Source: Subtercola lobariae
GTDB lineage: Bacteria > Actinomycetota > Actinomycetes > Actinomycetales > Microbacteriaceae
Direction: 5' to 3'
DNA: 64,000 bases
NCBI RefSeq assembly: GCF_014640255.1
Contig: NZ_BMGP01000001.1
Coordinates: 62,001 to 126,000, forward strand
The translations under genes were made by a program, and so were the position numbers. Below are positions 1-64,000 of this stretch, piece by piece (the stretch's first letter is position 1; the number at the start of each line of letters is the position of its first letter). The notes under the pieces were generated by a model, which saw only the letters and a program-made list of their open reading frames with translations, was not told the DNA's origin and searched no databases.

Positions 1-879
1 CGGCACACGGGCGGCCACGCCCCTGCCGCTATTCCATGGATGGGCGCGCTCGGGGCCCGCACTGAGCGCATCGTGATGGGAACGTCGGTGCTGACTCCGA
101 CCTTCCGATACCACCCCGCCGTGATTGCTCAGGCGTTCGGCACCCTGGGGGCGATGTTTCCTGAGCGCGTCATACTCGGGGTCGGTACGGGTGAATCGCT
201 GAATGAGTCTGCCCTGGGCATCCCGTGGCCTGACATCAAAGAGCGTTTCGCCAGGCTGAAAGAGGCCGTTCAGCTCATTCAGCAGCTCTGGCGCGACGAG
301 CGCGTCACGCACCACGGCGAGTATTACACCGTCGAGAACGTCACCATTTACGACCGGCCCGAGAAGCCTGTGCCTATCTACATCGGGGCGTCGGGGCCGG
401 CCGCTACCAGGCTCGCCGGGCGTATTGCCGACGGGTTCATCACCACCTCGGGCAAAGCGCCGAGTCTCTACGCCGACACGCTCGTGCCCGCGCTCGAAGA
501 CGGCATCGAGAAGGGCGGGCGTGCCGAGAAAGACGTCGACCGGCTGATGGAGATGAAGGTCTCGTTCGACCACGACGGCGACCGTGCCCTCGAAGACACG
601 CGGTTCTGGGGAGCGCTCGCGTTGAGCCCCGAAGAGAAGGTCAGCGTCGAAGACCCGTCAGAGATGGAGCGCTTGGCCGACGAGCTGCCCATCGAACGGG
701 TGGCGTCGCGCTGGATCGTGTCGACGGATGCCGATGAGCACGTCGAACGCATTCAGCAGTACATCGACCTCGGCTTTCGGCACCTCGTGTTTCATGCCCC
801 CGGCCACGACCAGGCGCGGTTCATCAAGCTGTACGGCGAAGAGGTCATTCCTCGCTTGCGCGCCCTCGAGCTCGACTGA
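1..879 (+). CDS. fgd: F420-dependent glucose-6-phosphate dehydrogenase, 5'-truncated by window edge
   Basis: The frame is open from base 1, where it reads RHTGGHAP...WMGALGART, so the ATG at 40 is internal and roughly 45 N-terminal residues lie outside the window. It belongs to the luciferase-like TIM-barrel family and matches mycobacterial Fgd1 closely: TPTFRYHPAVIAQAF, GVGTGESLNE, the RWIV block and the C-terminal HLVFHAPGHDQ. Fgd oxidises glucose-6-phosphate to 6-phosphogluconolactone and reduces F420 to F420H2, which feeds F420-dependent reductases. Seven bases separate it from the next monooxygenase gene, so the two are probably co-transcribed. The family call is secure; substrate specificity is inferred from similarity. 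Confidence 0.9.
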   Translation, partial: RHTGGHAPAAIPWMGALGARTERIVMGTSVLTPTFRYHPAVIAQAFGTLGAMFPERVILGVGTGESLNESALGIPWPDIKERFARLKEAVQLIQQLWRDERVTHHGEYYTVENVTIYDRPEKPVPIYIGASGPAATRLAGRIADGFITTSGKAPSLYADTLVPALEDGIEKGGRAEKDVDRLMEMKVSFDHDGDRALEDTRFWGALALSPEEKVSVEDPSEMERLADELPIERVASRWIVSTDADEHVERIQQYIDLGFRHLVFHAPGHDQARFIKLYGEEVIPRLRALELD

Positions 880-886
880 CTCGTTG

Positions 887-2332
887 ATGACCGAAGCGCC
901 CCTCAACCCTGCGCCGCCCCGCGGTACCGCGTCATCGGAGCCCACGCGGCTCGTGCTGAATCTCTTCGAAATGAACACCGTGGGGCACATCACCCATGGT
1001 CTCTGGCGTCAGCCCGGCAACAATCGGTCGCGTTACGCCGACCTGTCGTATTGGATCGAGCTTGCGACGCTGGCAGAGCAGGGCGGATTCGACACGATCT
1101 TTCTGGCCGACGTGCTCGGGGCGTATGACGTTTACCAAGGGTCTGCGGAGGTCGCTCTTCGTGAGGGCATTCAGATTCCGAACAACGACCCGATGCTGCT
1201 GATACCGGCGATGGCGGCGGTCACCGAGCACCTCGGGTTCGGAGTTACGTTCTCGACGAGCTACGAGCCTCCGTTCGCTTTCGCCAGGCGCATGTCGACG
1301 CTCGATCACCTCACGAACGGGCGCGTGGGCTGGAACGTCGTCACCTCGTATCTGCCCAACGCTGCGCGCAACTTCGGGCTGACCGACCAGATTCCGCACG
1401 ACGAGCGGTACGAAATTGCTGACGAGTTTCTCGATGTGGTCTACAAGCTATGGGAGGGTTCGTGGGATGACGATGCGGTCGTGGGCGATTCGGTGACGGG
1501 TGTCTATACCGACCCCAGCAAGGTTCGGGCGATCAATCATGTCGGCGAGCATTTCAGGGTGGCCGGCCCGCATCTTTCTGAACCATCGCCGCAGCGCACT
1601 CCGGTCATCTTTCAGGCGACAGGCTCGAAGGTAGGCATCGAGTTGGCCGGCCGGCACGCCGAAGTCATCTTCACGGGCGGCCGCGCGCCGGGCGACGCGG
1701 CACGAAACGTGGCCGCCATACGCGCTGCGAACGAACGAAACGGCAGGCTCGCTACCGACACCAAGTTCGTCGTGCAGGCGGCCGTGATCGTGGGCCGAAC
1801 AGATGCGGAGGTCGCCGAAAAACTCGAGCGGTACCGCCGATTCACCAGCGTGCAGGGCACGTTCGTTCAGCAGAGCATCCCGTTCGATCCGCTGCTGCAC
1901 CCGGCCGACATCACGGTTCGTGAAGCGCTCGAGCGTGAGGGTCTCTTCGACCTCATCGAGGCCGGCGGCCTGCCATTGAACATGGCGGTCGGGCAGTTTG
2001 CGGCGAGCCTCGATCAGGCTTGGCAGAAGCACTTCTTCGTGGCGGGAACACCAAAGGTAGTCGTCGACGAAATCGAGCGCTGGTTAGCCGAAGAGAACAT
2101 CGACGGCATCAACCTGCGGCAGTACCACAGCTTCGAGACGTTGCGCGATTTCGTCGAGCTCGTGGTGCCCGAGCTGCGGCGACGGGGGCTCGTATCGACG
2201 TCGCGCCCCGCGGGTGAGACTCTGCGCGAGCGGCTGTTCGGCGCCGGCCCGCGCCTGCCAGGGCGACACCTCGCGGCGCGCTATCGCGGCGGCGCGAACC
2301 TCGACGTGCCGCCGCCACCCTTCACGCACTGA
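887..2332 (+). CDS. NtaA/SnaA/DszA-type flavin-dependent monooxygenase
   Basis: A luciferase-like TIM-barrel of about 481 residues. The N-terminal strand LVLNLFEM followed by THGLWR, the GRVGWNVVTSY segment and PVIFQATGSK are typical of the NtaA/SnaA/DszA group, which uses reduced flavin from a separate reductase to oxidise small sulfur or nitrogen compounds such as nitrilotriacetate and sulfones. The ATG at 887, seven bases after the fgd stop, gives the standard N terminus; longer readings run into fgd. Its 3' end overlaps the convergent flavoprotein gene by 11 bases. The substrate cannot be told from sequence, and no flavin reductase gene is adjacent. Confidence 0.85.
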   Translation: MTEAPLNPAPPRGTASSEPTRLVLNLFEMNTVGHITHGLWRQPGNNRSRYADLSYWIELATLAEQGGFDTIFLADVLGAYDVYQGSAEVALREGIQIPNNDPMLLIPAMAAVTEHLGFGVTFSTSYEPPFAFARRMSTLDHLTNGRVGWNVVTSYLPNAARNFGLTDQIPHDERYEIADEFLDVVYKLWEGSWDDDAVVGDSVTGVYTDPSKVRAINHVGEHFRVAGPHLSEPSPQRTPVIFQATGSKVGIELAGRHAEVIFTGGRAPGDAARNVAAIRAANERNGRLATDTKFVVQAAVIVGRTDAEVAEKLERYRRFTSVQGTFVQQSIPFDPLLHPADITVREALEREGLFDLIEAGGLPLNMAVGQFAASLDQAWQKHFFVAGTPKVVVDEIERWLAEENIDGINLRQYHSFETLRDFVELVVPELRRRGLVSTSRPAGETLRERLFGAGPRLPGRHLAARYRGGANLDVPPPPFTH

Positions 2333-3812
2333 GCGTGCTCGTCAACTCCGCTCGCGAGACCGTGCGGTACGGCGCCGGGTCGAAGTGACCGTTCTGGGCG
2401 CGAAAAGATGCAGCCGTACCCGGCCAGAGCAGGGTCTGCCGGCCACTTCGTGCGTCGAGGTACCAGCTCGAGCATCCACCGCGCAGCCATACCGTTTCGG
2501 CGCTCGTTCTGTCGAGCTCGGCTGTGTACGACTGTTCGGCGTCGGCGCTCACCTCGAGCGTCTCGCGGGCATCGGCCAGCGCACCCAGAATGTAGTCGAT
2601 CTGGGTTTCGATCATCACGATCGACGAGTTGTGGCCGAGGCTGGCGAGCGGGCCGTCGATGATGAACAGGTTCGGAAAGCCATGCACAGCGGTCGACGCG
2701 AATGCCGTCATGCCGCCGGCCCAATGCTCGGCGAGCGTCTGACCGCCGAGCCCGTGAACGAGCCGCGCGAACGCCAGCTCGGTCGCCTCGAACCCGGTGG
2801 CCAGCACGAGTACGTCGAGTTCGAACGACGCTCCCGAGCCGGCTGTGGCGACGCGCCCCTCGACACTCACGAGCGGCGAGGTTTCGAGGGTGACCTGTGT
2901 CGACGCCATCGCCGGGTAGTAGTCGCTTGAGATCAGCACTCGCTTGCAGCCGATCTCGTAGTCGGGCGTCAGCTGCCGCCGCAGTACGGGGTCGTCGACC
3001 TGCGCTTCGAGGTGAGCCAGCGCCCGCGCACGATGGCTTCGCGCGGCATTGCTGTCGTGCAGTTTCTGCGCGAACCCCTGCTCGGCCTCGGCGAAGTATT
3101 CGGCGCGCCGAGCGTCGAGCGACTCCGGATGCTCGGCGAATCGGGCCCGCTCGGCCTCACTGAAAGCGCGATCGAGCCGCGCAATCACGTACGGCGCACT
3201 GCGCTGAAACACCACTACTTCGGCGCCTAGCGCAACCAGCTGCGGAACCACCTGAACCGCTGATGCCCCCGTGCCCACCACGCCCACGCGTTTTCCGGAG
3301 ACATCGACATCGTGTCGCCATTCGGCGGTGTGAAACTGCGGCCCTTCGAACGTTTCTAGCCCGTCGATCGCGGCGATGCGCGGCTCAGAAAGCCGGCCGG
3401 CCGCGCTGATCAGCACCCGCGCGGTGAACGCCCCGCGAGAGGTGGTCAGGTGCCAGAGGTTCTGCCGGGCATCCCACCGCGCATTCTGCAGGGAGGTGCC
3501 GAAGCGGATGCTCGGCAGCAAACCCTCGCTTGCGGCGACCTCGCGCAGATACCCGTGTATCTCGGATCCCGAAGCGAACACCCGCGACCAGTCGGCCTTC
3601 TGGCGAAACGAAAACGAGTAAAGCTGAGACGGAATGTCGCAAGCGACGCCCGGGTAGGTGTTTGCGCGCCAGGTGCCGCCCACGTCGTCGGCGCGCTCGA
3701 GAATGAGAAACGTGCGCTCGGCCTGGCGGCGCAGGCGCACGCCCATGCCAAGCCCGGCGAACCCGGCGCCGATGATGATGACGTCGGCGTGAGTGCTGCT
3801 CGCGTCACTCAC
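2322..3812 (-). CDS. FAD/NAD(P)-dependent monooxygenase, Baeyer-Villiger type
   Basis: About 496 residues with two Rossmann motifs, GAGFAG at residues 15-20 for FAD and GTGASA near 180 for NAD(P). Between them (155-165) lies FEGPQFHTAEW, which fits the FxGxxxHxxxW fingerprint of Baeyer-Villiger and N-hydroxylating flavin monooxygenases; the residue after W is R rather than the usual P or D. These enzymes insert one O2 oxygen into ketones or oxidise heteroatoms. I chose the GTG at 3812, which overlaps the fbiC stop by 8 bases and puts the first FAD strand at residue 11. That overlap implies translational coupling to fbiC. The substrate is unknown. Confidence 0.82.
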   Translation of the reverse strand: MSDASSTHADVIIIGAGFAGLGMGVRLRRQAERTFLILERADDVGGTWRANTYPGVACDIPSQLYSFSFRQKADWSRVFASGSEIHGYLREVAASEGLLPSIRFGTSLQNARWDARQNLWHLTTSRGAFTARVLISAAGRLSEPRIAAIDGLETFEGPQFHTAEWRHDVDVSGKRVGVVGTGASAVQVVPQLVALGAEVVVFQRSAPYVIARLDRAFSEAERARFAEHPESLDARRAEYFAEAEQGFAQKLHDSNAARSHRARALAHLEAQVDDPVLRRQLTPDYEIGCKRVLISSDYYPAMASTQVTLETSPLVSVEGRVATAGSGASFELDVLVLATGFEATELAFARLVHGLGGQTLAEHWAGGMTAFASTAVHGFPNLFIIDGPLASLGHNSSIVMIETQIDYILGALADARETLEVSADAEQSYTAELDRTSAETVWLRGGCSSWYLDARSGRQTLLWPGTAASFRAQNGHFDPAPYRTVSRAELTSTLSA

Positions 3813-6411
3813 CGTTGGGCGTCTCGTACAGTGTTGTGCGTTGGCGGGCTTCTCGGCCGAGGGCAGCCGCGATGGCATGAGCGTCTGCGACGGTAAGGGT
3901 TCGGCCGTCTTCTGGCCCGGCAGCGGGATTCAGGGTTCCGTCGAGCAGGAGCCCACCGAGGTCATCGGCGCCGCCTCGCAGCACCGCGGTCGTGGTGGCG
4001 AGGCCCAGCTTCGTCCATGCGGCCTGAATGTGGTCGATGCGCCCCGCGAGCATCAGCCGGCTGACGGCGTGCACCGCTCGGGTCTCCCGAAGGTCGGGGC
4101 CCGAGCGCCGCCGCGCCGCGAGTTCCGACAGCGTCGGCTCCGCGTCGGCGCTAGACGGCGTCGGCCACACATCGAAGGCCTCGGATCCCCGCCGCGCGTC
4201 GACGCCAGATGGCTCCGGCTGCGGTAGCGGCTGTGCGTCAGCAGCAACGAACGGCATGGGGATGAACTCGGTGAAGCCACCCGTCGCATCCTGAATCGAT
4301 GCGAGCGCGCGCAGGTGCGCGACCTGCTGCGCGGGGCTCTCGACGTGGCCGTAGACCATGGTCGCGGTCGACCGCAGGCCGGCGCGGTGAGCCGCAGTGA
4401 GGTTGCTGATCCATTCGGCAACCGGCATGTCGGTGCTTGCACTCAGCTCGGCCCGAACGGCGTCGTCGAGAATTCGGGCGCCCGTACCCGGAACAGAATC
4501 GACCCCAGCCGCGCGCAACGCCACCAGGTACTCGTCGAGAGACAACCCCGCGCGGGCAGCGCCATCTGCCAACTCAGCTGGCCGAAAGGCATGCAGGTGG
4601 ATGCCGGGTGCCCCGGCCTTCACGGCACGCGCCAGGTCGAAGTACGCGGTCGCCCCGAGGTCACGGTGCGCCAGGCCCTGCATGCAGATTTCGGTCGCCC
4701 CGAGCATCCACGCCTCGGCCGTCAGCGCCGACACGTCGTCGAGGGTCAGCGTCGCCGCGATGTCGAGACGCGGCGCGGTCGGCGCCGGGCTGGCCACAGT
4801 CGCAAGAGCCGGAGATGCCAGGGTGCGCCCCGCAAGAGTATGTGCCACCCCAGTCGCATCGCCCCGCCGAGCGCGAACGAGCGTCGCATCGAGGTTGCGA
4901 TTCACCGCGTAGGTGAGGGTCGACCCGAGTCGCGTCTCGCGAACCGAGTCAGCGAGATCTGTCAGCGCGTCGAGTTCGGCCTCCGTCGCAGACAGCAGAA
5001 GCACGTAGTCGGCATCATCAAGTTCCGCGGGCGTGCGCTCGGCAGCCGCGAGCACAGCGGCAAACCCGGAATCGCGGGCGACAGAGGAATGACGGGGCGC
5101 CAGTTCAGCTTGACCGACCGGCTGCGGCCGAGCATCCGCTCGCGCCAGCCCCGACGCGTCGGCCAGGGCAAGCACGGCCGGCAGCACGCCCTCATCGATC
5201 CACTCTTCGGGTTCGCGCACGAAATGTGGGTGCGCCGTCAGTCGTTCGCGCAACTCGAACCCGCTCGACGAAGTCAGCCGCGCCAGCTCGTCGATCTGCG
5301 GCCACGGCCGCTCGGGGTTCACGTGATCGGGCGTCAGCGGGCTGACCCCGCCCCAATCGTCGATTCCGGCCCGAATCAGCAGCGCCAATTCGGCCGCGTC
5401 GGTGAGGTTCGGCGGAGCCTGAATGCGCGCATTCGCTCCCATCACGAGCCGCGTCACCGCTACCGCCGCGATGTACTCCTCAGTCTCGAGGTCGATCTCG
5501 TGCATCATCGCCGTAGCGTCTTTGGCCCGAAAGTTCTGCACAATGGTCTCTTGAATGTGCCCGTGCAGGCGAGCGGATGCCCGTATAGCCAGCATCGAAT
5601 CAACCCGTTCGGCGTAGTTCTCACCGATGCCGAACAGCACCCCGGTGGTGAACGGAATCTTCGAGCGCCCCGCATCGTCGAGCACCCGCAGCCTGACGGC
5701 TGGGTCTTTGTCGGGCGAGCCGTAGTGCGCGCCGCTCTTCTCCGACCAGAGCCGCGTTGCGGTGGTCTCGAGCATCATGCCCATCGACGGCCCGACCGGT
5801 TTGAGGCGCTGCATTTCGGCCCACGTCATCACCCCGGGGTTGAGATGCGGTAGCAGCCCTGTCTGGGCGAGCACCTGCTCGGCCGCGTCGCGCACGTAGT
5901 CGAGGGTGGAATCGTAGCCGTGCGCATCCAGCCACTCGCGTGCCGCCGGCCAGCGGTTCTCGGGACGGTCGCCGAGCGTGAACAGCGCCTCTTTGCAACC
6001 CATCGCCGCCCCCTGCCGGGCGACCTCGATCACCTCATCGATAGGCAAAAACGGCGCCTTGCCCTCTTTGGCCAGCTTGCCGGGCGTCGACACGAAAATG
6101 CAGTAGTGGCAGCGGTCTTGGCAGAGGTGCGTCAGCGGAATGAACACCTTGCGCGAGTATGTAATGACGCGCGGCCGGCCCGCGGCCGCAAGACCCTCAT
6201 CGCGCAGGGCGCTCGCGATGTCGAGCAGTTCTTCGAGACGCCGCCCCCTGGCGTGCAGTAGCGTCTCGGCGGTGTGTGCGTCGGGAGTCTCCGCCCGGGC
6301 ACTCACCAGGGCGCGCGCAATCGCATCGTCGCTGGGCGTGAACGCCTGGCTCACGGCCGGTTCGGCGATCGTTCGGGAGTTACCGATCGCCGGCAGTCGA
6401 ACGGCGGGCAT
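3805..6411 (-). CDS. fbiC: FO synthase (CofG-CofH fusion) with cysteine-free CofH half
   Basis: At 868 residues this is the usual length of actinobacterial FbiC, which joins tyrosine to a flavin precursor to make the F420 chromophore FO, using two radical-SAM halves. The CofG half is intact, with CQDRCHYC (C97, C101, C104) as the Fe-S/SAM motif and the conserved THLC, GDRPE and MMLE segments. The CofH half keeps VNRN, ATEICMQG, HAFRP, MVYGH, GGFTEF and RQRTTLYETPNGE, but where its CxxxCxxC should follow VNRN (residues 504-525) there is no cysteine, only an Ala/Arg/Pro-rich stretch. CofG activity is plausible; CofH chemistry as known should fail. fgd lies nearby, so F420 is evidently relevant to this strain. 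Confidence 0.88.
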   Translation of the reverse strand: MPAVRLPAIGNSRTIAEPAVSQAFTPSDDAIARALVSARAETPDAHTAETLLHARGRRLEELLDIASALRDEGLAAAGRPRVITYSRKVFIPLTHLCQDRCHYCIFVSTPGKLAKEGKAPFLPIDEVIEVARQGAAMGCKEALFTLGDRPENRWPAAREWLDAHGYDSTLDYVRDAAEQVLAQTGLLPHLNPGVMTWAEMQRLKPVGPSMGMMLETTATRLWSEKSGAHYGSPDKDPAVRLRVLDDAGRSKIPFTTGVLFGIGENYAERVDSMLAIRASARLHGHIQETIVQNFRAKDATAMMHEIDLETEEYIAAVAVTRLVMGANARIQAPPNLTDAAELALLIRAGIDDWGGVSPLTPDHVNPERPWPQIDELARLTSSSGFELRERLTAHPHFVREPEEWIDEGVLPAVLALADASGLARADARPQPVGQAELAPRHSSVARDSGFAAVLAAAERTPAELDDADYVLLLSATEAELDALTDLADSVRETRLGSTLTYAVNRNLDATLVRARRGDATGVAHTLAGRTLASPALATVASPAPTAPRLDIAATLTLDDVSALTAEAWMLGATEICMQGLAHRDLGATAYFDLARAVKAGAPGIHLHAFRPAELADGAARAGLSLDEYLVALRAAGVDSVPGTGARILDDAVRAELSASTDMPVAEWISNLTAAHRAGLRSTATMVYGHVESPAQQVAHLRALASIQDATGGFTEFIPMPFVAADAQPLPQPEPSGVDARRGSEAFDVWPTPSSADAEPTLSELAARRRSGPDLRETRAVHAVSRLMLAGRIDHIQAAWTKLGLATTTAVLRGGADDLGGLLLDGTLNPAAGPEDGRTLTVADAHAIAAALGREARQRTTLYETPNGE

Positions 6412-6505
6412 GTGTTCCTACTCTGTATCGATCGTCAAACGCACGGTGTCGTTTCAGACTATCCGAGCGAACTGCACCCAGCTGAAGGTGTTCGTAGGTG
6501 CGCGT

Positions 6506-7768
6506 TCAACTCGCTCGCACGCGACGACCGATGCGCTCGTTCAAGCGGTCGAGCTCATCCATCACCTCTTGAGCCACCCATACCCGGTCGCGACGCTTAC
6601 CCGTGAGTTCGCGCAGCACCGAGCTTCTGGTGAGGCGGTCGAGCGCCAGAAACGTCGTCGACGTCGAGGCGCTCGAGAGAGTGGATGCCCGCGCCGACGT
6701 CAAGACGGGAACAGCAAGCAAGCTCTCGATGATGTGCTCGTCGGCCGACCCAGAGCGCGGCTCTGCCAGTGCCTTCCACTGAGCGGGCAACGCGGCGAGA
6801 GCGGCGGCCGATTTCACGGCCTCTGTTGATGCCAATGAGGCAGACCGCGCGAGGTAGGCGACGAATTCGTCTGCGGCACCTTCGCGGTAGTCGTTGACGA
6901 GTGAGAAGTACCTCGTCGTATCGGCCAGCATCGCAGACGCGATCGGTGGCACCGTCGTGGTGGTCAGGCCGCGTCGGCGCAGCACCGCCGAAATGAGTGC
7001 GCGCCCGATGCGCCCGTTGCCGTCGGTGAAGGGGTGGATCGACTCGAACTGTGCATGGGCAATTGCGGCCTGGGCGATGGCCGAAATGTCGTCACGGGCA
7101 CAGAAGGCCAGCAGATCATCCATCAGGCCTGGCAGACGTGAAGGGGCTGGCGGAACGTGGATTGCATCGCGAGGGGTGTAGTCGCTGCCGCCGATCCAGT
7201 TCTGCACGTCTCTGATGCGCCCGGCGTACGACGATTCGGTGAGATCATCGGCCATCAGGGCTCGGTGGGCGTGGAGCATGTCGTCGAGGTTGATTCTGCC
7301 CGCCTCGCCTACCGCGTCTACGAAGGCAGTGAGCGCCGTGATGGCTGCTACGGTCTCGTCGGCCGACCGGCTTGCCACTGAGCCTGCCATTGATCGAAGA
7401 AACTCGTCGGGGGCGGCATCGATGCTCTCGATCTTCGATGACGCCACCGACTCTGTGCGAATGAGAAAGCCACCCAGCCCGCTCAGGTATGTTCCCGCTC
7501 CGGCGTCGAGCGAGGAGACATCGGCCGCCGCGCGCTCGAGCAGCGCGGCCGTTTCTGTCGAGGGCCGAAATTCGAGCCGGGCGATACGGGGCGGAATCGA
7601 AGCAGAGTAGCTCGAAAAATCCCGGTCTTCGCGTGGCGGCGAGCCTTGGTGGTAGCTACGCGAACTCCATGTCAGAACTTCGCGCTCGTGCGGCGGCCAT
7701 GTGTCGTCGGGTTGCGGTAGGCCTGTGCTGTTTATCGCTCTCGCTTCTGTGTTGCGTGCCACTGCCAT
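6506..7768 (-). CDS. Fic family AMP-transferase-like protein with C-terminal winged helix
   Basis: A 420-residue Fic-domain protein. HPFTDGNGRIGR (245-256) is a complete HxFxxGNGRxxR active site, so nucleotidyl transfer (usually AMP) onto a protein hydroxyl is plausible. SSKIES (110-115) resembles the N-terminal S/TxxxE[G/N] inhibitory helix of class II Fic proteins, with S in the last position. The last 80 or so residues look like a small helix-turn-helix domain, as in many free-standing bacterial Fic proteins. The ATG at 7768 sits inside an array of 40-bp-spaced palindromes and has no strong ribosome site, which suggests autoregulation. Target unknown; no toxin-antitoxin partner is adjacent. 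Confidence 0.85.
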   Translation of the reverse strand: MAVARNTEARAINSTGLPQPDDTWPPHEREVLTWSSRSYHQGSPPREDRDFSSYSASIPPRIARLEFRPSTETAALLERAAADVSSLDAGAGTYLSGLGGFLIRTESVASSKIESIDAAPDEFLRSMAGSVASRSADETVAAITALTAFVDAVGEAGRINLDDMLHAHRALMADDLTESSYAGRIRDVQNWIGGSDYTPRDAIHVPPAPSRLPGLMDDLLAFCARDDISAIAQAAIAHAQFESIHPFTDGNGRIGRALISAVLRRRGLTTTTVPPIASAMLADTTRYFSLVNDYREGAADEFVAYLARSASLASTEAVKSAAALAALPAQWKALAEPRSGSADEHIIESLLAVPVLTSARASTLSSASTSTTFLALDRLTRSSVLRELTGKRRDRVWVAQEVMDELDRLNERIGRRVRAS

Positions 7769-7873
7769 AGGAATAGCCTATCTCGTTATTCCGATTTATC
7801 ACCAAAATAGGAATAGCAGCCTTTACTATTCCGATTTACGGCCAAAATCGGAATAATGATTATCGCTATTCCG
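7768..7873. promoter_or_regulatory. 40-bp-periodic palindromic operator array upstream of fic
   Basis: Two 29-bp palindromes, TATTCCGATTT-N6/7-AAAA(T)(C/A)GGAATA, lie at 7787-7815 and 7827-7855, exactly 40 bp apart. A right half-site (GGAATA ending at 7775) and a left half-site (TATTCCG from 7867) continue the same 40-bp register on both sides. The spacers of about 11 bp differ. The right-hand end overlaps the fic start codon region, so occupancy would block initiation. Candidate binder: the winged-helix domain of the Fic protein itself (inference). The 354 bases between fic and the CHY gene otherwise hold only the weak ORF at 7856. Confidence 0.6.
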
Positions 7874-8008
7874 ACAGCGTGGATGCCCGGCCGCCCCGAG
7901 GGCGCCCTCTGGTACGACGTGCCCCTCATCGGCTATGTGAACACGTGGATCACCGGCCCCTCGCGGGCTTACGTCGTGCCCCACGTAGCGGTCGCGCTCT
8001 TCGGGTAA
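7856..8008 (+). CDS. Possible small hydrophobic protein or gene remnant
   Basis: A 50-codon frame beginning MIIAIPTAWMPGRPEG and ending HVAVALFG before TAA. It is moderately hydrophobic with a WYDVPLIGYVNTW centre. I see no ribosome site, and the ATG lies in the operator array of the divergent fic gene. It could be the tail of a decayed gene; nothing in it is recognisable. Confidence 0.2.
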   Translation: MIIAIPTAWMPGRPEGALWYDVPLIGYVNTWITGPSRAYVVPHVAVALFG

Positions 8009-8122
8009 CGCCGCCTTCATGGGCTTCTCGGAGTGGCGCGAGCGTCGTCGCCGCCTCGGTAAACATAACCCTGAATCCTCGGTAAACGCGACCCTCAGGT
8101 CGCCGAAGCGCTGAAAATCGGC

Positions 8123-8437
8123 TCACGCCTGGGCGAAGTAGAGGTGCGAGTGCAGGCGGCAGCCGGGGTTGAAGAATGCGCCGCACCGAGGGCAGTCGTC
8201 AACGCCGAGGTACTCGGCGATGGTCAGTTCTGAGTCGCACACACCGCAGAGCACCGCCGGGGTGTCGAACGCCGCGACCGGCCACGTGCGGGCCGGATGA
8301 CCCGCCGCTTCTTCGTGGCAGAGGTGGCACGGGTAATAGTCGCCGCAGCAAGCGAATTTGATTGCGATCACGTCGAGCGCCGAGTGATAGTGGATGCACC
8401 GGGTCTGCTCATCGACTACGGCTCCGTGAATGCGCAC
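8123..8437 (-). CDS. CHY-type zinc finger protein
   Basis: A 104-residue protein with the CHY zinc-finger pattern: a leading C-x-H-Y-H (CIHYHS), then ACCGDYYPCHLCH, CGVCDSEL, CPRCGAFFNPGC and H-x-H near the end, enough Cys/His for about three zinc sites. This family includes yeast Hot13 and uncharacterised bacterial proteins; the bacterial role is unknown. The GTG start at 8437 is one base after the bioN stop, so it is probably the last gene of the bioYMN operon. That placement raises the possibility of a metal or redox function linked to biotin enzymes, which is speculation. Confidence 0.8.
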   Translation of the reverse strand: MRIHGAVVDEQTRCIHYHSALDVIAIKFACCGDYYPCHLCHEEAAGHPARTWPVAAFDTPAVLCGVCDSELTIAEYLGVDDCPRCGAFFNPGCRLHSHLYFAQA

Positions 8438-8438
8438 C

Positions 8439-9035
8439 TCAGTTCACCCCGCGCGCGGTCAGCGCATCGCCGAGCTCATCGGCGTGCTTCAGTGACACCA
8501 CCAGAAACGGAATCACGAATGAAACGAGCCCTGCCCGAACGCCCCGCGCGCGCTGTGCCTCACGAACCCCCACCGCGAGTCGCGTGAGCACGGGCACCGT
8601 CGTAATGGCGACCGCGAGCACGAGAGCGATTCGCGCCGGGTCGAGGCCGAACCGGATGAACGGCCGCAGCCCCCGCTCTAACGCGTCAAGCAGGTCTGCC
8701 ACCCGCGTGGTCAGCACCAGCAGCGCCGCGATGACGATCGCCGCAGTGACTCGTGCGGTGTTCGCGATGGCGGGCTCCATCGGCACGAAGAGCACTTGAA
8801 ACGCGAGCGTGATCACGATGATCCACCGCACCCCCACGACCTGCCGCCCGAGCTCGACGAGGCCCACGCCCGAAACGAGGTACGCCAACACCGTCACGCC
8901 GCCCGCGAGGGCGGCACACGAATACGTCGACGGCAGCAGCGAAACACCGAGCACCACGAGCAAGAGGGCGAACGCCTTCGGGCCAGCGGGTGCGCGGTAG
9001 AACCACGACGTGCCCGGGCGGTAGAGCGTCAGCAC
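8439..9035 (-). CDS. bioN: Biotin ECF transporter T component (BioN)
   Basis: About 198 residues with four to five hydrophobic segments. The two coupling motifs of EcfT proteins are present, QRARG (around 165) and TARG at the C terminus, which dock onto the ATPase. With BioM and BioY it forms the energy-coupling-factor importer for biotin in the cytoplasmic membrane. The start is taken at GTG 9035, giving MLTLYRPGTSW, the usual BioN beginning; the conserved-looking frame extends upstream (PSWRF...GGGI) to the bioM stop but offers no start codon. The order bioY-bioM-bioN is the standard actinobacterial operon. Confidence 0.88.
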   Translation of the reverse strand: MLTLYRPGTSWFYRAPAGPKAFALLLVVLGVSLLPSTYSCAALAGGVTVLAYLVSGVGLVELGRQVVGVRWIIVITLAFQVLFVPMEPAIANTARVTAAIVIAALLVLTTRVADLLDALERGLRPFIRFGLDPARIALVLAVAITTVPVLTRLAVGVREAQRARGVRAGLVSFVIPFLVVSLKHADELGDALTARGVN

Positions 9036-9096
9036 GATGCCGCCCCCGCGATGCGAGCAGAACCGCCACGAGGGAGGCGACCCCGCACGAACGACG

Positions 9097-9786
9097 TCAG
9101 CATTGCAGGCTCGCCTCGTACCGCGCGGCGATCTCGGCCGGGTCTCCGACGCCGGTGAGTCGTCCGTTTTCGAAGAGCACCGCCACGTCGCACCGCTCGG
9201 CGAGGGTCAGATCGTGGGTGACGAGCACGAGTCGGCGGTCGTTCGGTGCGAGCAGGTGGTTAGCGATCAGGCGGCTGTTGCGGGCATCCAAATAGGCCGT
9301 CGGCTCGTCGGCGATCATGAGCTGAGGGCGACGGATGACTGCGCCGCAGAGCGCGAGCAGCTGCTTCTGGCCGCCCGAGAGGTCGTGGGCCGCGCGATCG
9401 GCGAGGTCGGTTAGGCCGAACTCTTCGAGGGCGATGCGCACCCGTTCGGCGCTCTCGGCCTTCGGCAGCTTCTCGCCGCGCAGTGAGAAGGCGGCGTCTT
9501 CGGCCACCGTGGGCATGATGATCTGGGCGTCGGGGTTGCTGAACACGACTCCGACCAGGCGGCGCAGCTCCTTGCTCTGCGTCACCGGGTCGACGCCATG
9601 TACCGACAGCGAGCCGGTCGTCGGCGGCACGAGACCGCCGAGCAGGCGGGCGAAGGTCGACTTGCCCGATCCGTTCGATCCGATGACGGCGATGCGCTGC
9701 TGGTCGAGGCGCAGAGACACGTCGTCGAGGGCCAGGCTTTCGCCGAGCCGCACAGACACGTTGTTCAGGATGATCGGGGCGGTCAT
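9097..9786 (-). CDS. bioM: Biotin ECF transporter ATPase (BioM)
   Basis: A 229-residue ABC ATPase with Walker A GSNGSGKST (36-44), Q-loop NPDAQ, signature LSGGQ, Walker B LMIADEPTAYLD and switch THD, all intact. Q-loop text FSNPDAQIIMPTV is characteristic of ECF-type ATPases. It powers BioN/BioY-mediated biotin uptake at the inner face of the membrane. It lies between bioY and bioN in the same direction, 43 bases after bioY. Confidence 0.92.
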   Translation of the reverse strand: MTAPIILNNVSVRLGESLALDDVSLRLDQQRIAVIGSNGSGKSTFARLLGGLVPPTTGSLSVHGVDPVTQSKELRRLVGVVFSNPDAQIIMPTVAEDAAFSLRGEKLPKAESAERVRIALEEFGLTDLADRAAHDLSGGQKQLLALCGAVIRRPQLMIADEPTAYLDARNSRLIANHLLAPNDRRLVLVTHDLTLAERCDVAVLFENGRLTGVGDPAEIAARYEASLQC

Positions 9787-9829
9787 CCGGCTACCGACCC
9801 CGTCTGCGGCGCATGCGTCGCCCGCTCGA

Positions 9830-10579
9830 TCACGCCCGCGAACGGGAGCGGAACGCGCGCGGGTATGCGCGAACCAGAGTCATGGTGATGGCGACGGCAA
9901 TGACGGCCTTGATGAGGTCACCCGGAATGAAGATCAGGCTCTGCACGGCGGTCTGGCCAAGGGGCAAGCGGGTGACGGCTGCTTGAACGGGAATTCCCAC
10001 GGCATAGACCACCACGATGCCCCCGATCACCACGCCGATGCTCGTGCGCAGCCAGGTGAGTTTGCGGCCGGCCGCGTGAACGATGGCGCCCACCACGAAG
10101 GCGCCGATGATCCAGCCGAACAGGTACCCGGCCGACGGGCCGACGAACACCCCGATGCCGCCGTGGCCGCCCGCGAGCAGGGGCAGGCCGATCGCCACGA
10201 GAACCAGAAACACGACCATCGACAGCGCGCCGCGCCAGGCACCGAGAATCGCGCCGGCGAGCATGACGCCGAGCGTTTGGGCCGTGATGGGCACCGAGCC
10301 GACGGCGATTCCGGCGGGCAGGCCTAGCACGGCCATGATCGCGGCGAATACTGCGATGCGCGCGATGTCGGTGGCGTCGATGCGCAGGCGGCTCTGGCCG
10401 GTGGGGCGTGCGGATGCGGGGCTGGTCGTGCTGCTGGCGCTCCCTGCGCTCGCAGCGCTGGTCGCGTTTCCGGCGGCGGCGGCCGTGCCGGCGGCGCCCG
10501 TGCCGGCACTTGTGGCGGCCGCGCCAGAGGCGCTTGTGGCGCCCGTCTGCTTCGCCGGGGTCGTGGTGTGGTCGCTCAT
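9830..10579 (-). CDS. bioY: Biotin transporter substrate-binding component (BioY)
   Basis: A 249-residue membrane protein whose last 170 residues form a six-helix BioY S component, with the family signature GGHGGIGVFVGPSAGYLFGW in the middle. The first 70-80 residues are an Ala/Gly/Ser/Thr-rich tail absent from most BioY proteins; the start is supported because it begins just downstream of the BioQ boxes. BioY binds biotin directly and is energised by BioMN. Expression is predicted to be repressed by BioQ when biotin is plentiful, through the boxes at 10625-10652. Confidence 0.92.
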   Translation of the reverse strand: MSDHTTTPAKQTGATSASGAAATSAGTGAAGTAAAAGNATSAASAGSASSTTSPASARPTGQSRLRIDATDIARIAVFAAIMAVLGLPAGIAVGSVPITAQTLGVMLAGAILGAWRGALSMVVFLVLVAIGLPLLAGGHGGIGVFVGPSAGYLFGWIIGAFVVGAIVHAAGRKLTWLRTSIGVVIGGIVVVYAVGIPVQAAVTRLPLGQTAVQSLIFIPGDLIKAVIAVAITMTLVRAYPRAFRSRSRA

Positions 10580-10601
10580 CTGCGCGTCTCAACTTCGTCG
10601 T

Positions 10602-10659
10602 CTGAACCTTGTGAAACCGCAACCTGAACGGTGTTCACCTGAACGCTGTTCACTATAGT
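10602..10659. promoter_or_regulatory. Tandem BioQ operators and bioQ promoter
   Basis: Two perfect TGAAC-N3-GTTCA palindromes (TGAACGGTGTTCA at 10625-10637 and TGAACGCTGTTCA at 10640-10652) lie between divergent bioY and bioQ, 15 bp centre to centre; a partial third (TGAACCTTGTGAA) sits at 10602-10614. This matches the known TGAAC-N3-GTTCA/GTTAC operator of BioQ in corynebacteria and mycobacteria. A TATAGT -10 element at 10654-10659 begins one base after the second box and 7 bases before the bioQ ATG, so bioQ mRNA may be leaderless and repression would occur at the promoter. Confidence 0.75.
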
Positions 10660-10666
10660 AGGAAAC

Positions 10667-11368
10667 ATGACCTCAGCGCACGGCTCATCGGCGAAGAACG
10701 GCAGACATTCGCGCGACGACGTCGCCAACGCCGCCCTGCGCATTCTCGACGAATACGGCCTGCCCGACCTCACCATGCGTCGCCTTGCCGCCGCCCTCGA
10801 CGTGCAACCGAGCGCCTTGTACTGGCACTTTCCGAACAAGCAGACCCTGCTCGCCGAGCTCGCCGACCGCATCTCGGCGCGGGGCAGCGCCGGGCCGCAG
10901 TCGTCTGGATCCGAGGCATCTGAGGCATCCGCCGTATCTGAGGCATCCGCCGACTGGATGCTCGTCACCGCCGCCGAGGCGTCGAGCCTCCGTGACGCGT
11001 TGCTGGCCTATCGCGATGGCGCAGAGGTCGTGTCGAGCACGCTCGCGCTGGGCCTCGGCGAATCCGTTCCGCTGGTTCGACTCACGCGGGCTGTGCGCCT
11101 GAGCGGGTTCGATGACGAGATGTGCCGGCGGGCATCCACTGCCCTACTGCACTTCATTCTCGGGCACGTTTCGCACGAGCAGCAGCGCATGCAGTACGAC
11201 AGCATCGGCGTGGCGGCCCGGGGCGGCGCAGACGACGCGGCGGGTGTGGCGGGTATGGACGCTCCCGCTGGTCTTATTGCCGATGGCGCCGCTGAGTTCG
11301 AATTCGGGGTGCGCCTCTTCATCGCCGGCCTCGACGCTCTCGAGCACGAACCCTCGATGCTTCGGTAA
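10667..11368 (+). CDS. bioQ: TetR-family biotin repressor (BioQ)
   Basis: A 233-residue TetR regulator. The N-terminal helix-turn-helix (LTMRRLAAALDVQPSALYWHFPNKQTLL, about residues 36-63) is the conserved TetR DNA-binding unit. A low-complexity Ser/Glu/Ala stretch follows at about 84-100, encoded by degenerate GAGGCATCY repeats. It is divergent from bioYMN across two TGAAC-N3-GTTCA boxes, the arrangement seen for BioQ, so the functional call rests on context and operator more than on the ligand domain. It likely represses biotin uptake, and itself, in a biotin-dependent manner. Confidence 0.82.
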   Translation: MTSAHGSSAKNGRHSRDDVANAALRILDEYGLPDLTMRRLAAALDVQPSALYWHFPNKQTLLAELADRISARGSAGPQSSGSEASEASAVSEASADWMLVTAAEASSLRDALLAYRDGAEVVSSTLALGLGESVPLVRLTRAVRLSGFDDEMCRRASTALLHFILGHVSHEQQRMQYDSIGVAARGGADDAAGVAGMDAPAGLIADGAAEFEFGVRLFIAGLDALEHEPSMLR

Positions 11369-11403
11369 ACGTTCCCCTGACTCCCGCGGCGAAAACCCAA
11401 TGG

Positions 11404-11437
11404 GCGGCCCTCGTTCCAACCGGGCCGCTATTTCGCT
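11404..11437 (+). terminator. Probable bioQ terminator hairpin
   Basis: Inverted repeat GCGGCCC (11404-11410) and GGGCCGC (11422-11428) with an 11-base loop, followed by TATTTCG. The T-run is weak. It lies about 35 bases after the bioQ stop and before the convergent oxidoreductase gene. Confidence 0.45.
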
Positions 11438-11497
11438 CGGATGAGCGCAGGGCCGACGATTGCGTGATCATCGCCTCACACCCGGGCCTGGCCGCGC

Positions 11498-13801
11498 TCA
11501 GCGCACGAGCGCACCCACCGGCTCCAGCCGCACCAGAATCGCCTTCGACACGGGCGTGTTACTGCGGTCGGCCGCACTGGCCAGCGGAATGAGCACGTTC
11601 GCTTCGGGATAGTACGCCGCCGCGCATCCCTTCGCCGTCGGGTACGACACCACACGATAGTTCGGCAGTACGCGGTCGGGCTCGCCCGGCCACTCGCTGT
11701 AGATGTCGACCCGCTGGCCGTCGGTTAGCCCGAGCTCGGTGATGTCGTCGGGGTTCACGAAAATGACATCACGGCCGTTCTTGATGCCGCGATACCGGTC
11801 GTTGAGGCTGTAGATGGTCGTGTTGAACTGGTCGTGCGAACGAAGGGTCTGCAGAATGAGCCGGCCCGGCGGGCGAACGATCGGCTCGAGATGATTGACC
11901 GTGATCATCGCCTTGCCGGTGGCCGTGTTGAAGGTGCGTGAGTCGCGCGGGCCGTTCGGCAGAATGAACCCGCCCTTGCGCCGTACATCGGCGTTGAAGC
12001 TCTCGAAGCCGGGAACGACGCGCGAAATGTGGTCGCGAATCACGTCGTAATCGGCTTCGAACCCCGCCCAGTCGATGCCCGAGCCCTCACCGAGGGTGGC
12101 CCGGGCGAGCCGAGACACGATCGCGATCTCTGACAAAATGCCCGGCGCAACGGGAGGGATGCGCCCGTGTGACCCGTGCACAGCGCACACGCTGTCTTCG
12201 ACCGAAACGAATTGCGCTCCCGACTCTTGAATGTCGATCTCGGTGCGCCCGAGCGTCGGCAGAATCAGGGCTGCGGCACCCGTGACCACATGCGAACGAT
12301 TGAGTTTGGTCGAGACCTGCACGCTGAGGGAGGTTCCACGCATCGCGGCCTCTGCCGCAGCGGTATCAGAGATCGCGCCCACGAAGTTGCCACCCATGGC
12401 GAAGAAGACTGAAATGTCACCGCGCTGCATCGCCTCGATGGTCTGCAGGGCATCCGTACCGTGTTTGCGCGGCGGCTCGAAATCGAACTCGCGGCCGAGC
12501 GCGTCGAGAAACGTGTCGCTCATCTGCTCCCACACGCCCATGGTGCGGTCGCCCTGAACGTTACTGTGGCCCCGGATGGGCGATGCCCCCGCCCCCGGTC
12601 TGCCGATGTTGCCGCGCAGCAGCAAGAGGTTGATCAGGTCGCGCAGCGTCTCGACGGCCTTCTTCTGCTGCGTGAGCCCCATCGCCCAGGTGATGATGGT
12701 CCGGTCGGCGGCGATGTAGCGCGCCGCCAACTCGTCGATCTCGTCTGACGACAGCCCGGTGGCCGTCAGAACATCGGCTTCGTCGAGGCTCGCCAGGTGC
12801 GCCTTCAGCTCTTCGAGTCCGAGAGTGTAGTCGGCGAGAAAGGCGTGGTCGAGCACCGTTCCGGGCGCTGCCGTTTCGGCGTCGAGCACCCGTTTCGCGA
12901 GCGCCTGCAGCAGCGCCATGTCGCCGCCCGAGCGAATCTGCAGAAACTGGTCGGCCAGCGCAGTGCCATGCCCGATGAGCCCTCGCACGGTCTGCGGGTT
13001 CTTATACCGGAACAGCCCTGCCTCAGGCAGCGGATTCACCGCCACGATGGTGGCGCCCGACTTCTTCGCGTCTTCGAGCGCAGTGAGCATCCGTGGATGA
13101 TTCGTGCCCGGGTTCTGCCCCATGATGATGATCAGATCGGTGTGCTCGAAATCGTCGTAGGCGATGGTCGACTTGCCGATGCCAATGGTCTCACCCAGCG
13201 CGGTACCGGTCGATTCGTGGCACATGTTCGAGCAGTCGGGCAGGTTGTTCGTGCCGAACGCTCGCACGAACAACTGGTAGCTGAACGCAGTCTCGTTCGC
13301 CGTGCGGCCGCTGGTGTAGAAGGATGCCCGGTCGGGCGAATCGAGCCCGTTCAGCTCTTCGGCGATGAGCTCGAATGCTCGCTCCCAGCTCACTGGTTCG
13401 TAGAAGTCCGAGCCCGCCGGCTTGTACACGGGCTGCGTCAGTCGCCCCTGCATTCCGAGCCAGTACTCTGACTTGTCGAGCAGCGAGGTGAGCGAGTTCT
13501 CGGCCCAGAAACTCGTCGGAACCGTGACGGGAGTCGCCTCCCAGGTCACCGCCTTTGCGCCGTTCTCGCAGAACTCGAGCGCCTTGCGGTGGTCGGGGTC
13601 TGGCCACGCGCAACTCATGCAGTCGAAGCCGTCTTTCTGGTTGATCGACGTGAGCAACTTCGCGGTGCGGGCGGGCCCGAGCTTGGTGAGCGCCGGCTCC
13701 ATGGAGTGAAAGATGCCCGGCAGCCCGACTGCTTCGTGCTTGTTGTGCCCCACCTTCAGATCGGGGTAGCTCGATCCGTCGTTCAGCGGCTTCTTGCTCA
13801 C
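11498..13801 (-). CDS. FdhF/YdeP-family molybdopterin oxidoreductase
   Basis: A 767-residue Mo-bis-MGD protein of the formate dehydrogenase alpha-like YdeP group. The N terminus has CMSCAWPDPDHRKALEFCENG in place of a full four-Cys [4Fe-4S] motif. NMCHESTGTALGETIG carries the probable Mo-ligand Cys; IIMGQNPGTNHPR, GNIGRPGAGASPIRGHSNVQG and the C-terminal LRSHDQFNTTIYSLNDRYRG are typical cofactor-binding blocks. It starts with GTG overlapping the fdhD stop by 4 bases, so it is coupled to the sulfurtransferase that activates such enzymes. E. coli YdeP is linked to acid resistance; the true substrate is unknown. Confidence 0.88.
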   Translation of the reverse strand: MSKKPLNDGSSYPDLKVGHNKHEAVGLPGIFHSMEPALTKLGPARTAKLLTSINQKDGFDCMSCAWPDPDHRKALEFCENGAKAVTWEATPVTVPTSFWAENSLTSLLDKSEYWLGMQGRLTQPVYKPAGSDFYEPVSWERAFELIAEELNGLDSPDRASFYTSGRTANETAFSYQLFVRAFGTNNLPDCSNMCHESTGTALGETIGIGKSTIAYDDFEHTDLIIIMGQNPGTNHPRMLTALEDAKKSGATIVAVNPLPEAGLFRYKNPQTVRGLIGHGTALADQFLQIRSGGDMALLQALAKRVLDAETAAPGTVLDHAFLADYTLGLEELKAHLASLDEADVLTATGLSSDEIDELAARYIAADRTIITWAMGLTQQKKAVETLRDLINLLLLRGNIGRPGAGASPIRGHSNVQGDRTMGVWEQMSDTFLDALGREFDFEPPRKHGTDALQTIEAMQRGDISVFFAMGGNFVGAISDTAAAEAAMRGTSLSVQVSTKLNRSHVVTGAAALILPTLGRTEIDIQESGAQFVSVEDSVCAVHGSHGRIPPVAPGILSEIAIVSRLARATLGEGSGIDWAGFEADYDVIRDHISRVVPGFESFNADVRRKGGFILPNGPRDSRTFNTATGKAMITVNHLEPIVRPPGRLILQTLRSHDQFNTTIYSLNDRYRGIKNGRDVIFVNPDDITELGLTDGQRVDIYSEWPGEPDRVLPNYRVVSYPTAKGCAAAYYPEANVLIPLASAADRSNTPVSKAILVRLEPVGALVR

Positions 13802-14754
13802 GAGGTGACCTTCTCTTGTTCGGTGGTACTGGCGTTGTGCTCGTCGGCGTGCCGGGTGCTGGCCTCGCGGGTGCTGGCGTCGCGCCCGTCGGTAGACTCT
13901 GAAACGATGCGCTCGTCGGCCGCCTCCGACACGATGCGCTCGTCGGCGCTGTAGACGACCATCGAGGGGCCGCGCAGAAAGCCGACCACGGTCATCCCGA
14001 CCTCGCTGGCGAGCTCGACCGCAAGCGATGAGGGCGCCGAAACGGCCGCCAGAATCGGGATGCCCGCCATCGATGCCTTCTGTACCAACTCAAAACTCGC
14101 CCGCCCTGACACCATCAACACCGTCGCACGCAGGGGGAGCAGCGCGTTCGTCACCGCCCAACCGACCACCTTGTCGACCGCATTGTGCCGGCCGACGTCT
14201 TCGCGCAGCACCAGCAGTTCGCCGGTTACCGCATCGAAGAGCGCCGCAGCGTGCAGGCCGCCGGTCTTCTCGAACACGTCTTGCCCTTTGCGCAGCAGGT
14301 CGGGAAAAGAAGCTAACAGCCCGGCGCTGATGCGCGTTTCGTCGTCGGCGACCGGGTAGCTCGAGAGCGTGCGAACCGCGTCGATGCTGGCCTTGCCGCA
14401 GATGCCACATGAGCTCGTGGTGTAGAAGTTGCGCTCGAGGCTCGGGTCTGGAGCCGGCACGCCGAATCCGAGCGTCACATCGAGCACGTTGTAGGTGTTC
14501 TCGCCCTCTGCCGTCGCGCCGGCGCAGTATCGGGCAGCGCCGAAGTGGTCGTTGTGCGAGATGACGCCCTCAGAGACCAAGAAGCCGGCGGCCAGATCGA
14601 AGTCATGCCCCGGGGTGCGCATCGTGATCACGAGGGCTGTTCCGCCCACCCGAATCTCGAGCGGCTCTTCGACGGCGAGCACGTCTTCGCGGCGCACGCC
14701 GGGCGACCCGACGGTGATTCGAGTGACTCGTCTTCGTGCCGTGATCCTGCCCAT
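13798..14754 (-). CDS. fdhD: Formate dehydrogenase accessory sulfurtransferase FdhD
   Basis: A 318-residue FdhD. The conserved SSCGICGKAS loop supplies C116 and C119, which transfer sulfur from a desulfurase to the Mo-bis-MGD of formate-dehydrogenase-type enzymes. PGHDFDLAAGFLVSEG, REDVGRHNAVDKV and SGRASFELVQKA are family blocks. The C-terminal 45 residues are an unusual Ser/Asp/Glu/His-rich tail with a 27-bp DNA repeat (units at 13904 and 13931) giving DERIVSE twice. It is followed directly by its likely client oxidoreductase. The upstream region to mobA (14755-14819) is a divergent promoter space. Confidence 0.93.
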   Translation of the reverse strand: MGRITARRRVTRITVGSPGVRREDVLAVEEPLEIRVGGTALVITMRTPGHDFDLAAGFLVSEGVISHNDHFGAARYCAGATAEGENTYNVLDVTLGFGVPAPDPSLERNFYTTSSCGICGKASIDAVRTLSSYPVADDETRISAGLLASFPDLLRKGQDVFEKTGGLHAAALFDAVTGELLVLREDVGRHNAVDKVVGWAVTNALLPLRATVLMVSGRASFELVQKASMAGIPILAAVSAPSSLAVELASEVGMTVVGFLRGPSMVVYSADERIVSEAADERIVSESTDGRDASTREASTRHADEHNASTTEQEKVTS

Positions 14755-14819
14755 TGTTAATACATATCAGGCCTGCAGAGGTGACACAATGAATCGGTAC
14801 ACACTCGAAAGTTGCTCTC

Positions 14820-15620
14820 ATGAATGTCGACGCCATTGTGCTCGCGGGCGGCCGCTCCTCACGACTCGGTGGCGTGGCCAAAGCGGGCCTGGTCTTCGAG
14901 GGCCGAACGCTGTTGCAGCGCACACTCGATGCGGTACCGGATGCCCGGCGCACCATCGTCGTCGGCGACACCGCTCTGCGCGCTCAGCTCGGCAACGCGG
15001 CACCTGCGCGCAGCATCACCTTCGTGCGTGAAGATCCGCCGTTCGCAGGGCCAGCTGCGGCTGTCGCCGCGGGCCTCGACGCACTTGCCGGCCTCGACGC
15101 GTTCGACAAGCGCGGTGCCGGTGAACGCGGCGCTGAAGTGCTTGATGCCGGTGTTTTCGGTGCCGGAGCCGCCCGCGCCGGAGCTCTCGAGGGGCCGGGT
15201 GTCGATTGGGTGTTCGTTCTCGCGTGCGACATGCCCGAGGTGGGTGCGGTCGTCGAACTGCTGCGATCGGCCGTGGTTGGAGCCGTGGTCGCGGCTGTCG
15301 ATGGGGCTACGGCCGACAGCGGGGTTGAACCCGATCCGGGCCCCGCGGAATCGAACTTCTCAGCAGTTCGAGATGGAATTGTCGCTGTCGACGACGATGG
15401 CCGCAGACAGCTGCTCGCCGGCCTCTATCGTCGTCAGGCCCTCATGGGGGCAGTCGAACGGGCACAAGCGGCGGGCCCGATCGTCGATCTCTCGGTGCGA
15501 GCGCTGCTGGGCCATCTCGACCTCATCGAATCGCCGGTGCAGAACGCGCTGACGCACGATGTCGACACCTGGCATGACGCCCTGACCTTCGGTATTTCGA
15601 GAAAAGAGTTGGCGTCATGA
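14820..15620 (+). CDS. mobA: Molybdenum cofactor guanylyltransferase MobA
   Basis: A 266-residue nucleotidyltransferase. LAGGRSSRLGGVAKA at the N terminus binds GTP; REDPPFAGPAAAVAAG and the VLACDMPEV metal/nucleotide segment follow. It joins GMP to Mo-molybdopterin to give MGD, needed by the FdhF-like enzyme encoded across the divergent promoter. The protein is longer than typical MobA because of Ala/Gly-rich insertions at about 98-122 and 160-180. ATG at 14820; its stop overlaps the next gene by 4 bases. Confidence 0.9.
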   Translation: MNVDAIVLAGGRSSRLGGVAKAGLVFEGRTLLQRTLDAVPDARRTIVVGDTALRAQLGNAAPARSITFVREDPPFAGPAAAVAAGLDALAGLDAFDKRGAGERGAEVLDAGVFGAGAARAGALEGPGVDWVFVLACDMPEVGAVVELLRSAVVGAVVAAVDGATADSGVEPDPGPAESNFSAVRDGIVAVDDDGRRQLLAGLYRRQALMGAVERAQAAGPIVDLSVRALLGHLDLIESPVQNALTHDVDTWHDALTFGISRKELAS

Positions 15621-16021
15621 GCGATTCCACCCCGAAACCCATGTCTGACGTCGACCAGAGCGAGGTGCTCGAGCGGTGGGTCGCTGCGCTTGCCGACGAA
15701 CTTCTCGGTAGTCGCGCATCCGCTGAGACTCGCGCCGAACTCGTTTCTCAGATCGACTCGATCTTGGCGCTCGCGGGCACCGCCGCCCGATCCGTCATTC
15801 GCCCGGCGGCCCCCCTGACGACTTTCGTTGTGGGCTACGCAGCAGGTTTGGCCGCTCGCGACGCGTCGAAGCCTGACCAGGCTGAAGCTGCCGCCTCGTC
15901 GACGGTCGCGGGCACGTCGGATGTCAGCGCGCCGAGCACATTCGCCCAGCCCATTGCTGCCGCAAACGCCTTCGCCGACGGCTGGCAAGCCGACGGTTCC
16001 GACGAACTCCCGACCCCGTGA
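15617..16021 (+). CDS. DUF6457 domain protein, MobA-associated
   Basis: A 134-residue protein whose first 80 residues (LERWVAALADELLG ... TTFVVGYAAGLAA) match DUF6457, a helical domain found in actinobacteria fused to, or next to, MobA. The rest is an Ala/Ser-rich tail. Its ATG overlaps the mobA stop and its own stop overlaps the moeA start, so all three are translationally coupled. A role in MGD synthesis is inferred only from this linkage. Confidence 0.8.
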   Translation: MSDSTPKPMSDVDQSEVLERWVAALADELLGSRASAETRAELVSQIDSILALAGTAARSVIRPAAPLTTFVVGYAAGLAARDASKPDQAEAAASSTVAGTSDVSAPSTFAQPIAAANAFADGWQADGSDELPTP

Positions 16022-17724
16022 CGGATTCGTCGCTTCGGCAGCCCGGCTCTCCGCCGGAGGCCACCGCCGCGTCTCTTCGGCAGCCCGGCTCAACGTCGGC
16101 GGTGCCGGCCGGTTCGCACCGAGCTGTCGGGTGGCGTGCGGCCATGGCGATCTCCGCCGACGCAGCCATCCGGGCAGAATCGGGCGCGCCGGTCGAAGCT
16201 GAGTCCGTTCCGATCGCGGAGGCGCTCGGCCGCGTCACCGCTGCCGCTGTGCAGGCGGCGCAAGACGTGCCCCACTTCGCGTCGTCGGCCATGGATGGCT
16301 GGGCCGTGGCAGGTTCTGGGCCGTGGGTTGTCATCGACGTCGCCGCGCCGTCGACGGGTGCCCGAGGCCTTCGCCCCGGGCACGCCACACCCATCGTCAC
16401 TGGCGCCGTCATTCCGCCCGGCACCACGGCCGTGCTGCGCAGCGAACACGCCGTGATCACCTCCGCGTCCCCGGCCCTCGGCAGCGTAAGCGTCGACCCG
16501 GGTTCACTCGCCGCGCCGACTGAACCGCTTCGGCCGGTCACGCCCTGCGCAGCCACGCCCGGCGCTTCGGCGACCCCCGACGAATCGTGTGAGCCGGCCA
16601 CCGCTCGCGGCCACCTTGCTGTGAGCGATGCGGCCAAACCCGGCGAACCCTTCACCGGTCAGCACATTCGCCGGGCGGGCGAAGAAGCGGCGGCAGACGA
16701 AACCGTGATCGCCAGCGGAACGCTGCTGAACCCCGCCCACATCGCTTTGGCCGCTTTGGCCGGGCGCGACGAACTCTCTGTCAGAGCGAAGCCTCGCGTG
16801 CGCTTCGTCTTCAGCGGCGACGAGGTTGATTCCGTAGGCGTTCCACAATCCGGGCGGGTGCGAGACACCTTCGGCCCGCAACTGCCGGCCCTGCTCGAAA
16901 TGCTCGGGGCACGGGTTCTCGGCCAGCGCAGAGTGGGCGACACTCTCTCGGGCACGGTCGAGACTCTCGCCGCGAGCATCCGAGACGCCCAGCTCGTCAT
17001 CACGACGGGTGGCACCGGCCGTTCGTCGGCCGATCACCTTCGCGATGCTCTGAACGAGCTCGATGCGACAGTTCTGTTCGACGGCATCGCTGTTCGGCCG
17101 GGCGGGCCGACTCTGCTCGCTCGAGCGGCGAATGGATGCGTCGTCGCCTGTCTGCCGGGCAACCCGCTGGCCGCGATGGTCGGGTTGGTCATAACCGTGG
17201 TGCCGCTTGTTCGCGGGCTCGGCGGCCGGGCATCCGGTGACCTCGCAGAAGTCACCGTCGGGGCAGACATCGCAGGCTCGGGCCCGTCTGCGCTGCTCGT
17301 GCCCTACAGTCTTGCCGACGCCCTGGCGTACCCGAGTGCGTGGCGTGGCTCGGCGATGATGCGCGGGCTGGCCGACGCCGACGGGCTGCTCGAGGTGCCG
17401 ACCGGCGGTCTTCGGGCGGGGCAACGGGCGATCGTCATCGGGCTTCCGTGGCGGGAACCCGCGCTCCAGTCGCAAACTGTGGGGGCGCTAGTCTCAAATC
17501 ACTACGAGAGGGACATTATGAAAATCAGCGCACGTAATCAGCTCAAAGGAACCATCGTCGAGGTGACGAAGGGCGCAACGACCTCGCACGTTCGCATCGA
17601 CATCGGCGGGTCGATCGTCACTGCTTCGATCACGAACGAGGCGGTCGACGAACTCGGGCTCGTGGTGGGGGCCGACGCCTACGCCGTCGTGAAGGCGTCT
17701 GACGTGATGGTGGCCGTCGACTGA
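16018..17724 (+). CDS. moeA: Molybdopterin molybdenumtransferase MoeA fused in frame to molbindin (Mop)
   Basis: A 568-residue reading frame. Residues about 40-490 are MoeA: FASSAMDGWAV, TPIVTGAVIPPGT, the MoCF motif TTGGTGRSSADHL and CLPGNPLAAMVGL, which insert molybdate into molybdopterin. A disordered insert of about 60 residues follows residue 150, and SLRQPGS is repeated at the N terminus. Residues 501-568 (from MKISARNQLKG to VKASDVMVAVD) form a complete 68-residue molybdate-binding Mop domain. No stop separates the two, although the junction (QTVGALVSNHYERDI) looks like translated spacer and contains a ribosome site (see 17518). Operon with mobA and DUF6457. Confidence 0.85.
   Translation: MTDSSLRQPGSPPEATAASLRQPGSTSAVPAGSHRAVGWRAAMAISADAAIRAESGAPVEAESVPIAEALGRVTAAAVQAAQDVPHFASSAMDGWAVAGSGPWVVIDVAAPSTGARGLRPGHATPIVTGAVIPPGTTAVLRSEHAVITSASPALGSVSVDPGSLAAPTEPLRPVTPCAATPGASATPDESCEPATARGHLAVSDAAKPGEPFTGQHIRRAGEEAAADETVIASGTLLNPAHIALAALAGRDELSVRAKPRVRFVFSGDEVDSVGVPQSGRVRDTFGPQLPALLEMLGARVLGQRRVGDTLSGTVETLAASIRDAQLVITTGGTGRSSADHLRDALNELDATVLFDGIAVRPGGPTLLARAANGCVVACLPGNPLAAMVGLVITVVPLVRGLGGRASGDLAEVTVGADIAGSGPSALLVPYSLADALAYPSAWRGSAMMRGLADADGLLEVPTGGLRAGQRAIVIGLPWREPALQSQTVGALVSNHYERDIMKISARNQLKGTIVEVTKGATTSHVRIDIGGSIVTASITNEAVDELGLVVGADAYAVVKASDVMVAVD
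17518..17724 (+). CDS. Possible independent molbindin translated from internal ATG
   Basis: The ATG at 17518 is preceded by GAGAGGGACATT, a good Shine-Dalgarno sequence, and opens a 68-residue product exactly the size of free-standing Mop/molbindin proteins. It reads in the same frame as moeA. A separate small Mop protein, which binds molybdate as a multimer, could be made as well as, or instead of, the fusion tail. Confidence 0.45.
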   Translation: MKISARNQLKGTIVEVTKGATTSHVRIDIGGSIVTASITNEAVDELGLVVGADAYAVVKASDVMVAVD

Positions 17725-17728
17725 TCTG

Positions 17729-17909
17729 CGCCTGCAACAAACGCGGTGCGGGCAGGCGGTCGCTGGGCGAACGCTGCCGCCGCGTAGCCTATCGGTCGGA
17801 CTGTCGCAGAACTCGTCACGGGCTCGCCTGCAGCACGCGCCGGCAGGCGCAGGCGCTGGCGCGAGTGCAGCCTGCGGCACGCGCTGGCAGCTGCAGGCGC
17901 AGGCGCTGG
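17729..17909. repeat. Hairpin and 17-bp direct repeat downstream of moeA
   Basis: CGCCTGC (17729-17735) pairs with GCAGGCG (17752-17758), a possible weak terminator of the mob operon. Further on, GCAGGCGCAGGCGCTGG occurs twice exactly (17843-17859 and 17893-17909), 50 bp apart, in the non-coding space before the convergent phosphatase gene. Confidence 0.4.
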
Positions 17910-17920
17910 TCGCGCGAACG

Positions 17921-18589
17921 CTACGGCGTGGCCTCACCGGTCGGATCGACCGCGGTGGCGTCTTCGAGGGCCGGCCCACCGAGCGGCTCGCCCGCCCACG
18001 CGGTGGTGACCCAGCCCGCCTCGGGCGAACCCTCGAGCACGACGACCGCAGTGTTGTCGAGCGGATGATCGCGGCTGAATTGCGCATCGAGATTCTGCGA
18101 GGTGAACGACGCCCACGCCCTGATCGCGGCTCCGTGGCTGACGATCGCCACGGTGCTCTCAGGGTCTGCCGCGTGCTGCGCCGCAATCCACTCGATGGCT
18201 CCGTCGTAACGGGCGTAGAACTCAGCGCCGTTCTCGCCGCCCGGAATGCGTGCCGAGAAGTCGTTCCACCAGGCGAAGATCGTGCCGATGTAGACCTTGA
18301 TCGACTCTGTGTCGGTGCGCTGCTCGAGCTCTCCCGCACTGATCTCATGCAGGCCCTCGACGACCTGAGGCTCGATGCCGCGGGCGGCGGCCAGCGGTTC
18401 GGCCGTGAGGCGGGTGCGCTGCATGGCCGACACGTAGATCGCGTCGATACGTTCGCCGTCTAGTGCCGCAGGAATTGCGGCGGCCTGGGCGGCCCCGAGT
18501 TCGGTGAGTGCGGGCCCTGGAACGGTGGTACCGATGGCCCCGTTGACGTTGTCGATGGTTTGGCCGTGTCGAATTAGTAGAAGACGCAT
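17921..18589 (-). CDS. Histidine phosphatase family protein
   Basis: A 222-residue phosphoglycerate-mutase-like phosphatase. LLIRHGQT at residues 3-10 contains the catalytic RHG; the second active-site block is VSHGAAIRAW, and the acid-base region is EGLHEISAGELE. The ATG at 18589 places RHG directly at the N terminus as in the family; longer forms enter recQ. It follows recQ by 10 bases on the same strand. Substrate unknown; the family ranges from phosphosugars to nucleotides. Confidence 0.85.
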   Translation of the reverse strand: MRLLLIRHGQTIDNVNGAIGTTVPGPALTELGAAQAAAIPAALDGERIDAIYVSAMQRTRLTAEPLAAARGIEPQVVEGLHEISAGELEQRTDTESIKVYIGTIFAWWNDFSARIPGGENGAEFYARYDGAIEWIAAQHAADPESTVAIVSHGAAIRAWASFTSQNLDAQFSRDHPLDNTAVVVLEGSPEAGWVTTAWAGEPLGGPALEDATAVDPTGEATP

Positions 18590-18599
18590 CGCTTTCAGC

Positions 18600-20387
18600 C
18601 TACGCCGTGAGCGTGAGCAGGTGATATCGCTCGACATCGTCGAGCGAGAGAACCCGGTAGCCCTCGTGCTCGAAGAACACGGTGATGCGGTCGGGCTCGA
18701 CACGCATCACCACGCCCGCCCCCCACGCCTTGTGCTTCACGTGGGCGTCGACCGCGAACGCCGAAGTCGCGACAGTGCTGCCTGCGCCGACCGCCCCGCC
18801 CGCGCCGCCTGCCGCGCCCGCCCCCTCTGGTTGGCCGGCCGCGCGGGCCACGCTGGCCGCACCCGCACCCGCACCCGCACCCGCACCCGTACTGCTCGAC
18901 GCCGAGCCGTGCGCCGCGACCTCGTACGCACTCCCCGAGTCGCAGGTGTCGCAATTGCCGCACGGCTCGGGCAGGTTCTCGCCGAAATACCCCAGCAGAA
19001 CCTGTCGTCGGCAGGCGCGCGTCTCGGCGAACTCCTGCATGATCGCGGCGCGCGAGTGCTCGATGCGCTGCCGGGTTGCGGCCTGCTCCGTCGCCCGTTT
19101 GGCGGCGGTTGCAGCGCCGACGTGAGCTGCGGTGAGAGCGCCGTCGTCGATACTGATCACTCCCGCCTCGTCGAGCAGCCCGAGCATCCGGCCGATCGCG
19201 CGCTCATGCGTATCGAGGGCGATGGCCAGCTCGACCCGCGAAACGCCCGGTGCATTCTTGATGGCGCTGAAGATGCGTTTCACTTCGGCCTCGTCGGGTC
19301 TACCGCCCTCGAAGAACCGGGTCACCGCGAAGTCTTCCGGGCGGTAATGCAGGGTCACTGCGGCAGGCAACCCGTCGCGCCCCGCGCGCCCCACCTCTTG
19401 GTAATAGCTGTCAAGTGAGTCGGTGACCGCCGCATGCACAACGAAACGCACGTTCGGTTTGTTGATTCCCATGCCGAATGCGCTGGTCGCCACCACCACC
19501 TCGAGGTCGTCACCGATGAACTTCTCGTACACGTCGTCGCGTTCGGCCGCCGGCATTGCGCCGTTGTACCCGGCCGCGTGGATGCCCGCCCCCACCACCT
19601 CGCCCGCATACCGCTCGGTGTCGGCACGCGTCGCAACGTAAACGAGCCCGGGCCGCTCGAGTGCCTCGACCTGGGTCACCACGGCCCGCCGTTTCTCGGC
19701 GTCGGATTCGTGCCGCACCACGCTGAAATGCAGATTCGGTCGATCGAACCCGCGCGCCACGAGCTGCGGATCACGCATGCCGAGCCGCGCGACGATCTCA
19801 TCGCGCACCGGCGCCGGCCCCGTTGCCGTCATGGCCAGCACGGGCGGACGACCGAGCGCCTCGATCGACTCGCCCAGAGTCAGGTAGTCGGGCCTGAAAT
19901 CGTGCCCCCACGATGAGACGCAGTGCGCCTCGTCGACGACGAACAACGAAATCGGCAGCGCTGCAAGCCGCTCGCGCACGTCAGGGTTGGCGAGCTGCTC
20001 TGGCGCGAGAAACACGAACCCGGCCCGCGCCTGCTCGATGAGCCGCCACGCGGCGCGCGCGGCGGACTGCCCATGGCTCGAGTTGAGGGCTACCGCCGCC
20101 GGGGCATCCGTAACCTCGCCCAGAACCCGCACCTGATCTTCTTGCAGCGCAATGAGCGGCGAGATGACGATCGTGACGCCGCCGAGCACTGTACCCGTGA
20201 CTTCGTAGATCGACGACTTTCCGTACCCCGTGGGCATGATCGCGAGCACGTCGCGCCCCGCCACAAGGGTGCGCATAGCGTCGTCGAGCCCGGGCCTGAA
20301 GGTCGCCCACCCGAACACCTCCCGCGCGACGCGCGCCACCTCGTCTCGCCCCTCATCCCGGCTCGCTGTGTTGCCCGCTTCGTTCAC
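18600..20387 (-). CDS. recQ: RecQ-family ATP-dependent DNA helicase
   Basis: 595 residues. Helicase motifs are complete: Walker A MPTGYGKS, DEAHCVSSWGHDFRP, AMTATG, TSAFGMGINKPNVRFVVH and QEVGRAGRDG. The RecQ zinc site follows (CRRQVLLGYFGE...CGNCDTC). Instead of an HRDC domain there is a Gly/Ala linker encoded by CACCCG hexamer repeats (18859-18890), then a 45-residue beta-rich tail (KAWGAGVVMRVEPDRITVFFE) resembling DUF3553, common in actinobacterial RecQ. It unwinds 3'-5' in recombination repair. The family call is sure; the C-terminal domain name is moderately sure. Confidence 0.92.
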   Translation of the reverse strand: MNEAGNTASRDEGRDEVARVAREVFGWATFRPGLDDAMRTLVAGRDVLAIMPTGYGKSSIYEVTGTVLGGVTIVISPLIALQEDQVRVLGEVTDAPAAVALNSSHGQSAARAAWRLIEQARAGFVFLAPEQLANPDVRERLAALPISLFVVDEAHCVSSWGHDFRPDYLTLGESIEALGRPPVLAMTATGPAPVRDEIVARLGMRDPQLVARGFDRPNLHFSVVRHESDAEKRRAVVTQVEALERPGLVYVATRADTERYAGEVVGAGIHAAGYNGAMPAAERDDVYEKFIGDDLEVVVATSAFGMGINKPNVRFVVHAAVTDSLDSYYQEVGRAGRDGLPAAVTLHYRPEDFAVTRFFEGGRPDEAEVKRIFSAIKNAPGVSRVELAIALDTHERAIGRMLGLLDEAGVISIDDGALTAAHVGAATAAKRATEQAATRQRIEHSRAAIMQEFAETRACRRQVLLGYFGENLPEPCGNCDTCDSGSAYEVAAHGSASSSTGAGAGAGAGAASVARAAGQPEGAGAAGGAGGAVGAGSTVATSAFAVDAHVKHKAWGAGVVMRVEPDRITVFFEHEGYRVLSLDDVERYHLLTLTA

Positions 20388-20486
20388 GATTCGAGGCTAC
20401 CCGCCACCGTGGTGGCAAATGGCAAGTGACAAATCCCCACGTATGATGATGTCGTCCCTTCTTGAACTAAAGACGAAAGGCCTCGA

Positions 20487-21008
20487 GTGACTCTGCTCTT
20501 TCTCGACGAGAGCAAGAGCTCTGACTACTACATCGTCACCCTGTGTGTCGAGCCCGCCAATGCGAACCGCCTGCGCAAGGCTGTCTCGGGCTTGCGAAAA
20601 TCGGGGCAGAGACGCGTGCACTTTGTGAAAGAAAGTGATTCACGGCGTAGACACATTCTTTCGACCCTTGCGTCTCTGAACCTGAAGGTCAGTGTCTATC
20701 GAGCTGGCGGGTTCGATGATCTTCAGTCGCGCCGTCTCTGTCTAGCCGCCGTTGTGCGCGATTCGGCAAGACAAAGCGTCACTCGAATCACATTGGAGAG
20801 TGATCTGTCGATTGAGAAGTTTGATCGTCACGTTATGTATGAAGAGCTCTCTCGACTTGGAGAGACGAACGCGATGACGTACGTTCACGAACGGGCGGCG
20901 AGCGAACCGTTACTTTGGGTTCCCGACGCAATCGCGTGGTGTGTTGCGCGAGGCGGTCACTGGAAGCGCCGGGTCGATCCCCTCGTCGAGAGCGTCATCG
21001 GTGTGTGA
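20487..21008 (+). CDS. DUF3800 domain protein
   Basis: A 173-residue protein starting at GTG with LLFLDESKSSDYYIV, the N-terminal D-E-S motif of DUF3800, a predicted RNase H-like fold. Base composition looks lower in GC than the neighbouring genes, and DUF3800 genes are frequently in accessory DNA, so recent acquisition is plausible. A compact hairpin lies 30 bases after the stop; DUF3800 genes are known to be associated with a set of conserved RNA motifs (DUF3800-I to -XI). Function unknown. It is divergent from recQ. Confidence 0.75.
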   Translation: MTLLFLDESKSSDYYIVTLCVEPANANRLRKAVSGLRKSGQRRVHFVKESDSRRRHILSTLASLNLKVSVYRAGGFDDLQSRRLCLAAVVRDSARQSVTRITLESDLSIEKFDRHVMYEELSRLGETNAMTYVHERAASEPLLWVPDAIAWCVARGGHWKRRVDPLVESVIGV

Positions 21009-21029
21009 GCGGCAGTTCGCCCGGCAGTG

Positions 21030-21080
21030 TTAAAACGCAAAACTCGGCTCACCGACCGTCCGGAAGGCTACCGAGTTCAC
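21030..21080 (+). ncRNA. Candidate DUF3800-associated RNA hairpin
   Basis: AACTCGG (21041-21047) and CCGAGTT (21071-21077) form a perfect 7-bp stem enclosing CTCACCGACCGTCCGGAAGG-rich sequence, preceded by TTAAAACGCAA. There is no T-run, so a plain terminator is unlikely. Position next to a DUF3800 gene suggests one of the DUF3800 RNA motifs described from comparative genomics; which one I cannot tell. Strand is assumed from the gene. The rest of the 255-base gap to the lipid kinase shows nothing else. Confidence 0.45.
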
Positions 21081-21263
21081 TTCAGCCAGCTAATGCCGAC
21101 CGCACTAATGAGCATACGTCAGACGATGATCGATCGCAACTCCGTCGAGCGGTTTGCGAAGCCGAACGTCTAGCGTGTGACTCACCGCGTACTCGAGTTC
21201 CCCAGCCGCCACTTTGGGTGGCAGTGGGGCGCCTGTGCGCCGCGTGAGACACCTACGCCGACC

Positions 21264-22361
21264 TCAGTTGGGGTGTAACTCACTCACCTGAGGCTCATTC
21301 ACCGCCGCAGTACGCACCGCACGCGGCGCTCCCGCGGCGACCGCTCGCGCCGCGACCGCACCCACCGCGACCGCGTCGGGCCCGACGCTCCCGCGCACGC
21401 GCAGCGCCGCAGGCTCGATCCACGCAGAGGCCGCAGTGACGCGACCGAGGTACTCGCCGTCGATCTCGAAGTCTTGCGCCTCGCCCGCCGCGAGCGTCAC
21501 GGCCCGAGCGCGCCCGTGAACTACCGAGGTGGTCGAAACGGGGGCCGTGCCCGTGGCGGCGGCACGGGCATCCGCTCGCCTCGGCAGATACGGCGTATTG
21601 GTGCGCACGAACCAGCCCACTGCGCGGGCCCATTCGAGCGCGCCGAGCGGGCGCAGAACCACCACGTCGAGCAACCCGTCGTCGATGCGTGCGCCCGGAA
21701 TCATGCGGATGCCCGCCGGCAGCACCCCCGCATTACCGATCACGATCGTGTGCGCCGGTTCGGGCCGCTCTGCCACCTCGTCGAGCGAATAGGTCAGCTC
21801 GAACCGCTCGTTGTTGCGAAACGATCCCACAATGGCGGCGATGTAGCCCGTCCAGCCGAGCGTGCTCTTGCCCCGGTCTGACGTGTTCACCACCATTTGC
21901 GCGTCGACACCCATGCCCGCCATCACCAGGAACGCCCGCTGCACGGTTTCGCCCGACTCGAGCGTCGCATCCACTCGCCCGGCGTCGACTGAGCGCACGG
22001 TGTCGCCGAACGCCGCCCGTAGAGCTGCCTTACGACTGCCGAGCGGCAGGCCGAGTGCCCGTGCGAAGAGGTTCGTCGTTCCGGTCGGCAGGATGCCCAG
22101 CGGCACCCCCTGGTGCCGAAGCGCCTGCGCCACCGCGCTCACTGTTCCGTCGCCGCCCGCCGCAATTACCACATCGGGTTGCTGCTCGAGCAACCTCAGC
22201 GTGGCGCCCTCTCCGGCGTCGTCGAGAGTTGTCGCAGCCCATAGGCTCGGCCCCCACGACTTTTCGGCCTCGATTCGCTCGACCTGGGCCCGCAGCCGGC
22301 CCGCATCGACCTTTGTGGGGTTGTAGACGATTGCGGCGCGCGGTCTCGGCACATTCGACAC
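21264..22361 (-). CDS. Diacylglycerol/sphingosine kinase-family lipid kinase
   Basis: 365 residues. The catalytic domain shows AAGGDGTVS (nucleotide binding) and ILPTGTTNLFARALGLP, followed by IGNAGVLPAGIRMIPGARIDDGLLDVVVL, all typical of bacterial DAG kinase (DgkB/YegS) proteins. The C-terminal 50 residues are an Ala/Val-rich tail. It phosphorylates a lipid alcohol, most often diacylglycerol, at the membrane. It is the last gene in the minus-strand lipid run, 48 bases after the ferritin-like gene, and could phosphorylate alkyl- or alkenyl-glycerols in the proposed ether-lipid pathway (inference). Confidence 0.87.
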   Translation of the reverse strand: MSNVPRPRAAIVYNPTKVDAGRLRAQVERIEAEKSWGPSLWAATTLDDAGEGATLRLLEQQPDVVIAAGGDGTVSAVAQALRHQGVPLGILPTGTTNLFARALGLPLGSRKAALRAAFGDTVRSVDAGRVDATLESGETVQRAFLVMAGMGVDAQMVVNTSDRGKSTLGWTGYIAAIVGSFRNNERFELTYSLDEVAERPEPAHTIVIGNAGVLPAGIRMIPGARIDDGLLDVVVLRPLGALEWARAVGWFVRTNTPYLPRRADARAAATGTAPVSTTSVVHGRARAVTLAAGEAQDFEIDGEYLGRVTAASAWIEPAALRVRGSVGPDAVAVGAVAARAVAAGAPRAVRTAAVNEPQVSELHPN

Positions 22362-22409
22362 GATCAGCAGCCCGTCATCAGCAGGAGGCCGGCCGTCTCG
22401 CAGACGGCG

Positions 22410-23204
22410 CTAAGCCGCGATGCCGTTCGCGTCGAGCGAGTCAGACACAATCGTCAACCCGCCGAGCCCCGGCATCTTCGCGATGTGGGCGTCGATAGCG
22501 TTGATGGCTTTGCGCCCGTCGGGGCCACCGAAGATGTGGCCCATCACGTGTTTGACCTCGGCCTTGTCCATGATGGTCGAACCCACGGGCCCCCAGAACT
22601 TGCCCAGAGCGAACCGCGCGAACTTCTGCGCTACGACACTCTTCGCGAGACGTTCGCGGGCCTGAGTCGCGTAGAAGGCAACGTGCCGTGCCTCTTGCAT
22701 GGCGATGCGCTTCAGCAGCTCGGCGAGCACCGGGTTGCCTTCGATCTCGGCGAGGCGCTTGTAGGCGGCCACGGCCGACCATTCGTTGGCCGCACCCCAG
22801 ATCATGTGCACGGCGATGAAGTCTTTGCCCACCAGGTTCGACAGCACAGACTGCTTCACCGGGTCGATGCGGTCTTTCCAGCCGAGCTTCAAGCGCTTCG
22901 ACTTGAGTTCGTCGAACTCGAGGGTGATGTCGTGCATCCGCAGCACGTCGGCGAGTGCTTCGCCGTGCCAGAACTCCTCGCGGTTCCACATGGTCATGAA
23001 GCCGGTCACGTCAGAGTCGCGGTGCGAAGGGGTGACGAGCATGTCGCGCATGTAGCAGACGGTGTGGTACTCGACGTCAGCCATGTAGCGAACGACACGC
23101 AGAGTGTCGGGGGGCAGCGGGTTGGTGCGGAAGTCTTCGAAGTCGAGGTCTTCCCACGCCACATTCTTGCTGGTCTTGGTGTAGTTGTCGATGTCGAAGG
23201 CCAT
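22410..23204 (-). CDS. Ferritin-like diiron protein, acyl-ACP-desaturase-like
   Basis: 264 residues, four-helix diiron fold. The six ligands of the desaturase class are visible in order and spacing: E45 in VEYHT, E77-x-x-H80 in REEFWHGE, E141 in NEWSAV and E171-x-x-H174 in QEARHVAFY. Proteins with this set activate O2 for desaturation or hydroxylation of acyl chains. A paralogue at 27950 has lost several ligands. Because it sits with a fatty acyl reductase, AGPS-like enzyme and acyltransferases, I propose it as a candidate for modifying an alkyl or acyl chain, possibly vinyl-ether formation. That role is inference. Confidence 0.75.
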   Translation of the reverse strand: MAFDIDNYTKTSKNVAWEDLDFEDFRTNPLPPDTLRVVRYMADVEYHTVCYMRDMLVTPSHRDSDVTGFMTMWNREEFWHGEALADVLRMHDITLEFDELKSKRLKLGWKDRIDPVKQSVLSNLVGKDFIAVHMIWGAANEWSAVAAYKRLAEIEGNPVLAELLKRIAMQEARHVAFYATQARERLAKSVVAQKFARFALGKFWGPVGSTIMDKAEVKHVMGHIFGGPDGRKAINAIDAHIAKMPGLGGLTIVSDSLDANGIAA

Positions 23205-23345
23205 GAGTGCTTGAGACGAACCGCGCGAGGCGCTTCGGTCTCATCCCTCCCGTTCTGTCGTATTCCGTTCGCCAGGTCTACTGACTATTCTGCCGTGCTT
23301 CTATTCTGCTGTGCTTTGCTGAAAATTTGCGTGGTGTGAAAAGTT

Positions 23346-24074
23346 CTACTTCACCCAGACGGTTCGCCTGGTCGACTTATCGGGTGCGGTTGCCTTCCAG
23401 ATGCGCTGCCAGCGAGCCGAATCGCCGACGTCGCCAGTGCTCGAACCAGCACTCGAGCCCGCAACCGCAGCAAACGTGCCTTCTGCTTCAGCCCGAAGCG
23501 CTCCGTACCACCCTGCCTCGGCCTCAGCGAGCCCGAGCGTAATAGCCTTCACGATCTGGTCATTCACCGCAGAGGGTTCGGAGCCCGGCGCCGCCTGGAT
23601 TGGTCGCCCGAAAATAACGCTCACTTTCGGCCGCGAGGTTTCGGGCAACCGTCGCCATGGCGGCAGCGCCCGGTACGTGCCAACGAGTGTCACCGGCACG
23701 ATCTGCACGCCGGTCTGGATGCCCAGCCGAGCAGCCCCCAGATTGAACTCGGTCAGCGTGCCGTCGTCTGCGCGGTAGTTCTCGGCGAAGAGCAGCAGGC
23801 TCCCCCCGTGCGCGAGCATGGAGGTGAGTGTTCGCGTCGTGCGCAGCCCGAGCGATTTGACCGCCGCGGCACGCAGCCCCGTCTCGGGCGCAGCACTCAC
23901 GCTGACCACTCGCCGCACAACGCCCTGCAGCACCTGCGACACGAGCGGAGCATCCAACTCGCTCGGATGGTTCGCCACGAAGATGAACGGCCCCGGCAGC
24001 TCGGTCAGATATTCGCGGCCGCGTACCACCGGGTTCACCAGCAGCCGCACCGCCTGGCGCGAGGGTGCAGCCAT
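23346..24074 (-). CDS. PlsC-type acyltransferase with altered block III
   Basis: 242 residues of the lysophosphatidic acid acyltransferase family. Block I NHPSELDAP carries the catalytic HX4D. Block III, normally FPEGTR, reads FAENYR, keeping E and R but changing G and T, which bind the phosphate. VPVTLVGTYRALPPW is a normal block IV. The ATG overlaps the LarA-like stop by one base, so translation is coupled. The altered block III could mean a different acceptor (for example DHAP or a non-phosphorylated lipid) or reduced activity. An Ala/Ser-rich insert precedes the C-terminal WKATAP segment. Confidence 0.78.
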   Translation of the reverse strand: MAAPSRQAVRLLVNPVVRGREYLTELPGPFIFVANHPSELDAPLVSQVLQGVVRRVVSVSAAPETGLRAAAVKSLGLRTTRTLTSMLAHGGSLLLFAENYRADDGTLTEFNLGAARLGIQTGVQIVPVTLVGTYRALPPWRRLPETSRPKVSVIFGRPIQAAPGSEPSAVNDQIVKAITLGLAEAEAGWYGALRAEAEGTFAAVAGSSAGSSTGDVGDSARWQRIWKATAPDKSTRRTVWVK

Positions 24075-25609
24075 CAGCTCACCTCAGAGATGCTCACTGG
24101 CGCACCGTGCACGTACGTGATCGAGGGGCTGAGGCCCACAGAGTCTGACGCCATTTCGAGAGCATCGTTCAGCGTGGTCGCGGCCTTGAAGCCCATGCGC
24201 CTGGTCGACTCGAGGTTGCCGCCCACGAAGATGATCTCGCCGAGGTGCTCGATGGCCGGTGCTGCCGAGTACCAGGCGTGAAACGGGTGCAGCGCGTGGT
24301 GCGCGTAGCTCGTCTGGTAGAGGTGGCGGTACCACGAGTCAGCGGCGAACCGGCCCTCGAAGTCGGCGGCGAGCACGGCCGGGTCGGTGGTGGCACTCAG
24401 CGCTTCGGCGAAGAAGTCGACGTATGCCGGGTGGTAGAGCGGGTGAAACCATGGTGTCAGCGGGTGATAGAAAATGGCCGTGCCGCCGGCCCTGACCACG
24501 GGTTTCGCGGCCTGACCGTTGAAGATCTGGCCGAGCCCCAGGCTCGCAGCAGTCACCGGATTCAGCGCGGTGCCCACCCCATTCGGGTTCGGAATGCCGA
24601 ACAACGCAACATCTGCGGGCGAATCGACCACGCCCACCTGCTGCTGGGCCAAGAACGCTTCGGTGAGTGGATGCACGGAACTCGGCTTGCCCGCAAGAAC
24701 CGACGTCACCCCGAAACCCACGCCCGATACCTGAGACAACCCGAGCCGCGCCCGTGACGGCAGCACCTTGGTCGCGGCCTGAATGCCGGCCGACAGCACC
24801 CGGTCGGTGATGCTCCACTCGCGCTCGCGCTTGCTCAGAAACGCCGTCGCGGGCCCCGTCGGTTCGGGCGTCAGCGTCACATCGATGGTGAAGACCGTGG
24901 CCTTGTCGCCGATGGTGTCGACGAGCGATTCGAACGCCGAAGCACCAGCGGCAGCCGCCAACGGCGAGGTCAGAGCACGAGCCGTTCGAGCGCTTGCCAG
25001 CTTTGTGGCGACGGCAGGCGCACCCTCGTTTCCGACCGCTGTCGCGAGCCGAACCGAGATCACCAGATCGCTCGACACCACCCGCGCATTGATCTCGATG
25101 GGCGTGCCGTCGGCAGCCTTGCCGACCTCCACGAGGTTGCCGTCTTCGGCGTCGTGGCTGTGCAACTGGTCGGGAAAGAACGAGGCGAACACACGCTCGC
25201 CGAGCACGCGCTGCAGGTCGTACGGGGTGAGCCTTCGGCGCAGACCGGTTGCAGCGATCAACTCGACGTCGTCGACGCCCGCGGCTGCCGCCAGTTCGAG
25301 CACATGCTCGATGACGCGCTGCCGAACATCTGGAGCCGTGCGAGACGTGATGGGCTGCGAGAGGTCGTCGAAAACCACGGTGACGCGAGAGCCGCGCTGC
25401 AAAAGGGCGGCGAGTGGTTCGCTGTCGACCGGGTTGGCGAGTGCGTGCGCGACTTCGGCGTCGAGTTGATGGATGCCCGGCAGCGCATCGGGCGGGTAGA
25501 GCACGCTCGCGCCGCTCGGCAGCCGCTCGAGCAGCACCTTCTCGCCCTGAAATACGACGAGCGGCGGGGTCTGGGCGTCGACGCTCAGAACGAAGCCTGG
25601 TCTACTCAT
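24074..25609 (-). CDS. LarA/DUF2088-like protein lacking nickel-pincer residues
   Basis: 511 residues with the lactate racemase N-terminal fold: VFDDLSQPITSR corresponds to the LarA DHTRP region and ATGLRRR to LarA ATGFHRP. Judged by eye against LarA of Lactiplantibacillus plantarum, the pincer-cofactor residues H108, H174, K184 and H200 have no counterparts here (H108 is R). Instead the C-terminal third is His-rich (FYHPLTPWFHPLYHP and YAHHALHPFHAWY), which could form another metal site. It overlaps both neighbours (1 base with plsC, 8 with the reductase). Racemase activity is unlikely; the role in the lipid operon is unknown. Confidence 0.7.
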   Translation of the reverse strand: MSRPGFVLSVDAQTPPLVVFQGEKVLLERLPSGASVLYPPDALPGIHQLDAEVAHALANPVDSEPLAALLQRGSRVTVVFDDLSQPITSRTAPDVRQRVIEHVLELAAAAGVDDVELIAATGLRRRLTPYDLQRVLGERVFASFFPDQLHSHDAEDGNLVEVGKAADGTPIEINARVVSSDLVISVRLATAVGNEGAPAVATKLASARTARALTSPLAAAAGASAFESLVDTIGDKATVFTIDVTLTPEPTGPATAFLSKREREWSITDRVLSAGIQAATKVLPSRARLGLSQVSGVGFGVTSVLAGKPSSVHPLTEAFLAQQQVGVVDSPADVALFGIPNPNGVGTALNPVTAASLGLGQIFNGQAAKPVVRAGGTAIFYHPLTPWFHPLYHPAYVDFFAEALSATTDPAVLAADFEGRFAADSWYRHLYQTSYAHHALHPFHAWYSAAPAIEHLGEIIFVGGNLESTRRMGFKAATTLNDALEMASDSVGLSPSITYVHGAPVSISEVS

Positions 25610-27953
25610 GAGTTGTCTCTTTCGGGCTTTCGAGGGTGAGTGGAGTGTGCGCCGGCGCGTGGGTGGTGCTCGCCATGTCGCCGCGCACGAGTTCGTTGAT
25701 GGTGTTCAGGCGCGAACGGGCCTGATCGTTCCACTGGTGAATGCGCCAGTGCTTGGTGGTGGCGTGCTGAAAGAGCGCGGCGTCGGGGTTCACGGCCTGC
25801 GGGTTGCCCACCAGCTCGAGCCAGGCGCGGTCGGCGTGAGAGTCGCCGTAGGCGTACGACTTCGAGAGGTCGAGGCCTTCACGCTCGGCGTAGAGTCTGA
25901 GCCAGGCGGCCCGAGCCTCATCGACGAGCGGCGGCTTCGAAAGGTAACCCGTCCACACGCCGTCTTTCGAGTGCATGGTGCTGGCGACCACCTCGTCGAA
26001 GAGCGAGGTGAACGGCTCGGTGAACACATTGATCGCACCGGTGACGAGCACGGTGCGGTGCCCGGCCTCGCGGTGCTTGCGAATCTGCCGAACAGCCTCG
26101 GGGCGGATGCGCTGCAGCAGCACATCGCCGATGGAGTCGTGAATCAGCGAACGCAGCGCCGCCTCGTCGACGCCTTCATACCGCCTGAGGAATGTACGGA
26201 GAAACTCGCCGCGATCGCGTCGATCGGTAGCAATGTAGCGCGGCAGCGAGCCGAACAGATTGGCCAGCTCGGCCGGCCACTTCGATTTGTCGACACTCGC
26301 GAGCCGCACCCAGAGGTACTGCTCGATGATGTTCGTGGCCAGCACCGTGCCCTCGAGGTCGAACACGGCGACCACGTTCGGCACCTGCGGCAGCGGCTTC
26401 TCTTTCTGCTCCTTGGCCCGGGGGCGCGAGCTGAAGGTGCGCATGAGCGTCGTGATGGCCGGAAAGTGCACCTGCTGCAGGTAGTGATCCCAGTCGATGT
26501 CGGTCGCGTCGAAACCGAACTTCTCCAGTTGCGACTTCGGCAGGGTCTCGTTCAGCGCTGCGGTCTTGCTGTCGTCGTAGATGATCTCGGCCTGCGTGTA
26601 GTTCTGGTACAGGTCGGAGTAGGCGCGAAGCAGTTCGAGGTCCGTCTGCCGAGCAGAGACCTGGCGCTGCCAGTTGCGGGTGGTCTTGCCAGAGGGCAGT
26701 CGCAGCAGGGCTCGCTGAGCGTACTTGTTCGAGCGCTCGCCGAACTTCAGCGAACGGGCGATGGCGCGGGCGCCCGGAAAGGCCCAGAGCGGTGCGCGAA
26801 TGTGCCCTCGCTGATCATCCGGAATCGGATTCGCCCGAAAGTAGGTGAGCACGTTCTCGTAGATGTCGCGAAACGTCAGCGGGTTGCGCCCGCCCGAACT
26901 GAGGTGAAAGTACTTCGGCTCGTCGCGCGGCGCCGGGTTGGCGGCAACGGCGAGGGTGGCGTTCACCACGATGTCGACCGGAATGATGTCGAGAATGCTG
27001 TCAGGCAGGCCCGGAAACTCGGGCAGCAGGCCGCGACCGTAGGCGATGATCAGCGGGTCGGCGACCTTGAAGCCGTCGATCCAGCCGGGGTAGGGGTGTC
27101 GCAGGGCGCTTTCGATGATCGCCGGCCGCACCACCGAGAGGCGGTGCCCGTTGCCGGCCCAGAGTTCTTCGGCGACACGCTCGCTCATCGACTTGGTGAG
27201 GGCGTACACGTCGGCCCAGCCGAGGCTCTGCGCGCGCACCCGACCGTAGTCGACCAGGCGTGCGGTGACCCAGGCGTTGCGGCCTTCTTCGGCGGCAGCG
27301 GCCACGGCCTGCGGGCCGACCTTGCCCGACACGGTACGGGCTTCGGCGATGACTTTGCGGAGGATTTCGGGGCGCCGCGACGAGGCCTCGACCTGCGCCC
27401 GGGCGGCGATCGCGGCATCCATCTCGACCCGCCAGTTCACGCTGTGCTTGAGCGACGCCTCGACGGTCGTGCCCTTGCGAATGCCGCCCACATACGCGGT
27501 CGACACGTGCACGACGTGCGGGTCTGAGCCGGTGCGCAGCAGTGCTTCGTAGAGGCCGACGGCCCCGCCGACGTTGGTCTTGAAGGCCTCGTCGATGGGC
27601 GGGTCGAACGACACGGTCGAGGCGCTGTGAATCAGCACGTCGAGGTCTGACGGCAGGCTGGCCACGTCTCCCATGGTCGACTCGACCACCGTGATGCGCT
27701 CGGCAGCGGCACGCTCGACCTCTTCTTTGCCGACCCGCTCGCGCCACGTGGCGAAAACCGGTTTGCGTAAGAGGCTCGTGAGTCGCGCCTGGCCGGTCAG
27801 CGAACCCTTCGGGCGAATCAGCAGGGTGACGCGGGTGGTCGGGTAGTCGGCGAGCAGTTTCTCGAGAATGGCCTGGCCCACGAAGCCGGTAGCTCCGGTG
27901 AGCATGATGTGCTGGCCCTCGAGGGGCGCGAACTCAGCGGTGCGCGGGCTCAC
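25602..27953 (-). CDS. Fatty acyl-CoA reductase (SDR) fused to HAD-IB hydrolase domain
   Basis: 783 residues. The N-terminal part is an extended short-chain dehydrogenase of the fatty acyl-CoA reductase/thioester reductase type: GATGFVG (20-26) for NAD(P)H, HVSTAYVGG and the catalytic YALTKS near 249, then SVVRPAIIES and a HLSSGG region. Such enzymes reduce acyl-CoA to aldehyde or alcohol. From about 525 a phosphoserine-phosphatase-like HAD domain follows: VFDLEGTV (the second Asp of DxD is Glu), VTGAIN and AYGDSHAD. It overlaps ferritin-like B by 4 bases and the LarA-like gene by 8. Fatty alcohol from this enzyme is what AGPS would need. Confidence 0.82.
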   Translation of the reverse strand: MSPRTAEFAPLEGQHIMLTGATGFVGQAILEKLLADYPTTRVTLLIRPKGSLTGQARLTSLLRKPVFATWRERVGKEEVERAAAERITVVESTMGDVASLPSDLDVLIHSASTVSFDPPIDEAFKTNVGGAVGLYEALLRTGSDPHVVHVSTAYVGGIRKGTTVEASLKHSVNWRVEMDAAIAARAQVEASSRRPEILRKVIAEARTVSGKVGPQAVAAAAEEGRNAWVTARLVDYGRVRAQSLGWADVYALTKSMSERVAEELWAGNGHRLSVVRPAIIESALRHPYPGWIDGFKVADPLIIAYGRGLLPEFPGLPDSILDIIPVDIVVNATLAVAANPAPRDEPKYFHLSSGGRNPLTFRDIYENVLTYFRANPIPDDQRGHIRAPLWAFPGARAIARSLKFGERSNKYAQRALLRLPSGKTTRNWQRQVSARQTDLELLRAYSDLYQNYTQAEIIYDDSKTAALNETLPKSQLEKFGFDATDIDWDHYLQQVHFPAITTLMRTFSSRPRAKEQKEKPLPQVPNVVAVFDLEGTVLATNIIEQYLWVRLASVDKSKWPAELANLFGSLPRYIATDRRDRGEFLRTFLRRYEGVDEAALRSLIHDSIGDVLLQRIRPEAVRQIRKHREAGHRTVLVTGAINVFTEPFTSLFDEVVASTMHSKDGVWTGYLSKPPLVDEARAAWLRLYAEREGLDLSKSYAYGDSHADRAWLELVGNPQAVNPDAALFQHATTKHWRIHQWNDQARSRLNTINELVRGDMASTTHAPAHTPLTLESPKETTHE

Positions 27954-28852
27954 GCGGTCACCTTCACGCCGAAGCGACGAGCGGCTTTGCTCATCACTTT
28001 CAGGCCGCGCTGGCCGGGCAGGGAGTCGACGACCCGATCTACGGCCGCGATGTCAGCGCGCCCTGAGGCATCACTGAACAGGTAGGTCATCATGAATCGG
28101 GTCTCCTGGGTTGGTTGTTCGGCGGTGCCGGTGGGCGCCCACGCACGCTTCAAAGAAGAGCGGGTGAGTTTGCGAGCCGAATTCGATTCTTCCAGCCGCC
28201 GAAGGGTTTCGCCTTCAAAAAACTGCAAATGGCGGTTGCGCAGTACCTGAAAGCCCTCGAGAACCTCGGTCAGCGCCTCGTTGTCATCTTTTTTCAGAAT
28301 CTGACTGTACGTGGCCCGGCTGACCAGTTCATCAATGAAGCCGCGCGTGACGTGAATCGCAATGAAGTCTTCGCCGATCAGGTTGGCCCGTACGGCGGTG
28401 AAGATGGGCGAGACGCGGTCGGCGAACTCGCGGCCGAAGCGCACGACCCTCAGCCGCGCCCGGTTCTTGGCGGGCACGAACGAACTGTGCGCCGCGAGAA
28501 TGCGGTCGAAGGCGTCGGCGATCCAGTACTTCTCGAACGCCCAGGTAGCCAGAAACGCGGTGAGGCGCGCGTCTTTATGCGAGGGAGTCACCAACACGTC
28601 ACGCATGTGGTGCATGGTGAAACGCTCGAGGTCGCGCAGGTACGCTATGGCACGCAAGGTCTTGCCGGCGAGTGGATGCTCGGCGAAGGCTTCGAGCGGC
28701 AATGAATCTGCATGACTGCCGGCAGCAGTGCGGGTATAGGCACGAATGTCGAAGTCGCCCGAATCTTCTGGCACGGGCATCCACTCAGCCGCATCGTCGG
28801 TCGCAGCGGCGTCGTCGAACGTGTTTTCGGGGGTGGTGGGCAGGTCAGTCAT
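27950..28852 (-). CDS. Ferritin-like protein B, degenerate diiron paralogue
   Basis: 300 residues, clearly homologous to the protein at 22410 (shared MRD-LVTPSH, HV/HM and helix pattern) with a 40-residue acidic N-terminal extension. Ligand positions differ: E76 and E175 remain, but helix-2 ExxH is K108..I111, and helix-4 ExxH is R205..H208. A normal diiron centre is therefore unlikely, suggesting a non-catalytic partner or another metal. The ATG at 28852 has GGAGG six to eight bases upstream and leaves about 100 bases to the divergent SDR gene; longer readings run through that gene. First gene of the coupled minus-strand operon. Confidence 0.75.
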   Translation of the reverse strand: MTDLPTTPENTFDDAAATDDAAEWMPVPEDSGDFDIRAYTRTAAGSHADSLPLEAFAEHPLAGKTLRAIAYLRDLERFTMHHMRDVLVTPSHKDARLTAFLATWAFEKYWIADAFDRILAAHSSFVPAKNRARLRVVRFGREFADRVSPIFTAVRANLIGEDFIAIHVTRGFIDELVSRATYSQILKKDDNEALTEVLEGFQVLRNRHLQFFEGETLRRLEESNSARKLTRSSLKRAWAPTGTAEQPTQETRFMMTYLFSDASGRADIAAVDRVVDSLPGQRGLKVMSKAARRFGVKVTA

Positions 28853-28954
28853 CGGGGGCCTCCAAGGCCGGTGGGAGCGGTGCGAGCGTGTCGAACACCC
28901 AGATTTCTCTGTATGCACAGTAGTCGTTCGCTGCGGTGACGTATCTTGGTTGCC

Positions 28955-29725
28955 ATGGTTACGGCTTTGGTTACAGGCGGCACGTCGGGCATCGGTGCGG
29001 CGTTCGCGCGCGCATTCGCAGAGCGGGGTGAGAACCTCGTGCTGGTGGCGCGTGACCAGACGCGCCTCGATGAGACGGCCGAATCGCTGCGCCAGGCATA
29101 TGGCGTCGAGGTCGAGACGGTGTCGGCCGATCTCTCTGATCGTGCCGATGTGGTGCGTGTCGCCGAGGTTCTCTCGCGAGAGACGAACCCCATCGGCGTG
29201 CTGGTGAACAATGCCGGATTCGGCATACACACTCCGTTGCTGGCCGAAGACACCGCTCCGCACGAGCGAGCGCTCGACGTGATGGGCCGCGCCGTGCTGA
29301 TGCTGGGTGCAGCCGCAGGGCGCGGAATGCGAACGCGCGGCACGGGAACCATCATCAACATCTCGAGTGTCGCCGGGTACATCACCATGGGCAGCTACTC
29401 GGCGATCAAGGCGTGGGTGACGTCGTACACCGAAGGCCTGGCCGTTGAATTGAAGGGCAGCGGCGTGCAGGTCACGGCGCTCTGCCCGGGTTGGGTGCAC
29501 ACCGAATTCCATGAACGTGCAGGCATACGAGAATCGTCGATACCCAACTTCTTGTGGATCGACGTCGACGAGCTGGTTGCCGACTGCCTGGCAGACGTGG
29601 CAAAAGGCAAGGTCATCTCCATCCCCTCCGGCCGATTCAAATTCTTGACGTTCTTCACTCGGCATCTGCCGCGCAGCACCATCCGTGCCATTTCGGGTCG
29701 CATCTCGTCGAGCAGATCGCACTGA
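28955..29725 (+). CDS. Short-chain dehydrogenase/reductase
   Basis: 256 residues, classical SDR: TGGTSGIG at the N terminus, NNAGFG, active-site Ser in NISSVAGY and YSAIK. C-terminal region LTFFTRHLPRSTIRAISG is basic and hydrophobic, as in membrane-associated lipid SDRs of the DHRS7/17beta-HSD type. Start at ATG 28955, since TTG at 28946 is less likely. It shares a divergent promoter region with ferritin-like B and lies upstream of plsC and AGPS. In an ether-lipid pathway it would be the alkyl-DHAP reductase (inference). Confidence 0.85.
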   Translation: MVTALVTGGTSGIGAAFARAFAERGENLVLVARDQTRLDETAESLRQAYGVEVETVSADLSDRADVVRVAEVLSRETNPIGVLVNNAGFGIHTPLLAEDTAPHERALDVMGRAVLMLGAAAGRGMRTRGTGTIINISSVAGYITMGSYSAIKAWVTSYTEGLAVELKGSGVQVTALCPGWVHTEFHERAGIRESSIPNFLWIDVDELVADCLADVAKGKVISIPSGRFKFLTFFTRHLPRSTIRAISGRISSSRSH

Positions 29726-29805
29726 CCTAAATAGTATCCTCCAGGCACTTTGCCAGGTTTTTGGTGCCGTTTCGGTTCCGCTGAGCTATTGAGTACGCTG
29801 GGCAG

Positions 29806-30579
29806 GTGGAGTTCGGCAATCGTTACACGTCAAAGGCGCAGGCCGGTGCCCGCTTCGTCGCGCAGCGAATGCTGCTGAAACCCGTCATCTGGTCGCTGGT
29901 GCAGGTGAACATCACTGGTCGTGAGAAGGTTCGCGAGGTGAAGGGCGGCTACATCGTGGTGGCGAACCACTCCAGCCACCTCGATGCGCCCTTGATTCTG
30001 GGGTCGATGCCCAGCAGGCTCTCGAGGTATCTCGCGGCTGCGGCTGCGGCTGACTACTTCTTCGACGTGTGGTGGCGCAAAGGCCTCACTGCCCTTTTCT
30101 TCAACGCTTTTCCGGTCGATCGCAGTGCGAACGCCAAGTCGAACGGCTTCACAACCAAGCTGCTCAAGCGCGGCGTACCGCTGCTGATCTTTCCCGAAGG
30201 CACGCGCTCGAAAGACGGCACCATTGCGCCGTTCAAGGGTGGTGCGGCCGCGCTCTGCATCAAGGCCGGCATTCCGTGCATCCCGATGGCCCTGGTCGGT
30301 GCCACCGAGGCAATGCCGCGTGGCCGCAACTGGCCGGTTCCGGGTCGCCCGCCCGTCTACGTCGCCTTCGGTGACCCGCTGGTGGCGGGCGAGGGCGAGA
30401 GTGTCGACGACTTCAACCAGCGCATCGAGAAGACCGTTCGCGAGATGCATGTGGCTCAGAAGGCGTTGCAGGCCGCCGCTGCCGGCACGAACGTGCATGA
30501 CTACCCACAGCTCGAAGCAGATGCCGGCGCACCCGAGGGCCAGGCAGACGACAACGATTCAACAAGAGGAGCCGCATGA
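29806..30579 (+). CDS. 1-acyl-sn-glycerol-3-phosphate acyltransferase (PlsC family)
   Basis: 257 residues with intact blocks: NHSSHLD (HX4D catalytic pair), FNAFPVDR, FPEGTRSKDG and IPCIPMALVGA. Acylates the sn-2 position of lysophosphatidate or, in this context, 1-alkyl-glycerol-3-phosphate. GTG start at 29806. The AGPS-like gene overlaps its stop by 4 bases (ATGA), so the two are translationally coupled. The acidic C-terminal tail is variable. Confidence 0.87.
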   Translation: MEFGNRYTSKAQAGARFVAQRMLLKPVIWSLVQVNITGREKVREVKGGYIVVANHSSHLDAPLILGSMPSRLSRYLAAAAAADYFFDVWWRKGLTALFFNAFPVDRSANAKSNGFTTKLLKRGVPLLIFPEGTRSKDGTIAPFKGGAAALCIKAGIPCIPMALVGATEAMPRGRNWPVPGRPPVYVAFGDPLVAGEGESVDDFNQRIEKTVREMHVAQKALQAAAAGTNVHDYPQLEADAGAPEGQADDNDSTRGAA

Positions 30580-32249
30580 CCGACGTCAAGCACATGAAAT
30601 GGTGGGGCTGGGGCGTCGAAGGTGTGGGTTTTCACCACGAAGACAAGCCGGGGTTTGCGCCATTCGTTGTGAATGCCGTCGGTATCGATGTGTGGAAGGA
30701 GCCGGTTCCGCCGATCTCGTTCGACGAGCTCGACGTTCCGGTGAGCCAGACGCCCGACGAGCTGTTCGATGCTCTGACGACCATCGTCGGCCCCGAGTTC
30801 GCGACGAAAGACGATGAAGAGCGTGTGGTGCACACGTATGGCAAGAGCATCCGAGACCTGATTCGGTTGCGCGCCAGCGTTCTGCCCCGCATTCCCGATG
30901 TGGTCGTCTACCCGGCCGACGAGAGCGCAGTGCAGCGCATCGTCGACCTCGCTGTGGCGTCAGATGCCGTGATCATTCCGTTCGGCGGTGGCAGCAACAT
31001 CGTGGGTTCGCTCGAGCCGATACCCACCGAGACGCGCCCCGTCATCTCGCTCGACATGGGCCGCATGTCACGTGTACTCGACATCGACGAGTACTCGGGG
31101 CTGGCCGTGATTCAGGCCGGCGTGCTTGGGCCCGACATGGAAGAGCAGCTGAACGCCCGCGGCTGGACCATGGGTCACCAGCCCGATAGCTTCACCTACT
31201 CGACGCTCGGTGGCTGGATCGCCACACGCTCGTCGGGCATGCAGAGCGACAAGTACGGCGACATCGCCGAGATCACCAAGGGTCTGCGCGTTGTTCAGCC
31301 GGGCAAACTGCTCGTCGTGCGGCCGATTCCGTCGTCGGCCACCGGGCCGAGCGTTCGTGAGGCCATTCTCGGCAGCGAGGGTCGCCTCGGCGTCATCACC
31401 GAAGCGACCGTTCAGGTGCACAAGCTGCCCGCCAAGCGCGAAGTCATCGGCTACCTCTTTCGCGACTGGGATTCGGGCCTCGCCGCCATGCACGACATAA
31501 ACAAGAGCGACGCCGCGCCCTCCATCACCCGGGTTTCGGATGCCCGTGAGACGGCCTTCTCGTTCTCGACCTCGAAGGCATCGCACGGCATCAGCGGTCA
31601 GGTGCAGAAGGCCCTCTTCGCGTTTTTGCAGCGTCGCGGCTGGAACCTCGACGAGGTGTGCCTCTCATTCATCGGCTACGAAGGTTCAGCGGCGAACGTT
31701 TCGCACCAGAAGTCGGTCGTCGGCGACATTCTGAAAAAGCACGGCGCCATCACGCTCGGCAAGGGCCCCGGTGCACTGTACGACCAGAAGAAGTTCGACA
31801 CCCCGTACCTGCGCGACTTCCTGCTCGACCGCGGTGCTGCCGCCGACGTGTCAGAGACCTCTGCGCCGTGGTCGAAACTCAAGCCGCTCTACGACAACGT
31901 GTTCGCTGCCGCGAACAAGGCCTACGCCGAGATCGGTCTCGAAGGCGACGGCTGGATCATGTGCCACCTGTCGCACTCGATGCATTCCGGCGCGTGCCTG
32001 TACTTCACGTTCGCGTTCACGCACGATGGGGTCGACCCACTCGCTCAGTACGATGTGGTGAAGTCGGCCATCCAGCAAGCCTTCATCGACTCGGGGGCAA
32101 CGCTCTCGCACCACCACAGCGTGGGCGTAGAGCACTCGCAGTGGACAGAGCAAGACATCTCGCCCGCGGGCGCCGACCTCGTGCAGGGCATGTTCACCGC
32201 GGTAGACCCCGGCAACAACCTCAACCCCGGCAAAATCCTCCCGCGGTAG
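30576..32249 (+). CDS. Alkylglycerone-phosphate synthase-like FAD enzyme (AGPS)
   Basis: 557 residues of the vanillyl-alcohol-oxidase/PCMH flavoprotein family, specifically the AGPS branch: N-terminal KWWGWG, FAD loop PFGGGSNIVGS, GHQPDSFTYSTLGGW, ATRSSGM, GSEGRLGVITEA and the C-terminal SHHHSVG (near 512) that corresponds to the catalytic His cluster of eukaryotic AGPS. AGPS swaps the acyl chain of acyl-DHAP for a fatty alcohol, forming the ether bond. Coupled to plsC by a 4-base overlap and 4 kb from a fatty acyl reductase. This is the strongest single piece of evidence for ether lipids. A generic FAD-linked oxidase is the alternative. Confidence 0.83.
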   Translation: MTDVKHMKWWGWGVEGVGFHHEDKPGFAPFVVNAVGIDVWKEPVPPISFDELDVPVSQTPDELFDALTTIVGPEFATKDDEERVVHTYGKSIRDLIRLRASVLPRIPDVVVYPADESAVQRIVDLAVASDAVIIPFGGGSNIVGSLEPIPTETRPVISLDMGRMSRVLDIDEYSGLAVIQAGVLGPDMEEQLNARGWTMGHQPDSFTYSTLGGWIATRSSGMQSDKYGDIAEITKGLRVVQPGKLLVVRPIPSSATGPSVREAILGSEGRLGVITEATVQVHKLPAKREVIGYLFRDWDSGLAAMHDINKSDAAPSITRVSDARETAFSFSTSKASHGISGQVQKALFAFLQRRGWNLDEVCLSFIGYEGSAANVSHQKSVVGDILKKHGAITLGKGPGALYDQKKFDTPYLRDFLLDRGAAADVSETSAPWSKLKPLYDNVFAAANKAYAEIGLEGDGWIMCHLSHSMHSGACLYFTFAFTHDGVDPLAQYDVVKSAIQQAFIDSGATLSHHHSVGVEHSQWTEQDISPAGADLVQGMFTAVDPGNNLNPGKILPR

Positions 32250-32259
32250 CCGCTCACGG

Positions 32260-32321
32260 CCCCGAGATCACAAAAAGTGCCCCAAAAACGATGTTTTGAG
32301 GCACTTTTTGTGATCTCGGGG
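32260..32321. terminator. Long bidirectional hairpin terminator
   Basis: A perfect 22-bp inverted repeat (32260-32281 and 32300-32321) with an inner CAAAA/TTTTG extension makes an almost uninterrupted 27-28-bp stem. It lies between the convergent AGPS-like and EEP genes. Internal A5/T5 tracts could serve both strands. A related element is at 63501-63545. Confidence 0.7.
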
Positions 32322-32331
32322 AGGGGACAGG

Positions 32332-33060
32332 TTACTCGACCTCGTCGAAGATGGGGCCCGTGTGCGTGGCGGGCTCGGCCGGAGACTGCAGCTTGGCGCG
32401 CTGCAACAGCTCTGCGGTCACCATGATGGGGCGGTGGTCGCTGAGGCCCTGCGGGAGGGTTTCGACGAGTTGGATGTCGAGGCCCTTCGAGGTGAGAAAG
32501 TCGAAGTGGTACGCGATCGACTTCGTGTAGAAGTAGGTGGGGCCGTCGCTCAGCGACAGCGAGTAGCCGGCCGACTCGACCTGCTTGATGAGCTTGTTGC
32601 GCAAGATGGGGTAGTTGAAGTCGCCCGCCATGAGCGTCGCAGCGCCGTGGCTCAGGTCGCTGAGGTGGGTGAGGGCAGACCTGATCTGACGGCGCCGCAG
32701 CAGGTTCGTCGCCGAAAGCGGAGAGGCGTGAAACGACGCGAGCTGAACGTCTTGCCCGGTTTCGGTGTCGACCAGGTGTGTAGTGAGCAGTCGCTCGATG
32801 CCCGGCAGCAGCATGCGGTCGTGCATGGCTCGGCGCAGCGCGAAGGCGTGCGAATCGAGCGCCGTGAAGCGGCTCGGCCGGTAGTAGATGGCCAGGCCGA
32901 GTTCGCTCTTATAGGTGGCGCTCGCCAGACGCAGATCACCGATCTCGGTGGGCATTCTCACGCCGTCGCCCTCTTGCAGGGTCAGCGCGTCAACGGGGTA
33001 ACGCTCAATCAGCTCAAGCAGTTCAGCGGTTGCTGCGTGCCTGCGCAGGTTGTAGCTCAT
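32332..33060 (-). CDS. Endonuclease/exonuclease/phosphatase family protein
   Basis: 242 residues of the DNase I-like EEP fold: MSYNLR at the N terminus, metal-binding TLQE (E near residue 30), AGDFN and the terminal SDHRPI with catalytic Asp-His. Substrates in this fold range from DNA to phosphoinositides, so none is assigned. The start is the ATG at 33060; related proteins often have a strand residue or two more (the frame reads LKI before M) but no other start codon is available. Confidence 0.82.
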   Translation of the reverse strand: MSYNLRRHAATAELLELIERYPVDALTLQEGDGVRMPTEIGDLRLASATYKSELGLAIYYRPSRFTALDSHAFALRRAMHDRMLLPGIERLLTTHLVDTETGQDVQLASFHASPLSATNLLRRRQIRSALTHLSDLSHGAATLMAGDFNYPILRNKLIKQVESAGYSLSLSDGPTYFYTKSIAYHFDFLTSKGLDIQLVETLPQGLSDHRPIMVTAELLQRAKLQSPAEPATHTGPIFDEVE

Positions 33061-33206
33061 GATCTTCAGTTCAAACCGCCCAACGGTCGTGCCCCAATAA
33101 CTCTGCTCATTCTACCGAGCTTCACTGGGGTCGTTATGCGTGCCTCAAGAGGCCACATGAGATTCATTCGGAGTTCACGCTCTTTCGGTTTGCTCGCCTT
33201 CACAAG

Positions 33207-33221
33207 ATGAGCTAAGCTCAT
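33207..33221. promoter_or_regulatory. Near-perfect 15-bp palindrome
   Basis: ATGAGCTAAGCTCAT, two 7-bp arms about a central A, sits in the space between the EEP gene and the small ORF at 33225. It has the form of a regulator site, but no regulator gene is adjacent. Confidence 0.35.
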
Positions 33222-33224
33222 GAA

Positions 33225-33338
33225 GTGCACATCGCGCTGGCCGGCCCCGGATTCATGGTGGGCGGGGCGAGCGCGGTAGCGCTCGGTGCAGTGGTGTTCG
33301 GGGTCGTCGTTTTCGTGCGGCGCAGAAGGAGAAGGTAG
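33225..33338 (+). CDS. Possible 37-residue single-pass membrane protein
   Basis: A GTG-initiated frame, VHIALAGPGFMVGG then about 18 hydrophobic residues (SAVALGAVVFGVVVFV) and a RRRRRR tail, ending at TAG. A hydrophobic helix followed by arginines is a sensible small membrane protein. No clear ribosome site. The 289 bases from here to the next gene hold only the hairpin at 33427. Confidence 0.35.
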   Translation: MHIALAGPGFMVGGASAVALGAVVFGVVVFVRRRRRR

Positions 33339-33426
33339 TCGCGGGGAGGTAACCCGCAGAGAATTCGTCGAGACGTTGAGCTGCCGTGCGTTCGGGCGCG
33401 AGGCAGGTACCGTTCGGCGAGTAAAA

Positions 33427-33483
33427 GGGCGGCCCCCGTAATCGCAGAGGCAGGCAGGGTTCGACTGCGATGCGGGGCCGCCC
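33427..33483. other. Strong GC-rich hairpin upstream of F420 enzyme gene
   Basis: GGGCGGCCCCCG-TAATCGCAG (33427-33447) pairs with CTGCGAT-GCGGGGCCGCCC (33465-33483), about 19 bp with small bulges, loop AGGCAGGCAGGGTTCGA. No T-run follows. It could be a terminator for the small ORF, or a structured leader 145 bases upstream of the next gene. I do not recognise it as a known riboswitch. Confidence 0.4.
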
Positions 33484-33627
33484 GTCACCGCCCGGCCCGT
33501 CGTGCGCGCGGGCGCGCGTAGCCGAGCGCGAGGCTCCGCGCAACGGGTGTGCCGCCGGGTTGACGGATGCCCGGCGCAGGCAAATCGTAGAGAGGGTACC
33601 CGCACGACTACGCACCGGAGGCACCCC

Positions 33628-34770
33628 ATGACACGTTTTGGCTACACCCTCATGACCGAGCAGAGCGGGCCGAAAGACCTCGTGAACTATGCCGTCGCCG
33701 CCGAGAACGTGGGATTCGACTTCGAAGTCTCAAGTGATCACTACTCGCCGTGGCTCACGAGCCAGGGGCACGCTCCGTACGCGTGGGCGGTGCTCGGCGC
33801 GGTAGCGCAGGCCACCAGCCGAGTAGAGATTGCGACCTATGTGACGTGCCCGAGCATCCGGTACCACCCAGCGGTGGTCGCCCAGAAGGCCGCCACGTTG
33901 CAGCTACTCGCCGATGGCCGTTTCATTCTGGGGCTCGGCGCTGGCGAGAACCTCAATGAGCACATCGTGGGCGAGGGCTGGCCCATGGTGGATGCCCGGC
34001 AAGACATGTTCGAAGAGGCGGTGCAGATCATCCGCGCGTTACACACCGGCGAACTCGTAACGTGGCAGGGTGAGTATTTTCGGGTCGACTCTGCCCGCGT
34101 CTGGGATCTTCCCGAAGGCGGCGTGCCCCTCGCCCTCGCCGTTTCGGGCGACAAGTCGATTGCGCGGTTCGCGCCGCTCGGTGACCACCTCATTGCTACC
34201 GAGCCCGACGGCGACCTCGTGTCGGGCTGGGGCGAGGCTCGGTCGGCGGCGCTGGCCGACGTGCGTGCCGCAGAGCAATCGGGGTCGGAGTCGGAGTCGC
34301 GTTCGGCGGGTAATGCGTCGGCGTCTGCTGCCTCGGAGTCGGCTGCCGCTCGGGCCGCTGCCTCGGCGTCCGCGAATCCGGGCGTCGCCGGGGGAGACAC
34401 CGCGACGGTTCGGCCGCCGGCCAATCAGACGCGTTCCATCGGGCAGATTCCGGTGTGCTGGGGGCCCGACAAAGACGAGGCCATTGCGCTCGCCCACGAC
34501 CAATTCCGCTGGTTCGGCGGCGGCTGGGCCGTCAACGCCGACCTGCCGACCCCGGCCGGGTTCGCCGGCGCAAGCCAGTTCGTGCGCCCCGAAGACGTGG
34601 CCGACTCCATCGCCTGCGGCCCCGACCTCGACGAGCTCGCCGAGAGCGTGCGGCCGTTTCTCGACGCGGGCTTCACCGACATCGCGCTCGTTCAGGTGGG
34701 GGATGCCCGCCAGCAGGAGTTTCTCGACACCGTGGCCGAGCCGCTGCTCGAGAAGCTGCGCGCGCTGTAA
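33628..34770 (+). CDS. F420-dependent luciferase-like oxidoreductase
   Basis: 380 residues, TIM-barrel LLM enzyme of the F420-dependent (TIGR03557-like) group: RFGYTLMTEQ, SSDHYSPWLTSQGHAPYAWAVLGA, TCPSIRYHPA, GLGAGENLNEHI and a C-terminal VQVGD. The same GHAP...YHP...GENLNE pattern is in Fgd at base 1, so these are paralogues. Residues about 214-265 are an Ser/Ala-rich insert not expected in the barrel. The ATG at 33628 follows GGAGG by 7 bases; the upstream frame extension is not coding. Substrate unknown. Confidence 0.85.
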   Translation: MTRFGYTLMTEQSGPKDLVNYAVAAENVGFDFEVSSDHYSPWLTSQGHAPYAWAVLGAVAQATSRVEIATYVTCPSIRYHPAVVAQKAATLQLLADGRFILGLGAGENLNEHIVGEGWPMVDARQDMFEEAVQIIRALHTGELVTWQGEYFRVDSARVWDLPEGGVPLALAVSGDKSIARFAPLGDHLIATEPDGDLVSGWGEARSAALADVRAAEQSGSESESRSAGNASASAASESAAARAAASASANPGVAGGDTATVRPPANQTRSIGQIPVCWGPDKDEAIALAHDQFRWFGGGWAVNADLPTPAGFAGASQFVRPEDVADSIACGPDLDELAESVRPFLDAGFTDIALVQVGDARQQEFLDTVAEPLLEKLRAL

Positions 34771-34922
34771 CTCGCCTGCCTGCCCACCCCACCTCGTCCG
34801 CCCTCGAGAGAACCCGCTTCAGACGAGAGAAGCCGTCGCGCCACCTTCTCTCGTCTGCATGACCTTCTCTCGATGGCGGGCCTAGGATTCAGAGCAACCC
34901 CGAGTGACCTGAAGGAGCCCGA

Positions 34923-35681
34923 ATGAGCGCCGCCGCAGCATCCACTGGCCCAACCGTGAGCGATGTCGACCTGGCCGGTGCCGATCTGCCCGGCATGAGC
35001 CCGGGGCTGTACGGTGTGCTGGCGGTGCCGGCCGGCGAGGGTCCGTGGCCGGCGGCGGTTATGGTGTTCGAGGCGTTCGGCATGACCGACGTGATGCGCA
35101 GGCAGGTCGACCGAATGGCGGCGATGGGGTATCTCGTGCTGATGCCCGACATCTTCGTCGACGGCGGAGTTCGAAAGTGCGTGCGGTCGACGTTCGCGGC
35201 CATCACGAGCGGCGAGGGCCGTGCCTGGGTCGACGTGGAGGCGGCGCGCGCCTATCTCGTGGCGCGAGACGACTGCAACGGCAAAGTCGGAATCCTGGGT
35301 TTCTGCATGGGCGGCGGGTTCGCCCTGGTCGCTGCGTCGGGCCGAGGGTTCGACGCGGCAAGTGTGAACTACGGGCCGCCGCCGCGCGATCTCGCGAAGG
35401 CGCTCACCGACCCGTGCCCCATCGTGGCGAGCTATGGTGCTCGTGACCTCACTCAGCGCGGCGCGGCGGCCAAGCTCGAGCTCGAACTCGCGGCCCGTGG
35501 TGTGCCCCACGATGTGAAGGAATACCCCACAGCGGGCCACTCGTTCTTGAACGATGCCCCCACGGGTCCGCGGGCATTGCGCCCGCTGACGGCGCTCATC
35601 TTGGGTGCCGGCCCGAACCCCGAGGCGGCCGCCGACGCGTGGGCCCGCATCGATGCCTTCTTCACTGAGCACTTGGCCTGA
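34923..35681 (+). CDS. Dienelactone hydrolase family protein
   Basis: 252 residues, alpha/beta-hydrolase of the DLH type. The nucleophile is Cys in GFCMGG, the acid Asp in YGARD and the base His in AGHSFLN, with FEAFGM supplying the Glu that activates the Cys. Such enzymes open dienelactones in aromatic catabolism or act as general esterases. GGAGCCCGA precedes ATG 34923. It follows the F420 enzyme by about 150 bases on the same strand. Confidence 0.87.
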   Translation: MSAAAASTGPTVSDVDLAGADLPGMSPGLYGVLAVPAGEGPWPAAVMVFEAFGMTDVMRRQVDRMAAMGYLVLMPDIFVDGGVRKCVRSTFAAITSGEGRAWVDVEAARAYLVARDDCNGKVGILGFCMGGGFALVAASGRGFDAASVNYGPPPRDLAKALTDPCPIVASYGARDLTQRGAAAKLELELAARGVPHDVKEYPTAGHSFLNDAPTGPRALRPLTALILGAGPNPEAAADAWARIDAFFTEHLA

Positions 35682-35808
35682 CCTGGCGCTACAGAGGCCA
35701 TGCGCATCCCCGCGCGTGTAGGGGCGAAGAAATCGTCTGTGGCCCGAGTTAGCGACACCAATCGGCAGCGCACCGCCGCGCCGAGCCGGGGTGGGTGGTG
35801 ACCGGGGG

Positions 35809-36543
35809 CTACGCGCCGCCGAAGCGCTCCGTGCGCACGCGGTCGGCGGGGTGGCCGAGCTCTACGAGCCACATCGCGATGCTCTCGACGAAACTGTTCG
35901 GCCCGCAGATGTAGGTCATGGGATTCGCCGAGGGCGGCAGCGACAGCTCCACAATTTCGTCACGAGTCAGTCGCCCAACCGAACGGGCCCAGCCGTTCGG
36001 CGCCTCACGGGTGTACGCGTAATCGAGCATTACCGTGTCGTTCGAGTCTTCGGCGAGTTTCATCAACTCGTCCATGTAGAACACGAACTGCGGCGCCCGC
36101 ACCGAGTACAGCAACCGCATGGGCGTCGGATGCCCGGCAGCAGCATGCGTGCGCAACATCGACATCAGCGGAACAACCCCCGACCCGCCCGCAATCAACT
36201 GCACGGGCTCAGTCTGTTCGGGGCGCCACACGAAGTATCCCCCTACCGGGCCGCGCACTTCGAGCTGGTCACCCACCTCGACACCGCGCACCAGGTACGG
36301 TGAAAGCTCGCCATCGGCGAGTTCTTCGATCGAAACCTCGACCAGGGCATCCTTATCTGTCGACGCACCAGAGGCAATGGAGTACTCGCGCGACGCCTGG
36401 TACCCGTCGGGCGCCGTCACCCGAATGTCGAGGTGCTGCCCCGACAGTTGCCCCGGCCAGTCGGCTATCTTGAGGCGCAGCGAACGAGCGGTGTCGGTTT
36501 CGTCGTGAATCTCGGCGACCGTCGCCATGTGCCAATCGACCAC
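35809..36543 (-). CDS. Ferredoxin reductase-type FAD/NAD(P)H oxidoreductase
   Basis: 244 residues: FAD-binding REYSIAS and GPVGGYFVW, NAD(P)-binding AGGSGVVPLMSM and CGPNSFVE, ending RTERFGG. There is no [2Fe-2S] domain. Its GTG start shares one base with the stop of the sulfite-oxidase-like gene, so they are coupled and probably form an electron-transfer pair in which this flavoprotein reduces (or is reduced by) the Mo protein. The alternative start is ATG six codons in (MATVAEIHDE). Confidence 0.87.
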   Translation of the reverse strand: MVDWHMATVAEIHDETDTARSLRLKIADWPGQLSGQHLDIRVTAPDGYQASREYSIASGASTDKDALVEVSIEELADGELSPYLVRGVEVGDQLEVRGPVGGYFVWRPEQTEPVQLIAGGSGVVPLMSMLRTHAAAGHPTPMRLLYSVRAPQFVFYMDELMKLAEDSNDTVMLDYAYTREAPNGWARSVGRLTRDEIVELSLPPSANPMTYICGPNSFVESIAMWLVELGHPADRVRTERFGGA

Positions 36544-37139
36544 TAGCTGTAACGCTCTTCTTTCCAGGGATCACCGATGTCGTTGTAGCCGTACATCTCC
36601 CAGAAGCCGAGTTCGTGATGATCCATCATGGTGAGGCTATTGAGCCACTTCGCGCTCTTCCAGAGGTACAGGTGCGGAATCAGCAGGCGCGCAGGCCCGC
36701 CGTGCTCGGGCGCGAGGGGCTTGCCGTCGAACTCGAAGGCGATCCAGGCTTTGCCGCCCAGCAGGTCTGAGGTGCGCACGTTCGTGGTGTAGCCGCCGTA
36801 GCAGCCCGCCATCGCGTACGGCGTGGTCGACGTGTCGACGCCGTCGAGCAGCACATCGAGCGAAACGCCGCGCCAGCCCATGCCGAACTGCGACCAGCGC
36901 GTGACGCAGTGCAGGTCGACGGTGATCTCTTCGATGGGCTGGCCCATCAGGGTCTCCCAGCTCCACGCCTTCAGGTCGCCGTTGCCCGCCCGCAGCGAGA
37001 ACGCCCAGTCGTCGAGCTTGATCTTCGGGGTGGGGCCGGCCGAGAGCACCGGAAAGTTCGAGACCTCGTACTGCCCTGGCGGCAGCAGCGGGTTGGCGTC
37101 GCGCCGGCGGCCGACGAAGCCGGGTGAAAAGATGCCCAT
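36543..37139 (-). CDS. Sulfite oxidase-like molybdopterin oxidoreductase
   Basis: 198 residues, only the Moco-binding core of the sulfite oxidase family. The Mo-ligand Cys is in DLHCVTRWS; HGGPARLLIPHLYLWKSAKW is the conserved cofactor pocket. No signal peptide is seen, unlike MsrP, so it is probably cytoplasmic. These YuiH-type proteins are uncharacterised but often pair with a flavin reductase, as here. It is one of two likely Mo enzymes in the window that would use the cofactor from the moe/mob genes. Confidence 0.87.
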   Translation of the reverse strand: MGIFSPGFVGRRRDANPLLPPGQYEVSNFPVLSAGPTPKIKLDDWAFSLRAGNGDLKAWSWETLMGQPIEEITVDLHCVTRWSQFGMGWRGVSLDVLLDGVDTSTTPYAMAGCYGGYTTNVRTSDLLGGKAWIAFEFDGKPLAPEHGGPARLLIPHLYLWKSAKWLNSLTMMDHHELGFWEMYGYNDIGDPWKEERYS

Positions 37140-37243
37140 GAGTTGCCCTTTCCGTTGTCACTTCAATCTAGTGGCCGCGGGGGCTGGCGCGCCAGAATCG
37201 CGGATGCTCGGCAGTAGCCCTCGTGGGGCCACCCACCCCGTGG

Positions 37244-38668
37244 TCAGGTACCGCGAACGACGTCGTAGGCCTCGAGGGCGCGCTTGCGCGATTCGCCGAG
37301 GTCGACCATCGGCTCGGGGTACTCGGGGGTGCCGGCCTCGGGCACGTAGGCGTTGATGTACTCACCCTCGGGGTCGAATTTCTTCGCCTGCAGTGCGGGG
37401 TTGAAGACGCGAAAGTAGGGTGCGGCATCCACCCCCGAACCGGCGACCCACTGCCAGTTCATGCTGTTACTGGCAGGGTCGGCGTCGACCAGCGTGTCCC
37501 AGAACCAGGCCTCGCCGATGCGCCAGTCGAGCAGCAGGTTCTTCACCAGAAACGAGGCCGCGACCATGCGGATGCGATTGTGCATCACGCCGGTCTGCCA
37601 CAGTTCGCGCATACCCGCGTCGACGAGGGGGATGCCCGTGTGCCCCCGCTGCCACCTCTGCAGCACCTCGTCGGTGGGTTTCGCCCACGGAAAGGCGTTG
37701 AAGGCGGGCCGCATGTTCTCGGTCGTGATCGACGGAAAGTGGTACAGCAAGTGGTACGCGAACTCGCGCCACCCCACTTCACGCAGAAAGCCCGCTGCCC
37801 CTGGCGCACTATGTTCGGTCGCGTGCCAGAGCTGAAAGGGGCTGATCTCACCGAAGCGCAGCCGCGGTGACATGCGCGAGGTGGCGTCTCTCGCCGGCAG
37901 GTCGCGATCGTCGAGGTAGTCGGTGAGGTCGTTCTTCACGAAACGCTGCAGTTGGGCGTGCGCTGCCTTTTCGCCGGGAACCCAGGCCTCGCGCAAGCCG
38001 CCGGCCCAGTCGGGGTGGGTAGGGAGCAGGTGCCAGTCGTCGAGGTTCTCGGTTGTGGGGTGCGGGGCCCGGGCGCGAGTGGGCTGGGTGTCGCTCCCGT
38101 TCGTGAGGGCGCCGTCGCCACCTGCGCCGGCGCTGCCGAGCCGCTGCACCGTCTCGCGGCTCGGCGCGGGCAGCGGCTTCCGGGGCGCGGGCGCAGAGAG
38201 GCAGGCGCGCCAGAACGGCGTGAACACGCGGTACGGCTGGCCCTGGCCGGTCTGCAGAGTCCAGGGCTCGAAGAGCACGTTCGCGTGAAAACTGCGCGCC
38301 TCGACACCCTGCGCGGCCAGTTCGGCTTTGATGCCCGTGTCGATCTCACGCTCAGCCAGACCGTAGCGGCGGTTCCAGTACACGGCACCAGCACTTGTCT
38401 CAGCCTGGAGTTCTGCGATGACGTCGGCCGCGCGGCCCGATCGCAGGGTGAGGGTGAGGCCACGGGCATCCAACTCGCCCGCCAGCGCCTCGAGCGAGTG
38501 ATGCAGCCACCACCTTGTCGCCCCGCCGAGCGGGCGAATGCCGTCACTGACCTCGTCGAAAACATAGACGCAGACGATGGGTTCGCCGCGCTCGACCGCG
38601 TTGTGGAGGGCCGGATGATCGGCAACCCTCAGATCGTCACGAAACCAGACCAGCGTGGGCGATGCCAC
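37244..38668 (-). CDS. phr: Deoxyribodipyrimidine photolyase
   Basis: 474 residues, class I CPD photolyase. The N-terminal antenna domain starts TLVWFRDDLRVADHPAL; the FAD domain carries TSRMSPRLRFGEISPFQLW, WREFAYHLLYHFP, GHTGIPLVDAGMRELW and the near-invariant MNWQWVAGSG...YFRVFNP. It repairs cyclobutane dimers with light. A Gly/Ala/Thr-rich linker lies between the two domains (about 185-215). It directly follows the MarR-like gene by 3 bases on the same strand. Confidence 0.94.
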   Translation of the reverse strand: MASPTLVWFRDDLRVADHPALHNAVERGEPIVCVYVFDEVSDGIRPLGGATRWWLHHSLEALAGELDARGLTLTLRSGRAADVIAELQAETSAGAVYWNRRYGLAEREIDTGIKAELAAQGVEARSFHANVLFEPWTLQTGQGQPYRVFTPFWRACLSAPAPRKPLPAPSRETVQRLGSAGAGGDGALTNGSDTQPTRARAPHPTTENLDDWHLLPTHPDWAGGLREAWVPGEKAAHAQLQRFVKNDLTDYLDDRDLPARDATSRMSPRLRFGEISPFQLWHATEHSAPGAAGFLREVGWREFAYHLLYHFPSITTENMRPAFNAFPWAKPTDEVLQRWQRGHTGIPLVDAGMRELWQTGVMHNRIRMVAASFLVKNLLLDWRIGEAWFWDTLVDADPASNSMNWQWVAGSGVDAAPYFRVFNPALQAKKFDPEGEYINAYVPEAGTPEYPEPMVDLGESRKRALEAYDVVRGT

Positions 38669-38671
38669 CGG

Positions 38672-39193
38672 TTACTCGGCCTCGGGGTCGACGACGCAGT
38701 CATCCGAGCCCCCGCTGACGCCGATGCGCAACTTGTCGCAGAGGGCGAGTAATTGCGCCAGTTCGTCAGCATCGAGTGCCTTGGTCATTTGGCCCGTGAT
38801 AGACCGACCGTGCACGCGTGCGGCATCGCGGTAGATGGCAAAGCCCTGGTCGGTGAGGCTCACAATCGTGCCGCGACCGTCAGAGGGGTCGACGGCCTTG
38901 GAGAGAATGCCTTTCGCCGAAAGTCGGTCGACCAGTCGCGAAACGCTCGGCTGGGTGAGTAGGGTTCGCCTGTTGAGGTCACGGATGCGCATGCGGCGGT
39001 GCGGTTGAATCGAGAGGGTGTAGAGCACGTCATACTCAGTCAGCGAGATCACGTGCGAGGGAAAGTCTTCGGCGAGCTTACGCATGACAGTGACCTGGGC
39101 GCGGAACAGCGCCTCCCAGGCGCCGACCGGGCTGACCCGCTCGGCGGTCGCACCGTGCTCGCTCGTCTCGGCAGACAACTCTTTTTCAACCAT
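38672..39193 (-). CDS. MarR-family transcriptional regulator
   Basis: 173 residues, winged-helix MarR fold: LTEYDVLYTLS, the recognition region LNRRTLLTQPSVSRLVDRL and wing DPSDGRGTIVSLTDQG. I start it at ATG 39193, preceded by GAGAGGTG; GTG at 39208 would place the ribosome site inside the gene. The C-terminal tail GGSDDCVVDPEAE has a lone Cys. It is co-oriented with phr, 3 bases apart, and may control it. Ligand unknown. Confidence 0.87.
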   Translation of the reverse strand: MVEKELSAETSEHGATAERVSPVGAWEALFRAQVTVMRKLAEDFPSHVISLTEYDVLYTLSIQPHRRMRIRDLNRRTLLTQPSVSRLVDRLSAKGILSKAVDPSDGRGTIVSLTDQGFAIYRDAARVHGRSITGQMTKALDADELAQLLALCDKLRIGVSGGSDDCVVDPEAE

Positions 39194-39304
39194 CACTGCA
39201 CCTCTCACCTACAGATTAGGCTGCCGCGCTCTCCGCAGGGGAGTTTCACCGTGGGCTTGACCGGAAGGGCCTGAGCCAGACTGTGCGGCGGCGGTTAAAC
39301 AGAC

Positions 39305-39339
39305 AAGAGCCGGTCGTAGAGGCTAACGACCGGCTCTTT
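39305..39339. terminator. Perfect 11-bp terminator-like hairpin
   Basis: GAGCCGGTCGT (39307-39317) and ACGACCGGCTC (39326-39336) with an 8-base loop, flanked by AA and TTT. It stands in a 429-base gap (39194-39622) between divergent genes, so it ends no recognised gene; it may terminate an unrecognised transcript. Confidence 0.5.
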
Positions 39340-39415
39340 CCCTTGCACCAAGAGTGTCCTGCAATCACATTCCGCGCTTCGCTGCCACAGCAAACAACTA
39401 ACGCTCTAGAACCAT

Positions 39416-39456
39416 ATAACGTTTATGTAACGGTAATCAAGTTATCAAAACGTTAT
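39416..39456. promoter_or_regulatory. AT-rich island with AACGTT inverted repeat
   Basis: ATAACGTTT (39416-39424) and AAACGTTAT (39448-39456) are perfect inverted repeats around GTAACGGTAATCAAGTTATC, inside the only clearly AT-rich stretch of the window. It lies about 165 bases upstream of the small membrane protein gene. It could be an operator; no other support. The remaining gap sequence shows no gene. Confidence 0.4.
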
Positions 39457-39622
39457 TTTCCTAAGCGTTTGCCCAGAGTTCGCGTTGGCGTCAAAACCTC
39501 CCGCTCGAATGGCGCTCCGGCACCCGAGTAGAGGCTTTGCAAATGAGGCAGGTTCGAGAGCCTGCATGCGGAATCTGAGCAAAGATCCTAGACTCTGAGT
39601 AATTCTCGAGCAAAGGATGCGG

Positions 39623-39820
39623 ATGTTCATCATTTACGCAATTGTGGGCTTGGTGGTCATAGTGGCCGGGCTTACGTTGGTGCTGACCCTTCGCCAACGT
39701 CGCTCGCGTGACTTTGCGCGACGGCTCGATCCCCGAGATGAACCCGGTGCGGCACATGACAGAGGTCAGGCATCCGCTCTGGCTTCATCGATTGCGCGTG
39801 GAAGCGGCGGCCGTCTCTGA
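39623..39820 (+). CDS. Small single-pass membrane protein
   Basis: 65 residues from ATG 39623 (67 from ATG 39617). MFIIYAIVGLVVIVAGLTLVLTL is one transmembrane helix, followed by RQRRSRD and a polar cytoplasmic tail. AAAGGA lies 5 bases before 39623, favouring that start. No family recognised. Confidence 0.5.
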   Translation: MFIIYAIVGLVVIVAGLTLVLTLRQRRSRDFARRLDPRDEPGAAHDRGQASALASSIARGSGGRL

Positions 39821-39893
39821 TTTGTGCGACCGCTGATGCGGCAATTCAGCTCGTACCTGGAGACGCGCGACGCAGCGAGTGAATTCGGTGTAT

Positions 39894-39965
39894 CGCGAGG
39901 ATCTCGCTCCTCGCGACCTGCGATTCCCGACGCAAGTTGTGCGCCGCAGAGGCGGCGGCGCACAA
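39894..39965. terminator. Two hairpins between convergent genes
   Basis: CGCGAGG/CCTCGCG (39894-39900, 39909-39915) and a stronger 11-bp stem TTGTGCGCCGC/GCGGCGCACAA (39937-39947, 39955-39965; loop 7). The second sits 6 bases from the winged-helix gene stop and flanks AAAAC, so it probably terminates transcription from both sides. Confidence 0.6.
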
Positions 39966-39971
39966 AACAAC

Positions 39972-40730
39972 TCAGAACAGGTCGGGCGAAGGGGTGCTGG
40001 TCTGGCGCACTGAGACATCAGCGTGGCGATCGAAGCGGTAGCCGACGCCGCGCACGGTGCGCACGATGTCTTCGTAGCTGCCGAGCTTCGAGCGCAGGCG
40101 ACGCACGTGCACGTCGATGGTGCGCTCGTTGGGAATGTCGTCGTCGCCTGAGCTCCAGAGGGCCGAGATCAATTCGGCGCGCTCGATGGTGCGGCCTTCG
40201 CGCAGCACCAGGTACTGCAGCAGCTCGAATTCTTTGTAGGTCAGGTTGGCCGACTCGTTGTCGAGCAGGAGGCGCTTGCGCGAAAGGTCGATGACGACGC
40301 CCGCGTGTGCGCGGTCGGCCGGGTCGGGCTCGGTGCTCTGGCGGTGCTTCGCGAGCGCGGCGGGGTCTTGCAACGCGAGCCGAACAACGTCGACGTCGCG
40401 GCCACCGGAGCCGCGGGGCGCGAGCGCTACTGCCGCATACGTTTCTGAGCTCGGGGCGAGCTGAGCGACCAGCGCCTTGATCTGCGACACGATCGAGCCG
40501 AGCTCGGTGCCGTCTTGTTCGGCCTTCTCCTCGTCGATGCCTACGTAGAGAACGAAGCCGCGAGCCTCGGTGCCGGCGGGCACCGCGCGAATGTGCGGTG
40601 CGGCCGAACCGGCGGTCGCAGTGGCGGTAGCAGCTGTGCCGGCCGAGCCGGTGGATGCGCCGGGTGCAGCCGAGATGCTCGGTGCGTTGTACGAGGTGGC
40701 GAGCGGCGTTGAAAGGTGAGCGATTGACAC
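39972..40730 (-). CDS. OmpR-type winged-helix regulator without receiver domain
   Basis: 252 residues. The C-terminal 100 residues are a Trans_reg_C winged helix (LTYKEFELLQYLVLREGRTIERAEL, RTIDVHVRRLRSKLG, IVRTVRGVGYRF). The N-terminal part is Ala/Thr/Ser-rich and then a short alpha/beta region (RGFVLYVGIDEE...LVAQLAPSSETYAAVALAP) that lacks the phospho-acceptor pattern of a receiver. Start chosen at GTG 40730 after AAGGACTCC. Regulation is therefore probably not by a sensor kinase. A 408-base leader with a small ORF lies upstream. Confidence 0.82.
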   Translation of the reverse strand: MSIAHLSTPLATSYNAPSISAAPGASTGSAGTAATATATAGSAAPHIRAVPAGTEARGFVLYVGIDEEKAEQDGTELGSIVSQIKALVAQLAPSSETYAAVALAPRGSGGRDVDVVRLALQDPAALAKHRQSTEPDPADRAHAGVVIDLSRKRLLLDNESANLTYKEFELLQYLVLREGRTIERAELISALWSSGDDDIPNERTIDVHVRRLRSKLGSYEDIVRTVRGVGYRFDRHADVSVRQTSTPSPDLF

Positions 40731-40947
40731 GGGAGGAGTCCTTTGGGTGATGATGCGCACAGCCGCCGACGAAAGGGCGAGATGTCTGTGCAGGTTTGTC
40801 GAGGGCCGGTCAGCTGCAAAAAGCTGAGGCCGTGTGCGAGAGACCGGGGTGCGGGTCTTTCGGGAGCTCAGACCAGCGCGCAGTCGAACGGCGCGGCTCT
40901 ACGGCCAGAGACTCGGCGAGGGGTGTCTTTGGGTGAAGACGCTCTCG

Positions 40948-41049
40948 TCAGCGACACATTCGACAGGGCATGGCAACGGCGCCGGGCATCATCATGCCGG
41001 CGTTCCCAAAGGCCGAAGCGGCAGCAGTGGAAGGCGTGTTGTCATACAT
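40948..41049 (-). CDS. Possible 33-residue upstream ORF ending CRMCR
   Basis: In the 408-base space between upp and the winged-helix gene (40731-41138), an ATG at 41049 opens MYDNTPSTAAASAFG...GMMMPGAVAMPCRMCR and stops at TGA. No Shine-Dalgarno is seen; TTGACT and TACTTC upstream could be a promoter giving a nearly leaderless start. Two cysteines close to the end recall Cys-sensing leader peptides, but this is only a possibility. The remaining leader has no recognised structure. Confidence 0.35.
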   Translation of the reverse strand: MYDNTPSTAAASAFGNAGMMMPGAVAMPCRMCR

Positions 41050-41138
41050 GTCTAGAAGTAAAGCAAAGAATCGGCGTCAAAGTCAATTCTTTTGCGCGAT
41101 TGACCGCGATCCATCGGCGATTGGCTGCGAAGAGAGGG

Positions 41139-41771
41139 TTAGGCGAGCCCATAAAGGCGGTCGCCGGCATCACCCAGGCCCGGCACGATGTAGCCCTGAT
41201 CGTTCAGCCGTTCATCCAGCGCGCCGAGAACGAGCGTCACGTCACGGCCGGCCGTGCGGGCCTCGAGAGCAGCAACTCCCTCAGGTGCCGCCAGCAAGCA
41301 GATGGCCGTGACGTCGATCGCACCTCGATTGAACAAGAACTCGATGGCGGCGCCGAGCGATCCGCCCGTCGCGAGCATCGGATCGAGCACGAAACACTGC
41401 CGATCTGAAAGGTCGTCGGGCAGCCGTTCGGCATACGTCGACGGTTCGAGGGTCTCTTCGTTGCGAACCATGCCGAGAAAGCCCACCTCGGCCGTCGGAA
41501 CGAGTTTCACCATTCCCTCGAGCATCCCGAGCCCAGCACGAAGAATCGGCACGACGAGTGGCCGCGGTTCGCTGAGCGCAACCCCGGTGGTTTCGGCGAC
41601 GGGCGTCGTGATGGTGACTTCGTTGACCCGAACCCCGCGCGTCGCCTCATAGGCGAGCAGCGTCACGAGTTCTTCGGTGAGCGCCCGAAAGGTCGCCGAC
41701 GAAGTCGTCTTATCACGCAGCACGGTCAATTTGTGGGTGATGAGCGGGTGGTCGGCAACGTGTACTCGCAT
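41139..41771 (-). CDS. upp: Uracil phosphoribosyltransferase
   Basis: 210 residues, full length. [16 protein letters not shown] is the PRPP-binding loop; [13 protein letters not shown] and the C-terminal [17 protein letters not shown] are family signatures. Converts uracil and PRPP to UMP in pyrimidine salvage. Divergent from tadA, 64 bases apart, a common actinobacterial arrangement. Confidence 0.97.
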
Positions 41772-41835
41772 AAAGTAAACCTACCGTCAGGGTGGTCTTT
41801 CGACCCAGCATCTGCGGCAGGCGACGAGAGGGGTT

Positions 41836-42324
41836 GTGACGGTGACAGAAACCGTGTTCCCCGCATCAGAACAACACGACCAATGGATGCTCGCCGCCCT
41901 CACCGAGGCGCGCGGCGCCCTCACCTCGGGTGATGTGCCGGTCGGAGCAGTGCTCATCTCGAATTCGGGTGAGCTTCTCGCTCTCGGCCATAACGAGCGC
42001 GAGCTGCACAACGACCCCACCGCTCACGCGGAGATCGTGGCGCTTCGCGCGGCCGCGCGCCATCGAGGCGACTGGCAGCTGCCGGGAACCACGCTTGTGG
42101 TCACGCTCGAGCCGTGCGTAATGTGTGCCGGCGCGATTCTCGCAGCTCGAGTCGAGTGCGTGGTCTTTGGCGCATGGGACGATAAAGCCGGCGCCGCCGG
42201 TTCGGTCTACGACGTGCTGCGCGACCGCCGCCTGAACCACCGCGTCGAGGTGTTCGCGGGGGTCAGAGCCGCGGAGTGCGCGGCCCTGCTGACCGACTTC
42301 TTTCGCGCCCGGCCCTCAGTCTGA
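41836..42324 (+). CDS. tadA: tRNA-specific adenosine deaminase TadA
   Basis: 162 residues, cytidine-deaminase fold. Zinc ligands are in HAEIVAL and PCVMCAGAI. Converts A34 of tRNA-Arg(ACG) to inosine. GTG start at 41836 with GAGAGG upstream. Its 3' end overlaps the convergent CDF gene by 9 bases. Confidence 0.93.
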   Translation: MTVTETVFPASEQHDQWMLAALTEARGALTSGDVPVGAVLISNSGELLALGHNERELHNDPTAHAEIVALRAAARHRGDWQLPGTTLVVTLEPCVMCAGAILAARVECVVFGAWDDKAGAAGSVYDVLRDRRLNHRVEVFAGVRAAECAALLTDFFRARPSV

Positions 42325-43278
42325 GGCCTTAATCACGATCGCTTCGGTGGGGGTGGCCGGGCTCGCCTCTGCCACATAGACATCGGGCTCGATGTAGATC
42401 ACTCGCGCAATCGGAACGGCCGCGCGAATACGAGCCTCGACGGCGTTGATGGTGTTCGCCACGTCATCGAGCCGCGCCGATGCAGGCAGCGCGATCTTCG
42501 CCGCCACCATCAGCTCGTCTGGCCCGAGGTAGAGCGTCTTCATGTGAATGACCCGCTCGACATCGTGCCCAGCATCGATGGCATCCTGAATGGCGGTCAC
42601 GTCGACCGCCGACGCGCCCTCGCCCACGAGCAAGCTCTTCGTCTCGATGCCGAGTACCACAGCGACGGCCACGAGAAGGGTACCGATGGCGATCGTTCCG
42701 ATGCCATCCCACACCCCATTGCCCGTCGCGACTGCGATGACGATGCCCACGAACGCGAACGTGAGCCCGGTCAGCGCGGCAACGTCTTCGAGCAGCACCA
42801 CGGGCAGCTCGGGCGCCTTCGCGCGCCGCACGAACTGCACCCAGCTCAGCTTGCCCCGGGTGTGATTGCTCTCTTTCATCGCCGTTCGAAGCGAGAAACC
42901 CTCGAGCACCATCGCGGCCAGCAGCACCACGATGGGCACCCATGGCGAGTCGATGGGGTGCGGGTGGCTGATCTTCTCGACTCCCTCGTAGAGCGAGAAC
43001 ACACCACCCACCGAGAACAGGATGATCGACACCACGAAGGCGTACACATACCGCTCGCGCCCGTACCCGAACGGATGCTCGACGTCAGCCTGTTTGCGTG
43101 ACTTTCGCCCGCCGAGCAGCAGAAGCACCTGGTTGCCCGAGTCGGCGAGCGAGTGCACACTCTCGGCGAGCATCGACGACGAGCCCGAAATGATGAAGGC
43201 GATGAACTTGATGATGGCGATTCCCACGTTCGCCCCCAGTGCCGCCAGAATCGCTCTGCTGCCGCCTGAAGTGCTCAC
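42316..43278 (-). CDS. Cation diffusion facilitator, ZnT9 (SLC30A9)-like
   Basis: 320 residues, about six membrane helices. MLAESVHSLADSGNQVLLLLG, DVEHPFGYGRERYVYA, HPHPIDSP, VVLLEDVAALTG and ETKSLLVGEG match the SLC30A9/ZnT9 branch of the CDF family rather than YiiP/FieF. Probably exports or exchanges Zn2+ or a similar divalent metal. The GTG start at 43278 avoids overlap with divergent proC, which longer readings would enter. Confidence 0.82.
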   Translation of the reverse strand: MSTSGGSRAILAALGANVGIAIIKFIAFIISGSSSMLAESVHSLADSGNQVLLLLGGRKSRKQADVEHPFGYGRERYVYAFVVSIILFSVGGVFSLYEGVEKISHPHPIDSPWVPIVVLLAAMVLEGFSLRTAMKESNHTRGKLSWVQFVRRAKAPELPVVLLEDVAALTGLTFAFVGIVIAVATGNGVWDGIGTIAIGTLLVAVAVVLGIETKSLLVGEGASAVDVTAIQDAIDAGHDVERVIHMKTLYLGPDELMVAAKIALPASARLDDVANTINAVEARIRAAVPIARVIYIEPDVYVAEASPATPTEAIVIKASD

Positions 43279-43332
43279 GGGTGAGGCCTCGTTCTTTCGT
43301 TTCGTGGTTGTCGTCAATCCTAGGATGGACGA

Positions 43333-44181
43333 ATGACTGAGCATTCGCCCGTTTCACTGCCCGCCATTTCGATTCTCGGCGTGGGCTCGATGGGTCGAGC
43401 CATTCTGAGCGGGCTGCTGGCCCCGGGGGTCGAGGTCGACGGCCCGATTCGCGTCACGAACCGATCGGCCGCGAGCGCGGCGAAGCTTCCCGACGACGAT
43501 CGTCTCGTCTCGCTCCTGACCGAGTCTGACGAGAACGCGAACAGTGCAGCCGTCAAGGGCGCAGCGATCGTGCTCGTCGCCGTGAAGCCGGCCATGGTGC
43601 CCGATCTGCTCGACGAGATCGCCGATGCTCTTGCGCCGGGCACCGTCGTGGTGAGCGTCGCGGCAGGCGTGAGCATCGCCACGTTCGAGAAGCATCTGCC
43701 AGAGGGGGTGTCGGTCATCCGTTCGATGCCGAACACCCCGGCTACGGTGGGCCGCGCCGTAACCGGAGTGAGTGCGGGCACCCGTTCGACGCCCGAGCAG
43801 CTCGAGACGGTGCGGCGCCTGTTCGAGACGGTCGGTGAAGTTCTGGAGGTTTCTGAGTCACAGCTCGATGCTCTCAGCACGATCTCTGGCTCAGGCCCCG
43901 CTTACGTCTATCTGTTGATAGAAGCACTGACCACTGCGGCTGTGGAGAAGGGGTTCAGCGCCGACGAAGCAGCCCTGCTCGTGAACGGCACGTTCATCGG
44001 CGCGACCGAGTTGCTGCGCCAATCAGGCAAAACGCCAGAAGAACTGCGCATCCAAGTCACCAGCCCCAAGGGAACCACCGAGCGCGCCATCGCCGTGCTG
44101 CAGGATGCCCGGCTCGACACCCTCTTCACTGCGGCCACTGACGCGGCCTTAGCCCGAGCCCGCGAACTCGCGGCCGGCTGA
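43333..44181 (+). CDS. proC: Pyrroline-5-carboxylate reductase
   Basis: 282 residues. Rossmann ILGVGSMGRAIL at the N terminus, SMPNTPATVG, and the dimer/active-site block ISGSGPAYVYLLIEAL, then SPKGTTERAI. Last step of proline synthesis, NAD(P)H-dependent. Divergent from the CDF gene, 54 bases between starts. Confidence 0.95.
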   Translation: MTEHSPVSLPAISILGVGSMGRAILSGLLAPGVEVDGPIRVTNRSAASAAKLPDDDRLVSLLTESDENANSAAVKGAAIVLVAVKPAMVPDLLDEIADALAPGTVVVSVAAGVSIATFEKHLPEGVSVIRSMPNTPATVGRAVTGVSAGTRSTPEQLETVRRLFETVGEVLEVSESQLDALSTISGSGPAYVYLLIEALTTAAVEKGFSADEAALLVNGTFIGATELLRQSGKTPEELRIQVTSPKGTTERAIAVLQDARLDTLFTAATDAALARARELAAG

Positions 44182-44202
44182 CGCCACCTCCGCGGCGCAC
44201 AA

Positions 44203-44895
44203 TCAACGCTGCAAGCGGGCGAACGCGTCGATGTCTGACGCCGTTCCCGCGACCACGATGAAGTCGTCTGGCCCCACCACCGTGTCTGAGCTCGCGTAGA
44301 CGAACACCTGATCGGGCGCCCGAACACCCACAATCGTGATGCCGTATTTGCGGCGCAGCCCGAGCTCAGAGATCGCGGCCCCCTGCGCCACATGCGGCGG
44401 CCGCAACTTCGCCACCGAGAGCTCGTCGTCGAACTCGATGAAGTCGAGCACCTGCCCTGACACGAGGTGCGCTAGCCTGTCGCCGGCCTCCGCCTCGGCG
44501 TAGATCACGTGGTTGGCGCCGATGCGCTCGAGAATGGTGCCGTGCGAGGGCGACATGGCCTTCGCCCAGATCTGCGGTATTCCCAGGTCGACGAGGTTCG
44601 CCGTGATCACCACGCTGCCCTCGAGCGACGCCCCCACGGCGACGATGGCCACCGAGAAGTTAGAGCCCCCCACCTGCTTGAGTGCGTCGAGGTCTCGGGC
44701 ATCCGCTTGCACAGCGTGCGTCACCTTGTCAGACCATTTCTGCACCAGCACCGGGTCGGAGTCGATGACGAGCACTTCGCGCCCGAGTTGTTCGAGTTTC
44801 GCCGCCGCGGCCGCGCCGAAGCGCCCCAGGCCGATGACCAGAACCGGTGCGTCGGCCGAAACTTTGCGCGGGTGCGGTGTTGCCTGCCTAGCCAA
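44203..44895 (-). CDS. Potassium uptake regulatory protein, TrkA/KtrA type
   Basis: 230 residues: N-terminal RCK_N with GLGRFGAAAA nucleotide-binding motif and acidic strand end VIDSD, then an RCK_C domain (ELSVAKLRPPHVAQG...). One RCK_N/RCK_C unit is the KtrA layout. It gates the TrkH/KtrB-like channel encoded immediately upstream, whose stop overlaps its start by 8 bases. Confidence 0.92.
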   Translation of the reverse strand: MARQATPHPRKVSADAPVLVIGLGRFGAAAAAKLEQLGREVLVIDSDPVLVQKWSDKVTHAVQADARDLDALKQVGGSNFSVAIVAVGASLEGSVVITANLVDLGIPQIWAKAMSPSHGTILERIGANHVIYAEAEAGDRLAHLVSGQVLDFIEFDDELSVAKLRPPHVAQGAAISELGLRRKYGITIVGVRAPDQVFVYASSDTVVGPDDFIVVAGTASDIDAFARLQR

Positions 44896-46342
44896 CGATC
44901 GGCCTCTCTTCAGGGTTCAGGTAGAGCTGGCGGCGCTGCCGTGAGGCCAGCGCGGCCGCGAACGTCACTGTACCAATGCGGCCCATGAACATGACGCCCG
45001 CCATGACGTAGATTCCGGGGTCGGGCAGGCTCGCGGTGAGCCCGGTCGACAGGCCTGACGTGCCGAAGGCAGAAATGACGTCGAAGAGCACGTCGTCGAG
45101 CGAGGCGCGGGTGAGCTGCAGAATGACGATGGTTGCGACCGCGACCGTCGTCGCCCCCCAGAGCACGATGCTCACCGCGAGTCGCAGAATGTCGACGGGA
45201 ATGCGCCGCCGAAACGCTTCGATGGGGTCGTTGCCTCGCGCCTCCGCGAACGCTGCGAGAAAGAGTACGGCGATGGTTGTGACCTTGATACCGCCGGCCG
45301 TCGAGGCCGAACCGCCGCCGATGAACATGAGCATGTCGGTGATGAGCATGCTCGAGCCGTTCAGCTGGTCGACGTTGATGGTCGCGAACCCGCCTGAGCG
45401 GGTCATCGTCGACAAGAACAACGACTGAAAAAGCTTGTCGCCGAAGCCCATGCTGCCGAACGTGGCAGGGTTCGAGAATTCGAGGCTGAAGTACGCCACG
45501 GTTCCGCCGGCGAGCAAGATGACCGACGTCACCACGGTGAGCTTGACGTGCAGCGACCAGCGCTGCCGCCCGCGGATGCGAATCGCCCGCGACCACGCAT
45601 AGATCACGGGAAACCCGATGCTGCCGAGAAACACCCCGATCATCAGGATGCTCAGAAAGTAGTAGTCCGACGCGAACGGCGCGAGGCCGGCAGCGTTAGG
45701 GCTGAACCCCGTGTTGGTGAACGCCATCGCCGAGTAGTAGAAGCTCTGCAGTGCAGCCTGCGCCGGCTGCACGCCTTCGATGAGCATCCGGGGAAAAATG
45801 AGCGCAGCGAGAACCACTTCGATGACTAAGGCGCTCACGGCGACGGTGGCGAGCAGGCCGCCGACATCGCCGAGCCGCAGTGCCGAGCTGCTCCCCCGAA
45901 CGTTTCGTGAGGGGTCGGCCTCGCCCGCCGCGAGCAAGCGCGAGCGCAAGCCGAGCCGCCGCGAGATGACCAAGCCGAGAAGAGACGCGACGGTCAGTAC
46001 CCCCAGCGCGCCGATCTGAACTCCGATATAGATGAGCGCCTCACCGAAAACCGACCAGTGCGTGGCCATGTCGACGGTCGAGAGCCCGGTCACACAGATC
46101 ACCGAAACGGCGGTGAACAGTGCGTCGGCGAAGCTTGTCGGCTGGTCTGTGGCGCTCGCCACCGGCAACGTGAACAAGAAGGTGAAAATGCCGATCAGCA
46201 CCAAGAAAATGAGTATTGCGAAGCGCGCGGGCGAACGCCCGGAGAAGTCGTCGACGGCATCACGGATGCGCACGGGGAGCGAGCGCGAACCGTAACGCGG
46301 TGCCCTGATGGCCCGAGTGCCCCGCGTCTGACCACCAGCCAT
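44888..46342 (-). CDS. Potassium uptake membrane protein, TrkH/KtrB type
   Basis: About 484 residues from ATG 46342. Four pore loops carry the selectivity glycines: VICVTGLST, AFTNTGFSPN, TMTRSGGFAT and AFGTSGLSTG. Eight to ten helices in total. K+ uptake channel partner of the RCK protein encoded next. The start is uncertain: ATG 46342 has AGGGGTG upstream; ATG 46396 or 46435 would add Arg-rich residues and crowd the divergent ArsR promoter. Confidence 0.9.
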   Translation of the reverse strand: MAGGQTRGTRAIRAPRYGSRSLPVRIRDAVDDFSGRSPARFAILIFLVLIGIFTFLFTLPVASATDQPTSFADALFTAVSVICVTGLSTVDMATHWSVFGEALIYIGVQIGALGVLTVASLLGLVISRRLGLRSRLLAAGEADPSRNVRGSSSALRLGDVGGLLATVAVSALVIEVVLAALIFPRMLIEGVQPAQAALQSFYYSAMAFTNTGFSPNAAGLAPFASDYYFLSILMIGVFLGSIGFPVIYAWSRAIRIRGRQRWSLHVKLTVVTSVILLAGGTVAYFSLEFSNPATFGSMGFGDKLFQSLFLSTMTRSGGFATINVDQLNGSSMLITDMLMFIGGGSASTAGGIKVTTIAVLFLAAFAEARGNDPIEAFRRRIPVDILRLAVSIVLWGATTVAVATIVILQLTRASLDDVLFDVISAFGTSGLSTGLTASLPDPGIYVMAGVMFMGRIGTVTFAAALASRQRRQLYLNPEERPIVG

Positions 46343-46448
46343 TCGCACCCCTGTTGCCGTTGCCGTCGAACCTCGACGCGAACGCCGTCTCAGCATGGCA
46401 CCAGCCGCATGACTGCCACAACACACGCCAACCAACTACCCTGTAGCC

Positions 46449-47057
46449 ATGGCCGACATTTTCTCTGTGATAGCTGACCCCACGCGGCGCCACGTGCTCT
46501 CGCTGTTGCTCGAGCGTTACGTCGGGTCTGATTCCGACGACGACAGCGGTAAGGCTGCCGGCGATGCGGCTGACGCGCCCGCTAACACACCGATGGGCGA
46601 GGTCAGCGTGTCTGAAATCGTCGAGTTGCTCGAACTGAGTCAGCCGACCGTGTCGAAGCATCTCAAAGTGCTTCGGGATGCCGGGCTCGTGAGTGTTCGC
46701 GAGGTGGGCCAGCACCGCTACTACACCCTCGAATCCGCTCCCCTCGAAGAGGTCGAAGACTGGCTCATTCCGTTTCTGAGCGCCGACTTCGACGAGGCGG
46801 CAGAAGAAGACGGAATCGATTTCGAGGCCGAGCTCGACGAGGTGGCGGCGGCTGCCGGCTCGGCGGTGTCGTCAGCTGCGGCGTCGGCCGATTCGATCTC
46901 GTCTGATGTAACCGAGGCGGCTTCGAAGGTCAAGTCGCAGGCCGCTCTGGCCGGCGAGCGTGTTGGCCAGACGGTGGCCACTGCTGCCGAGCGCGCCCGT
47001 TCGCTCTTTGGCGAAGCGTCGCGTCGGTTTCCGACCATCTCGCGCAGCAGCGACTGA
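46449..47057 (+). CDS. ArsR-family regulator with long acidic/Ala-rich tail
   Basis: 202 residues. Residues 1-90 are an ArsR winged helix: DPTRRHVLSLL, recognition region LELSQPTVSKHLKVLRDAGLV and wing REVGQHRYYTL, with an Asp/Ser insert at 25-50. No metal-binding Cys pair is seen. Residues 100-202 are low complexity (Ala/Ser/Glu), with an amphipathic KVKSQAALAGERVGQTV segment. Function of the tail unknown. Confidence 0.83.
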   Translation: MADIFSVIADPTRRHVLSLLLERYVGSDSDDDSGKAAGDAADAPANTPMGEVSVSEIVELLELSQPTVSKHLKVLRDAGLVSVREVGQHRYYTLESAPLEEVEDWLIPFLSADFDEAAEEDGIDFEAELDEVAAAAGSAVSSAAASADSISSDVTEAASKVKSQAALAGERVGQTVATAAERARSLFGEASRRFPTISRSSD

Positions 47058-47086
47058 CTTTACAGCGGCTATCACCAGCCCCTAGA

Positions 47087-47110
47087 GTTACCAGTTACCA
47101 CACAGGTAAC
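47087..47110. promoter_or_regulatory. GTTACC repeat/palindrome upstream of BldC-like gene
   Basis: GTTACC occurs at 47087 and 47094 as a direct repeat of 7 bp, and GGTAAC at 47105-47110 forms an inverted repeat with the second (5-base loop). It lies 27 bases before the GTG of the small DNA-binding protein, fitting an autoregulatory site. BldC proteins are known to bind direct repeats. Confidence 0.45.
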
Positions 47111-47136
47111 ACCAAGCACGACGAGAAAGGGTGCGC

Positions 47137-47367
47137 GTGGCCAACGAGCTGTCAGACGTGCGCTTTCTCACCGTCGCCGAAGTCGCCGACATGATGCGCG
47201 TGTCGAAAATGACGGTGTACCGCATGGTGCACTCCGGAGATCTGCCGGCCATCCGCTTCGGCCGTTCGTTTCGCGTGCCCGAGACAGCCGTGCAGGCGGC
47301 CATCGAGACGCCCGCGAGCCAGTCGCACGTGGAGCCGCATAGTCGTTCGGCGGCCCCCGGCGCGTGA
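47137..47367 (+). CDS. BldC-like small MerR-type DNA-binding protein
   Basis: 76 residues. RFLTVAEVADMMRVSKMTVYRMVHSGDLPAIRFGRSFRVPE is an excisionase/MerR-type winged helix, closely resembling actinobacterial BldC, a developmental regulator that also occurs in non-sporulating genera. GTG 47137 is preferred over GTG 47131 because GAAAGG lies just upstream. It immediately precedes the bS22 peptide gene. Confidence 0.82.
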   Translation: MANELSDVRFLTVAEVADMMRVSKMTVYRMVHSGDLPAIRFGRSFRVPETAVQAAIETPASQSHVEPHSRSAAPGA

Positions 47368-47460
47368 AGACACGCCCTGGTGCGCTAGACTGCTTCGAGG
47401 CAATTTTTCCTTCTCGGCCGCGCGCACTGCGCTGGTCAACCCAAATCTTGTGAGGTATCA

Positions 47461-47559
47461 GTGGGTTCCGTAATTAAGAAGCGTCGTAAGCGTATGGCGA
47501 AGAAGAAGCACCGCAAGCTGCTTCGTAAGACTCGTCACCAGCGTCGCAACAAGAAGTAG
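47461..47559 (+). CDS. bS22-type ribosomal peptide (AURKAIP1/COX24 domain)
   Basis: 32 residues, GTG start: VIKKRRKRMAKKKHRKLLRKTR, then HQRRNKK. This is the actinobacterial AURKAIP1/COX24-domain peptide, found as an extra small-subunit protein (bS22) in mycobacterial ribosomes. GAGG precedes the start by 8 bases. Location after a BldC-like gene and before a glutaredoxin-like gene is typical of the phylum. Confidence 0.88.
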   Translation: MGSVIKKRRKRMAKKKHRKLLRKTRHQRRNKK

Positions 47560-47609
47560 GCAAGCGCTCTCTGCCGACACCGCGTGGTGTTCGGCTGATG
47601 GTTGCTCGG

Positions 47610-47637
47610 GCGTCAGGCTTTCGGCCTGGCGCTTTTT
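47610..47637 (+). terminator. Intrinsic terminator after bS22 gene
   Basis: GCGTCAGGC (47610-47618), loop TTTCG, GCCTGGCGC (47624-47632), one G-T wobble, then TTTTT. A textbook rho-independent terminator 50 bases after the stop. Confidence 0.8.
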
Positions 47638-47783
47638 GCTTGCCCAGAGCTTCGTGCTCGCGCGGGGCGTGGATGCCCGGCAGAACTCCCCGCGAAAGTC
47701 GCGGCGCCCGCGGCTTCGCCGCTGCTTGGGTAGCGATAAAGCCGCGTATCGAAACCGGAATGCAGCGCACGTAGGCTAGTGAC

Positions 47784-48053
47784 ATGGCCCGCGCAGAAAT
47801 CACTCTCATCGGCAAGCCCGGTTGTCATCTCTGCGACGACGCCCGTCAGGTGGTGACGAAAGTCGTCTCCGATCTCGGGCACACCGAAGGGGCCCCAGAG
47901 ATCGTGGTTGGCGAGCTGTCGATCTTCGACGATCAGACGCTCTACGACGAGCACGTCGAAGACATTCCGGTGATTCTCATCAACGGCAAGGTGCACACGT
48001 TCTGGCGGGTCGACCCTGATCGTCTGCGCACTGCGGTGCTTGCCGTTCGCTAG
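47784..48053 (+). CDS. Glutaredoxin-like thiol protein
   Basis: 89 residues with thioredoxin-fold start ITLIGKPGCHLCDDAR (CxxC at about 14-17), cis-Pro in DIPVI and a short C-terminal helix. It belongs to the small glutaredoxin/DUF836 group. Likely thiol-disulfide exchange in the cytoplasm; partner unknown. Confidence 0.87.
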   Translation: MARAEITLIGKPGCHLCDDARQVVTKVVSDLGHTEGAPEIVVGELSIFDDQTLYDEHVEDIPVILINGKVHTFWRVDPDRLRTAVLAVR

Positions 48054-48150
48054 CGCTGCGGGGCGATTCCACAGGCAGTGCGCGGCCGAGTTATCCACAG
48101 ATATGGTGATGGGCCGGTTCGCCTCCCCAGGCGCCTACTAGCGTTTGGTC

Positions 48151-49026
48151 ATGAAATCGACTCGCGAATCGTTGTGGGCGGTCGCCCCGAGTGACCGGCC
48201 CCGCGAAAAGCTGGCGCGGCTGGGGCCTGGCGGTCTGACCGACTCCGAATTGGTCGCGCTGGTACTCGGCTCTGGCCTACCCGGTGTGAATGTGCTCGAC
48301 AATGCCGCATCACTGCTCGAGCAGGCCGGGGGCGTGCAAGAACTCATGGTGATGACCGTGCGTGAACTGATGTCGCTGATGGGCGTGGGGGTGGCAACGG
48401 CCGGGCGAGTGGTTGCGGTCGCCGAACTATGGCGCAGAGCACACAACCCGTTGCCGGGTGTTGTAATCGAGGGCCCCGCCGACGTGGTTGCCATCGTGCG
48501 CGCCTTCGTGGCGACGCGCTCAGCCCCGCGCGGGCCGCGCTCGCTGGCAGACGGTTCTGACGCGCGCAGCGAGCCGGGTCAGTCTCGCGAGCAGAGGGAG
48601 GCCGCAACGATGTGCGTTTCGGGCGAACCCGCCGTTTCGGGCGAACCCGCCGTTTCGGGCGAACCCGCCGTTCCGGGCGAACCCGTCGTTCCGGGCGTAC
48701 CCGCCGCTTCGCTCGAGGTGCCTCCGCCTGAAGGCATCTGCGTGGTGGTTGCAGACGAGGAGATGCGCGTGCTCGTGGTGGTGCCGTTGGCCAGGGGCGA
48801 AGGTGAGGGCATCCCGTCGCTGGTGCCACGGGTGCTGCACGAAGTGCTCTATCGAGGCGGCGGCGCATTCGCGCTCGCCATCTGCGTGGCCGAAACCCTC
48901 GCTCGAGCAGACGATCACGACCTCGGAGCCACCCGCGACGTGCTCAAACTCGCCGCTGCGACCGTGGGTTTGCGCTACTTGTCAACGGTCATCGTGTCGC
49001 CCACTTCGTGGTCAGCTCTTGACTAG
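48151..49026 (+). CDS. RadC-like protein lacking the JAMM metal motif
   Basis: 291 residues. N-terminal UPF0758/RadC helix-hairpin-helix domain is well conserved (RPREKLARLGPGGLTDSELVALVLGSG, MGVGVATAGRVVAVAELWRR). The C-terminal JAB domain is recognisable but the zinc motif HNHPSG is replaced by CVAETLARADD, so peptidase-like chemistry is unlikely. Between the domains lies a repeat, VSGEPA-type, made by five 18-bp units. ATG 48151. RadC itself has no settled function in repair. Confidence 0.8.
   Translation: MKSTRESLWAVAPSDRPREKLARLGPGGLTDSELVALVLGSGLPGVNVLDNAASLLEQAGGVQELMVMTVRELMSLMGVGVATAGRVVAVAELWRRAHNPLPGVVIEGPADVVAIVRAFVATRSAPRGPRSLADGSDARSEPGQSREQREAATMCVSGEPAVSGEPAVSGEPAVPGEPVVPGVPAASLEVPPPEGICVVVADEEMRVLVVVPLARGEGEGIPSLVPRVLHEVLYRGGGAFALAICVAETLARADDHDLGATRDVLKLAAATVGLRYLSTVIVSPTSWSALD
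48616..48705 (+). repeat. Five 18-bp tandem repeats inside the RadC-like gene
   Basis: Units of GTTTCGGGCGAACCCGCC: copies 1-3 identical (48616, 48634, 48652), copies 4-5 (48670, 48688) with 2-3 changes. Length is a multiple of 3, so copy-number change keeps the frame. They encode VSGEPA/VPGEPV in the linker between the two RadC domains. Confidence 0.9.
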
Positions 49027-49141
49027 CCGGCGATTGAGGAGTCGGCCGCGCACCCAGTGCCTGGCGGGGTGTGAACCGTGGCGGCGGGGGCGCCGACCCG
49101 TGCATCCGCATCGGCGCCGGCCCGTGCGGCTACGACGAGAG

Positions 49142-50470
49142 TTACGGCTGCAGGCGGGTCGGGCCGCGAAAGAGGTACGTCACCTCGCGCAGGTTGCCCT
49201 GGTGCAGCATCAGCATCAGCACGCGGGCGAGGCCCATGCCGAATCCGCCGTGCGGCGGCACTCCGAAGCGAAAGAAGTCGAGGTAGTAGTCGAGCTCGTG
49301 CGGGTCGAGCCCCTTTTCAACGGCCTGAGCCTCGAGAATGTCGACTCGGTGCTCGCGCTGAGCGCCCGTGGTGATCTCGGTGCCCCGGTAGACCAGGTCG
49401 TAGCTCTTGGTGAGCGACGTGTCTTCGTCGTTTCGCATGTGGTAGAACGGCCGAATGCTCGCGGGGTAGTCGGTGAGAAACACGAACTCGTGCCCGAATG
49501 TCTCGGCAACGTAGGCGGCGATCTGACGCTCACCCTCGGGGTCGAGGTCGTCGTCATTGCGGTCGACCACATGCCCTCTGGCCGCCACGATGTCTTTCGC
49601 TTCGAGCAGCGGAATTCGGGGAAACGGGATGCTCGGCACAACGATCTCGACGTCGAACAGCTCTCTGATCTCAGCACCGTGCTTCGCCGCGACCGCAGAG
49701 AACCCGGCCACAATCAATTCTTCTTGCATGCGCATGACGTCTTCGTGGCTGTCGATCCAGCTGATCTCGGCGTCGACACCCGTGTACTCAGTGGCGTGCC
49801 GCGACGTGAACGACGGGTCTGCGCGAAACACCGGCCCGATGTCGAAGATCTTGCCGAACCCGGCAGACTGCGCCATCTGCTTGAAGAACTGCGGGCTCTG
49901 CGCGAGGTACGCAGTGGTGTCGAAGTAGTCGAGCTTGAACAGCTCGGCGTTCGACTCCGAGGGGCTCGCCATGAGCTTCGGGGTGTGAATCTCTACATAG
50001 TCGCGTTCGATCCAGTACGTGCGAAAAGCGTGCTCGAGAGTCGTCTGAATGCGAAAAATCAGTGCGTTGCGCGGTACGCGAAGGTCGAGAAAGCGCCAGT
50101 CCATGCGCTTATCGATGCCGCTGTCGGCGGCGATCGGTGTTTCGGGGTTCGCCAGCGTGGCGACGGTGAGAGAGTCGAGCTTCACTTCGATGCCGCCCAG
50201 TTTCACGCGCTCGTCGTGTTTGAGCTCACCCGTGGCCGTGACGAAAGAGCCCTGCGTGAGGGCAGAGATGGTGGTTGCGGGCTCGTCGGCCAAAACAACA
50301 CCCTGGTCGTCGACCGAGCGGGGGTTCACCAGTTGCAGTGCACCACTCTCGTCGCGCAGCACGACGAATTGCACCTTCTTCTGATCTCGCACCGTCTCGA
50401 CCCACCCCGAAACAGTCACGGGGCCGTCGGGCAGAGCAGAAAGGTCTTTGATGAGGGTGCGTTCAGTCAC
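49142..50470 (-). CDS. aspS: Aspartate-tRNA(Asx) ligase, archaeal type
   Basis: 442 residues, the short archaeal/eukaryotic-type class II AspRS lacking the bacterial GAD insertion (bacterial AspRS is about 590). OB-fold (VTVSGWVETVRDQ), motif 2 FRADPSFTSRHATEYTGVD and motif 3 GGFGMGLARVLM are intact. This type is often non-discriminating, charging tRNA-Asn with Asp for GatCAB amidation. ATG at 50470. The call is certain; specificity is inferred. Confidence 0.9.
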   Translation of the reverse strand: MTERTLIKDLSALPDGPVTVSGWVETVRDQKKVQFVVLRDESGALQLVNPRSVDDQGVVLADEPATTISALTQGSFVTATGELKHDERVKLGGIEVKLDSLTVATLANPETPIAADSGIDKRMDWRFLDLRVPRNALIFRIQTTLEHAFRTYWIERDYVEIHTPKLMASPSESNAELFKLDYFDTTAYLAQSPQFFKQMAQSAGFGKIFDIGPVFRADPSFTSRHATEYTGVDAEISWIDSHEDVMRMQEELIVAGFSAVAAKHGAEIRELFDVEIVVPSIPFPRIPLLEAKDIVAARGHVVDRNDDDLDPEGERQIAAYVAETFGHEFVFLTDYPASIRPFYHMRNDEDTSLTKSYDLVYRGTEITTGAQREHRVDILEAQAVEKGLDPHELDYYLDFFRFGVPPHGGFGMGLARVLMLMLHQGNLREVTYLFRGPTRLQP

Positions 50471-50551
50471 GGGAATACAGCTTACTGCGGCGTTGTCTTG
50501 GGGGGCGTTCAGGTGCTGAGCAGCTTCGCGACTTCTACGCTACGTAAACTA

Positions 50552-51202
50552 ATGGGCGTGGTAGCCAGCCAATTACACCTCGTTCGTCACGGCGAGGTCT
50601 TCAACCCCGAACATGTTCTGTACGGCCGCCTGCCCGGATTCGGTCTCTCTGACCTCGGCCGGCAGATCGCGCAGTCGGCTGCCGACGAGCTTGTGGCCCG
50701 TAATCGTTCGGTTTCAGCGCTCTTCGCCTCACCGCTTCAGCGCGCTCAGGAATCGGCGGCACCGCAGCAGGCCGCGTTCGATCTGCCCATCCAAACCGAG
50801 CCGCGAATCATCGAACCCACGAACAAGTTCGAAGACATGAGCCCGCACATGCGAAATAGAGCGCTTCGCAATCCGAAGAACTGGTCGTGGGTCGCCAACC
50901 CCTTCAAGCCCAGCTGGGGTGAGGCCTACGCAAGTGTCACAACGCGGATGCTCGCCGCAATGAACGACGCCTATGACTCCGTCGAGGGCGGCGATGTCAT
51001 CATGGTGAGCCACCAGCTGCCCATCTGGGCCACGCACCTGAAAGTAGCCGGGCTGCGCTTGTGGCACGACCCGCGCAAACGCCGCTGCAACCTGTCGAGT
51101 ATTACGACCTTCGAACGTCGCGGTAGCGCGTTCGTCGAGGTTGGTTACGAAGACCCTGCCGCCGACCTGCTCGCCGACGCCGTCGACGACGGAGCAGTAT
51201 GA
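50552..51202 (+). CDS. Histidine phosphatase family protein, ccs-linked
   Basis: 216 residues. LHLVRHGEVFNPEHVLYGRLPGFGLSDLG has the catalytic RHGE; VMVSHQLPIWA is the second His block. In many actinobacteria this gene heads the ResA-CcdA-ResB-CcsB operon, as here (13 bases to the next start). Its role in cytochrome maturation, if any, is unknown. ATG at 50552; GTG at 50558 is an alternative. Confidence 0.88.
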   Translation: MGVVASQLHLVRHGEVFNPEHVLYGRLPGFGLSDLGRQIAQSAADELVARNRSVSALFASPLQRAQESAAPQQAAFDLPIQTEPRIIEPTNKFEDMSPHMRNRALRNPKNWSWVANPFKPSWGEAYASVTTRMLAAMNDAYDSVEGGDVIMVSHQLPIWATHLKVAGLRLWHDPRKRRCNLSSITTFERRGSAFVEVGYEDPAADLLADAVDDGAV

Positions 51203-51215
51203 GACGACCACCACT

Positions 51216-51839
51216 ATGACGCACGTGAACTCTGCCCGGCCGCTGAAGCGACGCCGTCACCTTCTCGCTGTTGCCGCCGCCGTGATCGCGGTGGGGCTGC
51301 TCGCCGGTTGCTCGAGCGACCCACTCGCGGCGCAATACCGAAGCGGCGACAGCAAGCAGTACATCGCCGGTGACGGAACAGTGACGGAGATCGCCGCTGA
51401 GAATCGGGGCGCTCCGGTCACCTTCACGGGCACAACCGACACGGGCCAGACGGTGAGTTCGTCGCAGTACCTGGGTCAGGTGCTCGTTCTGAACTTCTGG
51501 TACGCCGGCTGCGCACCCTGCCGCGCCGAAGCTCCCGCCCTCGAGAAGCTGAACGCCAAGTACACCGGCAACGGCGCGACGTTTCTCGGCGTGAACGTGC
51601 GAGACCAGACGGCGACGGCCCAGGCCTTCAACACCGCGTTCGGCATCACCTACTCGTCGGTTATCGACACCGATGGTGCTGTGCAGCTCGCTTTGAGCGG
51701 CGAGGTCGCTCCCAACGCGGTGCCCACCACGCTGGTGATCGACAAAAAGGGCCGCGTCGCGGCGCGAATTCTCGGTCAGGCGACCGCTCCAGACATTCTC
51801 GACACGCTGATCGGCGATGCCGTCGCTGAGACGAGCTGA
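51216..51839 (+). CDS. resA: TlpA/ResA-type thioredoxin lipoprotein
   Basis: 207 residues. Signal peptide with twin Arg/Lys start and lipobox LLAGCSS (lipidated Cys at about 31), then a thioredoxin domain with WYAGCAPCRAEAP active site and cis-Pro in AVPTTLVID. Anchored outside the membrane, it keeps the CxxCH thiols of apocytochrome c reduced, using electrons from CcdA encoded next. The ATG at 51216 gives the signal peptide. Confidence 0.9.
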   Translation: MTHVNSARPLKRRRHLLAVAAAVIAVGLLAGCSSDPLAAQYRSGDSKQYIAGDGTVTEIAAENRGAPVTFTGTTDTGQTVSSSQYLGQVLVLNFWYAGCAPCRAEAPALEKLNAKYTGNGATFLGVNVRDQTATAQAFNTAFGITYSSVIDTDGAVQLALSGEVAPNAVPTTLVIDKKGRVAARILGQATAPDILDTLIGDAVAETS

Positions 51840-51845
51840 CCCGCG

Positions 51846-52586
51846 ATGAACCCGTTCGCCAATGAGGTGCTGAACGGCCAGCTGATCGTGGCGATTCCCA
51901 TTGCGATTCTGGCCGGACTGGTGTCGTTCGCGTCACCGTGCGTGCTGCCGCTGGTTCCGGGTTATCTCGCCTACGTCGGGGGCCTGAGCGAGCCGGGTGA
52001 GCGGGCCAACCGGCGTCGAATTCTGCTCGGCATCAGCCTGTTCGTGCTCGGCTTCTCGCTGGTGTTCGTATCGGCATCCGCTCTCTTCGGCGCCCTGGGT
52101 GTCTGGCTGCTGGTGTGGAGTGACATCATCACCCGCGTGCTCGGCGTTGTGGTGATTCTGCTCGGTCTCGTCTTCATCGGGCAGTTCAGCTTCATGCAGC
52201 GCACGTTCAAACCGTCGTGGCGGCCGGCCACCGGCCTCGCCGGCGCTCCGATACTCGGCATCGTGTTCGGTCTCGGCTGGACCCCGTGCATCGGCCCGAC
52301 CCTCGGCGCCATTCAGGCGCTCAGCCTCAGCGGCGGTTCCGCGTGGAGCGGCGCCCTGCTCGGCCTGTTCTATTGCCTCGGCCTCGGCATTCCCTTCTTG
52401 CTGGTGGCGCTCGGCCTGAACTGGGTCACGCACACCGTTAAATTCCTCAAGCGGCATATACGCTTCATCAACATTCTGGGGGGTGTGGGCCTCGTCGTCA
52501 TCGGCATTTTGATGGTGAGCGGCCTGTGGACCATCTGGACCTACCAACTGCAGGCGGTGATCACCGGTTTTGTCCCGGCCATCTGA
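51846..52586 (+). CDS. ccdA: Cytochrome c biogenesis protein CcdA
   Basis: 246 residues, six transmembrane helices. The two redox cysteines are in FASPCVLPLVPGY and GWTPCIGPTLG. It carries electrons from cytoplasmic thioredoxin across the membrane to ResA. Six bases after resA; resB begins inside its 3' end. Confidence 0.94.
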   Translation: MNPFANEVLNGQLIVAIPIAILAGLVSFASPCVLPLVPGYLAYVGGLSEPGERANRRRILLGISLFVLGFSLVFVSASALFGALGVWLLVWSDIITRVLGVVVILLGLVFIGQFSFMQRTFKPSWRPATGLAGAPILGIVFGLGWTPCIGPTLGAIQALSLSGGSAWSGALLGLFYCLGLGIPFLLVALGLNWVTHTVKFLKRHIRFINILGGVGLVVIGILMVSGLWTIWTYQLQAVITGFVPAI

Positions 52587-54228
52587 TCATTTCGATTCCC
52601 CGGCGCCTCAAGCGCCGGCCCCGAACGACGACGGAATCATCGTTCAGCCGAAGCTCGGCTTCGTCGGCTGGCTGCGCTGGTTCTGGCGCCAGCTCACGAG
52701 CATGCGCACGGCACTCTTCTTGCTGCTGCTACTCGCTCTGGCCGCGGTGCCGGGGTCGCTGGTGCCGCAGCGCGCCGCCGACCCGAACGGCGTGACGCAG
52801 TACTTCACCGACAACCCCTCGCTCGCACCGATTCTCGACAAGTTTCAGGCCTTCGACGTCTACACGTCGGTGTGGTTCTCGGCCATCTACCTGTTGCTGT
52901 TCATCTCGCTCGTCGGGTGCGTCATTCCGCGTGCGAAGCACCACTTCGACGCACTGCGCGCCAAGCCGCCACGCACCCCGGCGCGTCTGTCGCGCCTCGC
53001 GGGCTTTCAGAAACGCACTGCCGAGGTGAACGTCGGCGCCGTCGAAGCGGTCGACTCGGCACGCAAGCTGCTGCGTAAGTCGGGCTACCGCGTCGTGGTA
53101 TTCAGTTCTGCCGACAAGAACGGGCACGAAACCGCGTCGGTCTCGGCCGAGCGCGGCTATGCCCGCGAAACGGGAAACCTCGTGTTCCACGCAGCGCTGG
53201 TGGGCATCCTCATCACGGTGGGTGTGGGGGGCGGGTTCGGTTTCAGCGGGCAGCGCGTGGTGGTCGAGAACGGCGGTGTGTTCGTGAACACGCTGGCAGC
53301 GTACGACTCCTTCAACCCCGGGCGCTTCTTCACCGAGAACTCGCTCGACCCGTACTCGATCAAGCTCGACCAGTTCACGGCGACCTACGAAACGAAGGCC
53401 GATGGGGCGTTCGGCCAGCCGATCGACTACAACGCCGAGGTGACCACGCAAGAACGTGGCCAGGCGCCGCAGCAATCCGATATCAAGGTGAACTCGCCGC
53501 TCGAGATCGGCGGCACCGACGTGTACTTGCTCGGCAACGGCTACGCGCCGCAGATCACCGTGAAAGACCCGAACGGCAAAGTGGTGTTCACCGATTCGGT
53601 GCCGTTCTTGCCGCAAGACGCCAACCTCACGAGCGTGGGTGTGGTGAAGATTCCGGATGGTCTGGCCGCTCAATTGGGCATGATCGGCTTCTTCTACCCG
53701 ACTCAGGCGACCTCGACCACCGGCGCTTTCTACTCGACATACCCCGACGATGACTATCCCGTGCTCACCCTCAACGTCTATGACGGAGACCTCGGGCTGA
53801 ACGGCGGCGTACCCACCTCGGTGTACTCGCTCGATACCGACAAGATGACGCAGCTGACCGGCGGAACGACCGGTGTGCAGTCGATCGAGCTGAAGCCCGG
53901 CGACAGCCAGGCGCTGCCGGGTGGGCTCGGAACGATCAGCTTCGATTCGGTCAAACGGTATGCCTCGCTCGACATCCACCACGACCCGACGCAGGGCTGG
54001 GTGCTGCTGTTCGCGGCGTCTGCGCTAGCGGGCCTGCTCATTTCGCTGTTCATTCCGCGCCGCCGGGTGTGGGTCAAGGCGAGCGAAAACGCCGACGGCA
54101 CACTCAGCCTCGAGTACGCCGGCCTCGCTCGCGGCGAAGATCCGCGGCTTGCTTCGGCTGTAGCCGAGATCGCCGAGCGCCATTCCAAAGTTCTCAGCGA
54201 CGTTCCCGCCGCCGATACAAACGCTTAG
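52570..54228 (+). CDS. resB: Cytochrome c biogenesis protein ResB
   Basis: 552 residues, four transmembrane helices (around 45-65, 95-118, 197-217, 475-497) and a large external domain between the third and fourth. MRTALFLLLLLALAAVPGSLVPQR is the characteristic first helix. With CcsB it exports heme and attaches it to apocytochrome c (system II). The start is TTG at 52570, overlapping ccdA by 17 bases; no ATG or GTG precedes the first helix, so TTG is needed. Confidence 0.9.
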   Translation: MSRPSDHFDSPAPQAPAPNDDGIIVQPKLGFVGWLRWFWRQLTSMRTALFLLLLLALAAVPGSLVPQRAADPNGVTQYFTDNPSLAPILDKFQAFDVYTSVWFSAIYLLLFISLVGCVIPRAKHHFDALRAKPPRTPARLSRLAGFQKRTAEVNVGAVEAVDSARKLLRKSGYRVVVFSSADKNGHETASVSAERGYARETGNLVFHAALVGILITVGVGGGFGFSGQRVVVENGGVFVNTLAAYDSFNPGRFFTENSLDPYSIKLDQFTATYETKADGAFGQPIDYNAEVTTQERGQAPQQSDIKVNSPLEIGGTDVYLLGNGYAPQITVKDPNGKVVFTDSVPFLPQDANLTSVGVVKIPDGLAAQLGMIGFFYPTQATSTTGAFYSTYPDDDYPVLTLNVYDGDLGLNGGVPTSVYSLDTDKMTQLTGGTTGVQSIELKPGDSQALPGGLGTISFDSVKRYASLDIHHDPTQGWVLLFAASALAGLLISLFIPRRRVWVKASENADGTLSLEYAGLARGEDPRLASAVAEIAERHSKVLSDVPAADTNA

Positions 54229-54237
54229 GCTTACCCC

Positions 54238-55386
54238 GTGACACTTGACGAGTATTCGATCTTCTTCTTGTACGCCGCGATCGTGGTGTACGCGGTTGCC
54301 TTCATCGCGTTCGCGCTCGATCTTGCACGCCGGTCGTCGCAGGTGTCGGCGGGCAACTCGGTCGGCATCGACGGAACGGTGACGACGGCCCCGCATGTGC
54401 TCGAGACCGTTGGCACGGCTGCCGGTGCCGGTGCCGTGGGAGCTAGCGCGGTGGGTTCTGGTGCAGCAAGCGCGGGTACCACTGCGGTCGTCGAGAGGCC
54501 CGAGAGCGTCGTCAGTACGAGCACGGCAGGCCGGGCATCCGCAACCGACACGGGCGAGACCGGCGGATCGGGCGGCACTTCTACGCTCAAGGGCGGCCGC
54601 GTCGCCGCTGACGGAAGCGTGTCGAAACGATCGCTCAGCCTGCGCCTCGGCATGGCGTTCACTGTCATCGGTCTGGCCCTCGAGGTAACGGCCGACGTGC
54701 TGCGCGGTATCGCGGCTCAGCGGGTTCCGTGGGCCAACATGTACGAGTTCTCGATGACCGGAACCGTGCTGATCGTGGGCGTGTTCTTAGTCGTCAACAC
54801 CCGTGTCGATCTGCGCTTTCTCGGCACGTTCATCACTGGTCTCGTTCTCGTTCTGCTCGGCATTTCGACGGTCAACTACTACGTGGTCATCGCTCCGCTG
54901 CCGCCGGCGCTGCAGTCGGCGTGGCTGGTCATCCACGTATTCGTGGCGAGCCTCGGCACGGCGTTCTTCGCGCTCGGGTTCGCGCTGTCGGGCATCCAGT
55001 TGCTGCAGTCGCGGCGTGAGGTGTCAGGTTCTGCGCTGAAGTTCTTGAAGCTCAGGTTCTTAGCGTCACTGCCCGATTCGACTCGGCTCGAGAATCTCGC
55101 TTACCGGGTGAACATCGTCGGGTTCGTGTTCTGGACCTTCACGCTCATCGCCGGCGCTATTTGGGCCGAGCGCGCCTGGGGCCGGTACTGGGGGTGGGAC
55201 ACCAAAGAGGTGTGGACCTTCATCATCTGGGTCATCTACGCCGGGTACATTCATGCCAGGGCCACGCGGGGCTGGCGCGGTTCACGCTCGGCATGGCTCG
55301 CCATCATCGGCTTCGCGGCCGTGCTGTTCAACTTCGGCATTGTGAACGTCTTCTTCCACGGCCTGCACTCATACTCGGGCCTGTAA
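54238..55386 (+). CDS. ccsB: c-type cytochrome biogenesis protein CcsB (CcsA)
   Basis: 382 residues, about eight helices. The heme-handling WGWDTKEVWTF motif and flanking His (VIHVF, FFHGLHS) are present. Residues 38-125 form a hydrophilic Ala/Gly/Thr-rich insertion between helices 1 and 2 not found in most homologues. GTG start, nine bases after resB. Completes the ResA-CcdA-ResB-CcsB operon. Confidence 0.93.
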   Translation: MTLDEYSIFFLYAAIVVYAVAFIAFALDLARRSSQVSAGNSVGIDGTVTTAPHVLETVGTAAGAGAVGASAVGSGAASAGTTAVVERPESVVSTSTAGRASATDTGETGGSGGTSTLKGGRVAADGSVSKRSLSLRLGMAFTVIGLALEVTADVLRGIAAQRVPWANMYEFSMTGTVLIVGVFLVVNTRVDLRFLGTFITGLVLVLLGISTVNYYVVIAPLPPALQSAWLVIHVFVASLGTAFFALGFALSGIQLLQSRREVSGSALKFLKLRFLASLPDSTRLENLAYRVNIVGFVFWTFTLIAGAIWAERAWGRYWGWDTKEVWTFIIWVIYAGYIHARATRGWRGSRSAWLAIIGFAAVLFNFGIVNVFFHGLHSYSGL

Positions 55387-55414
55387 ACCAGCCCGGGCTC
55401 CTCAGGCGCGCGAA

Positions 55415-56443
55415 TTAGGCGCCGTGGCGGCCTGATGACTCCGAGAGTTCGACGAGCAAGCCGTAGACGCGGGTGAGGCGGTCGCGCCACCACGCGTCAC
55501 GGTCGGGCGCAGCGAGTGACTGCTGCACGAGTGACTCGTCGAGGGTGGGGCGGCGCACAGGTATGGCGCCGTCGACCGGAATGAGCGGCTCTGCGGTCAC
55601 GTCGGTCGTGAGCAGCGCGGCGGTGGCGAGGCCGCAGTCATATTCCAGAACGGGAATACTCGCGGCGAGGTGCGCTCCCATGGCGATACCGATCGACGAA
55701 TCGAGCGCCGATGACACCACAACCGGCAGCCCGGCGCGTTCGACGATGTCGAGGGCAGAGTGGATGCCCCCCAGCGGTTGCGCCTTGATGACGAGGAGAT
55801 CAGCGGCGCCCCGGCGCGCAACCTCCAGCGGATCATCCACTTTTCGCACGCTCTCGTCAGCCGCAATGGGAATACCCATGTACTTCACGCGCTGCCGAAT
55901 CTCCCACAGATCGTCGATACTGGGGCACGGCTGTTCGACGTATTCGAGGTCGTACTCGGCCAGAGCGTGAATCGCTTTCTCGGCCTCATCGACGTTCCAG
56001 CCGCCGTTCGCGTCGAGCCTGATGCGGCCCTCCGAGCCGAGAATCGCGCGGGCTTCGCGCACACGGGCGAGATCGTCGTCGAGCGTCTGCCCGCGCTCGG
56101 CCACCTTCACTTTGATGGTGCGGCAGCCCGGGTACCGGGCGAGAACGCCGACTACGGCGCTCGGAGCGACGGCCGGCAGGGTCGCGTTCACGGCGACGCT
56201 TTCGCGCAGCAGCGCGGGGGTGGGCACCCAGCCGAAGTCGATGGCTCCGGCCAGCCACGCCAGCGATTCCACGTCGTCGTACTCGACGAAGGGCGAGAAC
56301 TCGGTGGCGCCTTCGGGGCCGCGCAGAATAAGGGCTTCACGGGCATCCACCCCCCTGAACCGGGTGTTGAGCGGAAGAGAGACGACACTGGCTGAGGCGA
56401 GCAATTCGGTCAGCGTCGGCAAGGGGCGGTGCGTGAAGGCCAT
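55415..56443 (-). CDS. menC: o-Succinylbenzoate synthase
   Basis: 342 residues, enolase superfamily. Catalytic KxK is KVKV, metal ligands D in RLDANGG, E in VEQPCPS and D in AADESV, and the second Lys in IKAQPLGG. Dehydrates SHCHC to o-succinylbenzoate in menaquinone synthesis. It lies convergent to ccsB and divergent from menB, 106 bases apart. Confidence 0.93.
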   Translation of the reverse strand: MAFTHRPLPTLTELLASASVVSLPLNTRFRGVDAREALILRGPEGATEFSPFVEYDDVESLAWLAGAIDFGWVPTPALLRESVAVNATLPAVAPSAVVGVLARYPGCRTIKVKVAERGQTLDDDLARVREARAILGSEGRIRLDANGGWNVDEAEKAIHALAEYDLEYVEQPCPSIDDLWEIRQRVKYMGIPIAADESVRKVDDPLEVARRGAADLLVIKAQPLGGIHSALDIVERAGLPVVVSSALDSSIGIAMGAHLAASIPVLEYDCGLATAALLTTDVTAEPLIPVDGAIPVRRPTLDESLVQQSLAAPDRDAWWRDRLTRVYGLLVELSESSGRHGA

Positions 56444-56549
56444 GCCTCATTGTGCCCGGTCTGGCGACCGGGTGCTCGGGGCCTGGGCCGATTCGCGCCG
56501 TGTCGCACTCAGCGGTTCGAGCCCGAACCCGCGCCGTTAGGCTGAAGAC

Positions 56550-57467
56550 ATGGCCACTGAAGCAGCATTCGTCTCTGAGATCTTCGACCCCGCAGAATGG
56601 ATGCTCGCGCCGGGCTCAGAGGCGATGACCGACATCACCTACCATCACGACCGCGCCGGCCAGGTAGCTCGCATAGCGTTCAACAGGCCAGAGGTGCGAA
56701 ACGCTTTTCGCCCGCACACCGTGGATGAGTTGTACCGGGCACTTGATGACGCGCGGCAGAATCCTCGAATCGGGGTGGTGTTGCTGACCGGCAATGGTCC
56801 GAGCCCCAAAGACGGCGGCTGGGCGTTCTGCAGCGGCGGCGATCAGCGCATTCGGGGGCGTGATGGGTACCAATACGCCGAGGGTGACGGGGCTGGTGCG
56901 AACGCGGCATCCACGGGCCGGCTGCACATTCTCGAAGTGCAACGGCTGATTCGATTCATGCCGAAGGTGGTGATAGCGGTGGTTCCGGGCTGGGCTGCGG
57001 GCGGCGGCCATTCGCTGCATGTGGTGTGCGACCTCACGATCGCCAGCGCAGAGCACGCCAAATTCAAGCAGACGGATGCCGACGTGGGTTCGTTCGATGC
57101 CGGGTACGGCAGCGCGTACTTCGCCCGGCAGATCGGGCAGAAGAACGCTCGCGAGGTGTTCTTCTTGGCGCGGGAGTACAGCGCCCAACGGGCCTATGAG
57201 ATGGGCGCCGTGAACGCGGTGGTGCCGCACGCGTCGCTCGAGGTGGAGGCGCTCGACTGGGCGCGCACCATTCTCACGAAGTCACCCACGGCCATCCGCA
57301 TGCTCAAGTTCGCTTTCAATGCGGTCGATGATGGGCTCGTGGGGCAGCAAGTGTTCGCCGGCGAGGCGACGCGGCTGGCATATGGCACCGACGAGGCCGT
57401 CGAGGGGCGTGATTCGTTTCTCGAAAAGCGCGCACCCGACTGGGCGCCGTTTCCGTACCACTACTGA
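56550..57467 (+). CDS. menB: 1,4-Dihydroxy-2-naphthoyl-CoA synthase
   Basis: 305 residues, crotonase fold. Oxyanion-hole block AFCSGGDQRIRG and the MenB-specific GSFDAGYGSAYFARQIGQKNAREVF, plus RAPDWAPFPYHY at the end. Cyclises o-succinylbenzoyl-CoA. ATG at 56550. Confidence 0.96.
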   Translation: MATEAAFVSEIFDPAEWMLAPGSEAMTDITYHHDRAGQVARIAFNRPEVRNAFRPHTVDELYRALDDARQNPRIGVVLLTGNGPSPKDGGWAFCSGGDQRIRGRDGYQYAEGDGAGANAASTGRLHILEVQRLIRFMPKVVIAVVPGWAAGGGHSLHVVCDLTIASAEHAKFKQTDADVGSFDAGYGSAYFARQIGQKNAREVFFLAREYSAQRAYEMGAVNAVVPHASLEVEALDWARTILTKSPTAIRMLKFAFNAVDDGLVGQQVFAGEATRLAYGTDEAVEGRDSFLEKRAPDWAPFPYHY

Positions 57468-57503
57468 CGCTCGGGTGGGTTGCCGCCGAATTAGGGTAGA
57501 AAA

Positions 57504-58688
57504 ATGACGAGGCGACTTGAGGTTCTGCCGGCCGGCGACGCTGCTGAGGTTTCGATCGCTGTGCGCGCCGCGCTGAGCGGAACAGGGCCCGCCATTCTGC
57601 CGCGAGAACCTGCGGTCGCGCCCCACTCGCGGCACGCTTCGGGCGCCCCGGGGCCCGCCGAACTACCCGACGAGGTGCCGAAGAACGTCGCGCTCGTGAT
57701 CGAGACCTCGGGCAGTTCGGGCGTTCCGAAGCGCGTGGCGTTGAGCGCCGACGCTCTGCTGGCCAGCGCGGGAGCCACCGAGTCTGAGCTCGGCGGCCCT
57801 GGGCAGTGGGTGCTCGCACTGCCGACGCACTACATCGCCGGAACCCAGGTGCTGATCCGTTCGATCGTCGCCGCCACGAAGCCGGTGGTGCTGCCGCCCG
57901 GCCACTTCAGCGCGCGGGCCTTCGCCGCTTGCGTCGATGAGTTGCAGGCAGGGCTGAAGTTCTCGTCGATCGTGCCGGCTCAGCTCGCGCGGCTGGTTGA
58001 TGCGGGTGAGAGCGACACGGGCATCCGCGAGTCGCTGCGGGCACTGGATGCTCTGCTCATCGGTGGCCAAGCAGTACCCGCAGCGTTGTTCACCCGCGCG
58101 ACTGATCTCGGCCTGAACGTGAAGCGAACGTACGGGTCGAGCGAGACGAGCGGCGGATGCGTCTACGACGGCCACCCCATTGGGCAGGCGTCGGCGCGAA
58201 CCACCGGAGGGGAACTCGAACTCGCGGGCCCGATGCTCGCCGAGGGGTACCTCGGTGACGACGAGCTGACGGCTCGAAAGTTCTACAGCGATGCGGGCCG
58301 GCGGTGGTATCGCACCGCTGACAGCGGTGAGGTCACGAGTGGGCCGGCAGGCGTGCAGGTGGCGGTCTCGGGCCGGCTCGACAACGTGATCATCTCGGGT
58401 GGAATCAAGGTGGCGCTCGACCGAGTCGAACGCATTGTTCAGGCGCATGAGGGTTTTCACACGGCAATCGTGGTTCCGGTGCCGAGCGAGCAGTGGGGGC
58501 AGACCTCAGTGGTGGTGACCAGTGAGCCGTTCGGTGATGGCGACCTCGCCGTGCTGCAGTCGGCGGTGACTGAAGCTGTCGGTCGGCCGGCGGCACCCTC
58601 GCGAATCGTTCGGCTGGAACCGCTGCCGACGCTCGCCTCGGGCAAGCCCGACCGTCTCGCGGTGGCGCGCACGCTCGCGAAGCCGTAG
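57504..58688 (+). CDS. menE: o-Succinylbenzoate-CoA ligase
   Basis: 394 residues, AMP-forming ligase, short as in actinobacterial MenE. P-loop ETSGSSGVPKRV, YGSSETSGG, adenylate-binding TADSGEV and SGRLDNVIISGG, and C-terminal lysine in LASGKPDR. Activates o-succinylbenzoate with ATP and CoA for MenB. Follows menB by 36 bases. Confidence 0.93.
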   Translation: MTRRLEVLPAGDAAEVSIAVRAALSGTGPAILPREPAVAPHSRHASGAPGPAELPDEVPKNVALVIETSGSSGVPKRVALSADALLASAGATESELGGPGQWVLALPTHYIAGTQVLIRSIVAATKPVVLPPGHFSARAFAACVDELQAGLKFSSIVPAQLARLVDAGESDTGIRESLRALDALLIGGQAVPAALFTRATDLGLNVKRTYGSSETSGGCVYDGHPIGQASARTTGGELELAGPMLAEGYLGDDELTARKFYSDAGRRWYRTADSGEVTSGPAGVQVAVSGRLDNVIISGGIKVALDRVERIVQAHEGFHTAIVVPVPSEQWGQTSVVVTSEPFGDGDLAVLQSAVTEAVGRPAAPSRIVRLEPLPTLASGKPDRLAVARTLAKP

Positions 58689-58811
58689 CAGGCGCGCGAC
58701 TGACAGGCAGTGCGAACGAAGCCACCCCCGCCGCGCGGCATCGACGCGAAGCAGGCCATGCGCTTAGCGGCCGCGCGGCCCGCGCCGAAGTGTGCTCGGT
58801 AGTATCTTCTG

Positions 58812-59792
58812 GTGGCTCAAACGAAGCGTAAGAAATCCGGGCATCCGGCGGGCAAAAGGCAGCACTCGGCCCCGAACAAGCTGACGAAACCGACCCCGGC
58901 GATGTGGATCGCGGGCGCGCGCATCCGCACCCTGCCTCTGGCCATTGCCCCCGTGGCGCTCGGCGTAGGGGCGGCGACGCTCATCACGGGTGACGGTGTG
59001 ATCGGCGGTCTCGCGCGGCTGGGCACCATCGACTGGGGTCTTGCGCTGCTGTGCTTGGCAGTGGCCCTGTTCTTGCAGATCGGCGTGAACTACTCCAACG
59101 ACTACTCAGACGGGGTGCGCGGAACCGACGAATTCCGTGTGGGGCCGCCGCGACTGACCGGGTCGGGCGTTGCGAATCCGAGGCGGGTTCTCGTGGTTGC
59201 GCTGGTGTTCTTCGGGCTCGCCGCTGCAGCCGGAATCACCATCGTTGTGCTCACGCAGTACTGGTGGCTGCTGATTCCTGGCGCTGTGGCCATTGCGGCC
59301 GCCTACTTCTACACCGGAGGCAAGCGACCCTACGGCTACTACGGCCTGGGCGAAGTTTTCGTGTTCATCTTCTTCGGCCTAGTGGCGACCGTCGGAACGA
59401 CGTACATCCTCTCAGGAACCTACAACGACTGGAGCGTGCTCGCGGGCGCTGCCGCGGGGTTCATCGCGTGCGCGGTGCTGATGGTCAACAACATCCGCGA
59501 CATCGATCAAGACAAGATCGCCCGCAAACGCACCCTCGCGGTGCTGGTCGATCACCGCGCCGCCCGCATCATCTTCGTGGTCTTCTTGGTGATCGCGTAC
59601 CTGATACTCGGGTTCTTCTCGCTGGTGTTTCCGCTGGCCCCGCTGGTGTTCTTCACGCTGTTGCTGTCGCTGCCGGCGATGCTCATCGTGCTCACCGGCA
59701 AGACCGCGAAAGAGTTCATTCTGGCGTTGCAACTCACCAGTCTGACGGGGCTGCTGTTCGGCCTAGGCCTCGCTGCTGCGCTGACGTTCTGA
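58812..59792 (+). CDS. menA: 1,4-Dihydroxy-2-naphthoate polyprenyltransferase
   Basis: 326 residues, UbiA-family membrane protein. The two Asp-rich motifs are NDYSDGVRGTD and NNIRDIDQDKIARKRT. Adds the isoprenoid chain to DHNA. GTG start at 58812. The 3' 30 bases overlap the convergent DUF4229 gene. Confidence 0.95.
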   Translation: MAQTKRKKSGHPAGKRQHSAPNKLTKPTPAMWIAGARIRTLPLAIAPVALGVGAATLITGDGVIGGLARLGTIDWGLALLCLAVALFLQIGVNYSNDYSDGVRGTDEFRVGPPRLTGSGVANPRRVLVVALVFFGLAAAAGITIVVLTQYWWLLIPGAVAIAAAYFYTGGKRPYGYYGLGEVFVFIFFGLVATVGTTYILSGTYNDWSVLAGAAAGFIACAVLMVNNIRDIDQDKIARKRTLAVLVDHRAARIIFVVFLVIAYLILGFFSLVFPLAPLVFFTLLLSLPAMLIVLTGKTAKEFILALQLTSLTGLLFGLGLAAALTF

Positions 59793-60161
59793 CGCGGTAG
59801 CGGCGGCAGTGCCGGCCGCCGTGTCTGCGCCTGTGCTGGCGGCCGTGCCTGTGGCGGTGCTCGTGCCCTTACCCGTGCCCGCTTCGTCGACCACTGTGTC
59901 TTCGAGGTCTTCGTCAGACCCGGCCTTCTCAGGTGCGCGTGGTGCGACTTTGCCGTTGCCGTGGCGTGCCTCGTAGAGCCCGTTGGCGAGTTCTTCGCGC
60001 GGCTTCTTCAGAAAAATGTACGAGGCGCAGAGCGAAATCACGGCAGCCACGGCGGCGGCGATCCACGGCGTCATCTGGGTGATCAGCAGGATCGCCAGCA
60101 CCACGGCGAAGATGCCGAGGCGAATCAGCGTGTAGACCACCCATGTACGTCCTGTTTTCAC
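59763..60161 (-). CDS. DUF4229 membrane protein
   Basis: 132 residues. Two helices (VVYTLIRLGIFAVVLAILLI, WIAAAVAAVISLCASYIFL) followed by KKPREELANGLYEARHG, the DUF4229 signature, and then an Ala/Thr/Gly-rich tail. DUF4229 genes commonly neighbour menA in actinobacteria; function unknown. Its tail is read antisense to the last ten codons of menA. Confidence 0.85.
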   Translation of the reverse strand: MKTGRTWVVYTLIRLGIFAVVLAILLITQMTPWIAAAVAAVISLCASYIFLKKPREELANGLYEARHGNGKVAPRAPEKAGSDEDLEDTVVDEAGTGKGTSTATGTAASTGADTAAGTAAATASERQRSSEA

Positions 60162-60262
60162 AGATACAGCTTACAAGCGCGGTTCTGACCGCTCCCTGCG
60201 AGAGCGCCGAGCACATCTTCATGCGCAGCGAACTCCCCATTTTCAAGGCGTAAGGTTTGACT

Positions 60263-60622
60263 ATGGCTCGTCTCCTGGTTGGTCTCGTCGCACTTGCGGT
60301 GGCTTTCTACGTGTACGCGCTCGTCGACTGCATATTGTTTGCCCGAGTGCGCGTTCGTGGTCTGCCGAAGATCGCGTGGGTGTTCATCGTTCTTCTCTTT
60401 CCCGTCGTCGGCGGGGTGCTGTGGTTCTTGATCGGTCGCGGGCGCAAAGCCTCGAAGCGTCAGGTGCAGTACCGCACCGTAGGGCCTGACGACGACCCCG
60501 AGTTTCTGGGGGCGCTCAGGGCCGATCCGGTTTCTGACGCGCAGCTTCGCGAGCTCGAGCAGCAGTTCGCCGAGAAAGACGACCCCGACACGAGAACCGA
60601 CAACGGCAGATCTGACCGGTGA
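60263..60622 (+). CDS. PLD-nuclease N-terminal domain membrane protein
   Basis: 119 residues: two hydrophobic helices with VDCILFARVRVRGLPKIAWVFIVLLFPVVGGVLWFLIGR, the PLDc_N signature seen at the N terminus of cardiolipin synthases but here without a PLD domain. Soluble acidic tail. ATG at 60263. Overlaps the menD start by 4 bases, so coupled to menD. Function unknown. Confidence 0.87.
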   Translation: MARLLVGLVALAVAFYVYALVDCILFARVRVRGLPKIAWVFIVLLFPVVGGVLWFLIGRGRKASKRQVQYRTVGPDDDPEFLGALRADPVSDAQLRELEQQFAEKDDPDTRTDNGRSDR

Positions 60623-62592
60623 CCGCGGCTTCGAGCCCTGCGGCAGACTTCGCGCTCGCCATCCTGCGCGAATTCGTCGCCCTCGGCGTGACTGACGCGG
60701 TTCTGACTCCTGGCTCTCGCTCGCAGGCCCTCGCCCTCGTTCTGGCCGAATTCGACCGGGCACGGATGCTCGACCTCCAGGTTCGCCTCGACGAACGCAC
60801 CGCGGGGTTCACCGCCCTCGGTGTGGCTGCCGAAACGAGAAGACCCGCCATTGTCGTGACCACCTCCGGCACCGCGGTAGCGAATCTCCTGCCCGCGGTA
60901 CTCGAGGCGAGCCACTCGAACGTTCCGATGCTGCTCGTGACATCAGACCGGCCGGCCGAGCTACGCGGCACGGGAAGCAACCAGACCACCTGGCAGCCCG
61001 ACATCTTCGGCCGCTTCGTTCGCGCCTCATTCGACGTGGATGCTCCAACCGGCGCCGAAGGTGAAGCCGAAGTCGCCCGCGACATTGCCGAACGATCCTG
61101 GGCGGCCGCGGTCGGTGGCGGCTCGTCAGTCACTGCCGCCTCTGCTCCTGGCCCGGTGCACGTGAATCTGCAGTTTCGCGAACCGCTCTCGGGCGTTGTT
61201 GCCGATCTGACTGCTCTCGAAGCTCCAACCCACGAACCCACGAACGCCCGCGCAGTCGAGCGTGACCTCGTATCGCTCCAGCTCACGCGCGAAGCACGCA
61301 CCGTGGTGATCGCGGGCGACGGTGCGGGCGCTGCGGCCGAAGAGCTCGCCCATCAGGGTGGCTGGCCGCTCATCGCTGAGCCGTCGAGCGGCGCGCGCTA
61401 CGGCCGCAATCTCGTGATCGCCTACCGCGAGTTGCTGGCCGACCCCGAATTCGGGGGTCGGGTCACGCGAGCAGTCGTGTTCGGGCATCCATCTCTCTCG
61501 CGCGAAGTGCCGCAACTACTGCTTCGCGCCGACGTCGAGGTGACCGTGGTGGGCCAGCGCGCCGACGACCTCGCCGTGTTCAACCCCGGTCACCGGGTGG
61601 CGACCTTCGCAGACGAGGTGACGGTAGCGCCCCTGTCGCCCGACGACGGCGTCGAGCCATCGCTCGTCGCCGAAGCCGAACACGGCCCCGAACGCGTGGG
61701 CGAGCTCGAACGAGAACGAGACAGAGAACGAGAACGAAACCGCACCTGGCTTCGCGACTGGGTGCTCACCAGCCGCGCCATCGTTGAGGCGCAGCACGAC
61801 GACATCGCTCCGCCGAACATCGAAGCGGCGCGTTCAGTAGACATCGCCGAACGCCGCGACTACCGCGTCGCCGAGCTGGCAGCGTTACGTGCTCCGGTCA
61901 CCCGGCGGATGCTCGTGCTCGCCGCCTGGCGGGTGACCTGGCCGCACGATCGCCTCATCATCGGTGCATCACGCCTCATTCGTGATCTCGACCGTTCAGC
62001 ACCGGGCAAGAAGATTTCGGTGCATTCCAATCGGGGGCTCGCCGGCATCGACGGTACCATCGCCACCGCCGCGGGAATCGCCCTGGCAAGTCAGCGCCCC
62101 GCCGCCTCGCTGCTCGTCGCAGAAAACCCCGGCGGTTCGCTGCACAGCGTGGAAAGCCTCACGGCCCGCCCGGCTGGCGAAGCTGCCGATGCCGCCCGCC
62201 CTGCTGGCGTAGCTGCCGGCCGGCCGGCGCGCGCGGCCGACAGAGATCTCGCGGCACAGACCGGCGTCACCCGGGTGCTGCTCGGCGACCTCACCCTGCT
62301 GCACGACGTCGGCAGTCTGCTGTTCGGCGTGGGCGAGCGTCGCCCGAGGATTCAGCTCATCGTGGGTAACGACGGGGGCGGCACAATCTTCGACACCCTC
62401 GAAGTCGCCGCCACAGCCCATCGCGATGCCTTCGACCGCGTCATGATGACCCCGCAGAACGTCGACCTGGCAGCCCTCGCGGCTGCCTACGGCTGGGCGT
62501 ACTCGAAGGCGGCGACCCGGAGCGAGCTCGACAGTGCTCTGACGGCTCCCGTCACCGGTCCGAGCATTCTCGAAGTGCCTCTCGCTCGGTGA
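60619..62592 (+). CDS. menD: SEPHCHC synthase MenD
   Basis: 657 residues, thiamine diphosphate enzyme. LTPGSRSQALAL, the catalytic Glu in RLDERTAGF, TSGTAVANLLPAV, SDRPAELRGTGSNQTT, and the C-terminal NDGGGTIFDTLE metal/ThDP motif. Joins isochorismate and 2-oxoglutarate. Longer than usual owing to Arg/Glu and Ala-rich linkers (about 350-380 and 510-540). GTG start overlapping the previous stop. Confidence 0.93.
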   Translation: MTAASSPAADFALAILREFVALGVTDAVLTPGSRSQALALVLAEFDRARMLDLQVRLDERTAGFTALGVAAETRRPAIVVTTSGTAVANLLPAVLEASHSNVPMLLVTSDRPAELRGTGSNQTTWQPDIFGRFVRASFDVDAPTGAEGEAEVARDIAERSWAAAVGGGSSVTAASAPGPVHVNLQFREPLSGVVADLTALEAPTHEPTNARAVERDLVSLQLTREARTVVIAGDGAGAAAEELAHQGGWPLIAEPSSGARYGRNLVIAYRELLADPEFGGRVTRAVVFGHPSLSREVPQLLLRADVEVTVVGQRADDLAVFNPGHRVATFADEVTVAPLSPDDGVEPSLVAEAEHGPERVGELERERDRERERNRTWLRDWVLTSRAIVEAQHDDIAPPNIEAARSVDIAERRDYRVAELAALRAPVTRRMLVLAAWRVTWPHDRLIIGASRLIRDLDRSAPGKKISVHSNRGLAGIDGTIATAAGIALASQRPAASLLVAENPGGSLHSVESLTARPAGEAADAARPAGVAAGRPARAADRDLAAQTGVTRVLLGDLTLLHDVGSLLFGVGERRPRIQLIVGNDGGGTIFDTLEVAATAHRDAFDRVMMTPQNVDLAALAAAYGWAYSKAATRSELDSALTAPVTGPSILEVPLAR

Positions 62593-62635
62593 GCCGCTGG
62601 CCAGTAGCCTGAACTGATCTGACGAAGGGTGAGTC

Positions 62636-63490
62636 ATGAAGGCTGCGAAGAACTGGAACGAAGACCCGGCTCCACTGCTGCGGGCTGGTGCCGGTTACGA
62701 ACTGCACGGCAGCGACGCCAGTGCCACTCCGGGATTCGCGGGCACGAAGACCGCCGGCGAGGCCGCTCTGGCCGCGAACGCTACCGAGGTGGGCAATCTG
62801 CAGGAGAAGCTTTTCGCCAACAGCCTGTACGACGACTCCCGCTCGATTCTGCTGGTGCTTCAGGGCATGGATTCGGCCGGCAAGGGCGGCATCGTGAAGC
62901 ACGTGGTGGGTTCTGTCGACCCGCAGGGCGTCATGCACGCCAGCTTCAAGAAGCCCACGCCCGAAGAACTCAAGCACGACTTTCTCTGGCGCATCCGAAA
63001 ACATGTTCCCACTCCGGGCCAGATCGGGGTGTTCGACCGTTCGCACTACGAAGACGTTCTGGCGGGCAAGGTGCTGAACCTCGCCCCCGCAGACGTGATC
63101 GAGGAGCGCTACCGTCAGATCAACGAATTCGAGTCAGAGCTCATGGCGCACGGCACAACGGTGGTGAAAGTGATGCTGAATATCAGCGCCGATGAGCAGA
63201 AGGGCCGGCTGGCCGAACGCCTTGACCGGCCCGACAAGTACTGGAAGTTCAACCCCGACGACATCGACTCACGCGAGCTGTGGAATCAGTATCAAGACGC
63301 CTATCAGGCCGTCTTCGACAAGACCTCGACCACCACGGCGCCCTGGTACGTCATTCCGGCCAACCGCAAATGGTACGCCCGGCTCGCCGTGCAGCGTCTG
63401 ATGATGGATGCCCTGCGAAACCTCAACCAAGACTGGCCTGCGGCCACCTTCGACGTCGAAGAGCAACGCGCCCGCCTCGACCTCACCTAA
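62636..63490 (+). CDS. Polyphosphate kinase 2 family protein
   Basis: 284 residues. Walker A GMDSAGKGG, Walker B FDRSHYEDVL and lid-region RLAERLDRPDKYWKF are those of PPK2 enzymes, which use polyphosphate to phosphorylate NDPs or NMPs. Length and spacing match the single-domain type; whether it prefers AMP, ADP or both cannot be told. ATG at 62636, 43 bases after menD. Confidence 0.9.
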   Translation: MKAAKNWNEDPAPLLRAGAGYELHGSDASATPGFAGTKTAGEAALAANATEVGNLQEKLFANSLYDDSRSILLVLQGMDSAGKGGIVKHVVGSVDPQGVMHASFKKPTPEELKHDFLWRIRKHVPTPGQIGVFDRSHYEDVLAGKVLNLAPADVIEERYRQINEFESELMAHGTTVVKVMLNISADEQKGRLAERLDRPDKYWKFNPDDIDSRELWNQYQDAYQAVFDKTSTTTAPWYVIPANRKWYARLAVQRLMMDALRNLNQDWPAATFDVEEQRARLDLT

Positions 63491-63500
63491 GCCCCTGCGA

Positions 63501-63545
63501 TCACGAAACTCCTCAAAAACCCGCAGTTGAGGGGAGTTTCTGTGA
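63501..63545. terminator. Bidirectional hairpin between ppk2 and menF
   Basis: TCACGAAACTCC-TCAA (63501-63515) pairs with TTGA-GGGGAGTTTCTGTGA (63527-63545) with one or two bulged bases. It lies 10 bases after the ppk2 stop and 10 from the menF stop. Sequence and layout resemble the hairpin at 32260-32321 (both have TCAC...A-run arms). Confidence 0.65.
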
Positions 63546-63555
63546 ACGCCGGGCG

Positions 63556-64000
63556 TCAGCCGAAGGCCTCGACGATGGGGCGGAATTTCATGCGCGTCTC
63601 GAGGTACTCGCGCTCGGGGTTCGACTCCGAGACGATGCCCGCGCCGGCATACGCCGTGATGGTGCCTTCGGCATCGACTTGGGCGCAGCGGAGGGCGACC
63701 GCCCACTCGCCGTCACCGTCGGCGCCGACCCAGCCCACCGGGCCCGCGTAGCGACCACGGTCGAAGGGTTCGAGTTCGTCGATGAGCCGCAGGGCATCCT
63801 GAGTCGGCGTGCCGGCCACAGCCGCTGTGGGGTGCAGCGACGCGATGAGATCGAGCGAGGTGGATCCGTCGCTGAGGGTGCCCTCGATGTCACTTGCAAG
63901 GTGCCAGAGGTTCGGCAGCTTCAAGGTGAAGGGCAACTCGCTCGCAATGAGCGTGCGTGAGTGCGGCGCGAGCGCGTTCATCACGCTTGCCACCGCGAAC
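63556..64000 (-). CDS. menF: Isochorismate synthase, 3' part only
   Basis: The frame is open to the window edge; the GTG at 63993 is internal. The visible 148 residues are the C-terminal chorismate-binding fold: ALAPHSRTL, LWHLASDIEGTL, SLHPTAAVAGTPTQDALRLI, RGRYAGPVGWVGADGDGEWAVALR and YAGAGIVSESNPEREYLETRMKF. It converts chorismate to isochorismate for MenD. Convergent with ppk2. Confidence 0.93.
   Translation of the reverse strand, partial: FAVASVMNALAPHSRTLIASELPFTLKLPNLWHLASDIEGTLSDGSTSLDLIASLHPTAAVAGTPTQDALRLIDELEPFDRGRYAGPVGWVGADGDGEWAVALRCAQVDAEGTITAYAGAGIVSESNPEREYLETRMKFRPIVEAFG

Follow-up and report, generated by a model that had tools for sequence, protein, structure and literature searches.

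In mammals, ether lipids are produced by a peroxisomal pathway that includes FAR1, GNPAT, AGPS, an acyl/alkyl-DHAP reductase, AGPAT and PEDS1. Myxococcus xanthus is an aerobe with iso-branched ether lipids, the vinyl ether of which is made by CarF, and according to the available part of its description the elb and MXAN_1676-1674 operons encode a FAR-like domain, an AGPS homologue, proteins of the NAD-dependent epimerase/dehydratase family, a HAD protein and acyltransferase domains (PMC9131029). In the same part of that report, true CarF homologues are given only for one myxobacterial suborder and Leptospira (PMC9131029).

The window, a 64,000-nucleotide stretch of a Subtercola genome, includes a predicted ether-lipid locus at positions 21264-32249 that is arranged in two divergent arms separated by 102 bases. 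On the forward strand lie genes for an SDR (28955..29725), the acyltransferase PlsC_b (29806..30579) and AGPS (30576..32249). The reverse strand carries genes for DiB (27950..28852), a fatty acyl-CoA reductase fused to a HAD-IB phosphatase domain (FAR-HAD; 25602..27953), a LarA-like protein (24074..25609), a second acyltransferase, PlsC_a (23346..24074), DiA (22410..23204), and a YegS/DAGK-type lipid kinase (21264..22361). DiA and DiB are related ferritin-fold proteins. The genes named in the original prediction are all open frames at these positions and their types are backed by Pfam, but the LarA-like gene had been overlooked. Overlaps of 1-8 bases inside each arm had also been described; these occur at four junctions (PlsC_a/LarA, 1 base; LarA/FAR, 8; FAR/DiB, 4; PlsC_b/AGPS, 4), but the other arm junctions are gaps of 48, 141 and 80 bases. 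The DiB frame starts at about 28852, and the 290 codons upstream of it run antisense through the SDR gene.

The product of 30576..32249 has a FAD_binding_4 and FAD-oxidase_C architecture, and is predicted from its sequence to be an alkyl-DHAP synthase. Its nearest solved relatives are the alkyl-DHAP synthases 2uuu (E 6.9e-114) and 4bby (E 7.1e-86). AGPS structures match it at E 7e-114 to 4e-85, and the next solved relative is a glycolate oxidase at E 6e-18. In the alignment with 4bby it is identical at H300, R419, R515, Y578 and H615-617, which we take to be the AGPS active site, and the motifs KWWGWG and SHHH are present as noted originally. FAR-HAD includes a NAD_binding_4 domain (PF07993, E 2.2e-43) with the Rossmann motif GATGFVG and the YxxxK motif YALTK, both noted originally, and a HAD domain (PF12710, E 2.8e-34); a C-terminal Sterile domain falls below the Pfam cut-off (31.2 versus 35.4 bits). 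The SDR (adh_short, PF00106, E 4.2e-41) is a candidate alkyl-DHAP reductase, and its closest NCBIfam model is a mycolate reductase (168.2 bits against a cut-off of 380). Both PlsC proteins have an Acyltransferase domain (PF01553; E 6.1e-11 for PlsC_a and 5.3e-24 for PlsC_b). The lipid kinase (DAGK_cat, PF00781, E 1.9e-19) is accessory; Labedella and most Subtercola loci have its gene next to that of DiA.

Assignment of the 24074-25609 product as an SDR was ruled out, as it is LarA-like by Lar_N (E 7e-27) and NF052592. The nearest model is that of LarAH14/15/16 (NF052592, 503.7 bits against a cut-off of 740). In alignments, an Arg replaces a His conserved in solved homologues, which is presumably the first catalytic His, His108; S. 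vilae and Labedella share the Arg with the window, and one further locus (L086) has the His. LarC (PF01969, NPN cofactor synthesis) gave no match in the window's genome, in a search whose control matched in 6 of 14. As the protein lacks the catalytic His and LarC was not matched in the genome, it is doubtful that an active racemase takes part in the pathway here, and judging by these features the protein is probably not a racemase.

AGPS, PlsC_b, SDR, DiB, FAR-HAD and DiA form a six-gene core, outside which the lipid kinase falls. Chance grouping is excluded because this core is complete in 60 of the 80 named homologous loci, among them loci of Microbacteriaceae, Ruaniaceae and Jiangellaceae with more than one gene arrangement. 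Individually, DiB was found in 70 of these 80 loci, FAR-HAD in 63, PlsC_b in 61, and SDR and AGPS in 60 each. PlsC_a is lineage-specific, being present in eight (seven from Subtercola and one from Labedella). A close AGPS is encoded elsewhere in the genome in Naasia and in all six Jiangella genomes searched, and in the contexts examined (two Jiangella and one Naasia) this AGPS gene is grouped with FAR-HAD, SDR and PlsC_b. DiB was not found near DiA in the Jiangella loci.

The two ferritin-fold proteins had both been described as diiron-type. Both have the fold, but the full diiron site is present in DiA only. The DiA ligands E45, E77, H80, E141, E171 and H174 are all kept in 32/32 aligned sequences, and on the predicted helical bundle they form the E, ExxH, E, ExxH pattern of acyl-ACP desaturases. 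In the 31 DiB sequences aligned, E77 is replaced by K, H80 by I and E171 by K or R. With three of the six ligands lost, DiB was ruled out as a diiron enzyme, and as a degenerate DiA paralogue it is a probable non-catalytic partner of DiA.

AlphaFold2 models of DiA and DiB had pLDDT values of 88.3 and 88.7, respectively. In a Foldseek comparison of the DiA model with the PDB, the best seven matches were soluble acyl-ACP desaturases, to which DiA is 12-16% identical, and only one match had E < 0.001 (7t63, E 7.1e-4). DiA falls below the curated cut-off of PF03405 (acyl-ACP desaturase; 18.9 versus 22.7 bits), has no match to PF10520 (CarF/TMEM189/PEDS1) at E up to 1, and has no PHROGs match. The suggestion of a new diiron desaturase is plausible when narrowed to a catalytic DiA with a ligand-less DiB, but it is weakened by the occurrence of DiA without FAR and AGPS in Agromyces and Leifsonia and by the absence of a close DiA from Kineococcus radiotolerans. 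It would also be unusual for a membrane lipid to be the substrate of a soluble enzyme, which counts against DiA as such a desaturase.

It is possible, though not probable, that ether lipids are made by the locus but DiA and DiB have another target (a mid-chain position, for desaturation or hydroxylation, or an acyl lipid), and that an unrecognised enzyme within or outside the locus forms the vinyl ether. The acyl-ACP-desaturase fold would suit ordinary chain desaturation, but FAR-HAD is flanked by DiB and DiA in most core loci, and the distribution of DiA among Microbacteriaceae genomes also argues against this alternative. Among 299 genomes of this family, 84 have DiA and a close AGPS, eight DiA only, one AGPS only, and 206 neither, i.e. 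84 of the 92 DiA-bearing genomes also have a close AGPS; the AGPS column of this table omits six matches of 32-38% identity (G027, G142, G143, G220, G291 and G346). One genome (G191) is counted as DiA-positive on a single match, the E value of which (5.3e-34) is of the order seen with DiB. The absence of AGPS from another (G185) is doubtful, the cluster lying at a contig start and the FAR-HAD match having one stop, and the sole AGPS-only genome (G179) is 85% complete. By genus, the same classes number 28, 2, 1 and 54 (hand-counted; Fisher test, not corrected for ancestry).

DiA persists with neither a close AGPS nor FAR-HAD in 12 genomes, namely five of Agromyces and G035, G067, G158, G180, G220, G288 and G303, of which G220 carries a 35% AGPS-like protein. 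Leifsonia loci L096 and L087 come from G180 and G288, respectively (identical coordinates), and each such pair counts once. DiA therefore has some pathway-independent use there, which favours a modification other than the vinyl ether. Against this, the AGPS-less Microbacteriaceae sampled form one derived clade in a DiA tree of 100 of the 112 loci L031-L142; the rows labelled AGPS-less there include L111, the genome of which was not searched. Omitted from the tree were L031, L032, L035, L037, L041, L045 and L058-L062, which are further Subtercola loci or presumed duplicates of named loci, and L050, which has no DiA. Ten neighbours of DiA scanned at places that lack the ether genes, or whose ether genes lie elsewhere, gave no lipid pointer, and neither did ten scanned around distant DiA homologues. 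The former ten were a Na/H exchanger, a DNA ligase, YchJ-like and luciferase-like proteins, a methyltransferase, a LuxR-type regulator, a spermine synthase-like protein, a solute-binding protein, a lyase and a DUF4396 protein.

The occurrence of distant DiA homologues does not follow that of AGPS, which again favours another substrate: among 396 Actinomycetota genomes, 20 have a DiA-like protein and 46 AGPS, and by hand count these overlap only in the window's genome and one other (G728). K. radiotolerans (G117) has AGPS and FAR-HAD but lacks a close DiA, although dimethylacetals are present in a different species of this genus. A distant DiA homologue, DiC (~28% identical), is present in Kineococcus and relatives, and may do the same job as DiA.

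Dimethylacetals occur in Rhodoglobus and Frigoribacterium. In the available part of its description, Subtercola vilae DB165 has i-16:0 DMA (17.0%), a-15:0 (3.2%) and a-17:0 (1.9%), ~22% in total, and Frondihabitans is reported to lack dimethylacetals (PMC5945732). The S. vilae DB165 genome (G003) carries the full six-gene core (locus L065), and the earlier suggestion of plasmalogens is supported by dimethylacetals both in the genus and in this strain (PMC5945732). Kineococcus rubinsiae contains a-15:0 DMA, and in the accessible text its finders call dimethylacetals in aerobic Kineococcus surprising at first sight (PMC7472656). Among CC-licensed PMC papers, judged by title and start of abstract, none was found in which plasmalogens of Actinobacteria are linked to a ferritin-like protein.

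PF10520 (CarF) gave no matches in the window's genome and 119 relatives, including S. vilae, in a search in which no control genome exceeded the cut-off. HGD-D (PF06050), which we take to be the marker domain of PlsA, had no match in the window's genome or S. vilae; this search matched Escherichia coli, Methanocaldococcus jannaschii and four of 30 relatives, three of them Subtercola. It is very unlikely that the Subtercola dimethylacetals derive from an anaerobic reductive route of the PlsA/PlsR type and that the locus makes only alkyl lipids. The plsA/plsR genes are present in some Actinomycetales, as stated in the available part of PMC9702350, and HGD-D genes in 3 of 12 Subtercola genomes (G001, G002 and G009), but S. 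vilae, in which dimethylacetals were measured, has none, and long-chain alcohols and DHAP are not used by the anaerobic route as outlined there (PMC9702350).

Production of alkanes by FAR-HAD with DiA as an aldehyde deformylating oxygenase is highly improbable: a FAR does stand side by side with a ferritin-fold diiron protein, and a fold neighbour of DiA at rank 18 (6d9f) is titled with aldehyde deformylating oxidase activity, but no Pfam deformylase family matches DiA at E up to 1, and DiA is found without FAR-HAD and co-occurs with AGPS, SDR and PlsC, which alkanes would not need. A different identity for the 30576 protein, as a FAD-linked oxidase of the glycolate/lactate dehydrogenase type, can be practically dismissed: it shares its Pfam domains with such enzymes and its top NCBIfam model is glcD (119.5 bits, far under the cut-off of 567.9), but AGPS structures match far better than glycolate oxidase and the AGPS active-site residues are kept.

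The prediction that the locus is devoted to ether lipids is strongly supported by the nearest solved relatives of AGPS, the conserved core and the co-occurrence. On a slight balance of probability, the locus makes ether glycerolipids by an aerobic, animal-like route and finishes them as plasmalogens, DiA/DiB serving as a soluble desaturase that forms the vinyl ether. The case for ether lipids in this reading is strong, and the chances for the desaturase assignment are about even. FAR would reduce acyl-CoA to a fatty alcohol, and one PlsC would acylate DHAP. AGPS would then exchange the acyl group for the alcohol to give alkyl-DHAP, which the SDR would convert to 1-alkyl-glycerol-3-phosphate, and a PlsC would add the sn-2 acyl group. 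The HAD domain of FAR-HAD may be a phosphatase. DiA, a candidate diiron enzyme that is soluble and acyl-ACP-desaturase-like, would introduce the 1'-double bond using O2 and a ferredoxin-type donor, with DiB as its metal-less partner subunit. We infer every enzymatic step, above all the reaction, substrate and electron donor of DiA and its pairing with DiB.

Tentatively, and at somewhat less than even probability, DiA/DiB may represent a third vinyl-ether solution, unrelated to CarF/PEDS1 and PlsA/PlsR. It would be a soluble ferritin-fold heteromer in aerobic Actinomycetota in which a diiron subunit is joined by a metal-less one (metal-site Glu replaced by Lys/Arg), with alkyl-DHAP, alkyl-glycerol-phosphate or the completed lipid as substrate. 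If so, O2-dependent synthesis of plasmalogens arose once more, with a different protein fold. The locus offers a concrete conserved gene set by which plasmalogens could be formed in aerobic actinobacteria, including a candidate enzyme for the vinyl-ether step that had been missing.

The PlsA/PlsR anaerobic reductases would yield the same dimethylacetals as the proposed Subtercola pathway, but as described in the available part of PMC9702350 they are reductive and start from diacyl lipids, and their marker HGD-D is absent from the window's genome and S. vilae. DiA resembles the soluble acyl-ACP desaturases (castor, ivy and Thunbergia; DesA2 of Mycobacterium tuberculosis) in ligand pattern and nearest solved fold, but differs in its score below the PF03405 cut-off, its low identity (12-16%) and the ligand-less paralogue in the same cluster. 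Like the M. xanthus operons, the Subtercola locus includes FAR, AGPS, NAD-dependent epimerase/dehydratase, HAD and acyltransferase types, but CarF was not matched in the window's genome and 119 relatives (no control over the cut-off), and the available part of the M. xanthus report mentions no DiA or DiB (PMC9131029). As in the mammalian pathway, counterparts of FAR, AGPS, the reductase and the acyltransferases come together in the Subtercola locus. Unlike in mammals, the genes form operons, FAR is fused to HAD, and a soluble pair of ferritin-fold proteins is proposed to take the place of the PEDS1/CarF-type membrane desaturase.

The Subtercola lobariae genome comprises 4.09 Mb in 22 contigs, and the window lies on contig 1. 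The block at 21264–32249 is organised as two divergent arms. On the minus strand are genes for the ferritin-fold protein DiB (27950–28852), a fatty acyl-CoA reductase fused to a HAD domain (FAR-HAD, 25602–27953), a LarA-like protein (24074–25609), the acyltransferase PlsC_a (23346–24074), DiA, the paralogue of DiB (22410–23204), and a lipid kinase (21264–22361). The plus arm includes genes for an SDR (28955–29725), a second acyltransferase, PlsC_b (29806–30579), and an AGPS candidate (30576–32249). Four gene junctions overlap, by 1, 8, 4 and 4 bases, and the remaining junctions are gaps. DiA is 92–98% identical to the proteins of seven Subtercola records and 86% identical to that of Labedella. 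An endonuclease/exonuclease/phosphatase-family gene (32332–33060) adjoins the AGPS gene; Labedella and six of the seven named Subtercola loci share this arrangement.

The best solved relatives of the AGPS candidate are AGPS enzymes (2uuu, E 6.9e-114; 4bby, E 7.1e-86), whereas the next FAD oxidase structure gave only E 6e-18. When aligned with 4bby, the window protein has the same residue at each of H300, R419, R515, Y578 and H615–617, which we take to form the AGPS active site. Pfam domains NAD_binding_4 (E 2.2e-43) and HAD (E 2.8e-34) were identified in FAR-HAD. The nearest NCBIfam model to the SDR is mycolate reductase, with a score under the model's cut-off, and the SDR is read as an alkyl-DHAP reductase by gene context only. 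The block is almost certainly an ether-lipid locus. Elsewhere (genome G111; locus L157, 8119–10658), a DAGK-type kinase (31%) adjoins a 36% AGPS homologue, the same pair of gene types as in the window.

In the most likely pathway, FAR would convert fatty acyl-CoA to fatty alcohol, a PlsC would form acyl-DHAP from DHAP, AGPS would convert this to alkyl-DHAP, the SDR would produce alkyl-G3P, and a PlsC would acylate sn-2. The final step would be 1'-desaturation, with DiA, the sole predicted O2-activating metalloenzyme in the core, as the candidate.

Genes were mapped on 80 named loci, the best 80 of 308 relatives. The complete six-gene core (AGPS, PlsC_b, SDR, DiB, FAR-HAD and DiA) is present in 60 of these, and DiB was found in 70, FAR-HAD in 63, PlsC_b in 61, and SDR and AGPS in 60 each; the 20 incomplete loci include short contigs. 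Most commonly, AGPS-PlsC_b-SDR faces DiB-FAR-HAD-DiA, and in Ruania DiA, DiB, FAR-HAD, SDR, PlsC_b and AGPS share a single orientation. In the same set, the LarA-like gene occurs in 9 loci (seven Subtercola, Labedella and the MAG locus L086) and PlsC_a in 8 (seven Subtercola and Labedella); hence both are lineage additions. A close AGPS lies apart from the DiA locus in all six Jiangella genomes searched and in Naasia, and the two Jiangella contexts and one Naasia context examined have an intact FAR-HAD/SDR/PlsC_b/AGPS block around it. No DiB was found near DiA at the Jiangella DiA loci.

The nearest model to the LarA-like protein is LarAH14/15/16. It has Arg at the position of a His conserved in solved homologues, and no LarC was found in the genome. 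It is likely a non-racemase LarA fold within the Subtercola/Labedella lipid operon. The L086 homologue retains the His.

The full core is present in a contig of S. vilae DB165 (L065) and in Agreia bicolorata (L121). The S. vilae genome gave no match to PF10520 (CarF family), in a search without any control that rang, and none to the HGD-D domain, used here to mark the PlsA route. Dimethylacetals, taken here as support for plasmalogens, are tabulated for S. vilae DB165 (iso-16:0 17.0%, anteiso-15:0 3.2%, anteiso-17:0 1.9%) and for all three other Subtercola type strains in the table, and the same source states a low amount for Agreia and none for Frondihabitans (PMC5945732). According to PMC9131029, CarF homologues in myxobacteria are limited to one suborder, and true homologues outside them are reported from Leptospira only. 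Thus, by these searches (that for PF10520 lacking a ringing control), S. vilae has the locus and neither known maker. Subtercola very probably makes plasmalogens by this route.

Among 299 Microbacteriaceae genomes (DiA at E <=1e-10; six AGPS matches at 32–38% identity excluded), 92 carry DiA and 85 a close AGPS; 84 have both, 8 only DiA, 1 only AGPS and 206 neither. A hand count by genus, on which a Fisher test was run, gave 28, 2, 1 and 54, respectively. Shared ancestry is not accounted for in these comparisons. Across 396 phylum-wide genomes (DiA-like E <=1e-30, AGPS E <=1e-100), DiA-like proteins occur in 20 and AGPS in 46, with only the window's genome and G728 in common (hand count). The AGPS link therefore belongs to the close DiA family and not to every distant homologue. 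DiA homologues of 34–45% identity (L169–L178) are scattered over other Actinomycetota lineages, and no shared neighbour genes were recognised around them.

When 32 DiA and 31 DiB sequences were aligned, E45, E77, H80, E141, E171 and H174 proved invariant in all DiA proteins, a set that by sequence fits a carboxylate-bridged diiron site. Among the DiB proteins, E45 (31/31), H174 (28/31) and E141 (22/31) are retained; position 77 is Lys in 25 and Glu in 1, position 80 is Ile in 23 and never His, and position 171 is Lys in 19, Arg in 8 and never Glu. DiB therefore counts as a paralogue poor in ligands, in which basic residues replace bridging glutamates. Its cluster position and the at least two DiA matches in 90 of the 92 DiA-bearing Microbacteriaceae genomes (hand count) suggest that it may be a partner subunit of DiA. 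Both predicted structures are confident helical bundles (pLDDT 88.3 for DiA, 88.7 for DiB). Among solved folds, soluble acyl-ACP desaturases come closest to DiA (7t63, E 7.1e-4, TM 0.59; 1oq4, TM 0.64), followed by R2-like oxidases, with E <0.001 for the top match alone; DiB matches are weak (best E 0.049). DiA scored 18.9 bits with the acyl-ACP desaturase Pfam model, slightly under the 22.7 cut-off. The modelled fold suggests that DiA may be a soluble, ferredoxin-driven desaturase.

Two observations weigh against DiA as the desaturase. Firstly, twelve genomes have DiA and neither close AGPS nor FAR-HAD: five Agromyces, G035, G067, G158, G180, G220, G288 and G303. These include Leifsonia (G180, locus L096; G288, locus L087), and G220 encodes an AGPS-like protein at 35% despite having no close AGPS. 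In a tree of 100 DiA proteins, the ten Microbacteriaceae rows labelled AGPS-less (by genome-wide search in all but L111) group in a single clade, which branches from within the linked ones (support 98/75; parent 99/92). At these loci DiB is directly beside DiA, as if FAR-HAD had dropped out from between them. As the active site is kept without the pathway, DiA there has a second or changed role. DiB-DiA pairs without nearby ether genes were seen in Leifsonia, Agromyces, Glaciibacter and Naasia (L087, L096, L104, L107, L111, L130, L133, L138 and L140), and look like core remnants following FAR-HAD loss; the ether block is elsewhere in the genome in Naasia, and not in the Leifsonia and Agromyces genomes.

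Secondly, Kineococcus radiotolerans (G117) has FAR-HAD (44%), AGPS (60%) and SDR (48%), and no close DiA was found in its genome. Its distant homologue, DiC, is ~70 kb away from FAR-HAD. DiC proteins (L161–L166), from this species and other Actinomycetales, are 26–32% identical to DiA and by eye keep the six ligand positions in alignment; DiC is a candidate counterpart of DiA there. Kineococcus rubinsiae is reported to contain 2.9% anteiso-15:0 dimethylacetal, which the MIDI system had named C14:0 2-OH (PMC7472656). If Kineococcus plasmalogens come via this route, DiA is not the sole possible maker.

That DiA is a vinyl-ether desaturase is, on balance, an even chance, and no prior report of such an enzyme was found in CC-licensed PMC papers. 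The substrate of DiA might be a soluble precursor, for example alkyl-DHAP or alkyl-G3P, and in this DiA might differ from PEDS1, which acts on the finished membrane lipid.
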